Assembly: GCA_023265625.1 (NCBI GenBank)
Contig: JAHFST010000019.1
Span: forward strand, 1-35,097
From: Deltaproteobacteria bacterium
GTDB taxonomy: Bacteria > UBA10199 > JACPAL01 > JAHFST01
Direction of reading: 5' to 3'
DNA: 35,097 bases
In this document: positions 1 to 35,097 of the stretch, piece after piece
How the letters are laid out: each line of letters begins with the position of its first letter
Position numbering within the stretch: position 1 is the stretch's first letter
The notes under the pieces: generated by a model
Seen by the model: the letters and a program-made list of their open reading frames with translations, nothing else
Database searches by the model: none
Told to the model about the DNA's origin: nothing
Program-made: the position numbers and the translations under genes

Positions 1-141
1 CAGGACCATAGTGACACGTCATTGTTGAACCACATCGGCTCATTAACCACAAAAAATTAAAGAAATCTCACCTCCTAACTCATCGAAATCTCTTCGGAAA
101 GGTCAAGTGCGGAATTTGGGGGTAATCTAAAGGGTTATCAG

Positions 142-1332
142 GTGGCCTTGGAGCGTTTGGGAGATCCGCAGGACCTATTTGTCGGGCCTCATTCCTCGGA
201 GGAATTGACTGGTCACGGATTATTTTTGACTCCAGTTGGAATTGGTGCCTTTCAAGCATTGAATTGGCGTGATCAAGTGGAGATACAACGATTTGCTGCG
301 TCTTCTCCTGTAGCAACTAGTTTGGACTATCGATTTGTGCGGAATGAATCATACCCCATTGGAGACTCGGGGAACGCTTTCATTGGAGAAACCTTCTTGC
401 TCAATCCGACACGACGCTCGTTCGATCCTCAATCGCTACGTTTCAAAGTCGAAGGTGTCGAGTCCAGCGCTGCCGCTCTGCAGGCGGCCGGCTTTGGCGA
501 CCTGCGCGGTCCGGCCAAGGTGTTGCAGGGTTCGAGTCTCCTCATGGGGGCTTTTAGCGCCTATCATGACGGGCCTGATTCTGGTGAAATTGTGGTAAAA
601 GTGAGGGAAGACGGGCATGAAGTAACTGTAAAATGTAATGCGAACCCTAGGGAAATTGCCAATCGGTTCGATTTATTTGATGACATTCTGGATAATATCA
701 TCGTGAGACTGCGACTACCCAGGGCGGGTGCTGAAATTGCCTCCTTGCGGTTTCCTACCAAAAACCAACCGGTCTTTGAAATGAGATTGCTTCGTCCGGA
801 GCTGGACACGAGAGATTTTCCCTTCGAAAGTCGTCATTTGTCAGATCTATGGGGTTTTTTTGAGAGACACAGGCCGAGTCAGGAGGCGCTGGTACGAACG
901 CCAGGTGCTGCTGCATTAGCAGTTCCTACAATTTCTTTAGTGGAGGGTTGCGCTCCTCTGACTCGGAAGTCAACCGTTCTGATAACCGAACCAGATCAGG
1001 CCTGGCGAGAAGAGATAGAAACTATGTTACGTGATCAAGGATTCGGTAGTTTTACCTTCGTAGAAGGTTTTGAAGAGGCGGCCGCCGCCATTTCCTCTGA
1101 TATGAGAATTGGCCTGGTGGTTACAAACGTCAAACGACCAGAGGGTAAATGGGAAGGGGCCGAGTTTGCGCGCACACTCCGCGCACAACATGCAGGCGTC
1201 AAAATCATTATCTTGACTGGTTATCTTCACGGCAGGTTTGTCCACTATGAAGACAGTGATGTTTGGGTGGTGGGAAAACTCCATGCTCACGAGGATTTTC
1301 CCTCCGTGTTGGGGAGACTTTTGAACGATTGA
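142..1332 (+). CDS. Degenerate response-regulator-like protein with unknown N-terminal domain
   Basis: The 396-residue product has two parts. Residues 1 to about 272 match nothing I recognise. Residues 276-396 have the shape of a CheY-like receiver: a first strand reading VLITEPD (E283, P284, D285 in place of the acidic pair), a strand LVVTNVKRP, a strand IIILTGY holding the conserved Thr, and a Lys (K379) in VVGKLH. The phosphoacceptor Asp is replaced by Asn (N329), so phosphorylation in the usual way is unlikely; pseudo-receivers generally act as protein-protein switches. The start is GTG with AAAGGG about 7 bases upstream, and no in-frame ATG lies between it and the upstream stop. No signal peptide or membrane segment is visible. 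The receiver call is fairly firm from the four motif positions; the function of the whole is unknown. Confidence 0.7.
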   Translation: MALERLGDPQDLFVGPHSSEELTGHGLFLTPVGIGAFQALNWRDQVEIQRFAASSPVATSLDYRFVRNESYPIGDSGNAFIGETFLLNPTRRSFDPQSLRFKVEGVESSAAALQAAGFGDLRGPAKVLQGSSLLMGAFSAYHDGPDSGEIVVKVREDGHEVTVKCNANPREIANRFDLFDDILDNIIVRLRLPRAGAEIASLRFPTKNQPVFEMRLLRPELDTRDFPFESRHLSDLWGFFERHRPSQEALVRTPGAAALAVPTISLVEGCAPLTRKSTVLITEPDQAWREEIETMLRDQGFGSFTFVEGFEEAAAAISSDMRIGLVVTNVKRPEGKWEGAEFARTLRAQHAGVKIIILTGYLHGRFVHYEDSDVWVVGKLHAHEDFPSVLGRLLND

Positions 1333-1366
1333 CGTTCCCCAAAAACAGATGTAGTGTGTATGCTGT

Positions 1367-1594
1367 ATGAAACATCGCACTCAAATTCTGTTGGAAGAAT
1401 GGCAGTACCAAGGCTTGCGGGAGATGGCTCGGCAGGTTGGGACCAACCTTTCGGGGCTGGTTCGTCAATGGGTCACGGAGAAGATGAAGCAACGAACTCG
1501 TGGTGGCCGTAAAGGGTTGCTTTCCTTGGCGGGCAAGGTCAAAGACAGGTCCGATGTGGCGCGCAAGCACGACCGTTATTTGGCAGGGATATAA
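1367..1594 (+). CDS. VapB-like antitoxin (ribbon-helix-helix)
   Basis: This 75-residue protein opens with a short strand, RTQILLEEWQ, followed by two helices (YQGLREMARQVG and LSGLVRQWVTEKM). That is the pattern of ribbon-helix-helix antitoxins, where the strand contacts DNA in a dimer. The C-terminal half is basic and would be the toxin-wrapping tail. It lies 12 bases upstream of a PIN-domain gene on the same strand, the usual antitoxin-toxin order. By family analogy it should neutralise the PIN ribonuclease and repress its own promoter. No clear Shine-Dalgarno sequence precedes the ATG. It could also be a plain RHH repressor, but the neighbour makes the antitoxin role likely. Confidence 0.78.
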   Translation: MKHRTQILLEEWQYQGLREMARQVGTNLSGLVRQWVTEKMKQRTRGGRKGLLSLAGKVKDRSDVARKHDRYLAGI

Positions 1595-1606
1595 AATCTC
1601 ACCCCC

Positions 1607-2008
1607 ATGGAATCCATCTTTATTGATACCAGTGCATGGTACGCCTTTCTCAATGCCAACGATTCCGACCATGAAAAAACTAAAAAGATTTTTGCAGAGA
1701 CGGCGTTTAGCCTCGTTACTTCCAATTTTATCATTGTCGAAGTGTTAAATCTGCTCGTGGCCAGGCGGCAAAAGCGTTTTGCCTTGGAGTTTGGTAAGAA
1801 GGTCTGGCATCAATCAGATCCGTTGATCCATACGGTGAGTCCCAACGACGAAGACGAGGCTTGGAAGATGTTTCAAAAGTATCGCGATAAAGATTATAGT
1901 TTTACTGACTGCACTAGTTTTGTGGTGATGAAACGTTTGAAGATCCAAACAGCGCTCACTCTTGATAGCGATTTTGCCCAGGTAGGTTTCCTGGTTATTC
2001 CTGAATAG
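1607..2008 (+). CDS. VapC-like PIN-domain ribonuclease toxin
   Basis: This 133-residue protein is the usual length for VapC toxins. It begins MESIFIDTSAWYAF with the first metal-binding Asp at D7. E45 (in IIVEVLNLL), D101 (in SFTDCTSF) and D120/D122 (in LTLDSDFA) complete the acidic cluster of PIN nucleases. VapC proteins cleave specific RNAs, often tRNA or rRNA, and are held inactive by the cognate VapB encoded just upstream. The gene ends 10 bases from the convergent crotonase gene, with no hairpin terminator visible between them. The family call is solid; the RNA target cannot be read from sequence. Confidence 0.88.
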   Translation: MESIFIDTSAWYAFLNANDSDHEKTKKIFAETAFSLVTSNFIIVEVLNLLVARRQKRFALEFGKKVWHQSDPLIHTVSPNDEDEAWKMFQKYRDKDYSFTDCTSFVVMKRLKIQTALTLDSDFAQVGFLVIPE

Positions 2009-2018
2009 GGCTCATTCA

Positions 2019-2798
2019 TTACATCCCGCTAAATTGAGGGGGGCGTTTTGCGCGAATGGCTTCGATACCCTCAATGATGTCCTTGGTGCCAAAGCACCGT
2101 GCTTGACCTTTCGACTCAAAGAGTAGGGCGGCCTTCATTTGGTGAAGGTGACGTTTGATCCCGGCCTTGGCGGTTTGGACGGCCAGGGGGGCATTGGCGA
2201 CTATTTCGTGGGCGATCTTTAGGGTTTCTTCCCGAAGTTGTTCTGGGGCGAAGAGGCGATGAACAATGCCTTTTTGGTGGGCTTCATCGGCCAATAAGGT
2301 GCGACCAGTCAGTAAAAGATCCGAGGCCAATGGAATACCCAAGACTTGTGGCAACAAAAAAGTCCCGGCCATCCCGGGCGACAGGCCGATCTTGACAAAA
2401 TTGACCCCCATCTTGGCGGTGGTTGAGGCGATCCTAAGATCGCAGGCCAAGGTCATGCAAAAGGCCGCCCCAATGGCCGGGCCGTTGATCATTGCGATTA
2501 CCGGGACCTTGATTTCTCCGACTGAGAGAAACTGGCGGTAAAAATGGATCATCTCGCGTTGGTTGACGGCGGCTTTTTTCTTGGCCCGGGCGATGATGAT
2601 GTCGAGATTGCCTCCGGCAGAAAAGGCGCGACCGGATCCAGTGACGATGACGACCCGGATTTCCGGATCCTTATTGATGAGTGGGACAAGGCGCTGGATT
2701 TCGCGGCCCATTTCATCGGTCAAGGCGTTGAGGTGATCGGGATCGTTGAAGATGATCCAGGCAATCGGGCCTTCTTTTTGGAAAAGGATGGATGTCAT
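2019..2798 (-). CDS. Enoyl-CoA hydratase/isomerase family protein
   Basis: This 259-residue crotonase-fold protein is full length for the family. The oxyanion-hole segment is SAGGNLD at 60-66, followed by GPAIGAAFCMTLACDLRIAS at 106-125. At the two positions that carry the catalytic glutamates of classical enoyl-CoA hydratase, I see F134 (in VNFVKIG) and D160 (in PLASDLLLTG). A standard hydratase reaction is therefore doubtful; isomerase, hydrolase or other crotonase chemistry on a CoA thioester is possible. The ATG lies 3 bases after the stop of the PIN-toxin gene, so it is probably on the same transcript as the toxin-antitoxin pair. It is separate from the leucine-catabolism hydratase at 7625, with which it shares only family features. 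Confidence 0.85.
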   Translation of the reverse strand: MTSILFQKEGPIAWIIFNDPDHLNALTDEMGREIQRLVPLINKDPEIRVVIVTGSGRAFSAGGNLDIIIARAKKKAAVNQREMIHFYRQFLSVGEIKVPVIAMINGPAIGAAFCMTLACDLRIASTTAKMGVNFVKIGLSPGMAGTFLLPQVLGIPLASDLLLTGRTLLADEAHQKGIVHRLFAPEQLREETLKIAHEIVANAPLAVQTAKAGIKRHLHQMKAALLFESKGQARCFGTKDIIEGIEAIRAKRPPQFSGM

Positions 2799-2801
2799 GG
2801 T

Positions 2802-3227
2802 TCACCAGATCGTCATGATCCCTTCCCATTGCTGGAGTCGCTCATCCTTGGTGATGAGGGGGATTTGTAGCGAGAGGGCGGTGGCCGCGATGATTCGGTC
2901 GGGGAGTTCCGGAACGGCCTCTCGAGGGACCTTGGCCAATAAAAAGGAGAGGTCCGCCGTCAGGTCGACCACCTGATAACTGCCGTAAGGATTGGGTCTC
3001 AGAGTCAACCGGAGTAACTCCCAAATTTGAGCGGGAATCTTTCCCTTTTCCAAGAGGTAAAGGATTTCAATGATCGAGATGGTGGCGAGATAAATGATGG
3101 CCTCGCCCGCTTCGGCCCGTAGGAAACGGCGTTGAGCTTCTTTGGAAAGACGAGTGTCTTCGGATAGGTTCCAGATGAGGGCATGTGTGTCTGCGACAAA
3201 TCGTTCCGTATCGGTTAAGGTTTTCAC
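2802..3227 (-). CDS. PIN-domain toxin (VapC-type)
   Basis: This 141-residue protein has the PIN acidic residues D13 (in FVADTHALIWNL), E54 (in SIIEILYLL), D110 (in LPDRIIAATAL) and D128 (in LITKDERL). The VADTHALIW opening is typical of the PIN branch often paired with AbrB-type antitoxins. Its start overlaps the end of the AbrB-like gene by 4 bases, indicating translational coupling. By family it would be an RNA endonuclease. Its stop is 3 bases before the crotonase ATG. It is in a different sequence branch from the PIN protein at 1607, so it does not look like a recent duplication. Confidence 0.87.
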   Translation of the reverse strand: MKTLTDTERFVADTHALIWNLSEDTRLSKEAQRRFLRAEAGEAIIYLATISIIEILYLLEKGKIPAQIWELLRLTLRPNPYGSYQVVDLTADLSFLLAKVPREAVPELPDRIIAATALSLQIPLITKDERLQQWEGIMTIW

Positions 3228-3469
3228 GATGCAAAGGATTTCCAGGCCTCGTGCCGCGCCTCATTGATTTCCTCTTCCGAAAGATTAACGCCTTTCCAAA
3301 GTCCTCGGAGGCGGATCGGTCTAATCCGATTCATAGGGACAATTTTGAGCCCTTCCCCTTCGGCGACGACCTCCACTTCATCCCCCGCCTTGAGCTTCAA
3401 GCGACTCGCCTCTTGCGCGGGAAGAATGATTCCCACCGAACTGCCAATTTTGATGATCTGGCGTTTCAT
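3224..3469 (-). CDS. AbrB/MazE-type antitoxin (SpoVT-AbrB domain)
   Basis: The 81-residue product opens with the swapped-hairpin DNA-binding motif of AbrB-family antitoxins: RQIIKIGSSVGIILPAQ, then LKLKAGDEVEVVAEGEGLKIVP. The rest is an acidic and basic tail that would bind the toxin. It is followed, with a 4-base overlap, by a PIN toxin gene. The ATG follows an AT-rich stretch with no Shine-Dalgarno. A good sigma70-like promoter lies so close that the transcript may be nearly leaderless (see 3481-3509). It probably represses its own operon, which includes the crotonase gene. Confidence 0.87.
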   Translation of the reverse strand: MKRQIIKIGSSVGIILPAQEASRLKLKAGDEVEVVAEGEGLKIVPMNRIRPIRLRGLWKGVNLSEEEINEARHEAWKSFAS

Positions 3470-3480
3470 AATTAAGTTAT

Positions 3481-3509
3481 ATTTTAGTTTAATTGATAAA
3501 ACTAGGCAA
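3481..3509 (-). promoter_or_regulatory. Sigma70-like promoter for the AbrB/PIN/crotonase unit
   Basis: On the minus strand TTGCCT (3509-3504) and TAAAAT (3486-3481) are separated by exactly 17 bases of AT-rich sequence. Transcription would start near 3474, only about 5 bases before the antitoxin ATG at 3469, implying a nearly leaderless mRNA. The element fits in the short gap between the radical SAM gene and the antitoxin gene. The match is by eye. Confidence 0.55.
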
Positions 3510-3520
3510 GGATTATTTTT

Positions 3521-5005
3521 CTACTCCGTATTGATGGATTCGTGGGCCTTCCAGCCTGCGATCCTTGCGGTAGACCTCGCCTTTAATTCTCGATCACGCG
3601 CAAAGGTCAACGCCCGTTGAATGAGTGCGGTATAAAACACGGCATCTCCGATCAACTGGATGACATTATCTTTGATTTCAATCCACCCGCGGGCCAATAG
3701 GGCATCCCACAAATTGCGATATTCCTCCAAAAGATCGATGCCGAACAACACCTCATAGGCATTGGCATCCAAGCGCATTCGCTGCAGTTGATTGAGCAAA
3801 TAAGACAGGCGGACATCCACGGGTTCAAAGCGGAAGGTGGCTCGCACGGGAAGGCGACCCTTGTCCAGTTGGGCGTAGTACTCGCCCAGGTCTTCGGGGG
3901 CCAGGTAGCTGAATCCCGGCCGGTCGTATTGCCCGACCCGCCGATGGTGACCCATGTAGCCCAACGCCCACCAATCGTTTTTCAAGGGGTCGTGAGATTT
4001 GTTCTCATACTCATAATGGGATCTGTCGTCGTCGATCTCAAAATCGGACATGGTGACCTGACGATACCCTTGGCTTAAAAGAAAATCCCTGATCCCATGA
4101 TACATCCGCAAACGTTCGGGAATAGCGGCACAGAGGCTGGCGTAAGGTTCCGCTGAAAAGGCCGACAAGCCCGGCACTTGATTGAGGGGATAGATGGTCA
4201 GATGGGGAATCTTCCATGCCACCAAGGTTCGGACGTCCTCGAGCGCATCGTCATAAGTTTGAGCGGGCAGGCCGTAGATGAGGTCAACGCTGTGCTCAAA
4301 TCCCACATCTCTTGCGTGCTGCACGGCCAGTTCGACGCCGGCCCTTGTTTGGGTAAATCGGCCCGTATGCTGGATGACACGAGGATTGAGGGATTGTGCC
4401 CCGATGCTGACACGATTCACGCCCGCGTTTTTCAGGGCGTCAAATTTTTCTTTGTCTCGAAACAGATAAGGTATTCCCTCCCAGGTTACTTCGGCCCCGG
4501 GCGCGGGTTGAAAGGCCGCCAAGACTGTTCCGATGAAAATCGCCGACTCGGCCGGACTCAGGAGATTGGGGGTCCCACCGCCAAAAAATACGGCTCCGAC
4601 CTCCATGGGCAAACCGACATGGGAGGTTTGGAATTCAATCTCCCTCTCCACCGCGGCGATATACCGATCAAACAAGGAATGTTTGGCCCCCCTGAGGGCC
4701 ACGACGGGGATGCCGCAGAAGCCGCATCCATCGGCCGTGACCAGGCCGCCAGCGTTGTGTCCATCCGTAGGGATGCAATACGGGAAGCCCACAAAAAGAC
4801 TGGTATCCTCCGAAGGTCTTGCGTTGTCACGATTGGCGGTATTGATTAAGTTCTCCACGATCGGGCCATCGGCAGGCGCTTTTTCATATTGATTCGAGGC
4901 GGGAAAGTTAAATTGAATTCGGTTACCCGGGTTTGTAGGTAGCGCACTGTCCAGTGCGGCATTGATGGCGACTGGAGCCCAAGTAGGATCGATCCGGACA
5001 AACAT
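3521..5005 (-). CDS. HemN/HemW-like radical SAM protein with atypical CX16CX2C motif
   Basis: The start chosen is the ATG at 5005, preceded by GGAGGT, giving 494 residues; a longer frame to 5161 would run through the divergent promoter and into the regulator gene. Family marks are the GGGTPNLLSP segment, RVSIGAQSLNPRVIQHTGR, and the DLIYGLPAQT segment characteristic of coproporphyrinogen III oxidase-like (HemN/HemW) proteins. The [4Fe-4S] cysteines appear as C77 in GFPYC, then C94 and C97 in GCGFC. That is a 16-residue first gap instead of three. The N-terminal 70 residues are not recognisable. HemN makes protoporphyrinogen anaerobically and HemW handles haem; this branch may do neither. It diverges from an XRE regulator across a palindromic operator, so that regulator probably controls it. 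Confidence 0.82.
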   Translation of the reverse strand: MFVRIDPTWAPVAINAALDSALPTNPGNRIQFNFPASNQYEKAPADGPIVENLINTANRDNARPSEDTSLFVGFPYCIPTDGHNAGGLVTADGCGFCGIPVVALRGAKHSLFDRYIAAVEREIEFQTSHVGLPMEVGAVFFGGGTPNLLSPAESAIFIGTVLAAFQPAPGAEVTWEGIPYLFRDKEKFDALKNAGVNRVSIGAQSLNPRVIQHTGRFTQTRAGVELAVQHARDVGFEHSVDLIYGLPAQTYDDALEDVRTLVAWKIPHLTIYPLNQVPGLSAFSAEPYASLCAAIPERLRMYHGIRDFLLSQGYRQVTMSDFEIDDDRSHYEYENKSHDPLKNDWWALGYMGHHRRVGQYDRPGFSYLAPEDLGEYYAQLDKGRLPVRATFRFEPVDVRLSYLLNQLQRMRLDANAYEVLFGIDLLEEYRNLWDALLARGWIEIKDNVIQLIGDAVFYTALIQRALTFARDRELKARSTARIAGWKAHESINTE

Positions 5006-5075
5006 GTTACCTCCGTGAATGGCTAGACCTCGTTCGACTAGCTGGAAAGTTGTGTGGTTTGTGCGGGAAAAGATA

Positions 5076-5104
5076 AAGTATTGATTTTTAATACTTAAAG
5101 TATT
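5076..5104. promoter_or_regulatory. Palindromic operator between radical SAM gene and XRE gene
   Basis: Three copies of a 7-base half-site lie here: AAGTATT (5076-5082), its complement AATACTT (5090-5096), and AAGTATT (5098-5104). The last two form a perfect 15-base inverted repeat centred on 5097. The block sits 14 bases before the regulator ATG and 71 bases before the radical SAM start, as expected for an autoregulatory XRE binding site. TATTAT at 5101-5106 may be the -10 of the regulator promoter, which would make that mRNA nearly leaderless. Confidence 0.55.
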
Positions 5105-5117
5105 ATTTTTATGTACT

Positions 5118-5885
5118 ATGTTGCCGCATGAAAACATTGACCTGATTGCGCAATCCCTCAAGACGACACTCCGTGAGCAGGGCGTATCCTATGCGGATTT
5201 GGGGGGAAGAATTGGCCGAAGTGAATCAAGTGTCAAACGCTTGTTCTCAAAAAAGTCATTCTCCCTGGATCTGTTGGAAAAAATCTGTGGTCACTTGGGC
5301 ATCAGTCTCTTCGACTTGATGGACCGGGCGAAGGGGGCGGCGGCGGTGGAGATTTATACCCTGACAGAGAAGCAGGAGAAGATGCTTGCTGCGAATCCAA
5401 GGTTCTATTGTTTCTTTTGGTTGGTGGTGAATCGGGTGCCGCTCAAGCGAATCCTCTCGGCCTATCATATCCCCATGAAAGAAGCGGAACGTTACCTCCT
5501 GCAATTGAATCGATTCAAGTTGATCGACTTGAAACCCCACAACCGTTTCACGATCTTGGTGCCGCGCACTGTCCAGTGGAGCGCGGGAGGGCCGATTGAC
5601 AAGTTTGTGGTGGCCAACACGCTTTCGCGTTTTTTGAAAGGACGCTTCGATCGCCCCGAAGACTATCACCGTTTTATCATCGCCAAATTGACTCCGGAAT
5701 CGATGCTGCAATTTAAGATCCGTTTTAAGGCGCTCGCCGATGAGCTCTTTGAGCAATCCACCATGATGGAAAGTACGCTGAAGAAATCGAAGACGATGGG
5801 GCTGGTGGTCGCGCTTGGGCAGACTGACTTCTCACTGGTCCATGTCTTGGAAGCGGCCTTGAGAGGGAAACAGCAAAAGACTTGA
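5118..5885 (+). CDS. XRE-family transcriptional regulator
   Basis: The 255-residue protein has an N-terminal helix-turn-helix of the Cro/C1 type at residues 8-60 (LKTTLREQGVSYADLGGRIG, then SESSVKRLFSKKSFS and LLEKICGHLGISLFDLMD). Residues 70-255 are mostly helical and unrecognised, perhaps a ligand-binding or dimerisation region. No Shine-Dalgarno precedes the ATG, and a -10-like hexamer lies only 12 bases upstream, so the transcript may be leaderless. The palindrome at 5090-5104 is its likely binding site. It lies 36 bases upstream of the MCC beta gene on the same strand and could also govern the leucine genes. Known liu regulators such as LiuR are MerR-type, so this would be a different solution. 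Confidence 0.83.
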   Translation: MLPHENIDLIAQSLKTTLREQGVSYADLGGRIGRSESSVKRLFSKKSFSLDLLEKICGHLGISLFDLMDRAKGAAAVEIYTLTEKQEKMLAANPRFYCFFWLVVNRVPLKRILSAYHIPMKEAERYLLQLNRFKLIDLKPHNRFTILVPRTVQWSAGGPIDKFVVANTLSRFLKGRFDRPEDYHRFIIAKLTPESMLQFKIRFKALADELFEQSTMMESTLKKSKTMGLVVALGQTDFSLVHVLEAALRGKQQKT

Positions 5886-5921
5886 GAAAATAGACTGGCC
5901 ACTGTAGAAGACGGGGTTCTT

Positions 5922-7529
5922 ATGGATCCAATTGAAACAACCATCGATAGCAACAGTCAGTCCTTTAAAGACAACCACGAACACTTGGCATCGCTCGTGG
6001 ACAAGTTGAAAGAAGGCCTCGAAAAAGTGGCGCAGGGCGGTGGGGCCGAGGCGGTGAAGCGGCATCGGGCTCGGGGTAAGATGTTGCCGCGGGAGCGGAT
6101 TGGTCAGATCTTGGATCCCGGCGCGCCCTTTTTGGAATTTTCCGCCCTGGCCGCGAACGGTTTGTATCAGGATGAGGCTCCCTCTGCGGGAATGGTGACC
6201 GGGATTGGCGCGGTGCATGGTCGCGAGGTGCTGTTTGTGGCCAATGATGCGACGGTGAAGGGTGGGACCTATTATCCGCTGACCGTCAAAAAACATCTCC
6301 GGGCGCATGAAATCGCCCTCGAGAATCATCTTCCCTGTGTCTATCTGGTCGATTCGGGTGGCGCATTTTTGCCGCTGCAGGCCGAGGTCTTTCCCGATAA
6401 GGAACATTTTGGCCGGATTTTTTTCAACCAGGCGCGCATGTCGGCGCAACGCATCCCCCAGATTGCGGTTGTCCTTGGCTCTTGCACCGCCGGCGGGGCT
6501 TATGTGCCGGCGATGAGTGATGAGACGGTGATTGTCAAAGGGAACGGGACTATTTTTTTGGGCGGCCCGCCGCTGGTCAAGGCCGCTACGGGAGAAGAGG
6601 TGAGTGCGGAAGATCTGGGGGGCGGTGAGGTTCATTGTAAAAAATCGGGAGTGACGGATCATCTCGCAGACAATGAGCCGGAGGCCCTGCGGATCACACG
6701 CAATATCTTGGAAAACCTGAACCGTCCCAAAAAAGCGGGGTTGGATGTCCTGCCTTCGGAAGAACCGCACTACGATCCTCGAGAGTTGTACGGGGTGATT
6801 TCAAAAGATCCGCGTCGGCCTTTTGATGTCCGAGAAGTGATTGCCCGGGTGGTGGATGGGAGCCGCTTTCATGAGTTTAAGGCGCTGTATGGCACGACCT
6901 TAGTCTGCGGGTTTTCCCGCATCATGGGATATCCGGTCGGGATCGTAGCGAACAATGGGATTCTCTTCGCCGAGAGCGCCCTCAAGGGGGCGCATTTTGT
7001 GGAATTGTGCAATCAGCGCGGCATCCCCTTGGTGTTTTTGCAAAATATCACCGGTTTCATGGTGGGCAAACAATATGAAAATAATGGTATTGCCAAGGAC
7101 GGCGCCAAGATGGTGATGGCGGTGGCCTGTGCGCAGGTGCCGAAATTTACCGTGATTATTGGGGGCTCCTACGGGGCGGGAAACTACGCCATGTGCGGTC
7201 GCGCCTATGCCCCGCGCCAGCTCTGGATGTGGCCCAATGCGCGTATTTCGGTGATGGGCGGGGAGCAGGCAGCCACCGTGTTGGCCACGGTCAAGAAGGA
7301 TCAGTTGCAGGAGAAGGGAAAGAAGATTTCTGCGGCAGAGGAAGAGGCCATTCGCAAACCCATTTTGGAAAAGTACGAGCATGAGGGGAGTTGCTACTAC
7401 AGCACGGCCAGGCTTTGGGATGACGGGGTGATTGATCCGGTGCAGACGCGGATGGTGTTGGGGTTGGGGATTGCGGCGGCGTTGAATGCGCCGGTGCCGA
7501 AGACGGATTATGGGGTGTTTCGGATGTAA
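5922..7529 (+). CDS. liuB: Methylcrotonyl-CoA carboxylase beta subunit (carboxyltransferase)
   Basis: The 535 residues match the usual length of MCC beta. The subunit transfers the carboxyl group from biotin to 3-methylcrotonyl-CoA, giving 3-methylglutaconyl-CoA in leucine breakdown. Segments typical of this subunit are [18 protein letters not shown] near residue 108, [29 protein letters not shown], and [19 protein letters not shown] in the C-terminal half. They show the two crotonase-like halves of a carboxyltransferase. These features favour MCC over propionyl- or acetyl-CoA carboxylase. The gene opens a run with the hydratase, biotin subunit and HMG-CoA lyase. The gap to the next gene carries a double-hairpin repeat. 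Confidence 0.95.
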
Positions 7530-7531
7530 CA

Positions 7532-7612
7532 CCCCCCAACCCCCCTCTTATTCTAAGAGGGGGGAGAAAAACTCCGTCTTTACCCCCTCTTAAGGTAAGA
7601 GGGGGTTGGGGG
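7532..7612. repeat. C-rich/G-rich double hairpin between liuB and liuC
   Basis: Two hairpins lie in tandem: CCCCCCTCTTA/TAAGAGGGGGG (7540-7564) and CCCCCTCTTA/TAAGAGGGGG (7583-7605). Outer arms CCCCCCAA (from 7532) and TTGGGGG (to 7612) pair over the whole block, so one large stem is also possible. It is unrelated in sequence to the GTAGGGG family. The GGGGGAG at its right edge lies 11-12 bases before the liuC ATG and may serve as its ribosome-binding site. It may reduce read-through or protect the liuB mRNA end. Confidence 0.8.
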
Positions 7613-7624
7613 AGTTATGAAAAT

Positions 7625-8413
7625 ATGACGAGCATCATCATCACATCAAATGGTCCCATTACCCACGTTCAACTCAACCGGCCTGAGGTCAAAAACGCCT
7701 TCAACGAGGAACTCATTAAAGACCTGACCGATGCCTTTGGTCAGTTGGCCCAGAATGATTCTTGCCGTGTCGTGGTCTTGTCCGGTGCCGGGGGATTTTT
7801 TTGCGCGGGGGGAGATCTCAAGTGGATGAAGTCATTTGCGCATGCCTCCGACGCGGAAAATGAGGCGGATGCGCGGCGGCTGGCTGGGATGTTGGAGGCG
7901 GTGGATCAGTTTCCAAAGCCGGTGGTGGGCCAGGTGGCGGGCGGCGCCTTTGGCGGTGGAGTGGGGTTGGTGTCGGTTTGCGATGTGGTCATGGCGGCGG
8001 AGGGGACGCTCTTTTCGCTCTCCGAGGTGAAGTTGGGGCTGATCCCGGCGGTCATCTCTCCCTACGTGATCGCCAAGACCGGGGTGGCGCCGGCCCGGCG
8101 TTATTTTCTCACCGGAGAGAGGTTTGATGCGGGGATGGCCCAGCGGATTGGCCTGGTGCATGAGGTCACCAAGCAAGAGACCTTGGAGGAGCGTACTTTG
8201 GCGATCGCGCGGGAGTTTCTTTCTTCCGGCCCGGAGGCGGTTCGGGCCTGTAAGGCGTTGATTCGAAAAGTGAGGGGAGAGATTTCACCCGCAATCCAAA
8301 CGATGACCAGCAAAGAAATCGCCCGCCTGCGAGCCAGCCCCGAGGGGCAGGAGGGGATGAGGGCTTTTCTTGAGAAACGACGGCCCTTTTGGTTACCTGA
8401 TGGCAAGTCATGA
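7625..8413 (+). CDS. liuC: Methylglutaconyl-CoA hydratase
   Basis: This 262-residue crotonase-family enzyme would hydrate 3-methylglutaconyl-CoA to HMG-CoA, the step after methylcrotonyl-CoA carboxylase. The oxyanion-hole segment is FFCAGGDLKWMK (58-69). A catalytic Glu is present at E134 in SLSEVKLGLIPAVISPYV, a stretch typical of the LiuC group. Its position between the two carboxylase subunit genes supports the role strongly. Its stop overlaps the start of the inserted HicA gene by 4 bases (ATGA). Compared with the crotonase at 2019, this one keeps a Glu at the key position. Confidence 0.92.
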   Translation: MTSIIITSNGPITHVQLNRPEVKNAFNEELIKDLTDAFGQLAQNDSCRVVVLSGAGGFFCAGGDLKWMKSFAHASDAENEADARRLAGMLEAVDQFPKPVVGQVAGGAFGGGVGLVSVCDVVMAAEGTLFSLSEVKLGLIPAVISPYVIAKTGVAPARRYFLTGERFDAGMAQRIGLVHEVTKQETLEERTLAIAREFLSSGPEAVRACKALIRKVRGEISPAIQTMTSKEIARLRASPEGQEGMRAFLEKRRPFWLPDGKS

Positions 8414-8595
8414 AGGTCCGTGATACCATCAAAATGATTGAGAAGGACGGTTGGTATCTGGTACGTGTACGAGGAAGTCACCGGCAGTACAAACATAGTA
8501 AGAAACCTGGCTTGGTCACGATCGCTGGTAAGCCAAATGAGGATTTGGCCCCTGGGACTTTAAATAGTGTGTTGAAGCAGGGAGGATTTAAATGA
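8410..8595 (+). CDS. hicA: HicA-family mRNA interferase toxin
   Basis: The 61-residue protein has the double-stranded-RNA-binding-like HicA fold signature: KVRDTIKMIEKDGWYLVRVRGSHRQYKH, with catalytic His24 in RGSHRQY, then a KPGLVTIAGKPN strand. HicA toxins cut mRNA and are blocked by HicB encoded next to them. The start overlaps the liuC stop by 4 bases and its end overlaps HicB by 4 bases. The pair is therefore embedded in the leucine-catabolism transcript rather than in its own isolated locus. Confidence 0.9.
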   Translation: MKVRDTIKMIEKDGWYLVRVRGSHRQYKHSKKPGLVTIAGKPNEDLAPGTLNSVLKQGGFK

Positions 8596-8807
8596 TGAAA
8601 TATTTGGTGGTGATTGAAAAGACAAAGTCAGGCTACTCCGCTTTTTCACCGGATCTCCCGGGTTGTGTGGCTACGGGTAAGACCAAGCGACAAGTAGAAA
8701 AAAGGATGCAGGCGGCAGTCTCTTTCCATCTTGAAGGGTTTCGTTTGGAACGACAACGGTTTCCAAAACCCCATAGTTACTCAACCTATTTGGCCTCGCC
8801 GGCATAG
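8592..8807 (+). CDS. hicB: HicB-family antitoxin
   Basis: The 71-residue product has the HicB partial RNase-H-like fold: MKYLVVIEKTKSGYSAFSPDLPGCVATGKT, then a helix KRQVEKRMQAAVSFHLEGF. It lacks the C-terminal DNA-binding domain found in longer HicBs, so it may not repress transcription by itself. GGAGG lies 6 bases before the ATG, a stronger ribosome site than that of the toxin, which fits antitoxin excess. It is followed after 8 bases by the MCC alpha start. Confidence 0.9.
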   Translation: MMKYLVVIEKTKSGYSAFSPDLPGCVATGKTKRQVEKRMQAAVSFHLEGFRLERQRFPKPHSYSTYLASPA

Positions 8808-8815
8808 ATCACGGC

Positions 8816-10543
8816 ATGTTTCAAAAAATTCTAATTGCCAACCGAGGTGAAATCGCCGTCCGCATTATTCGGGCTTGTCGCGGGCTGGGGATTCGGACCG
8901 TGGCGGTTTATTCCGAGGTGGATCAGCCGGCCCTGTATGTGCAACAGGCCGATGAAAGTTATCCGTTGGGCGACCCTCAGCCCCAGCAGAGTTACCTCAA
9001 TATTCCAAAACTGATCGAAGTGGCGCGCCAGGCTAAGGTGGATGCGATTCATCCGGGGTATGGTTTTTTGTCCGAGAACGCCCGTTTTGCGGAGGCCTGC
9101 GCCCAGGCTGGGATTGTTTTTATCGGGCCGACCCCTGCGGTGATCAAGCAGATGGGGGACAAGATTGGGGCCAGAAATATCCTTAAAAATAAAGGTTTTC
9201 CACTCGTGCCTGGCACCAATCAACCGTTGGTTGCGGTGGGGGAGGCGGTGCAATTTGCGGCGGAGGCTGGGTATCCGGTATTGTTGAAGGCGGCCGCCGG
9301 TGGCGGCGGGAAGGGGATGCGGGTGGTGCAGCGGGCCGAGGATCTTCCAGCCGCCTTGGAAGGGTGTCAGCGCGAGGCGAAGTCGGCCTTTGGTGATGAT
9401 CGGGTTTTTTTGGAAAAATATTTGTTGGAACCGCGCCATGTGGAGATTCAGATCATTGCGGATCAACACGGCAACGTCCGACACCTCTTTGAGCGGGAAT
9501 GTTCGATCCAACGCCGTCATCAAAAAGTCATCGAAGAAACCCCCAGCCCCGCCCTGGATGAGACCCTGCGCCAGAAGATGGGGGAGGCAGCGGTTAAAAT
9601 CGCGCGGTTGATCGGTTATCAAAGCGTGGGGACGATTGAATTTATCTTGGATAAAAATCGTGATTTTTATTTTTTGGAGGTGAATACGCGTTTGCAGGTC
9701 GAGCATCCAATTACGGAGATGATTACGGGGGTTGATTTGGTGAAGGCGCAGATTCGAATCGCGGCGGGGGAAAAATTAGATGCGATTGTAGGGGCGTATT
9801 GCAATACGCCCCTACAGACCCGCGGCCATGCCATCGAATGCCGCATCTGCGCCGAAGACCCGGAAAATAATTTCCTCCCCTCCATCGGCAAGATCACCCA
9901 TTTGCGGGAACCGGCCGGTGACGGGGTGCGAGTGGATTCGGGGATCTTTGCGGGGTGGGAGATTCCAGTCGAGTATGATCCGATGCTGGCCAAGCTGATC
10001 GTCCATGCCCCCACCCGTCCACTCGCGATTCGTAAGATGCTCGAGGCATTGGGGCATTATGAGATTGATGGGGTGAAGACCAATATCCCTTTTTTGCGGG
10101 ACCTGTTGCGCCACCCGGAATTTTCCGCTGGGCAGACGGATACCGGGTTTATCCCGAGGAATTTTCCGGAATGGGTGCCGGGACGGTTTGATGGGGAGGA
10201 TCCGTTTAATCCGTGGCAGCGGGGGGATGGGTGGCGATTGGGTGGTACTGTAGGGGCGGCCCTATGTGGCCGCCCGGTCCGAGAGGGCAACCACATAGGG
10301 TTGCCCCTACCGAAACCCGTTCGTACCCCCAAACATGCCCTCACCGCCCCCATGCCCGGCAAGGTTATCAAAATTTCCGTGGTGGTGGGAGACACCGTTA
10401 AAGAAGGCGACCTCCTGGTCGTGATGGAGGCGATGAAAATGGAACATTCCATCCAAGCCAACCGCGCCGGGATCGTGAAGCAACTTTTTTTTCAGGTGGG
10501 AGACAAGGTGGGTATGGGGGAAAAATTGGTGGAGATAGCGTAA
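8816..10543 (+). CDS. liuD: Methylcrotonyl-CoA carboxylase alpha (biotin) subunit, BT domain missing
   Basis: The 575-residue protein starts with a biotin carboxylase domain (KILIANRGEIAVRIIRACRG at 4-23, the AAAGGGGKGMR ATP-loop, and EVNTRLQVEHPITE). It ends with a biotinyl domain from A511, whose biotin-accepting Lys is K541 in EAMKMEH. It would carboxylate biotin and pass it to the LiuB partner. MCC alpha subunits are normally about 650-670 residues because a BT domain sits between these parts. Here the sequence passes from DGWRLGG straight into a translated repeat (V479 to about 499) and then to the biotinyl domain. A second palindrome is translated in frame at about 325-334, in the loop before RGHAIECR, adding about five residues relative to AccC. 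The gene is intact as a frame; whether the enzyme assembles is open. Confidence 0.9.
   Translation: MFQKILIANRGEIAVRIIRACRGLGIRTVAVYSEVDQPALYVQQADESYPLGDPQPQQSYLNIPKLIEVARQAKVDAIHPGYGFLSENARFAEACAQAGIVFIGPTPAVIKQMGDKIGARNILKNKGFPLVPGTNQPLVAVGEAVQFAAEAGYPVLLKAAAGGGGKGMRVVQRAEDLPAALEGCQREAKSAFGDDRVFLEKYLLEPRHVEIQIIADQHGNVRHLFERECSIQRRHQKVIEETPSPALDETLRQKMGEAAVKIARLIGYQSVGTIEFILDKNRDFYFLEVNTRLQVEHPITEMITGVDLVKAQIRIAAGEKLDAIVGAYCNTPLQTRGHAIECRICAEDPENNFLPSIGKITHLREPAGDGVRVDSGIFAGWEIPVEYDPMLAKLIVHAPTRPLAIRKMLEALGHYEIDGVKTNIPFLRDLLRHPEFSAGQTDTGFIPRNFPEWVPGRFDGEDPFNPWQRGDGWRLGGTVGAALCGRPVREGNHIGLPLPKPVRTPKHALTAPMPGKVIKISVVVGDTVKEGDLLVVMEAMKMEHSIQANRAGIVKQLFFQVGDKVGMGEKLVEIA
9787..9816. repeat. GTAGGGG-family palindrome, inside liuD coding sequence
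   Basis: A perfect palindrome runs from GTAGGGGCGTATTG (9788-9801) into its complement (9802-9815), flanked by T and A that also pair. It is read in frame without creating a stop because TAG falls out of phase (GTA-GGG). It is one of six GTAGGGG loci in this window. Confidence 0.92.
10250..10310. repeat. Composite 61-bp GTAGGGG element inside liuD
   Basis: Two imperfect palindromic arms (GTAGGGGCGGCCCTATGTGG... and ...CCACATAGGGTTGCCCCTAC) flank a short GGTCCGAGA spacer. Read on the other strand, the element at 15152-15212 is the same in 59 of 61 positions. It is translated in frame in the linker where the BT domain would be expected. Confidence 0.93.
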
Positions 10544-10544
10544 T

Positions 10545-11471
10545 ATGACTATTTACCCTCCCAGTGTGAGGATCGTCGAGGTTGGTCCGCGCGACGGGTT
10601 GCAAAATGAAAAAATGTCTGTCCCAACGGCGGACAAAATTCGTTTTGTCAATCTCTTGAGTGAGTCTGGATTACCCGTGATAGAGGCGACCTCTTTTGTA
10701 AGCCCCAAGTCGGTGCCGCAGTTGTCCGATGGAGATCAAGTCTTACGTGGCATCAGTCGAAAAGCGGGGGTGAGTTACCCTGTTCTGGTGCCAAATCTAC
10801 TTGGACTAGAACGTGCCTTGGCGGCTGGTGCAAGCGAGATTGCCATTTTTACCGCGGCTTCTGAGCTTTTCAATCAGCATAATATCAACGCGAGTATTGC
10901 TGAATCGTTGCTGCGGTTTGAGCCCGTTATGAAACGGGCGAAAGCTGAGCTGAAGCTGTGGGTACGTGGTTATGTTTCAACTTGTTTTCGTTGCCCGTAT
11001 GAGTTGAAAGAGGATCCCACTAAAAAGATTGATCCTCAGAAAGTGTTCGATGTCGTCCAAAAATTAATCGATATGGGGGTGGATGAGATTTCCCTGGGAG
11101 ACACCATTGGTGCGGCGGAACCGGATGATGTGGCGCGACTCTTGGACATTTTATTGAAAAGATTTTCGGTAGATCAATTGGCCGTTCATTTTCATGATAC
11201 CTATCACTTTCATGAGCGTACTTTGAAAAACGTTAGAAAGGCCCTTGAGATGGGGATCTGGATTGTGGATTCTTCGGCAGGGGGGTTGGGTGGCTGTCCT
11301 TACGCCCCTGGGGCCTCTGGGAATCTAGCCACAGAGGATTTGATTCACATGCTTCACGGTATGAAGATTGACACCGGTGTTGATTTGGCCAAGGTGACAG
11401 ATGCCAGTCGTTTTATCAGTTCGGTGCTGAGGCGCCCGCTGACATCGAGATATTTGCAAAGCGGTGCATAG
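10545..11471 (+). CDS. liuE: Hydroxymethylglutaryl-CoA lyase
   Basis: This 308-residue enzyme would split HMG-CoA into acetyl-CoA and acetoacetate, the last step of the leucine route. The family start RIVEVGPRDGLQNEK gives the metal and substrate residues R16 and D17. HFHDTYHFHERTL provides the metal-binding His pair region, with His after DTY where most family members have Gly. The signature GGLGGCPYAPGASGNLATED contains the catalytic Cys at C251. It starts one base after the MCC alpha stop, so the two are surely co-transcribed. Its last 56 bases overlap the convergent phosphatidyltransferase gene. Confidence 0.95.
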   Translation: MTIYPPSVRIVEVGPRDGLQNEKMSVPTADKIRFVNLLSESGLPVIEATSFVSPKSVPQLSDGDQVLRGISRKAGVSYPVLVPNLLGLERALAAGASEIAIFTAASELFNQHNINASIAESLLRFEPVMKRAKAELKLWVRGYVSTCFRCPYELKEDPTKKIDPQKVFDVVQKLIDMGVDEISLGDTIGAAEPDDVARLLDILLKRFSVDQLAVHFHDTYHFHERTLKNVRKALEMGIWIVDSSAGGLGGCPYAPGASGNLATEDLIHMLHGMKIDTGVDLAKVTDASRFISSVLRRPLTSRYLQSGA

Positions 11472-12330
11472 TTTCTTGCTTACGCGTCGTATAAAGCCAC
11501 AACCCCCAGAACCACCAAAGATTCATCGGCACCAAGACAATCCAAAAGGTGATTAGCATCGCGGCCGGGTAGAGCGGTGTCAGCAACGCGAAAAAGATCA
11601 TGATGGCATGATGGGTCCCTTCACCGGTCCAGGAGAGGAGACGCATCGGTAGGTACAGACGTTTTCTCAGGGTTTCTCTTTGTTGTGGGGAAAAGGGGGG
11701 CAATGCCCCCTGTTGTTTGTGACTCCCGAAGAGAAACATGTGGGCTGTCACCAAGGCGTAAATGGCGACGAAGTGGATTCGTTTGGCATGCCAATGTTTT
11801 TTTAGCAGGGCGATCGCCTCGGAACGGTTGAGTTCCTTCTCGCCATACTCCGGAAAGGCTAGTTGCAGATACCGGGTCTTGACCGTGACATGGATCCCGC
11901 AGTGCAGGATGATGCTTATTCCCGCGAGGGCCTCGAGCCAGACCATGGCGGTAAAGCTGATGGGGCCAATCGGTTGGTAGAGTTGTCCGGAAAAGGCGAT
12001 ATAAGTCCAGATAAAGGCCACCCAGATGTGATCGAAGATACCATCAATTAAACGACCCTCCTCGCTGGTCTGCCCCGTAAGACGGGCCAATTGTCCGTCG
12101 CAGCAATCGATCACGACGGTGAGCCAGAGGAGCAGGCCTCCGGTGAAAAAACAGCGGTGGGCGAAACACCAGGCGGCGGCGAGGCCGGTCAAGAGTCCCA
12201 GGAAGCTGACCTGATTGGGTGTGAGCCGCAAACGAGCCAGGGTTGGGACCAACCAGGCCGCCATCCGGCGGAAGATGTAGTAATCGACCAGCTCCTCGAT
12301 CTCGCGGGGTTTGAACACCAAACTATTCAA
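11416..12330 (-). CDS. CDP-alcohol phosphatidyltransferase family membrane protein
   Basis: The 304-residue protein carries the complete family motif D-x2-DG-x2-AR-x8-G-x3-D-x3-D. It reads from D75 (DCCDGQLARLTG) through D96 and D100 (EEGRLIDGIFDH). These residues bind the metal and CDP group when an alcohol is joined to a phosphatidyl or similar group in the inner membrane. Several hydrophobic helices are visible (about 42-75, 105-145, 175-195, 245-285). The chosen start is TTG at 12330 with no good Shine-Dalgarno; M23 is an alternative but would cut into the usual N-terminal helix. The product lipid cannot be named. The 3' end overlaps liuE on the other strand. Confidence 0.85.
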   Translation of the reverse strand: MNSLVFKPREIEELVDYYIFRRMAAWLVPTLARLRLTPNQVSFLGLLTGLAAAWCFAHRCFFTGGLLLWLTVVIDCCDGQLARLTGQTSEEGRLIDGIFDHIWVAFIWTYIAFSGQLYQPIGPISFTAMVWLEALAGISIILHCGIHVTVKTRYLQLAFPEYGEKELNRSEAIALLKKHWHAKRIHFVAIYALVTAHMFLFGSHKQQGALPPFSPQQRETLRKRLYLPMRLLSWTGEGTHHAIMIFFALLTPLYPAAMLITFWIVLVPMNLWWFWGLWLYTTRKQETMHRFANISMSAGASAPN

Positions 12331-12396
12331 CGCAGGGCGTCAACGAAAGTCCACAACTTTTTTGTTTTTCGGTCGAAGACGGAGTACATCGAACTT

Positions 12397-14028
12397 ATGA
12401 CGATTCCTCCTTCAAGAGCATGTCTGCTGGCATCAACAGGTCCTATCTCTGCTGGGATAGCCGGGGGTGGTGGTATCGGTAAGACGAGTGTTGCTGCACC
12501 GGTATTAGTTTCAGTAAGTGACGAGCCAAAATCAGACATGCCCCATGTGCTAGCTTCGGGCAACGCGGGTCCTACCTCTCCCGTGGGTATGGATGTGACT
12601 CATTGGACAGAGGGTATGCCGAGTGTCCTCTCATTTCGGAATAGACTTTTGAGGATTATCACCGTCCTGCCGGCTTTAAAAACCATTATTGAGCGTGATT
12701 TTCCCTTTGGAGTTAGCTTGGAATCGTTGAATGACGCTGAGCTGTTGACCTCCATGGAAAATGCTCTCAGGAAGGAACTGGCTTGGCCACTCCATAACGT
12801 ATCAGAGGAGCGCATGAGCCTTTATCAGCAGTTCTTAACAGAGATTGCCGATGATGAGGATCGCAAATTGTTGGGTGAGTTGATTGGAGGAGATGCTCAT
12901 CGGGAACGTGGCTTAGGCGGGCTTGTGTTGGCTCAGTGGAGTCTCGGTGAAGAAGCGGGGCAGGCTTCTTTGCATTCATGGATCCCTTTGCTTTTTCCCG
13001 AAACATCTGAGGAGGTGAAGTCGGAGGTGTCAGCGTGTTTGGGTCGCTTATCCAAAAATCTTCTCCCGTTTCAAGCGTTGTCATCTAGTTTGTCACGTGA
13101 CCGGGCTGAAGTCCTGGCAGATGAGGCCGAGTCTGATTTGATCCGAAACTATCAGGATGTGGATATCCGGTTGGATGCTGCGGTCGATGAATTGCGCACA
13201 GGTGTTATTCCCCGTGATCATATTTTGGCTCGATTGGTGAGTTTTGTGACCATCTTGGAGGCTGAAGGCGAAATCCATCGCGCGGAATTGGCAAAGCTCC
13301 TGACAAATTATCCGGATATTTACGAAGAAATTAGCGCGGAGCGCCACAATTTGGGAGCGATGTTGAGGATGGTTAAGTATCTCGTGTTTTCCTCAACCTC
13401 GAATGAGTCTCTGGCACGTTTTGAACGAACTAAAAATGGTTCCCTGGATCAGGCTTGGCAGCGTCCCCTCCAGTGGTTGGCTGTCCTTGATGTGAAATAC
13501 ACCAGGGATGGAGAAGGTCGGTATCTCTATCAGGGGCGTGTTCCCACCCACATTATTCAAGGTTACAAATTGTGCCCAGTCCCGGATCACAAATCCATTA
13601 GTGTCCGTGTTGAGGTAGACTCTCAAGCTCATGAATTGCATCCACAAGATCAGTACCAAGGTATTGTGCCTTTTTTGGAGCTCCGCAAACTTTTTGTGAC
13701 GGTTCTGAGCAACGCGGTAAAATATTGCAATCTTCAGGAAGAAGAAATGGGGATCATCATCAAGATTCGTTCAATGGTCCCTGACCAAGTAGCTATTTTT
13801 ATCGAGGACAATGGTTTGGGATACGAGGATGTTGATGCCGCACTATCGGGAAAACGTCTCCTCACACGAGAGGCCTCGGGTGGGGGCGAAGGCCTTCCTT
13901 GGGGGAAGAGGATGGTGGAATCCGTTGGGGGGCAGTTTGTCATCGAAAGCCATCAGCCTCATTTTGTGAGCAAAACAGGCGGTCGGAGCCGTCATGCGGT
14001 TGTGTTGCCTAAGGGGATGTTTCGTTGA
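12397..14028 (+). CDS. Orphan histidine-kinase-type ATPase (HATPase_c) protein
   Basis: I take the ATG at 12397 (543 residues); the frame extends further upstream but there lies over the divergent phosphatidyltransferase gene. The C-terminal part (about 425-535) is a GHKL ATP-binding domain: N box LSNAVKY, G1 box IEDNGLGY (D471), and G2 box GGGEGLPWGKRMVESVGG from G495. No DHp helix with a phosphorylatable His precedes it, and there is no membrane segment, so it is not a standard sensor kinase. Residues 50-420 are helical and unknown. The N-terminus is Gly-rich (GIAGGGGIGKTS). The stop overlaps the cysteine desulfurase start by one base (TGATG), implying coupling. The pseudo-receiver at 142 is a conceivable but unproven partner. 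Confidence 0.75.
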   Translation: MTIPPSRACLLASTGPISAGIAGGGGIGKTSVAAPVLVSVSDEPKSDMPHVLASGNAGPTSPVGMDVTHWTEGMPSVLSFRNRLLRIITVLPALKTIIERDFPFGVSLESLNDAELLTSMENALRKELAWPLHNVSEERMSLYQQFLTEIADDEDRKLLGELIGGDAHRERGLGGLVLAQWSLGEEAGQASLHSWIPLLFPETSEEVKSEVSACLGRLSKNLLPFQALSSSLSRDRAEVLADEAESDLIRNYQDVDIRLDAAVDELRTGVIPRDHILARLVSFVTILEAEGEIHRAELAKLLTNYPDIYEEISAERHNLGAMLRMVKYLVFSSTSNESLARFERTKNGSLDQAWQRPLQWLAVLDVKYTRDGEGRYLYQGRVPTHIIQGYKLCPVPDHKSISVRVEVDSQAHELHPQDQYQGIVPFLELRKLFVTVLSNAVKYCNLQEEEMGIIIKIRSMVPDQVAIFIEDNGLGYEDVDAALSGKRLLTREASGGGEGLPWGKRMVESVGGQFVIESHQPHFVSKTGGRSRHAVVLPKGMFR

Positions 14029-15155
14029 TGCATCGCATCTATCTCGATTACAACGCCACCACACCCATTGACCCTCTGGTACTGGAGCTCATGACAAAGC
14101 TCATGCAAGACACATTTGGCAATCCCTCCAGTCTCCATCGAGAGGGTGCCCAGGCGAGTCTTAGGCTTAACGAGGCCCGGGAGTCGATGGCGCGTTGTTT
14201 GGGGTGTGATCCTCGTGAACTGGTCTTCACCAGCGGTGGCACCGAGGCGATCAATCTTGCCCTGAAGGGGGTGTTGAAGACTACTCCCGGACATTTGATC
14301 ACGACCGCGGTGGAACATCAGGCCGTGCTGCAATCCGCAAAATGGTTGGAAACTCGAGGCGTGGCCGTGACCCACTTAGGGGTCAGTGCCTTGGGAGAGC
14401 TGGACTTGGGTGCCTTAGAACAGGCCTTCCGGCCCGAGACCCGTCTGATCTCCGTGATGATGGCCAACAACGAGATTGGCAATCTTTATCCGATTGAGGC
14501 GATTGGTAAGATCGCGCGAGCGCATGGCGTCTTGTTCCATGTGGATGGTGTCCAGGCCCTGGGAAAAATTCCAATCTGCCTGAAAGATCTCCCGGTGGAC
14601 TTGATGTCATTCTCCGGTCACAAGATTTATGGACCGAAGGGGATTGGACTGCTCTACGTGCGGCGCGGGGTGAAGCTGGAGCGTTTGGTGGATGGCGGAT
14701 CGCAGGAGATGGAGCAACGTGGAGGCACGGAGAACCTGGCGGGGATTGCGGGGATGGCCAAGGCCCTGGAGTTGTGCATGGCCCACCTTCCGGAAGAAAT
14801 AGCCCGTTTGACCCAACTGCGCGACACCCTAGAGCAAGGGCTGCGCGCGATCCCAGAGACCTACGTCCACGGCCTGCCCCAGCAGAGGATTGCGAATACC
14901 CTCAATGTTTCTTTTACCGGTATCACCAAAGAGACCATCCTGCTAGCCCTGGACCGCGAAGGGATTGCGGTCTCATCGGGTTCGGCCTGCGCCTCCGGGG
15001 CGATTGAGCCTTCCCATGTGTTGCTGGCCATGGGGCTTCCCCGGGGCGAGGCGATGGGGGCGGTGCGGTTTTCGTTGGGACGATGGACGACGGGGGAGGA
15101 GATTGGGGTGGCGATTGAACGGGTGACTAAGGTGGTGAATCAGTTGCGTATGTAG
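14028..15155 (+). CDS. Cysteine desulfurase (NifS/IscS family)
   Basis: The 375-residue PLP enzyme would take sulfur from cysteine for Fe-S clusters or thiolation. It begins IYLDYNATTPIDPLV, has FTSGGTEAINLAL near residue 67, the PLP Lys K199 in SFSGHKIYGPKGIG, and the catalytic Cys C321 in SSGSACASGAIEPSH. The ATG at 14028 is preferred to the TTG three bases earlier. No scaffold gene (IscU/NifU) follows, so its acceptor is elsewhere. Which of NifS, IscS or another type it is cannot be settled. Its TAG stop (15153-15155) is the TAG of a GTAGGGG repeat. Confidence 0.93.
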   Translation: MHRIYLDYNATTPIDPLVLELMTKLMQDTFGNPSSLHREGAQASLRLNEARESMARCLGCDPRELVFTSGGTEAINLALKGVLKTTPGHLITTAVEHQAVLQSAKWLETRGVAVTHLGVSALGELDLGALEQAFRPETRLISVMMANNEIGNLYPIEAIGKIARAHGVLFHVDGVQALGKIPICLKDLPVDLMSFSGHKIYGPKGIGLLYVRRGVKLERLVDGGSQEMEQRGGTENLAGIAGMAKALELCMAHLPEEIARLTQLRDTLEQGLRAIPETYVHGLPQQRIANTLNVSFTGITKETILLALDREGIAVSSGSACASGAIEPSHVLLAMGLPRGEAMGAVRFSLGRWTTGEEIGVAIERVTKVVNQLRM

Positions 15156-15212
15156 GGGCAACCCTATGTGGTTGCCCTCTCGGGTCGGGCGGCCACATAG
15201 GGCCGCCCCTAC
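15152..15212. repeat. Composite 61-bp GTAGGGG element supplying stop codons to two convergent genes
   Basis: This is the same composite element as at 10250, in the opposite orientation and with two mismatches. Its left GTAGGGG gives the TAG stop of the cysteine desulfurase. Its right end (CCCCTAC), read on the minus strand, gives the TAG stop of the gene at 15209-16129. It fills the whole gap between the two convergent genes and may work as a two-way transcript end. Confidence 0.95.
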
Positions 15213-16129
15213 AAACCCAATTTCCGACTCAACAAAAAAATCTGATCCTGATGGTGTTGCAGTAGACGATTTTTTAAAAAATCCAGGTAATGGATCTCCC
15301 AACCTGGTTGGGTCTTGGAGCCGCGTGGGAAGATTTCGAATCGATTCATCAACGGGATGCCTGAGGCGATGATCAGGTGTAAATCCTTGATGACTTTTTC
15401 TAAAAACTGGCAGGCGGCCACCTTGGTATTGAGTAGCAATTTTTCCCACTGAAATTCTTCCGTCCAGTTGTGATAGCTGTCTAGGTAGGTGCTCTCTAAG
15501 ACGAGGTCGAAGGCGATGGAGACGAGGTCGCGATAGTCGCCTTCTTCGTTGAAGGTGGTGATGAGGATGGTGCGCGTAAAGGTCTCGGCAGAGGCGGTGA
15601 GGCGTTCCTGGCTGGAAACCTCTTCGGCCAGGTTCTTTTTGAAGACAATAGTGGAGGCGGGGGGATGGGATTTGAGGCCGCGGCTGCCGGCGACGAAGTC
15701 TAAGTAGGTGGTCCCATCGTCGCGAATGATCGAACCTAGGAGCTGGACCAGGTTGTCCAAATATTTTAGATCGTAGGCGGGGATTTCCAAATCATCTTGA
15801 TAGAGATCGGCAATCTTGACATCGGTGATCGGTCGTTTGTTGGCATGGGAGGTGCGGTTGACCAGGGCCTGTAATTCCTGAAACGGGATAATATGCCAGA
15901 GGCCCGCCAGATTCAGCAATTTGCGGCGTAACATAATCCGTTGCTCGGGGAGGGTGTCCCACTGGCAGTAGCTCATCAACCAGGTTTCCAATTGGGTGAG
16001 GAATTTATCTTTGAGGGCTTCGTAAGTGGGGCCGTTGGTTTCCTTGGCCAGACACAGTTGCATGAGGAGTTCGCGTTCTGGGGCGTCTAGGTGGGGGAAT
16101 TGTTCGTTGAAGCGATTGTCTACGGGCAC
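15209..16129 (-). CDS. Protein of unknown function
   Basis: The 306-residue product is soluble-looking and mostly helical, rich in Leu, Asp and Glu, with no signal peptide, membrane segment or motif I know. The start is a GTG with no clear Shine-Dalgarno; coding could begin somewhat later. It follows the lipoprotein gene by 45 bases on the same strand, and a run of nine T in the sense direction lies in the gap. Its last codon is followed by a TAG that belongs to the palindromic repeat, so the natural C-terminus may have been trimmed or replaced. That it is a real gene is supported by its length and the absence of a better frame. Confidence 0.65.
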   Translation of the reverse strand: MPVDNRFNEQFPHLDAPERELLMQLCLAKETNGPTYEALKDKFLTQLETWLMSYCQWDTLPEQRIMLRRKLLNLAGLWHIIPFQELQALVNRTSHANKRPITDVKIADLYQDDLEIPAYDLKYLDNLVQLLGSIIRDDGTTYLDFVAGSRGLKSHPPASTIVFKKNLAEEVSSQERLTASAETFTRTILITTFNEEGDYRDLVSIAFDLVLESTYLDSYHNWTEEFQWEKLLLNTKVAACQFLEKVIKDLHLIIASGIPLMNRFEIFPRGSKTQPGWEIHYLDFLKNRLLQHHQDQIFLLSRKLGL

Positions 16130-16174
16130 GGGACTGGCTTAGCAAAAAAAAAGATGTTTGACTATCGGGAATCC

Positions 16175-17263
16175 TTAAAAATCAGAGGCATCCAGCCAGG
16201 TATCAATCAAGGCAGGCGTGAGCGCATCCCAGCCATCCTTGGAACTGCCATCGACAAAATAATCGGCGGCGGTGCCTCCCACGGGGGAGGTGTCGTTGTA
16301 ACGTTGCGGCAGGTCCGTGGTGCGGTAGGCATGGGTGCCCCAATGCGGGGTGTCCAGGGAACAGGTGCCGGTGGTCACGCCGCTGTCGGTGGGTTGCGTG
16401 GGCCCGGTGAATTTTTGCGTGGCGCCGACAATCGCGCTGTTGTTTTCGTAGGTGAGGTTGGCCACACAGACCTCTTGATTATCCTCATTCCAAGAGAAGC
16501 GGATCAAATCGCTGGCAAGGGTGCGGGTGGGTTCCGCGGTTTGGATGTTGAGGTATTCCCCCAAACACTTGGTCGTGACGGTGTTGCACTGGTAGTGAAT
16601 GTGGTAGGCGAAGTTGCGTTGGAGGGTGCTGTTGTATTGATAGACCCGCATGGTGATCAGGTTTTGCGTGGGATCGGAGAAGTCAAAGGCGAGCGCGACC
16701 AGACGTGTGCCGGGCCCGTCCGTACTCACGAGCAGGTTGGGATTCACATAGGCAAAGAGCCCTTGTATCGGGTTGCCGTTGGTATCCGAGATGACTAGAT
16801 AAGTTCCCTGAATTTTACCGGTCGTGCTATTTTTAAAATACATCCGGATAAAATCGGTGTCATGGGTGTCTTGCAACAATTCTACTTCCCAAGGGGCGGT
16901 GGTGTTGATGAGATTGATGGAGCTGAGATTGACGGTTTGTGCGGTGCTGGTGATGGTGGTGATGCTGGCGGCCGTCAGTGCCGCCGTGAGCAGGGCCCCG
17001 TAGCTCTCTAGACTGGTGCGTTGGAGCCGGGCCTCGTTGATGGCCCCTTGGAGGAAGTCAGTGGTCCATTGCGTGGCGGGGCCGGTCAGGGCGGCCGTTT
17101 GGCCACTTCCTAAGGTGGTTTCCGGGATGAAGTTCACAAAATCGGGGACAACATTGCCGGTGGGTACCGAGGGGGTGGCGACACTGGAGGTAATGGTGTT
17201 GCAGGAAGTCGCGGTGAGGAGTAGGAGAATTAAATAAAAATGACGATGCAACGGTTGGCGCAT
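16175..17263 (-). CDS. Putative outer-membrane or periplasmic lipoprotein
   Basis: With the ATG at 17263 the product has 362 residues; a longer form would overlap the divergent glycosyltransferase gene. The N-terminus is basic and then hydrophobic (RQPLHRHFYLILLLL), ending in a lipobox-like TATSC, so Cys21 would be lipidated after signal peptidase II cleavage. The rest is Thr/Ser/Asn-rich with many alternating hydrophobic positions, suggesting a secreted beta-rich fold; several Cys could form disulfides. I recognise no family. It is probably in one unit with the unknown gene downstream at 15209. Confidence 0.72.
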   Translation of the reverse strand: MRQPLHRHFYLILLLLTATSCNTITSSVATPSVPTGNVVPDFVNFIPETTLGSGQTAALTGPATQWTTDFLQGAINEARLQRTSLESYGALLTAALTAASITTITSTAQTVNLSSINLINTTAPWEVELLQDTHDTDFIRMYFKNSTTGKIQGTYLVISDTNGNPIQGLFAYVNPNLLVSTDGPGTRLVALAFDFSDPTQNLITMRVYQYNSTLQRNFAYHIHYQCNTVTTKCLGEYLNIQTAEPTRTLASDLIRFSWNEDNQEVCVANLTYENNSAIVGATQKFTGPTQPTDSGVTTGTCSLDTPHWGTHAYRTTDLPQRYNDTSPVGGTAADYFVDGSSKDGWDALTPALIDTWLDASDF

Positions 17264-17283
17264 GATGTGATGTTGGATAGCAT

Positions 17284-18693
17284 ATGTTAGCATTAATTAA
17301 AAACTCTTTGGAGAGAGGTGATTGGCGGGAGGCGGATCGGCTGTGTCATGAGTCAGCGGGGCGTTTTGACCACGAGGCCTTGTTTCATCTCTATCGAGGG
17401 GCCATCCTGGCCCAACAGCAAGATTTAGATGCGGCGGAACAGGCCTTTCAAAGGGCCATCCAGCTTGACCAAACCCTGGTGGCACCCCACAAGAATCTGG
17501 CGCAGATCTACAAGGCAAAATCGGACCCGCGGGTTGTGGAGAGCTTGGTGATGGCGACTTGGTTAGATCCGCAAGACCCAGGACCCTTTCAGGATCTCCA
17601 TCGCCTGGCCCCGGAATTATTCCAATTCCCCCGGGCGGACATCGTTTTTTACACGGGGACTCCGTGGCTCCAGATGAAGTTTTCTCCGGACTCGCTTGAG
17701 ACGGGGGCGTTGGGGGGGAGTGAGACGGCCTTTGTGATGATGGCTTGCGAGTTGTCGCGGTTGGGGAAGAAGGTGGTTTGTTTTTGTAATACGAATGCCC
17801 GGAAAAACTATGATGGTGTTGACTATATCCCCGTCGCCCAGTTTTTTCTCTATGTGCAGGCGAATCCCATCCCCATTTTGATTGCGTCACGTTTTCTTCA
17901 TCCCATGGAACAAGGGGTGAGGGCTGGCCGTCGCCTCCTTTGGTTGCATGATACGCTTGGTTGTGCCAGTGGTGAGGCCATTGGGCCTCATCGGGATCGG
18001 ATAGATTTTCTGTTGGGGTTGAGTGATTATCATATCCAGCAGGTTTGCCAGCGGCACCATCTCCCTGAAACAAAGTTTCTCAAGACCAGAAATGGTTTTA
18101 TCGCAGATCATTTCTTAATGGTGCCCAAAAAGATTCCCCACAGTCTTATTTATCTCAGTCGTCCCGGTCGTGGCTTGGCAGAGGCTTTGGAGATTCATAA
18201 GCGCCTAAAGAAAATCCTGCCGCAGGTGTCGCTGCATGTCTGCGGTTATTCGCAATGGAATCAAGTGGCACAGGACCAGGAGCTTTCCGGCTTGTTGCCA
18301 CGTCTCCAGGAAGCGGGTGTGCATTACCATGGCGGACTTGGCAAAAGGGCGTTGGCCCATTTGCTGTGCCAGATGGAAGTGATGTTGTATCCCAATGTGA
18401 GCGCCGAAGAGACTTGTTGCATCGCGGCGATTGAGGCCATGGCGGCGGGGGTGCCGGTGGTGACTTCGGGTCGAGGGGCCTTGCCGGAGACGGTGGTCGA
18501 TGGTGTGGGAGGATGCGTTGTTCCCTTTGCCGGTGGAGGAGAGGTCTTGATGCAGTCCCTAGAAAAAACCACTTTGGAGTTGCTGACCCACAAGGAACGC
18601 TTGCAAGCCTTATCCAAGAGCGCTTATGATCACGCTTGGAAAAAATATCGCTGGGATCAGATTGCGCGGGAGTGGGTTGAGCTGTTTTTGTAG
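17284..18693 (+). CDS. TPR-containing family 4-like glycosyltransferase
   Basis: The 469-residue protein begins with about 100 residues of TPR-like helices (for example LFHLYRGAILAQQQDLDAAE followed by AFQRAIQLDQ). From about residue 118 it is a GT-B glycosyltransferase: GALGGSETAFVMMACELSRLG, a second Rossmann half starting SLIYLSRPGRG, and an E-x7-E motif at E376 and E384 (ETCCIAAIEAMAAGVPVVT). Such enzymes transfer sugars from nucleotide-sugar donors, often in surface polysaccharide or protein glycosylation; the TPR part may hold the acceptor protein. It diverges from the lipoprotein gene. Its TAG stop is provided by a palindromic repeat. Confidence 0.87.
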   Translation: MLALIKNSLERGDWREADRLCHESAGRFDHEALFHLYRGAILAQQQDLDAAEQAFQRAIQLDQTLVAPHKNLAQIYKAKSDPRVVESLVMATWLDPQDPGPFQDLHRLAPELFQFPRADIVFYTGTPWLQMKFSPDSLETGALGGSETAFVMMACELSRLGKKVVCFCNTNARKNYDGVDYIPVAQFFLYVQANPIPILIASRFLHPMEQGVRAGRRLLWLHDTLGCASGEAIGPHRDRIDFLLGLSDYHIQQVCQRHHLPETKFLKTRNGFIADHFLMVPKKIPHSLIYLSRPGRGLAEALEIHKRLKKILPQVSLHVCGYSQWNQVAQDQELSGLLPRLQEAGVHYHGGLGKRALAHLLCQMEVMLYPNVSAEETCCIAAIEAMAAGVPVVTSGRGALPETVVDGVGGCVVPFAGGGEVLMQSLEKTTLELLTHKERLQALSKSAYDHAWKKYRWDQIAREWVELFL

Positions 18694-18713
18694 GGGCGTG
18701 ATTGATCACGCCC
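18690..18713. repeat. GTAGGGG-family palindrome at glycosyltransferase stop codon
   Basis: GTAGGGGCGTGAT is followed by TG and then ATCACGCCC; the 9-base arms pair perfectly (18694-18713). The right-hand terminal CCTAC is missing, so this copy is degraded on one side. The TAG at 18691-18693 is the stop codon of the preceding gene. Confidence 0.88.
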
Positions 18714-18729
18714 TCCGTGAGAAAAATAT

Positions 18730-19683
18730 ATGAAACAAACCATCGCATTAGCCGTGGATCTTGGTGGCACCAACCTCCGTATCGGGGCCGTGAATGGACA
18801 AGGTGAGGTGCTCCAGATGGAAAAAATCGCGGCTCTCAAAGATCGCGCCAAGTTATTGGAAAAAATCGCCCAGCAAATTGATCAATTGTCATCCTCGTAT
18901 CTGGCTCAAGGTGACCAGATAGCCGGTATCGCCCTGGGTTTTCCCGGCATTGTCGATCCGGATAAGGGATTGGTTCATCAATCGCCACATTTTTCGGATT
19001 GGCATGATTTTGCGGTGACGGCGTATTTTAAGGAACGATTCCCTTGGCCGGTGGTCTTGGATAACGACGCCAATCGGATTGCCTTGGGGGAGTTGTGGAA
19101 GGGGGCGGGACAGGGGTTGCAGAATTTTCTCTTGCTCACCTTGGGGACGGGGGTCGGTGGGGCGGTGGTTATCCAGGGGAAGTTGTTTCACGGTGACTCA
19201 GGCTTTGCAGGTGAGTTGGGCCATATCTGTATTGAACGGGAAGGTGTTTCTTGTGAATGTGGCAGCCATGGCTGTCTGGAGGCCTATGTCTCGGCCACCG
19301 GCATCAAGGACTTGATTCGTAACTCCAAGGACGATTCCGGCAAAACTATTTTCTTCCGGAAATTTGGCGATGATGTCGAACATCTCTCCGTGCAACAACT
19401 CTACGAGGCCGCCCGCGATGGAGACCCGTTTGCGCATGGAATTTTTAAGCAAATGGGACATTATTTGGGGATTGGCATTGCCTCGTTGGTGAATGCCTTT
19501 GGTATTTTTCATGTCTTGATCGGCGGCGGGGTGAGTGCGGCGGCCGATTTTTTCATCCCTGCGGCCAAAAAAGAGATGAGTCAAAGGACCTATACGGAAA
19601 CGGCCAAACGAGTCCAAATCCTGCGTTGCCAGCTGGGGGACAATGCGGGTTTGATCGGTGGGGCCTTCTCGTTGTTGCGCTGA
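18730..19683 (+). CDS. ROK-family sugar kinase (glucokinase-like)
   Basis: The 317-residue protein has the ROK ATP-binding start VDLGGTNLR (D10-R17), the catalytic Asp D113 in LDNDANRIALGE, and GTGVGGAVV. The zinc site is H165 in GELGHI plus C175, C177 and C182 in CECGSHGCLE. ROK kinases phosphorylate glucose or related hexoses; the ELGH and CxCGxxGCLE arrangement suits a glucokinase but does not fix the sugar. No N-terminal helix-turn-helix is present, so it is an enzyme and not a ROK repressor. It lies just downstream of the glycosyltransferase, with which it might share sugar metabolism. Confidence 0.9.
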   Translation: MKQTIALAVDLGGTNLRIGAVNGQGEVLQMEKIAALKDRAKLLEKIAQQIDQLSSSYLAQGDQIAGIALGFPGIVDPDKGLVHQSPHFSDWHDFAVTAYFKERFPWPVVLDNDANRIALGELWKGAGQGLQNFLLLTLGTGVGGAVVIQGKLFHGDSGFAGELGHICIEREGVSCECGSHGCLEAYVSATGIKDLIRNSKDDSGKTIFFRKFGDDVEHLSVQQLYEAARDGDPFAHGIFKQMGHYLGIGIASLVNAFGIFHVLIGGGVSAAADFFIPAAKKEMSQRTYTETAKRVQILRCQLGDNAGLIGGAFSLLR

Positions 19684-19727
19684 AATAAAATTTTCGAAAA
19701 ATCATAAAAACTAGCAACTTGTTTGAA

Positions 19728-19745
19728 GGTCTTTCGAAAAAGACC
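19728..19745 (+). promoter_or_regulatory. Small hairpin just before the fused E1 start
   Basis: GGTCTTT and AAAGACC form a 7-base stem with a CGAA loop, ending 6 bases before the ATG at 19752. No Shine-Dalgarno is visible near that ATG. It could be a translation-control stem, or simply part of the coding sequence if the TTG at 19719 is the true start. Confidence 0.3.
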
Positions 19746-19751
19746 TCTATT

Positions 19752-22727
19752 ATGGATGGATCTGGTGCATTAACAGGGATGGCGGCTTTTAGGGCGGGTG
19801 TTGGCGCTGTCTTACGTCAAGAAGCGCTTCCGCCACAGGTGGCGACTACTTTAGGGCTGAGCCCTGGGGTGTTTGATGCCAATGCCGCACGTGCTGCCAT
19901 GGTGCGACTGCTATTTAATCCGGAGATGCCACCCGCGACGATGCTTTGGACCCAGAGTCCTACCACGGGTTTGCCACGTCCTGGATTTAAGAACCCAGAT
20001 GAAACGTCGTTGGTCGCTTTAGTATTGACCCCTTATCAAGCGCAGGCTTTTTTAACAGAATCTAGTGACCTGACACAGGAAGATGCGATTCAATATCGGC
20101 GCTTTGTGCTGGACCGGGTTGAACCGCATTTGGGGCTGTTAGAATTGTTTGTCTTGTCCCCTGATATTCGCACCCTGCAGGCCGCCTTGGAATTTTTTGC
20201 GGAACAGTTTTCTAATGGGGATTGTCTTGAGACAAGGATTCGTGTCTGTGCTCTGTCACCTGATCGCGCCCATCCTGGTGAAGTGATCGCCCCGACCCTA
20301 CGTGACCTGATGAATCGGGCTTATCAAGATGCCGCGGAATTTTTGTTTGACCTGGGCGCACTTTCTTCCCGGGAAGGGAAAATTGCCAAGGCGGCCGCGC
20401 GGTTTGATCCAAGAAAAATCGCCAAAAGAACCCAATATGGTTTGGATACATTGGACAAAGTTCGGGTGAATTATCCCGAACTCTCGGATGCGGCCCTCAT
20501 CGAGCTTTACCGCCAGGCCCTCGAACAAAGACTCATGACGCAACAATTGTTGCGCGACACCACGGCCGATGAGCCGGAACGAAAGGTGCCTTTTTTGATC
20601 GAGGGGGCTGGGTTGGAGATGGAAGGGCTCATGACGGCCTTGGCTTACACCGATGCGGTTGGGCCAGGCAATGTCAAGGCAGCGGGCCATTACCGTTCTG
20701 GGGCCTTGGTGAAGGGGCTTGTTGAGGCTCAGGGCTATGGGGAATTTGGTCGTGATTCTATGCGGCAAGCCCTGACGCGTGCCACGGATCCGCGCGGTCG
20801 AGGGGTCGACATGGCGGGGCATCCTGATTACCCTGACTTGGGTATTTACCGTGTCTTGAGTCCGCTCGCGATGGATATCAGTTTTGCCCTGGGTGGGGCC
20901 CTGCATGACCAGTTGGTTAAAAGGGACGGTCCGCGCCGTATTTTTTATGCGGAACTGGGTGATGCCTCCATGTCCACCAATGAATTTTATGAGTTTTTGG
21001 AAGGGGCCTCGGTACGGGAATTACCGGTGATCCTCAATGTCTTGGACAACGGTGTGGGGATCAGTGTCCGTCCGGAAGACGGGCGTGGTACCGTTGATCT
21101 CTGGTCGTTGGCTACCAGCAAGGGGTTTGAATTTTTAACGATCGATGGCAATGATCCCTTGGCCGTTTATCAGGTCCATCGCCAAGCCGCTCAGCTGGCC
21201 CTTGAAGGAAAGCGTGTCCTGATTTGGACGCAAAATTTACCTCGGATCAATGATCATAGTTCGTCTTCCGGACGCGCCTATCGAAGCCAGGAGTTGGATC
21301 CTTTGGAACAGTTGGGGCAGGCCTTGGCGAAGCGGGGAATATTATCTGAGTCAGAGATCATGAAGCGGCGAGCGGATGCGGACCGTGCGGATTCTTTTGT
21401 GACCTTGTTTGAGCTAGGGACGATTGGAACGGGGCTTCAGGCGCGGGTTCAGGCTGATTTTGAACAGGTTTGGCGGGAACCCATGACGGAGGTCGCGGAT
21501 GTCATCACCCATGCGATGCCGCCGCTGCCGGTGATAGATGCTAGGCGCAGGCCCGGCCCGGACAAAACTAATATCTTGTTTGGGGTGGCTATTCGTTCCG
21601 CCCTGCGGAGCCTGTTATCGCGTCATCCCGCCTCGTTTCTGTGGGGGCAGGATGTGGCTCAACCCAAGGGCGGTGTCTTTCAGGCGACCGCGAGCCTTTC
21701 GCATCTGTTTGCAGACAGGGTTTTTAATGCGCCGATTAATGAGGGATTGATTGCGGCGATGGCCGGCGGTTTTGCCCAGGAACCCGGGTCGCTGGCTGTG
21801 TTTGAAATCCAGTTTGACGATTATGCGCGTAATATCATTCATCGGCTGGAACAAATGGGACTGCTCCATTGGTTGTCCGCAGGAAAGCGCTCAGCTTCGG
21901 TCATTATGCGCGTGGCCACTGAGTCGGTGCCGGCTGGCGCCATTTATCACTCGATGTCGGGGGTGAATGTCTTTACCTCTATTCCGGGTTTGGTGGTGGT
22001 CTCTCCAAGCACGTCTCGTGATGCCCACGGGCTTTTGCTCACCGCGGCGCAGTATGGTGGGACCTCGGTCTTTTTAGAGCCTAAGATTCTTTACCGTGAA
22101 GCCTTGGGGGAGGGATTCCCGGGTGAAGAAAAATTTTCTGATGTGGAAATTCGGGCCATGGCCAATATGGGTTGGACGCCTGAAATAGATAACGATCCCA
22201 TCCCATTTGGCCAGGCGGTCATTCGTCGAACGGCGGATCATCCCAGCGCTGGAAAAACGCCCTTGACGATTGTGAGTTGGGGAGCGGGTGTGCGCACCGT
22301 CCTGGAAGGGGCTGAGGCGTTAAGTCAGGAAGGGATTGAGGCGGAGGTGATTGATCTGCGGACCTTGATGCCTTGGGATCAGGAAACTGTGTTGACCAGT
22401 GTCCATAAAACGGGGGCCCTGTTGGTGGCCCATAATGGTTCCATACAGGTTGGGTTGGCGGATCATATTGTCTCGCGGGTGATGGAGGCTTTTCAAGATG
22501 AGGAGTTAGCCACTGGTGCTGCATTGGGGCGTGATCTTCGTTTTGGTATCCTGGGGTGGGATGAAAGGGTTCCTGGCATGCCGCAGCGCCCCAAGACTAA
22601 TCTAGAGCTTTCCCTCAACCCGGCGCGGGTGGTTCGACGGGCACGCGAGGTGGTTGGCGCCGCTTCTTACCAGAGTGGATTTCGTGTGATGGGGCGCGGG
22701 GGCGATTATCAGGTGGTAAAAATTTAG
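19752..22727 (+). CDS. Fused alpha-beta E1 of a 2-oxoacid dehydrogenase, with N-terminal extension
   Basis: From the ATG at 19752 the product has 991 residues; a TTG start at 19719 would add 11. Residues about 280-560 correspond to an E1 alpha subunit, with thiamine-diphosphate motif AELGDASMSTNEFYEF (D404) and LDNGVGIS (N433). Residues about 610-975 correspond to E1 beta: NAPINEGLIAA with the cofactor Glu E664, then AIYHSMSG with catalytic-type His H733, and FLEPKILYRE. This resembles branched-chain or pyruvate-type E1 with both chains joined. The first 270 or so residues are unrecognised. No E2 or E3 gene is nearby. The substrate cannot be assigned, although a branched-chain role would suit the leucine genes in this region. 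It precedes trpE by 25 bases. Confidence 0.85.
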   Translation: MDGSGALTGMAAFRAGVGAVLRQEALPPQVATTLGLSPGVFDANAARAAMVRLLFNPEMPPATMLWTQSPTTGLPRPGFKNPDETSLVALVLTPYQAQAFLTESSDLTQEDAIQYRRFVLDRVEPHLGLLELFVLSPDIRTLQAALEFFAEQFSNGDCLETRIRVCALSPDRAHPGEVIAPTLRDLMNRAYQDAAEFLFDLGALSSREGKIAKAAARFDPRKIAKRTQYGLDTLDKVRVNYPELSDAALIELYRQALEQRLMTQQLLRDTTADEPERKVPFLIEGAGLEMEGLMTALAYTDAVGPGNVKAAGHYRSGALVKGLVEAQGYGEFGRDSMRQALTRATDPRGRGVDMAGHPDYPDLGIYRVLSPLAMDISFALGGALHDQLVKRDGPRRIFYAELGDASMSTNEFYEFLEGASVRELPVILNVLDNGVGISVRPEDGRGTVDLWSLATSKGFEFLTIDGNDPLAVYQVHRQAAQLALEGKRVLIWTQNLPRINDHSSSSGRAYRSQELDPLEQLGQALAKRGILSESEIMKRRADADRADSFVTLFELGTIGTGLQARVQADFEQVWREPMTEVADVITHAMPPLPVIDARRRPGPDKTNILFGVAIRSALRSLLSRHPASFLWGQDVAQPKGGVFQATASLSHLFADRVFNAPINEGLIAAMAGGFAQEPGSLAVFEIQFDDYARNIIHRLEQMGLLHWLSAGKRSASVIMRVATESVPAGAIYHSMSGVNVFTSIPGLVVVSPSTSRDAHGLLLTAAQYGGTSVFLEPKILYREALGEGFPGEEKFSDVEIRAMANMGWTPEIDNDPIPFGQAVIRRTADHPSAGKTPLTIVSWGAGVRTVLEGAEALSQEGIEAEVIDLRTLMPWDQETVLTSVHKTGALLVAHNGSIQVGLADHIVSRVMEAFQDEELATGAALGRDLRFGILGWDERVPGMPQRPKTNLELSLNPARVVRRAREVVGAASYQSGFRVMGRGGDYQVVKI

Positions 22728-22752
22728 TCATTCTAGTACGTTCCCCCCCTTC

Positions 22753-24249
22753 ATGAAGACGACGTGGAAAGAGTTTAAGACCCAAGCCAAACCCGGTTGC
22801 CGTTTGGCCCTGGTGGCGGATCTGAAGAGTGACATGGAGACCCCCGTGTCCTTGTTTCATCGCTATCGCAGGGAGCGCTACGCCTTTTTGTTGGAGAGTG
22901 CGGCTGGGGGGGAGCGTTGGGGGCGATACAGCTTTATTGGATTGTACCCGGAGATTATCTTCAAGAGTAAGGGGCGGAAGGTGACCCTGACTCAAAATGG
23001 GAAGACGTCTCGTTTTACCTCTGATTATCCTTTGCAGGAGCTGAAGAAAATTCACCAACAGTATCCCTATGTGTTGGTGCCGAATGCCCCGCGCTTTCCC
23101 GGGGGGGCGGTGGGGTTTGCGGCTTATGATGAGGTACGGTTTTTTGAAAAAGTGTTGGACAAGCCGCCGACCTCCTTGTGTGATGACCTCCAGGTGCCCG
23201 ATCTCTTTTTTATTTACCCCAAGGTGATCTTGGCCCTCGATAATGTCGCGCATCGCTTGCAGATTATTTACAACGCGGTCATCAAGACCCCTGGCGATAT
23301 CCGGCGTGAGTATGATCGGGGGAGCAAGAAGTTGGCACAAGTGGCTCGCGATTTGAAAAAAATACGAGGGAAGGGTCGCCGTCAATCGGTGTCTCCAAAA
23401 CGATTGGTGTGGAAACAAAATTGGCAGCAGGCGGATTTTGAGACGGGGGTTCGTAAAATTCGGGATTATGTCTATGCGGGTGATGTGACGCAAACCGTGC
23501 TGTCGCTGCGTTTTGAGACGAAGGGGGTGGTGGACGGCCTTGACCTGTATCGTTCGATTCGCCGCATCAATCCCTCGCCCTATCTGTTTTATTTGCAATA
23601 TGATGACTTGAGGTTGGTTGGGGCGTCTCCGGAGACGATGGTTCATTTGGAGGGCCGGGACATGACGGTTCGTCCGATTGCGGGGACGCGCAAGCGCGGC
23701 CAGACGGAGGCGGAGGACCTGCAGCTTGAACAAGACTTGCTGGCCGATCCCAAGGAACGCGCCGAGCACATCATGCTGGTGGACCTGGGGCGCAACGATT
23801 TGGGGCGGGTGGCCCAGCCGGGCACGGTGGAGGTCGATCAATTGATGGCCATTGAGCGTTATTCGCATGTGATGCATATTGTCTCCAATGTCCGTGCCAC
23901 CTTGGCCAAGGACAAGGATGCGTTTGATCTCTTGCAGGCCACCTTTCCGGCCGGGACCCTGAGCGGTTCCCCTAAAGTACGGGCGATGCAGATCATTGAT
24001 GAGTTGGAGCCAACCCGGCGCGGGGCGTATGGGGGGTGTGTCGGTTATTTCGCCTATTCCGGAAATATGGACATGGCGATCACGATTCGTTCGGCCCTGA
24101 TCAAGGGTGGTAAGCTCTACGTCCAGGCCGGTGCGGGCATCGTGGCGGATTCGGTCCCGGAAAAAGAATATGAGGAATGTTGCAATAAGGCCAAAGGCAT
24201 GATGGAGGCCGTGAGGAGGACACTCGAAGATGTTGTTGATGATCGATAA
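22753..24249 (+). CDS. trpE: Anthranilate synthase component I
   Basis: The 498-residue enzyme converts chorismate and ammonia (from TrpG) to anthranilate. The N-terminal half has the feedback-binding LLES motif at 46-49 ([10 protein letters not shown]). The catalytic half shows [55 protein letters not shown] and [10 protein letters not shown], all typical of chorismate-utilising enzymes of the TrpE type. The last 20 bases overlap trpG, consistent with coupled translation of the two subunits. Only 25 bases separate it from the E1 gene, leaving no room for a trp leader peptide or attenuator; sensitivity to tryptophan would then come mainly from the LLES site. Confidence 0.95.
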
Positions 24250-24793
24250 TTACGATTCCTTCACCTATAACCTCGTCCAGTATTTCATGGAGTTACGGCA
24301 GGAGGTGAAGGTGTTTCGCAACGACGAGATTACGGTTGAGCAAATTAAGGTCCTTGCCCCGCAATGTATCGTGATTTCTCCCGGACCTTGCACCCCGAAT
24401 GAGGCCGGGATCTCGGTGGAGACGATTCAAAAGTTTTCCGGAAAAATCCCCCTCCTTGGGGTGTGTCTGGGACATCAATCCATCGGTCAGGCGTTTGGCG
24501 GTAAGATTATTCGGGCGAAGACCTTGATGCATGGCAAGACCTCGATGATCCACCACAACGGCCGGGGAGTGTTTAAGGGGATCGAGAATCCGTTTGAGGC
24601 GACTCGCTATCATTCCTTAGTGATCGAGAAGACCTCTTTGCCGGATTGTCTCGAAATTACGGCATGGACCGATGACGGCGAAATCATGGGGGTGCAGCAC
24701 AAGACCCTGGCGGTTGAGGGGATTCAGTTTCATCCGGAGTCGATTTTGACAAAAGAGGGCAAAAAGATTCTGGCCAATTTTTTGGCTTTGTAG
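24230..24793 (+). CDS. trpG: Anthranilate synthase component II (glutamine amidotransferase)
   Basis: The 187-residue class I amidotransferase supplies ammonia to TrpE. It begins [18 protein letters not shown]; the catalytic triad is C79 in GVCLGHQ with H168 and E170 in FHPES. The HGKTS segment expected of this subunit group is present. Its start lies inside the end of trpE. It could also serve p-aminobenzoate synthase, as TrpG/PabA often do. The TAG stop is the TAG of a palindromic repeat that fills the gap to trpD. Confidence 0.95.
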
Positions 24794-24871
24794 GGGCGCA
24801 CCCATGTGTGCGCCCTACTCGGGTGTTCACAGGATGATCGTAATGGGGCAGACACATGGGTCTGCCCCTAC
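24790..24871. repeat. Composite GTAGGGG element between trpG and trpD
   Basis: The left arm GTAGGGGCGCACCCATGTGT folds back on GCGCCC. After about 29 bases of spacer, a right arm containing GACACATGGGTCTGCCCCTAC closes the element. The core CCCATGTGT resembles the CCCTATGTGG core of the copies at 10250 and 15152. The trpG stop lies at its left end and the trpD ATG comes 9 bases after its right end. Confidence 0.9.
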
Positions 24872-24879
24872 AGAAATAT

Positions 24880-25842
24880 ATGGAAAATTTAATCGATAAT
24901 TTACGGACGATCATGAAAGGTGAAATGTCCGAAGAGGATATTATTTCCCTGCTTTCGGAAATTTCCACCCGCGGTGAGACTGAAGAAGAACTTTTTCAAG
25001 CAGCCCAGGTGATGCGCGAGTTTGCCGTGCCCTTCTCCGTGAATACAGACAATTTGGTCGACACCTGCGGCACCGGTGGCGACGAACGCGGCACCTTCAA
25101 TCTCTCCACCGCGGCGGCCTTTGTGGTGGCGGGGGCCGGGGTACGGGTGGCCAAGCATGGCAACCGGGCGGTGAGTTCCAAATCAGGCAGCGCCGATGTC
25201 TTGGAAAAATTGGGGGTGCGGATTGATGTGGAACCGGTGGTGATGCGACAGGCCCTTGCGGAGACCGGGATCGCGTTCTTATTTGCACCCCGATATCACC
25301 CCGCCATGAAACATGTGGCGGCGGCGCGGCGCAAGTTGGGGAAGAAGACGATTTTTAACCTGCTGGGTCCCCTGACCAATCCGGCCCGTCCGCTCCACCA
25401 GGTGGTGGGTGTCTATGAGGCCAAGCGGATGTCGCTACTGGCGGGGGTGTTTGGTCGATTGGGGGCCAAGCATGTCCTGTTGGTTCATGGGGATGATGGC
25501 TTGGATGAAGTCACTTTGACGGGAAAGACCCAGGTGGTTGAATGGCGCGATGGAAAGATTTCAGAATGGTCATTTGACCCACGCGACCAGCAACTTGATT
25601 ATTGTCCGGATTTGGCCCTGCAGGGCCGGGATGCGGAATACAATGCCCTGTTGCTCAAGGGTGTGTTGGAAGGTTTTGAGGGGCCGCTTCGCAATGCGAC
25701 GATTCTCAACGCCGCCTTTGCCTTGGTGGCCGCCGATCGGGCCGTCGATGTGGGCGAGGGGATGCGGTTGGCCGAGAAGTCGATTGATACGGGGGAGGCG
25801 TTTGGGAGGTTGAAACGGTTGATTGAGGTGACAAATCAGTAG
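24880..25842 (+). CDS. trpD: Anthranilate phosphoribosyltransferase
   Basis: The start chosen is ATG at 24880, giving 320 residues; an in-frame ATG at 24856 lies inside the repeat and is unlikely. The enzyme joins anthranilate to phosphoribosyl pyrophosphate. The PRPP loop is VDTCGTGGDERGTFNLST, followed by VAKHGNRAVSSKSGSADVLE and FNLLGPLTNP, all diagnostic. Compared with E. coli TrpD the N-terminal helical region is about 14 residues shorter, and the truncated end lies right beside the repeat. The stop TAG again belongs to a palindrome. It should act with trpE, trpG and trpC in one transcript. Confidence 0.94.
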   Translation: MENLIDNLRTIMKGEMSEEDIISLLSEISTRGETEEELFQAAQVMREFAVPFSVNTDNLVDTCGTGGDERGTFNLSTAAAFVVAGAGVRVAKHGNRAVSSKSGSADVLEKLGVRIDVEPVVMRQALAETGIAFLFAPRYHPAMKHVAAARRKLGKKTIFNLLGPLTNPARPLHQVVGVYEAKRMSLLAGVFGRLGAKHVLLVHGDDGLDEVTLTGKTQVVEWRDGKISEWSFDPRDQQLDYCPDLALQGRDAEYNALLLKGVLEGFEGPLRNATILNAAFALVAADRAVDVGEGMRLAEKSIDTGEAFGRLKRLIEVTNQ

Positions 25843-25866
25843 GGGTTCAAAATTTTGAACCCCTAC
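25839..25866. repeat. GTAGGGG-family palindrome between trpD and trpC
   Basis: This is a perfect 28-base palindrome: GTAGGGGTTCAAAA (25839-25852) followed by its exact complement. The TAG at 25840-25842 is the trpD stop codon. The trpC ATG lies 12 bases after its end. Internal bases differ from the other copies while both ends stay GTAGGGG/CCCCTAC. Confidence 0.93.
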
Positions 25867-25878
25867 TTGGACATTAAA

Positions 25879-26658
25879 ATGTATCTAGATAAAATTACAA
25901 AATACAAACAAGAAGAATTGGATCACATCCGCCGGCGCGTGTCGCAGAAGGACGTGGAGTTCAAGGCCCGGGACGCCGAACCGCCGCGCCCGTTTTTTCA
26001 GGCGGTCATCAATCCAAAAGTTCCCATTCGCGTGATTGCCGAGGTCAAAAAAGCCTCGCCTTCGGCCGGGGTGATCCGTCCCGATTTTGATCCGGTGCAA
26101 ATTGCCCATGAGTACGAAGAGCACGGGGCCGTGGCGCTTTCAGTATTGACGGATGAACATTTCTTTCAAGGCCACTTGGAGAACATGCAAAAAATTAAGA
26201 CCTATGTACGCCTACCTGTTTTGCGAAAAGATTTTACCCTCCATCAATACCACCTCTACGAGGCCCGCGGAGCGGGGGCCGATGCGGTCTTGTTAATCGC
26301 GCGTATTTTGGAGCCGAGCCAGATCAAGGATTACTTGGCGTTGGCGGCCGAGTTGGGAATGACCGCCTTGGTGGAGGTGCATGAGGCCAAGGAGTTGGAA
26401 AAGTTGCCAGAAGGCAGGGTCCCGCTCCTGGGGATCAATAATCGCAATCTGGATACCTTCAAGACGGATCTGACGACGACAGAACTGCTCGCCCGTTTAG
26501 CGCCTCCCGGGGTGCCTCTGGTGACGGAGAGCGGGATTCACACCCGGGCGGATATTGAAAAACTCTTGAAGGTTCCAGTCCAGGCGTTTTTGATTGGGGA
26601 GTCGTTGCTCAAGAAAAAGTTGCCGGGAGAGGCGTTAAAGATGCTGCTGGATAGGTAA
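25879..26658 (+). CDS. trpC: Indole-3-glycerol phosphate synthase
   Basis: I take ATG 25879 (259 residues); an in-frame TTG upstream lies in the palindrome. The enzyme closes the indole ring. The N-terminus MYLDKITKYKQEELDHIRRR, then IAEVKKASPSAGVIRPDFDP, LRKDFTLHQYHLYEARGAGADAVLL split across two strands, GINNRNLDTFKTDL and VTESGI are all TrpC landmarks with the catalytic Lys and Glu in place. It is a stand-alone TrpC, not a TrpC-TrpF fusion. The trpF, trpB and trpA genes do not follow; the next gene is on the other strand. Confidence 0.95.
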   Translation: MYLDKITKYKQEELDHIRRRVSQKDVEFKARDAEPPRPFFQAVINPKVPIRVIAEVKKASPSAGVIRPDFDPVQIAHEYEEHGAVALSVLTDEHFFQGHLENMQKIKTYVRLPVLRKDFTLHQYHLYEARGAGADAVLLIARILEPSQIKDYLALAAELGMTALVEVHEAKELEKLPEGRVPLLGINNRNLDTFKTDLTTTELLARLAPPGVPLVTESGIHTRADIEKLLKVPVQAFLIGESLLKKKLPGEALKMLLDR

Positions 26659-26661
26659 CGT

Positions 26662-27102
26662 TTAACTCGGAAGAGAAGAGTCAGGTAAACACCACCAGGC
26701 CCCGGCAGTCACGCTGGTGGTGGCTAGATTGACGTCTGTTTGTAGTTGTCCGGTAGCGGCAATGAGTTCGTCCAGTTTTATTTGCACACTACGTGCTACG
26801 GTCCCGGCTAGTACAGGCCTTAGTTTGGTGGCCTCATCAATGGCTTGATCCATCAGTTGTTGCACCGCATCTAAGGCTGATGTTGGCTCGCTCCATTTGC
26901 GAGCCAGAATTTGTTTTAAGGCACCATCCAAAACCATATAGCGATCCGATGCCGCGTCGGCTGTGGGCAGGGCATTCCTATTTGCGTCGCCGAGTGTTGT
27001 AGCAAGAGTCACACACGCGGCAGCCGTCTGGAATCTGAATTGGATCATCAGACCCTGGGCGCGATTCAGATAGTTCGGCACGTTTAAAGGGGGCATACAC
27101 AT
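26662..27102 (-). CDS. Small helical protein of unknown function, divergent from the giant gene
   Basis: The 146-residue product is mostly amphipathic helix (for example ALDAVQQLMDQAIDEATKL and VQIKLDELIAATGQLQTDVN), with no signal peptide or known motif. GAGG lies 7 bases before the ATG, a good ribosome site, which supports this start and that the gene is real. It ends 3 bases from trpC on the opposite strand. It shares a 150-base intergenic region, with matching inverted half-sites, with the 1859-residue gene. A role as partner or modulator of that protein is conceivable but rests only on position. Confidence 0.6.
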   Translation of the reverse strand: MCMPPLNVPNYLNRAQGLMIQFRFQTAAACVTLATTLGDANRNALPTADAASDRYMVLDGALKQILARKWSEPTSALDAVQQLMDQAIDEATKLRPVLAGTVARSVQIKLDELIAATGQLQTDVNLATTSVTAGAWWCLPDSSLPS

Positions 27103-27120
27103 AACGTTTCCTCTTTGGAG

Positions 27121-27217
27121 GTTATCGGCAGGGATTGGAAAAGGTTGTCAAAAACTTAAAATTAAAATTCCGTAATTATCGGGTATTAGGCAACATTACC
27201 GCGTTGTTGCCGATAAC
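27121..27217. promoter_or_regulatory. Divergent control region with separated inverted half-sites
   Basis: GTTATCGGCA (27121-27130) and its exact complement TGCCGATAAC (27208-27217) face each other, one beside each gene start. A third partial copy, TTATCGGG, lies at 27177-27184. Between them GGCAACA (27189-27195) and TGTTGCC (27205-27211) form a 7-base stem with a 9-base loop. On the minus strand a perfect -35 hexamer TTGACA (27151-27146) points toward the small gene. I interpret the half-sites as a shared operator for the small gene and the giant gene. Confidence 0.4.
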
Positions 27218-27252
27218 TGCCATGTAAAAACTGTCTTCAATGAGGAGAAGAA

Positions 27253-30200
27253 ATGCTGGTGGGATTTCGTGGCACTTTACCGATGACCCTGGAGGCCCTC
27301 GAGATCCATTCTTGGAGAGGTCTCCCGGCAGGGGACGGGGTGGAGGGGTTTCGGCTCTGTTCCATCGGAGGGGGTGGGGGAGGCGGAGGAGGGACGGGTA
27401 TTGATCGGTTCGGTCCGCTGCCCCGGAAGTTCCTATTTTTCTCCGGTAACCCTCCGATGGGGTGGGCAGAGGCCCACCCGGAGGTGCAAGAGGCGCATCG
27501 CAGGATCGTTGCTGGATTGGGGGAAAGTTACGCGGCCTTGGCTCTCCATCCGGGGATTGTCCATCGTATCGACGAATTTTTGGCCTTTGCGGCGCGCCGG
27601 CGGGGTCCTTTGGCAGCCGAAAAACTGTTGGAGACCTACTCTCGAATGCTGGGTACGGTGACCCTCTACCGGAGCCTTCAGTTGTACGCCGATGAGGCCG
27701 CGGTTATCACCTCGGAGGGGATGTCCTCCAACTATCTTCGGGAATTTGGCACGGCCGATGAGCTGACCGCTTTCTTCATGAGGGAAGGGGTCACGCAGCC
27801 GGTCCAAGACCACCTGGGGGAGAGGCTCCGGCACTCTCCGTTCCTCTCGGGTACCGAGCGGGCGGAGTACGCGGCGTTTATTTACTACGTGGGAAAGATA
27901 TTCCGAGGCGCCAAGCCCAACTACATTTACCGACTGACGGTGCCGGTTTTGCACACGATCCCGGTGCCGGGGGCGAATGAGACCCTGGTGTTCGGGGCCG
28001 TCGCGCCAGACCAACTGAGCCTGGAGCGGGTTGATACCACGGCCGTGGAACATGCCGCGGGTTTGATCACCGATGAGGAGTATCGGACACGGGTGAGATC
28101 CCTGGCCGCGGCCTATCAGGGAGTAGACCTCACCGAGGTGAGCCCTGTTGCCGATCCGCAAGGGGGTTCCGCTGCCGCCTCTGTCATGGGGGTGCTTGGC
28201 CAATTTCTCCCCGACATTGGTTCAGTGATCGAGGGGATTCTTCCTTCCGGCGCGTCGGTCTTGGTCGACATGATGAAAGATCTGGTAACGGCATCGGCCG
28301 CCGGTCGAAAGGACGAACCCGCTGTCCCGACCCGGACGGTACCCTCCCTGGCACTCAGACTGCGGCCAACGACCGTCCCGTCGGCGGAGCCCGTCGACAT
28401 ACAAAAGAACTCGGGCCCCTTTGCCGACCGAGTTGAGATTGCGGGGCGGTTCGTGGAATTTCTGTACCAGTTGGAGAAGTCGGGAGACCAGGAGCTCCTC
28501 GAGCATTGGGAGAAGTATCTCGACTATGCCGAACTGGCCGATCCCGAAAGCGCGGCCCGGGTTTACGGACGCCTGCTGGACCTGGCACGGGATGTGAAAC
28601 GGATGGTCCGGGGTTTCTCCGGAGAGGATTATGGTCTTAAAAAAGAGGACTATGTGGCGCAGAGGCGCTGGCGGCTCGCGGTTTCGCTGCATCAGTCGGG
28701 TTATCTGGACGAGTCGGATGAGATGTTCCGGTTGACGACCCCCAGGGGAAAACTCGATTTTGCCAAGGCGGTCAAGGCCGGGTTGCCGGATAGGGTGCGT
28801 GACACGATCGTGGCGTTGTCAGTGGGGGATGCGGCGCTGTTTCAACAAGCCAGGTCCTCCAACCACGAACCCGGTCACAATATGTGGTGTTCCGCGGCGG
28901 ATCCTCATCGGGATTTGCTCTCCGCCTTGATCGAGGTGGCAGAGGCGATGGCTCCGGCGGACACGCCCGCGGCATGGTTGTTGAAAACGATGCACGAGGG
29001 GATCGATCGGGTGCTGGTGTTTCAGGGCTGTTCCTTGCTGAAGGTTTTTGAGACATTGGAAAAATGCCTCGCTTCTCCCCCGCTGTTCCGCCCCGTGATC
29101 CGGAGGATCATCGGGGATGACGCCATTGACACCAGGACAAAAGTGAAACTTCTGGCCCACGCCTCATCCCATCTTCCTCCCGACCTGGCCGATGGGGAAA
29201 GGGAGGCCTTGGCAGAGGCCTATCTCGATGTTGTGGCACGCGAGGAAACCAGACTTCGCGACAGGGGGTTCCATGAGGACAATTTTTACCGTCCGGAAGG
29301 GGAAGAGGAGCTGGCTGCTCCCCCTGATTTTTCTCATTGTCACTTTTACTGGGAGCACACCACTCGGGCCGCCGCTCTCTTGCTCGGGTGCGCCGATCCA
29401 AGGCTCAAGGGACGCGGGCTGCGGATGCTGGATGGTCTGACGGAGGCGGCCCATCCCTTCGCCAATCAATTCAAGCACGCCGACCCCCGGATCGATATTT
29501 TTTGTGACGAGCATCGCACCTTTCGTCCCTCCCTTTGGAAGGGGATCGCCTTGGTCCGTGAGGTCGACGCGGCCCCTCCCGGGCAACGGGAGCGGATGTT
29601 GCGGCAGGCCAGTTCCTTGATCCCGAAGCCCGGGGATGGCAAGGAGGAGGATCTTGTGGCCCTCCACGGCCTGATCGATCTGGCCCGCCAGACGACACGC
29701 TATGGGTTCGGAGGGTCCTCCGGAAGGGTTCTTGAGACCATCAACATGGTTCCCCTCCATGTCCCCGATCATGGCGTTGTGAGATGGGATGACAATGTCC
29801 GATTGCGAGAGGAGTGGGACAAACTCACCAGGCACGCCCACTTTCAATCCGGGTTCCTCTCGGCTGTGCAAGGCAGCGCGGCGGCACTAGGGCACTGGCT
29901 TGATTCCCTGCAGAGCAGCGAGGATCAGGGGCGGCCTTTTTTCAGGCTGGAGGATTTGATCGCAGCGATCGAATTTTTTGAACAGGCCTCCGCTTTGTTG
30001 GGCGTCACAGAGAGCGCCGGGGTCGTGATGAGGCTTGGCCGGATTGCCGTCGAGCACCATGTCGCCTCCGTGGGGGGAAGGGGGGAAGATCGATTGATCC
30101 TGAGTGAGCACTGGGCCCCCTTGGTCAAGACCTTTCGGAACGAATCGCTCCCCTTGAGCGCGGCCCAGCGGGACGAGTTCTTTGCCTACCTGATCGAGCA

Positions 30201-32832
30201 GGCCACCCCCCGGAAGGGATTGACCCGGGCGGGGGTGGTGACCGATCCGGAAAAACTCTGGGATGGTTTCAAGCTGCTCGATTTTGTCCTTGGCAACCGA
30301 CAGACGCCCCGGGCGGAGCGGCTCCTGCTGGAGCGATTGGCGGATGTGGCACGCGGGGTTTATTGCAATCGCGCCGACCCTCGTTTTGTCGGAGTCATCA
30401 AGGGCTTGCACTGGGTCTTCAACCGTGTGGCGCCGAGCGGTCTCCTGGATGCCGCCCTCGTACCGGTTCTGAAAGGTCTGAAGTCGGAGGTTGAGTATGC
30501 GCAGGCCGTGGCACGCCTCGCCCTGTTTCGAGAAGGGGATATTTTGAAAATCGACCGTGCCGAGGTGGAGTCCGCCTGTGCCCTGGCCGTTTCACGGGAA
30601 GATTTAGTAATGCTCAGGCATGTTCAGAAGAAACTGCAAGTCCTCATCACCCAGGAGATGGACCAGGCGCCCGGGCGGTCGGATAGGACATGGGTCAAGT
30701 CGTGCCTCTCTGTGGAGGGAACCCTCCTGGAGAGAATTTATACGTATTGGAGGGAGGCCTTGCCGAGTCCCAACCGGGCCTTCTGCAACCTTTTGCTGGA
30801 GACCTGGCTGGCAACGTCCGGCAGGGAGGAGACCGATCGCAAGAAGATTTTGCTCTACCGGGCCTTGGCCGATGCGCAGGTCCCCCTGGAGGCCAAGCGA
30901 CAGATTTTTTCCCAACTCTCCGAGACGGAAGATGTCTCCCCTTATGCCAAAACAAAGTGGGAACAGGTGGTGCAGGAAGGAGGGGCAGGGCGTGAGATGC
31001 TTTTTTATGAGGTCTTTAGCCCGGTCCTGGGGAGGAGCTCTTACTCCCTTGATGCGGGAGAGATAGCGATTCAGTTAACCACTGACCTGATGCTGGCACT
31101 CGTCTTTGAGAGGATCCCCTTTGATTTCGACCGCGAGGGACTGATCAGCCGTTACGCCCATCACAAGAAGAAAGTGTTCAAGATCGATGCCCACGATCCG
31201 GAGCAGTGGCTTTTTCTGGTCGCCCTGTCGTCCCACCCGAGGGGTGAGTTGAACAACCTCTTCACCCTCTTGGCCAGCCGCTCTTTTGGGGTAAACTATT
31301 TCTCTCGGCGTCAGGACCGGGACGATCCGACCCACTATTTACACGTCTGGCCCCAGGTCCAGGAGCGGGCCAGGGCCCTGTTGCCGGGCCCCCTTCTCGA
31401 GGGATACTTCGAGGAACGTCTCAGGGTAGAGGACCCCTTGGCCCATTTGAACGACGGGCTGGTCTTTTCGTCACGCCCGGGGGTGGAAGAGGCGCTACTC
31501 CTGGAGATGCCACGATTTTTTAATGTTGTTGAAGCGGCCTTGGACCGTGCCTGGGGCTTCACTCACTCACTCCCCCCAGCCCTGACGCGCATTACCACAG
31601 CACGAGGGGGGAGGTTGACCGATTTTCTGGTCAGCCGGCTCTTCGCCAGGATGGAGTCCGGTCGGCAGCAGCGGCTCTTGTCAAAGATCGAGGCCCTGCC
31701 TGCGGATCGGGAAGGGGAGGTCCTCGGGATTTTTTTTAAGGATACCGGTTTGGAGAAGGCAGGACAGACCTTGAGCTATTGGCCAGAAGTCCCCGAACCG
31801 GTGCAAAAAGATCTGCGTCCCCTACAAGACCGGGTTCCTCCCACCCATTTTGCCGTAGTCGTCAACTTCCTGAAAAAGGAGTTTGGGATAGCTGAGGATC
31901 ATGAGTTGATCCAAAATCTCAGGGTCTATCAGGAACAGGATGAGGCGTTGTTGGGTTCCGGGACGATCGGGGAATGCTATCGGTCCCGCCTGACGATCGA
32001 GGGAAGGGTTGAGGAGGTGGTGATCAAGGTGATTGTCACCTCGAAAGAAGAAAAGTTACGCAAGAGCCTGGCCGACGCCCGCCTTGTGCATTATCTTTTG
32101 GGACTTTACGAAGATGAGCCGGAAGGTTCCCCCCATTTCATCCCGCATCGGGTCCAGGCCCGGCGTCTGATGGATTTTATGATCCGAATGGTGGAGCGGG
32201 AGCTGGACCTGACGGTGGAGCGGGACAACGCCGATCGCATCCGGCCGGCGGCGACCGATCCGATCATCGGGATGCCGCACTTCGTGCCGGGCTGGACCAG
32301 GCCGAAGGCGGCGGTGCAGACCTATGTGCGGGGTGTCCGGTTGGATGAGATTGAGGACAAGGGACTCCGCGAGGAGGCCGTCCGCCGTGTGCGCAATTTC
32401 CTCCTCTCCCAGATGGTGATCGGGCACTTTCATTCCGACCTCCAGCCGGGCAACATCCGTGTGGAACTGGAGGACGAAGGCCGGGCGATTCGCAGGGTTT
32501 GGGTGTTGGATTTTGGCCAAGTGGGATCGATGACCCACGCGGAACGGGCGACCCTCATGGGCCTGCTCCCACCTATCATGGAGAGGGACCCGTCCGGGAC
32601 GGTCCGGATCCTGGAGGCCATGCAGGAGGAGGCGGTTCCCGCATCCGAGCGGTTGATCACTCAGGCCCAAGCAATCCTGGCCCGCTGGGACGGGGACCCG
32701 GAACATCTTTTTCCCGTCGTCCTGGAGCTGTTTGACGCCTCTCACGAATCCAATCTCCTGTTCGCCTTTCCCTTTCTCCAAGCCCTCAAGGGCCTCACCA
32801 CGTTTGAAGCCCCGGTTCGATTGATGTTGTAA
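27253..32832 (+). CDS. Giant protein: ADP-ribosyltransferase-like N-terminal region and UbiB/ABC1-like kinase C-terminus
   Basis: The 1859-residue protein starts at an ATG preceded by AGGAG. Residues 39-47 are nine Gly in a row. Residues about 135-262 look like an ADP-ribosyltransferase fold: LYRS with R140, then SPFLSGTERAEYAAF (S199, T201; the S-T-S strand followed by a helix), then YIYRLTVPV and NETLVFGAVAPDQL with E243. Residues about 1560-1859 resemble UbiB/ABC1 atypical kinases: GSGTIGE (1568-1574), K1592 in VVIKVIV, ERELDLTVERDN (E1650, E1656), FHSDLQPGN (D1729, N1734) and LDFGQ (D1753). The usual HADxHPGN is altered and the KxGQ element is not seen. The 1300 residues between are helical and unknown. 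There is no signal peptide or membrane segment. The kinase call is firm, the transferase call tentative; the cellular role is unknown. Confidence 0.75.
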   Translation: MLVGFRGTLPMTLEALEIHSWRGLPAGDGVEGFRLCSIGGGGGGGGGTGIDRFGPLPRKFLFFSGNPPMGWAEAHPEVQEAHRRIVAGLGESYAALALHPGIVHRIDEFLAFAARRRGPLAAEKLLETYSRMLGTVTLYRSLQLYADEAAVITSEGMSSNYLREFGTADELTAFFMREGVTQPVQDHLGERLRHSPFLSGTERAEYAAFIYYVGKIFRGAKPNYIYRLTVPVLHTIPVPGANETLVFGAVAPDQLSLERVDTTAVEHAAGLITDEEYRTRVRSLAAAYQGVDLTEVSPVADPQGGSAAASVMGVLGQFLPDIGSVIEGILPSGASVLVDMMKDLVTASAAGRKDEPAVPTRTVPSLALRLRPTTVPSAEPVDIQKNSGPFADRVEIAGRFVEFLYQLEKSGDQELLEHWEKYLDYAELADPESAARVYGRLLDLARDVKRMVRGFSGEDYGLKKEDYVAQRRWRLAVSLHQSGYLDESDEMFRLTTPRGKLDFAKAVKAGLPDRVRDTIVALSVGDAALFQQARSSNHEPGHNMWCSAADPHRDLLSALIEVAEAMAPADTPAAWLLKTMHEGIDRVLVFQGCSLLKVFETLEKCLASPPLFRPVIRRIIGDDAIDTRTKVKLLAHASSHLPPDLADGEREALAEAYLDVVAREETRLRDRGFHEDNFYRPEGEEELAAPPDFSHCHFYWEHTTRAAALLLGCADPRLKGRGLRMLDGLTEAAHPFANQFKHADPRIDIFCDEHRTFRPSLWKGIALVREVDAAPPGQRERMLRQASSLIPKPGDGKEEDLVALHGLIDLARQTTRYGFGGSSGRVLETINMVPLHVPDHGVVRWDDNVRLREEWDKLTRHAHFQSGFLSAVQGSAAALGHWLDSLQSSEDQGRPFFRLEDLIAAIEFFEQASALLGVTESAGVVMRLGRIAVEHHVASVGGRGEDRLILSEHWAPLVKTFRNESLPLSAAQRDEFFAYLIEQATPRKGLTRAGVVTDPEKLWDGFKLLDFVLGNRQTPRAERLLLERLADVARGVYCNRADPRFVGVIKGLHWVFNRVAPSGLLDAALVPVLKGLKSEVEYAQAVARLALFREGDILKIDRAEVESACALAVSREDLVMLRHVQKKLQVLITQEMDQAPGRSDRTWVKSCLSVEGTLLERIYTYWREALPSPNRAFCNLLLETWLATSGREETDRKKILLYRALADAQVPLEAKRQIFSQLSETEDVSPYAKTKWEQVVQEGGAGREMLFYEVFSPVLGRSSYSLDAGEIAIQLTTDLMLALVFERIPFDFDREGLISRYAHHKKKVFKIDAHDPEQWLFLVALSSHPRGELNNLFTLLASRSFGVNYFSRRQDRDDPTHYLHVWPQVQERARALLPGPLLEGYFEERLRVEDPLAHLNDGLVFSSRPGVEEALLLEMPRFFNVVEAALDRAWGFTHSLPPALTRITTARGGRLTDFLVSRLFARMESGRQQRLLSKIEALPADREGEVLGIFFKDTGLEKAGQTLSYWPEVPEPVQKDLRPLQDRVPPTHFAVVVNFLKKEFGIAEDHELIQNLRVYQEQDEALLGSGTIGECYRSRLTIEGRVEEVVIKVIVTSKEEKLRKSLADARLVHYLLGLYEDEPEGSPHFIPHRVQARRLMDFMIRMVERELDLTVERDNADRIRPAATDPIIGMPHFVPGWTRPKAAVQTYVRGVRLDEIEDKGLREEAVRRVRNFLLSQMVIGHFHSDLQPGNIRVELEDEGRAIRRVWVLDFGQVGSMTHAERATLMGLLPPIMERDPSGTVRILEAMQEEAVPASERLITQAQAILARWDGDPEHLFPVVLELFDASHESNLLFAFPFLQALKGLTTFEAPVRLML

Positions 32833-32845
32833 TTTTATTGAACGA

Positions 32846-33295
32846 TTATTTGTTTTTTTTAAAGGGATTCCAGGCTGTGATATTCACATTGCCCTGAGGG
32901 GTGGTTGCTATCTCGAGACAGGTATGCGGTGAAGTGGCTGGCCCGGTTTTTTTATCGGCGTAAGGCTTTAGGACCAAAAGTAATGTCTCAAGTGTCCTTG
33001 CTGTAATTGATGTTGGGGTGGAGAATAGGGGGGCATATTTTTCAAAGGCCGATGTGGACCTGGTGATCGTGCCGCTCGGTATTTTCACGGCCGGACATTT
33101 TGAGTTTTTTCCGGGCTGATCCAGTGGAAACTGGTATCGGGTCAAATAATCCTTAACCTTGCGCTCCCTGGACTCGTCCGAGACGCCGGCATTTTCCGGG
33201 TTGGCGGGGTCGATCCTTCTCAGCAGAAGGTTTATTTCCATCGGGTCCAAAATGTATACCTGGGAATTACTCACTGCCGTCGGTTGATCACTCAT
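32846..33295 (-). CDS. Protein of unknown function
   Basis: The 149-residue product has no recognised domain, no signal peptide and few strong secondary-structure cues; it is rich in Pro, Thr and Lys and ends in a basic FKKNK tail. GGGAGAG lies 4-5 bases before the ATG, a strong ribosome site. It follows the Ca-binding/putative peptidase gene by 16 bases on the same strand, so they are probably one transcript. It is convergent with the giant gene, ending 13 bases from its stop. No function can be suggested from sequence. Confidence 0.62.
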   Translation of the reverse strand: MSDQPTAVSNSQVYILDPMEINLLLRRIDPANPENAGVSDESRERKVKDYLTRYQFPLDQPGKNSKCPAVKIPSGTITRSTSAFEKYAPLFSTPTSITARTLETLLLVLKPYADKKTGPATSPHTCLEIATTPQGNVNITAWNPFKKNK

Positions 33296-33311
33296 AATCT
33301 CTCCCTTGCTG

Positions 33312-34982
33312 TTAGATCAGGTTGCTGTAATCAAGCTGGCCAATCGTGTCGTAAATGACTCGGTGCTCGATCCAGTCATCTTTATTAAGGGTAATTGAAA
33401 CGACATGATGCAGGGCCTCGTGTAATAGCGTATTGACTAGTTTTTCAAAATTGATGGTGGGGCCGCCTTGTTTAAGTACCGTTAAATCGATGCAGATGTC
33501 CTCTCCGGTAGGGCCGCAGCCACTCGAGATTCCAAACAGGAAATCCGAGGCGAAGAGGAAGGGGGAGATGGTTTTAACGGAAACATTTTGTCTGTAGGAT
33601 CCATCGAACAGCTGTGACCAGGCCATTGGTTCATAACCATAGAGGTCCAGATTTTCATACAGGGCTAACCTCGTTCCGTTTTGCGCCTTGTTGATCAGGC
33701 CGACGATATCGACTCCGTCGTCGATTTGCACGATTTCAGACTGGACATCATATAGCTCATGCAACCTCTTCATCATCATCGGCACAAGTTGAATGGCCTT
33801 CATTTTTGCCTCACTAAAAATAACTAGCTCATCTGTTGTCATCGGCAAATCGACGCCGACTAAGTTTTTCTTCGGGTACTCAATGGATGTCAATTTTGGC
33901 ATGATCGAAGGATTCAGGGCCGGGGCCGGGTTGTGGCGTGCCCAGAGGTATTCCATGGCATCCCCGATGCCGTCTCCGTCACTATCCCCATTTCTTGGAT
34001 CAAGACCCTGACCTATCTCGAAGAGATCGGTCAGGTAGTCGCCGTCTTGATCGGTGGTCTCAACAAGCTTCTTTAAGTCTTCCTGATAGGCGTAAATCAG
34101 CGGATTAGCAAAGAGGTCGGTAAAAACCAGTCCGTTATTTTTTATCATTGTGGCGTCCACCTCTTCATGAAACACGGGTCCAATCATGCCGCCGGCAAGA
34201 ATCCTCCTCGTCACTTTCACCTTGCCTGTATCCGGGCCAACATAGGGGAGATCTTCGGCGGCCCCGATCGGGATCGGACCCTCAATGTCTTTCAAACTGT
34301 TGATGACATGGGGGGCTACGAGCGGCCAGAATTCGTCCTCAATCAGCCGACTTATTCCGGAAGCAATGATTTTTTCCGGAGAGGTATCCGGCATCGGTAT
34401 AAAATAATCGGAGCCGTTGACAGCCAGTAAGATTCGACCCAGGGGGGAAAAGGTGGCCATGAGGTAAAGATCCTGGCCGTGATGATACCACTTGGTTGCC
34501 TGATTTTCTGTTCCTGCCAAGCAGCCTAACATGGCACTCTTTGAATAGCCGACTTTGGTCATGTTGGTCACATGCTCCGCCTTCAATCGCGCGAGACGGG
34601 CGAAAATGCCATAATAAGAAGAAGACATCAGGCAAAGGTCTTGGAACGCCCTATCCTGCAGGCACTCGATGACCCCCGACCCAACGTAGGAACAAATCAT
34701 GGAAGTGTTTGAAGTATCATCATGGACCACAAAGGACCGTCCCGGGTGACCAAAGATATTTTTTGGCATATTATTCAGCGTCGGGGAGATGTCTGATAAA
34801 TCCCATCGATTGGCCACCCACCCGTCCTTGTTAAACTTGACGACGGTTTTTTCACCCTTCTCCTCATAGTACGGCGGCAGGTAATCTTTCAGTTCAATCC
34901 CTTCCTTTTTGCAATCAAGACTCTTGGATTGGATGGGGTCTCCGAATCCGTCGCTGTCAAGATCCCTAAAGACCATTGTCAT
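33312..34982 (-). pseudogene. Ca-binding (thrombospondin type 3-like) protein with putative zinc-peptidase motif, apparently 5'-truncated
   Basis: The open frame gives 556 residues, but it looks like the remaining part of a longer secreted protein. It begins in the middle of a calcium-binding repeat (FRDLDSDGFGDP at 5-16), lacks any signal peptide, and the codon before the first ATG is a stop. A second repeat block at about 310-345 reads DQDGDYLTDLFE and DSDGDGIGDAMEYLW, typical of thrombospondin type 3-like loops. Near the C-terminus HEALHH (H521, E522, H525) matches the HExxH zinc-peptidase motif; H540 could be a third ligand. Such proteins are normally exported surface or secreted factors. 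The truncated side abuts tandem repeats (34992-35047). It may still be expressed with the gene at 32846. If translated from an upstream start outside the window it could be intact, but the in-frame stop argues against that. Confidence 0.55.
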
Positions 34983-34991
34983 CTAAGAATC

Positions 34992-35047
34992 AAAACCGCA
35001 CTCATTAAAGTTTAAAACCGCACTCATTAAAGTTTAAAACCGCACTC
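34992..35047. repeat. 22-bp tandem repeat, 2.5 copies
   Basis: The unit AAAACCGCACTCATTAAAGT plus TT occurs at 34992-35013 and 35014-35035 without a mismatch, followed by 12 bases of a third copy. It lies directly upstream of the truncated gene. Such short exact tandem units occur as transposase-binding sites at the ends of some insertion sequences (for example IS21-type), but no transposase gene is in the window. Confidence 0.85.
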
Positions 35048-35065
35048 TTTTGGTCTATGGGGGAT

Positions 35066-35083
35066 GTTTGATAACCATCAAAC
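35066..35083. repeat. Inverted repeat near the right edge
   Basis: GTTTGAT and ATCAAAC form a 7-base stem with an AACC loop. With the adjacent tandem repeats it may belong to the end of a mobile element or to a promoter region of a gene beyond the window. Confidence 0.5.
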
Positions 35084-35097
35084 CAAGGGGGATCGCA

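Follow-up and report, generated by a model that had tools for sequence, protein, structure and literature searches.

How is a HemN-like radical SAM protein to be understood whose first two cluster cysteines stand sixteen residues apart? The window, i.e. the whole stretch of 35,097 nucleotides analyzed here (contig JAHFST010000019.1 of the deltaproteobacterial assembly GCA_023265625.1), encodes such a protein on its minus strand, in an open frame of 494 codons that runs from an ATG at 5005 to a stop at 3521 (3521-5005). The HemN-like radical SAM identity given in the original prediction is borne out by a match to the Pfam model Radical_SAM (PF04055; E = 1.4e-18, 68 bits against a cut-off of 29.5) and by a structural model that follows HemN over 412 residues. 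As read from the minus-strand frame, the motif is C77-X16-C94-X2-C97, with codons at 4775-4777, 4724-4726 and 4715-4717 (all minus strand), with IPTDGHNAGGLVTADG between C77 and C94, just as had been quoted in that prediction. C77 is aligned with a cysteine in all relatives compared, whether their spacing is CX7CX2C (26/26 rows), CX6CX2C (4/4) or CX3CX2C (36/36), while C94 and C97 are placed by the translation and the alignment; together with GGG at residues 142-144, the three cysteines carry the same letters in all 66 other aligned rows. The other landmarks of HemN and HemW, which had also been noticed, are found as well: GGGTPN at residues 142-147 (4565-4582, minus strand), E176, R198, R216 and D241. 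The idea that another CX3CX2C might be the real cluster site was rejected, because the protein has four cysteines in all (77, 94, 97 and 292) and this motif occurs nowhere in it.

Fold and family assignment

The AlphaFold model of the window protein, based on 41 sequences, has a mean pLDDT of 86.9 and a pTM of 0.89; values below 50 are confined to residues 83-85 and 87-90 and to the C-terminal tail, so that the gap between the first two cysteines is modeled as a loop, as had been supposed. A Foldseek search with this model placed E. coli HemN (PDB 1olt) first (E = 5.2e-26, TM 0.71/0.80), and VIA-align superposed model residues 15-472 on it over 412 residues with Z = 33.8 and an rmsd of 3.1, the next entry reaching 14.8. 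This alignment extends through the C-terminal domain, and the model has the HemN-like two-domain fold that is one mark of the class C methylases. Sequence profile matches lead to the same two enzymes, with HemN first (1.1e-83) and NocN second (2.5e-55); the NocN structure (9p2u) was not among the best 50 matches of either fold search.

Nineteen NCBIfam models, mostly HemN-like, match the window protein at E values up to 0.001, and it remains below every curated cut-off. The two best scores, from STM4012 (NF006067; 135.4 bits, cut-off 380) and HutW (TIGR04107; 126.2 bits, cut-off 400), link it to the STM4012 and HutW/ChuW proteins; however, an annotated STM4012 protein (L124) and its neighbor in the tree (L125) have CX3CX2C and lie outside the clade described below. 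The HemN model (TIGR00538, cut-off 324.95) gives it 114.5 bits and the HemW model (TIGR00539, cut-off 205.4) 94.1, so that it falls short of the threshold of either family. Five clade members were scored in the same way, and each stayed below all NCBIfam cut-offs among its matches. Elsewhere in the genome there is a HemN proper (503.9 bits for the model with the cut-off of 324.95) and a HemW-like protein whose HemN score is below that cut-off and which we ourselves read as a probable HemW. The window gene is thus a third paralog rather than a housekeeping copy. What it shares with HemN is the fold and, in the SAM site, the motif GGGTP and the E, R and D residues; what separates the two is CX16CX2C in place of CX3CX2C.

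A comparable pattern emerges for the class C methylases (NosN/NocN, C10P, CoeI, TbtI, Jaw5), which resemble the window protein in their two-domain architecture and in the majority of residues at both SAM sites. Their genes also offer a parallel in context, for clade genes sometimes adjoin methyltransferase or polyketide genes. The cysteine spacing is different: NocN and CoeI have CX3CX2C, and C10P is described as CxxxCxxC, in the portions of the sources consulted, as against CX16 in the window protein and CX7 in its clade.

A clade with a seven-residue gap

A first scan of genome contigs with the window protein alone returned no relatives; these were found with a three-row alignment. The search patterns excluded the cysteine motif and required either [YF]FGGGTPN or E[VI]T[FW]EGIP, and of 194 loci only the 80 best were retained; the outgroup is thus not randomly sampled. 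The 22 best loci (L028-L049) all have CX7CX2C. Of the other 58 among these best 80, one (L083) begins too late to show the motif, and the 57 with a readable motif have CX3CX2C throughout. Two Deinococcus plasmids and a further locus (L120) were added to the CX7CX2C set, and four proteins from the phylum Myxococcota (L127-L130) have CX6CX2C. In total, CX7CX2C was found in all 26 distinct relatives of the clade, which come from the phylum of the window genome itself, from Granulosicoccaceae and kin, Myxococcota and kin, Gemmatimonadota, and the Deinococcus plasmids. The two nearest relatives belong to the same class and have this spacing, too: L004 is 57% alike (57 to 63 percent identity per stretch over residues 105-470) and L005, which is identical to L028, 42%.

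The phylogeny was calculated from 67 rows without the motif columns, namely the window protein, the 26 CX7 relatives, the four CX6 proteins and 36 HemN-like CX3 outgroup proteins; four rows (L116-L119) with a core identical to others had been removed. The first gap measures seven residues in 26/26, six in 4/4 and three in 36/36 of these rows. According to the tree, the window protein falls into one group with the 26 CX7 rows (support 100/99), with a single change across the tree. The four CX6 rows group at 100/100 and join the CX7 clade at 93/75, a joining branch without strong support in a tree with several long-branched outgroup rows, and all 36 CX3 rows fall outside. The CX6 group is therefore probably the sister of the CX7 clade, and the simplest reading of the tree would be a single lengthening event before the two split. 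The CX6 proteins further carry GGGTAN for GGGTPN, and in none of the four does a tyrosine occupy the SAM II stacking position.

For the window protein, the consequence is that the three-residue gap of HemN, against which its motif had originally been judged, is the wrong yardstick. Its nearest relatives have seven residues in this place (26/26), and it is best described as a clade member whose loop, long to begin with, has grown by another nine residues, and not as a HemN with thirteen more. Its sixteen residues set it apart from the exact spacing of the clade; the clade-invariant T80, E176-G177 and D321 are retained. As far as the sequences tell, the loop variation of these HemN-like enzymes is inherited across the clade and extreme in the window genome, where the sixteen-residue gap would be a later growth by nine residues, found in this one genome.

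In the phylum of the window genome, 3 of 46 genomes are carriers. In the following surveys, scoring covered no more than four or five first-look candidates per listed genome: the phylum of the L049 genome (a Myxococcales record) yielded carriers in 6 of 329 genomes, one of them CX6, and a CX6 query found 4 of the same 329; the class of the L032 genome yielded 1 of 369 and the phylum of the L046 genome 1 of 298, in each case only the central genome itself. Among viruses, 32 stretches matched the pattern, none of which was a relative by tblastn.

The HemN-like enzymes described in the portions of the literature consulted are of the CxxxCxxC type (PMC12871812, PMC6050322). The clade, whose members come from at least five groups of bacteria, thus departs from the rule of the described enzymes, and the departure is fixed and inherited. 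Radical SAM or HemN and the spelling CX7CX2C came together in the literature searched only in PMC5682303 and PMC11285071. According to the text of these that was available, the spacing is that of PoyB and PoyC, class B enzymes dependent on B12, which have a different architecture with a cobalamin-binding domain; the equal spacing is presumably a convergence. For radical SAM with CX6CX2C or CX16CX2C, in these spellings, which other notations would escape, that literature gave no match, and wider searches gave no further HemN-like case with a long gap among the matches listed. A long loop on a canonical cluster site is described for QueE (CX14CX2C; excerpts of PMC4389238), an enzyme of another family and another reaction, which is likened here by description and not by sequence. 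The natural series of 3, 6, 7 and 16 residues offers a way to explore the limits to which a single fold tolerates a longer cluster loop, and the role that the additional loop plays.

Remodeling around the cluster and the SAM sites

Compared with the CX7CX2C relatives, the window gene has 27 additional nucleotides in frame (4736-4762, minus strand), corresponding to residues 82-90 (GHNAGGLVT as aligned) and to the low-confidence loop of the model. A local duplication was considered as their source and rejected, since none was found within 4600-4850. For L028, a CX7 relative, AlphaFold gave a better modeled loop (mean pLDDT 89.6 overall); in the blocks 81-90 and 91-100, which contain the L028 loop, mean pLDDT is 92 and 78 in L028 as against 48 and 72 in the window protein. 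This comparison of models shows no more than that the poor modeling falls on the extra residues.

The insertion does not stand alone. The window protein departs at 9 of the 51 columns that are invariant in the 26 CX7 rows (residues 54, 71, 76, 91, 98, 99, 210, 214 and 246), where the departure at 91 hinges on the alignment of the gap. Within residues 71-99, 5 of 11 such columns are altered, as against 4 of 40 elsewhere (Fisher p = 0.015 for a region picked after seeing the data), which indicates that the remodeled part is the cluster site itself. The sister protein L004, compared in the same manner with the other 25 CX7 rows, departs at 7 of 58 columns, none of them within residues 71-99. Flanking the insertion are the substitutions Y71F, F76Y, L98G and F99I; at positions 98 and 99, all 26 CX7 relatives have Leu and Phe. 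The cluster surroundings seem to have been altered together, with which both adaptation and decay would be compatible, and such a joint change argues against a bare insertion error.

Which contacts to the cofactors are preserved was judged from the alignment with HemN and NocN, using the residues that contact SAM I and SAM II in NocN as described in the accessible part of PMC12871812. By this standard, the window protein retains GGGT (142-145), which belongs to the motif for the SAM amino group, R198 (Arg153), R216 (Arg171, a contact to the SAM I carboxylate in NocN; codon at 4358-4360, minus strand), D241 (Asp196, which in NocN touches the two SAM molecules alike; 4283-4285, minus strand) and T270 in place of Ser225. 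GGGT, E176, R198, R216 and D241 are common to the window protein and all 26 CX7 relatives; position 270 is Thr in 20 of these and Val in 6. For HemN itself, we take the residue equated with R216 to be Arg184, and the name Glu145 is presumed likewise.

In contrast to these conserved contacts, two tyrosines that touch SAM II in NocN, according to the same partial source, are phenylalanines in the window protein. One is F71 (codon at 4793-4795, minus strand), at the place of HemN Tyr56 and NocN Tyr34, which stacks on the second SAM; Tyr is found there in 26/26 CX7 and 36/36 CX3 rows, so that the stacking tyrosine characteristic of class C is present in all CX7 relatives and replaced in the window protein. 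The other is F140, the equivalent of NocN Tyr96, where 24 of 26 CX7 rows have Tyr. A further difference from NocN is D321 (4043-4045, minus strand), which is aligned with the catalytic Tyr276; the window protein shares Asp with all 26 CX7 relatives, and 4/4 CX6 and 20/36 CX3 rows have Asn.

Possible reaction and gene neighborhoods

We favor, with a probability of roughly 0.55, a [4Fe-4S] radical SAM enzyme with class C-like dual-SAM chemistry of the HemN type, a non-porphyrin substrate of an acyl, polyketide or lipid-like kind, and a cluster loop enlarged by nine residues. A single [4Fe-4S] cluster would still be ligated by C77, C94 and C97, and the loop would protrude from the protein much as in QueE (as far as excerpts of PMC4389238 describe it). 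Cleavage of SAM I would yield the 5'-deoxyadenosyl radical, while a methylene radical would come from a second SAM in the position that it has in HemN and NocN, with D321 perhaps acting as acid or base. In place of a porphyrin, the enzyme would act on a small molecule that is probably of acyl or polyketide type or otherwise lipid-like. Dual-SAM chemistry appears most likely for the clade, because most of the residues that contact SAM I and SAM II in NocN persist there; for the window protein it is likely too, if less surely so, given the two changes from Tyr to Phe. A bolder version, which we put forward tentatively and with a chance well below even, sees a separate HemN-like lineage whose CX6, CX7 and CX16 loops function in the recognition of a substrate or partner during dual-SAM one-carbon chemistry on acyl or polyketide substrates; growth of the window loop together with Y71F, L98G and F99I would then be a joint remodeling of the SAM II pocket for a reaction different from that of the clade.

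The same two phenylalanines could also speak for a single-SAM enzyme, whose 5'-deoxyadenosyl radical would act on the substrate directly, by dehydrogenation, decarboxylation or rearrangement, and without methylene transfer; the four CX6 proteins, none of which has the first tyrosine, fit this as well. We regard it as a possible but rather doubtful reading, for the CX7 relatives keep the first tyrosine in 26/26 and the second in 24/26 cases, R198 and D241 are kept in all 26, and the model aligns with HemN through the C-terminal domain. Unlikely, in our estimate, is a degenerate, cluster-less pseudo-SAM protein, i.e. a copy that has drifted at its cluster site and lost radical chemistry. What recommends this idea is the concentration of changes there, with the nine-residue insertion and an unaltered L004 for comparison, and a weak match to PsgB, a non-iron relative of HemN (20 bits, cut-off 300); yet the three cysteines, GGGTPN, E176, R198, R216, D241 and D321 are intact, the frame is open, and the identity to L004 over residues 105-470 is that expected of a maintained gene. 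The best fold match, HemN, might suggest a heme enzyme or chaperone of the HemN/HemW type with a decorated loop, a view that the low scores for both families, the presence of HemN and a HemW-like protein in the genome and a tree that keeps both outside the clade render quite improbable. That a sequence or assembly error put 27 nucleotides into an ordinary CX7CX2C gene, as had been allowed for at the outset, is very improbable: although the insertion is known from a single assembly of the species and 0 of 5 genomes of the same order have the gene at E 1e-60, it comprises nine codons in frame with no repeat behind it, and the flanking substitutions go beyond what an insertion error alone would give. 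We therefore regard the window gene as probably genuine, though no more than a modest variant of an enzyme type already known.

With respect to the substrate, the neighboring genes of the relatives offer hints. In the Granulosicoccaceae-type loci, an alpha/beta hydrolase gene lies directly downstream in 16/16 cases, at gaps from -8 to 123 nt, and a gene for a GGDEF-EAL protein lies upstream in 15/16, at 100 to 1284 nt, the sixteenth contig starting just upstream; both counts derive from neighbor clusters of which one representative each was typed. On the two Deinococcus plasmids (L110 and L111; 2/2), PKS/NRPS-type genes and genes for a thioester reductase, an aminotransferase, a GNAT protein, a KASIII and an ACP surround the radical SAM gene, which overlaps the KASIII gene by four bases. 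Here a clade gene is part of a natural-product cluster; the members of the clade are uncharacterized enzymes whose chemistry is open to assay. A class I methyltransferase gene adjoins on the same strand in L046 and L132, recalling the C10P/C10Q pair as described in part of PMC6050322, and in L048 a patatin-like phospholipase ORF follows. Two other relatives have, judged from sequence, a LysR-type ORF and a MetF-type ORF, respectively, at the end corresponding to the XRE side of the window gene. No neighbor is common to the whole clade among the 22 of 25 loci counted; in the other three (L043, L048 and L111), the radical SAM gene was missed by crude ORF picking. A hydrolase common to the clade was considered and rejected: the hydrolase encoded beside the G027 gene has little similarity to that of the Granulosicoccaceae (E = 0.008), so the pairing is established only within the Granulosicoccaceae-type loci. 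The neighbors of the relatives point to small-molecule, perhaps acyl, substrates, an indication that nothing in the window gives directly; no hydrolase, PKS or methyltransferase gene stands beside the window gene. A carboxyltransferase neighbor is shared by the window and L043, two cases only.

Upstream of the window gene lies an XRE-type regulator gene with an HTH_26 domain match (5118-5885, plus strand), preceded by AT-rich operator-like repeats at 5074-5117, which consist of two 22-nt copies 77% alike with the inverted AAGTATT/AATACTT and abut the XRE start. From this arrangement a dedicated function of the radical SAM gene had been deduced. The deduction finds no support, and an operon link was rejected, because the regulator gene is divergent and heads another run of genes on the plus strand (5118-11471) with carboxyltransferase, enoyl-CoA hydratase, biotin carboxylase and HMG-lyase-like genes, likely a leucine degradation pathway judging by its gene content. 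Further off in the window, three minus-strand ORFs have no Pfam match (15209-16129, 306 aa; 16175-17293, 372 aa; 33312-34982, 556 aa). Downstream of the radical SAM gene follow genes for a MazE-type antitoxin, a PIN-domain protein and an enoyl-CoA hydratase. The antitoxin and PIN genes are directly adjacent (2802-3469, minus strand), and in L049, two short ORFs that by sequence resemble such a pair (7218-7849) immediately precede the radical SAM gene.

What the first reader, a model, noticed from the sequence alone, without database searches (positions are those of the whole stretch)
27253..32832. Giant protein joining an ADP-ribosyltransferase-like region with an atypical UbiB/ABC1-like kinase
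The C-terminal 300 residues have clear ABC1-type kinase motifs, but with the hallmark HADxHPGN changed to HSDLQPGN, a GSGTIGE loop in place of the Ala-rich loop, and no KxGQ element. Near the N-terminus R140, SPFLSGT (195-201) and NETLVFG (E243) appear in the order and spacing of R-S-E ADP-ribosyltransferases. About 1300 residues of unknown helical sequence lie between. I know of no described protein with this pairing. It could be a self-contained signalling or effector system controlled with the small divergent gene.
Basis: partly seen in the sequence, partly recalled or inferred. Interest (0 to 1): 0.78.

Follow-up and report, generated by a model that had tools for sequence, protein, structure and literature searches.

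The report
Giant solenoid protein with ABC1-type kinase
A single 1,859-residue bacterial protein carries, at its tail, a relative of the kinase-like enzymes that help make coenzyme Q, joined to a long helical scaffold found in one group of uncultured bacteria; its relatives carry a zinc-protease-like domain at the head, where this one carries a different, still unidentified domain.

Summary
The ORF at 27253-32832 is real, complete and a single gene. Its C-terminus is an ABC1/UbiB-type kinase-like domain (Pfam ABC1, E=3e-20). The residue matching COQ8A Ala339 is Gly1570, and Gly is invariant in 12 aligned family sequences; in COQ8A, A339G is the published change that switches on ATP preference and autophosphorylation. 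The protein is not an orphan: 13 of 46 held genomes of its class encode giant ABC1-tailed proteins, and a tree joins eight of their kinase domains, this one included, in a clade apart from ordinary UbiB. In all 11 genomes where a relative's N-terminus is readable it is an HExxH zinc-peptidase-like domain (three resemble M48). The window protein, sister to a peptidase-bearing one, has a different N-terminus, with homology starting only near residue 371. That this N-terminus is an ADP-ribosyltransferase is unproven: no profile, homologue or usable structure model supports it, and loose R-S-E order arises in 16% of shuffles. Verdict: real, lineage-restricted variant of a known kinase-like family with an exchanged N-terminal module; the ART reading stays open. 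The proposed partner gene is not conserved.

The parts
27253..32832 (+). giant protein, 1859 aa, single ORF
   Evidence: the ORF listing; AGGAG before ATG and GC3 along the ORF
27253..28362 (+). residues 1-370: N-terminal region without any detectable homologue; stands where the relatives have a zinc-peptidase-like region
   Evidence: no hits; homology to relatives begins near residue 371; hhalign against the relatives' peptidase region probability 0.1-0.2%
27604..28062 (+). residues 118-270: candidate ADP-ribosyltransferase-like stretch (YRSL 139, SPFLSGT 195, NETLVFG 242); unproven
   Evidence: positions; structure models not usable
28363..31572 (+). residues 371-1440: helical, solenoid-like middle, homologous to the giants of G009 and G036
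   Evidence: tblastn 23-33% identity; genome search E=1.6e-37 and 1.6e-35 for residues 900-1502
31753..31842 (+). KxGQ element and following helix, residues 1501-1530
   Evidence: A1 alignment invariant K56/Q59; same place as KVGQ of own UbiB
31822..32601 (+). ABC1/UbiB-type kinase-like domain
   Evidence: Pfam PF03109 3e-20, 5.6e-22 in genome search; bacterial ABC1, COQ8B and COQ8A structures are the best PDB matches of the family profile
31954..31974 (+). GSGTIGE nucleotide loop (1568-1574); Gly1570 takes the place of COQ8A Ala339
   Evidence: A1 and A3 invariant Gly
32431..32454 (+). HSDLQPGN catalytic loop (1727-1734), D1729 and N1734 invariant
26662..27102 (-). small divergent gene, 146 aa; not part of a conserved system
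   Evidence: no relatives in class; not next to other giants

Best explanation
It is a member of a family of giant, apparently soluble proteins found in one class of uncultured bacteria: an exchangeable N-terminal module, a long helical solenoid-like middle, and a C-terminal ABC1/UbiB-type kinase-like domain. Shown by sequence: the architecture, the clade, the kinase motifs, and the different module here in place of the relatives' HExxH peptidase-like module. Inferred: the kinase-like domain binds ATP and, because the inhibitory Ala of UbiB proteins is Gly here, turns over ATP or autophosphorylates; the solenoid binds a partner; the ATP-dependent change switches the N-terminal output module. 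In relatives the output would be proteolysis; here it is a different activity, possibly ADP-ribosylation.
For: Pfam ABC1 3e-20; ATP-site residues kept: K1592, E1650, E1656, D1729, N1734, D1753. Gly at the Ala339 position invariant in the 12 rows of A3, whereas the own UbiB keeps ASAS. A339G in ADCK3/COQ8A reverses ADP preference and allows autophosphorylation (PMC4718504). Thirteen genomes of the class with such giants; clade support 99/98 for eight giants and 97/93 for window plus G009, apart from UbiB. HExxH N-termini in all readable relatives, M48 hits 7e-10, 6e-7 and 0.011. No hydrophobic segment strong enough for a membrane helix at the threshold used. An ordinary UbiB is encoded elsewhere, so quinone synthesis need not depend on this protein.
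Against: KxGQ, which in COQ8A closes the substrate site, is kept, so protein-kinase activity may still be blocked. No experiment and no usable structure. No conserved neighbour tells the pathway. The fold of the N-terminal module is unknown, and it could be non-catalytic.
Confidence: 0.45

Rival explanations
1. One reading: residues 118-270 are an R-S-E ADP-ribosyltransferase and the protein is an ADP-ribosylating enzyme controlled by a UbiB-like kinase.
For: TLYRSL, SPFLSGT, YIYRLTVP and NETLVFGAVAP lie in the order and with the Ser-to-Glu distance (about 44) usual in ART folds (own reading and knowledge, residues); a strict version of the pattern occurs only here among 15 related proteins, but it was drawn up after seeing the sequence; strands predicted in the second half of the stretch in both weak models.
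Against: No profile hit of any kind; no homologue in the class or in 979 sampled genomes of three other phyla, plasmids, phages or viral contigs; the loose motif is met by 16% of shuffles.
Confidence: 0.35
2. The N-terminal region is a degenerate, inactive form of the relatives' zinc peptidase, and the protein is a kinase-solenoid scaffold only.
For: Same place in the protein; relatives such as G027 have NETLSFG as a likely metal-ligand motif, which looks like NETLVFG here.
Against: No HExxH anywhere in residues 1-370; profile comparison gives probability about 0.1%; nothing before residue 371 aligns to relatives by tblastn; the NETLVFG stretch is predicted as strand here, although in weak models.
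Confidence: 0.12
3. A secreted or injected effector that acts on other cells, combining a kinase and a second enzyme.
For: Large multi-enzyme proteins with variable N-terminal enzymes are common among effectors (general knowledge only).
Against: No strong hydrophobic segment; no secretion genes recognised beside it; no conserved immunity-like neighbour.
Confidence: 0.15
4. An intracellular defence-type protein: the solenoid senses an invader and ATP turnover switches an exchangeable N-terminal effector, by analogy with STAND-type defence proteins.
For: Different N-terminal modules in front of a conserved sensor-like and ATP-binding part.
Against: No PADLOC match; no defence genes recognised beside it; a single case of an exchange within the clade.
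Confidence: 0.15

Closest known systems
UbiB/COQ8/ABC1 kinase-like family (Pfam PF03109; structures 5yjz, 7cy2, 4ped)
   Same: Kinase-like core, KxGQ, ExD, ATP-site residues
   Different: Gly instead of Ala in the nucleotide loop; joined to more than 1,000 residues of helical sequence; no clear membrane segment; 88.5 bits against a cut-off of 487.55 for the UbiB equivalog
Giant HExxH-solenoid-ABC1 proteins of the same class (G009, G036, G027, G029, G031, G018, G008, G040; M48-like G044, G032, G025)
   Same: ABC1 tail; long helical middle (detectably homologous by sequence in G009 and G036)
   Different: Their N-terminal zinc-peptidase-like module is absent in the window protein
Peptidase family M48 (Pfam PF01435)
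   Same: Matches the N-terminal module of G044, G032 and, weakly, G025
   Different: Not present in the window protein
ADP-ribosyltransferases (Pfam PF01129, PF03496)
   Same: Possible order of R, S, E and strands by eye
   Different: No profile match

Membership tests
ABC1/UbiB-type kinase-like superfamily | Pfam ABC1 above curated cut-off | tested here: met
   72.8 bits against 22.9
ABC1/UbiB-type kinase-like superfamily | KxGQ motif | tested here: met
   K1502-A-G-Q1505
ABC1/UbiB-type kinase-like superfamily | Ala-rich loop (AAAS) | tested here: not met
   GSGT 1568-1571; Gly invariant in the giant family
ABC1/UbiB-type kinase-like superfamily | ExD motif and catalytic K, E, D, N, D | tested here: met
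   E1650-L-D1652, K1592, E1656, D1729, N1734, D1753
UbiB (quinone biosynthesis orthologue) | NCBIfam TIGR01982 equivalog cut-off | tested here: not met
   88.5 bits against 487.55; separate UbiB in the genome
ADP-ribosyltransferase | profile match to an ART family | tested here: not met
ADP-ribosyltransferase | R-S-E residues in order in an ART fold | tested here: inconclusive
   residues present, loose order met by 16% of shuffles, models of pLDDT 38.6 and 42.7
ADP-ribosyltransferase | NAD-dependent transfer activity | not testable with these tools
   needs purified protein
Zinc peptidase (HExxH) as in the relatives | HExxH and alignment to the relatives' module | tested here: not met
   no HExxH in residues 1-370, hhalign probability about 0.1%
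Known anti-phage defence systems | PADLOC model match | tested here: not met

The most novel reading that the evidence does not exclude
A class of uncultured bacteria has built a modular giant in which a UbiB-type ATP-binding domain, naturally carrying the activating Gly, drives interchangeable N-terminal effector enzymes (zinc peptidase in most, ADP-ribosyltransferase in this one) through a solenoid sensor: a new signalling or defence architecture with no quinone role.
Probability: 0.25. Interest if true: 0.8.

Novelty: new variant of a known kind. Interest (0 to 1): 0.52.

Why it matters
What UbiB-type kinase-like proteins phosphorylate or drive is a long-open question. A bacterial family that naturally has the Ala-to-Gly change known to awaken COQ8A, and that is tied in one chain to a candidate output enzyme and a scaffold, offers a place to test whether this fold can act as a protein kinase or ATP-driven switch outside quinone synthesis. 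The exchange of the N-terminal module suggests that the kinase-solenoid part is a reusable control unit.

Tried and rejected
Tried without result: homologue searches for the N-terminal stretch in class genomes (two weak hits at E 0.04 and 0.06; the DNA around the latter, reads by eye as an endonuclease-like YraN gene, from memory, not tested), in 195, 398 and 386 genomes of three other phyla, plasmids, phages and viral contigs; PDB sequences; NCBIfam and PHROGs at E up to 10; ART Pfam models on the own genome. AlphaFold on residues 60-300 and 118-272, single sequence because no homologue was found, gave pLDDT 38.6 and 42.7; Foldseek matches of the second were meaningless, best E 0.49. Rejected: the weak ABC1 hits in other long frames of the class as family members; the four that were read (G000 C32, G009 C33, G026, G001) are protein-kinase regulators with the kinase at the N-terminus. 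Rejected: a shared system with the small divergent gene. Two genome-contig scans brought only the G036 relative. Paper searches for UbiB with ART, M48 or domain fusion gave no description of this architecture; the library lacks most subscription papers.

Full report
Observation. The window is a whole contig (C18) of a 2.93-Mb genome of 37 contigs. The ORF at 27253-32832 is 1859 codons long with no stop, has AGGAG just before its ATG, and third-position G+C between 0.60 and 0.81 in 100-codon steps.

Kinase-like end. Pfam ABC1 matches residues 1524-1783 at 3e-20. A profile of seven related giants finds bacterial ABC1, COQ8B and COQ8A structures as its best PDB matches (4e-25 to 5e-18). NCBIfam's UbiB equivalog is hit at only 88.5 bits against a cut-off of 487.55, and the genome has an ordinary 552-aa UbiB elsewhere, so this is an ABC1-superfamily domain and not the UbiB orthologue. 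Residues 1501-1530 (EKAGQTLSYWPEVPEPVQKDLRPLQDRVPP) match the KVGQ region of the own UbiB, and K1502 and Q1505 are invariant in seven giants. E1650-L-D1652 gives the ExD motif; K1592, E1656, D1729, N1734 and D1753 complete the ATP site. The Ala-rich loop is truly replaced: ASASLGQ in the own UbiB against GSGTIGE here, so Gly1570 stands where COQ8A has Ala339. Gly at this place is invariant in the 12 rows of A3, the M48-bearing giants included (GGGS); two further sequences cut off by contig ends (G023, second of G044) keep ASAS and RASA. In ADCK3/COQ8A, changing Ala339 to Gly reverses the preference for ADP and permits autophosphorylation, more so when KxGQ is removed (review PMC4718504; the primary paper was not held). 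Inference: this family is by nature in the awakened state at that residue but still has the KxGQ brake.

Family. A Pfam ABC1 search of the 46 held genomes of the class finds, besides ordinary UbiB, giant or contig-cut open frames with a C-terminal ABC1 domain in 13 genomes: G000, G008, G009, G018, G023, G025, G027, G029, G031, G032, G036, G040 and G044 (sequences). A kinase-domain tree places eight of them (window, G009, both of G036, G027, G029, G018, G031) in a clade with support 99/98, apart from 14 UbiB-size proteins, with window and G009 as sisters at 97/93; the M48-bearing G044 and G032 fall far outside on a long branch, and G008, G023 and the second of G044 are unsure long branches. So the M48-type giants may be a separate origin of a like architecture. 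With part of the solenoid alone (residues 900-1502), 385 genomes give strong matches only in G009 and G036 (1.6e-35, 1.6e-37) and one weak match outside the class (G307, 6.6e-4), so this solenoid is narrow in range or fast-changing. One relative's record is titled 'Deltaproteobacteria bacterium isolate co234_bin13'; I cannot name the class with certainty.

N-terminal module. In every relative whose N-terminus is readable (G008, G009, G018, G025, G027, G029, G031, G032, G036, G040, G044) there is an HExxH motif followed downstream by a Glu in the pattern of zinc peptidases. M48 is recognised by Pfam in G044 (7.2e-10) and G032 (5.6e-7), below cut-off in G025 (0.011); the others match no Pfam peptidase family. 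The window protein has no HExxH in residues 1-370 and does not align to either set (hhalign probability 0.1-0.2%); similarity to G009 starts at residue 371. As its sister and the next relatives have the peptidase-like module, the simplest reading is that this lineage exchanged it. A misassembly at the junction cannot be excluded without reads.

Is it an ADP-ribosyltransferase? By eye, TLYRSL (139), SPFLSGT (195), YIYRLTVP and NETLVFGAVAP (242) fall in the order of an ART fold, with a Ser-Glu distance near 44, which is ordinary for ARTs (own knowledge). But a loose R-S-E pattern occurs 113 times in 26.6 thousand residues of related proteins and in 16% of shuffles of this stretch; a stricter form is found only here but was drawn up after the fact. 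I put the ART reading at about 0.35.

Neighbourhood. The small divergent gene 26662-27102 has no relative in the class and nothing like it lies by the other giants; neighbours differ from genome to genome and no gene is seen beside the giants repeatedly. The upstream genes are trp genes. No PADLOC match.

Mechanism. Most likely an ATP-dependent switch protein: the solenoid binds a partner, the ABC1 domain turns over ATP or autophosphorylates, and the N-terminal output module is turned on or off. Shown: architecture, clade, motifs, module difference. Inferred: everything about activity. Novelty: a new variant of a known kind (ABC1 kinase-like proteins), in an architecture for which I found no description in the held library.

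Noticed in passing
window 33312-34982 (-): Neighbouring gene with Asp-rich calcium-binding-like repeats (DQDGDYLTDLFEIGQGLDPRNGDSDGDGIGDAMEYL) and a C-terminal LLHEALHHVV (HExxH) motif; possible zinc peptidase; may begin beyond the contig end.
   Followed up: no
L028 about 9807-9809 (G040): The G040 giant has one in-frame TAG between the solenoid and the kinase domain; the frame stays open after it with all kinase motifs.
   Followed up: partly
L024 2894-4633 (G036) and L040 2-2656 (G044): Second ABC1-tailed proteins in two genomes, cut by contig ends; that of G044 keeps Ala in the nucleotide loop.
   Followed up: partly
N-termini of P0001-P0005, P0007, P0010, P0011 (loci L022, L023, L025, L026, L027, L028, L034, L035): An HExxH domain with a downstream [NDSH]-E-x-x-x-[FMH] motif that matches no Pfam family: a candidate undescribed zinc-peptidase family.
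   Followed up: partly
L022 1218-5522 (G009): A long ORF that reads as a ribonucleotide reductase with an intein-like insertion.
   Followed up: no
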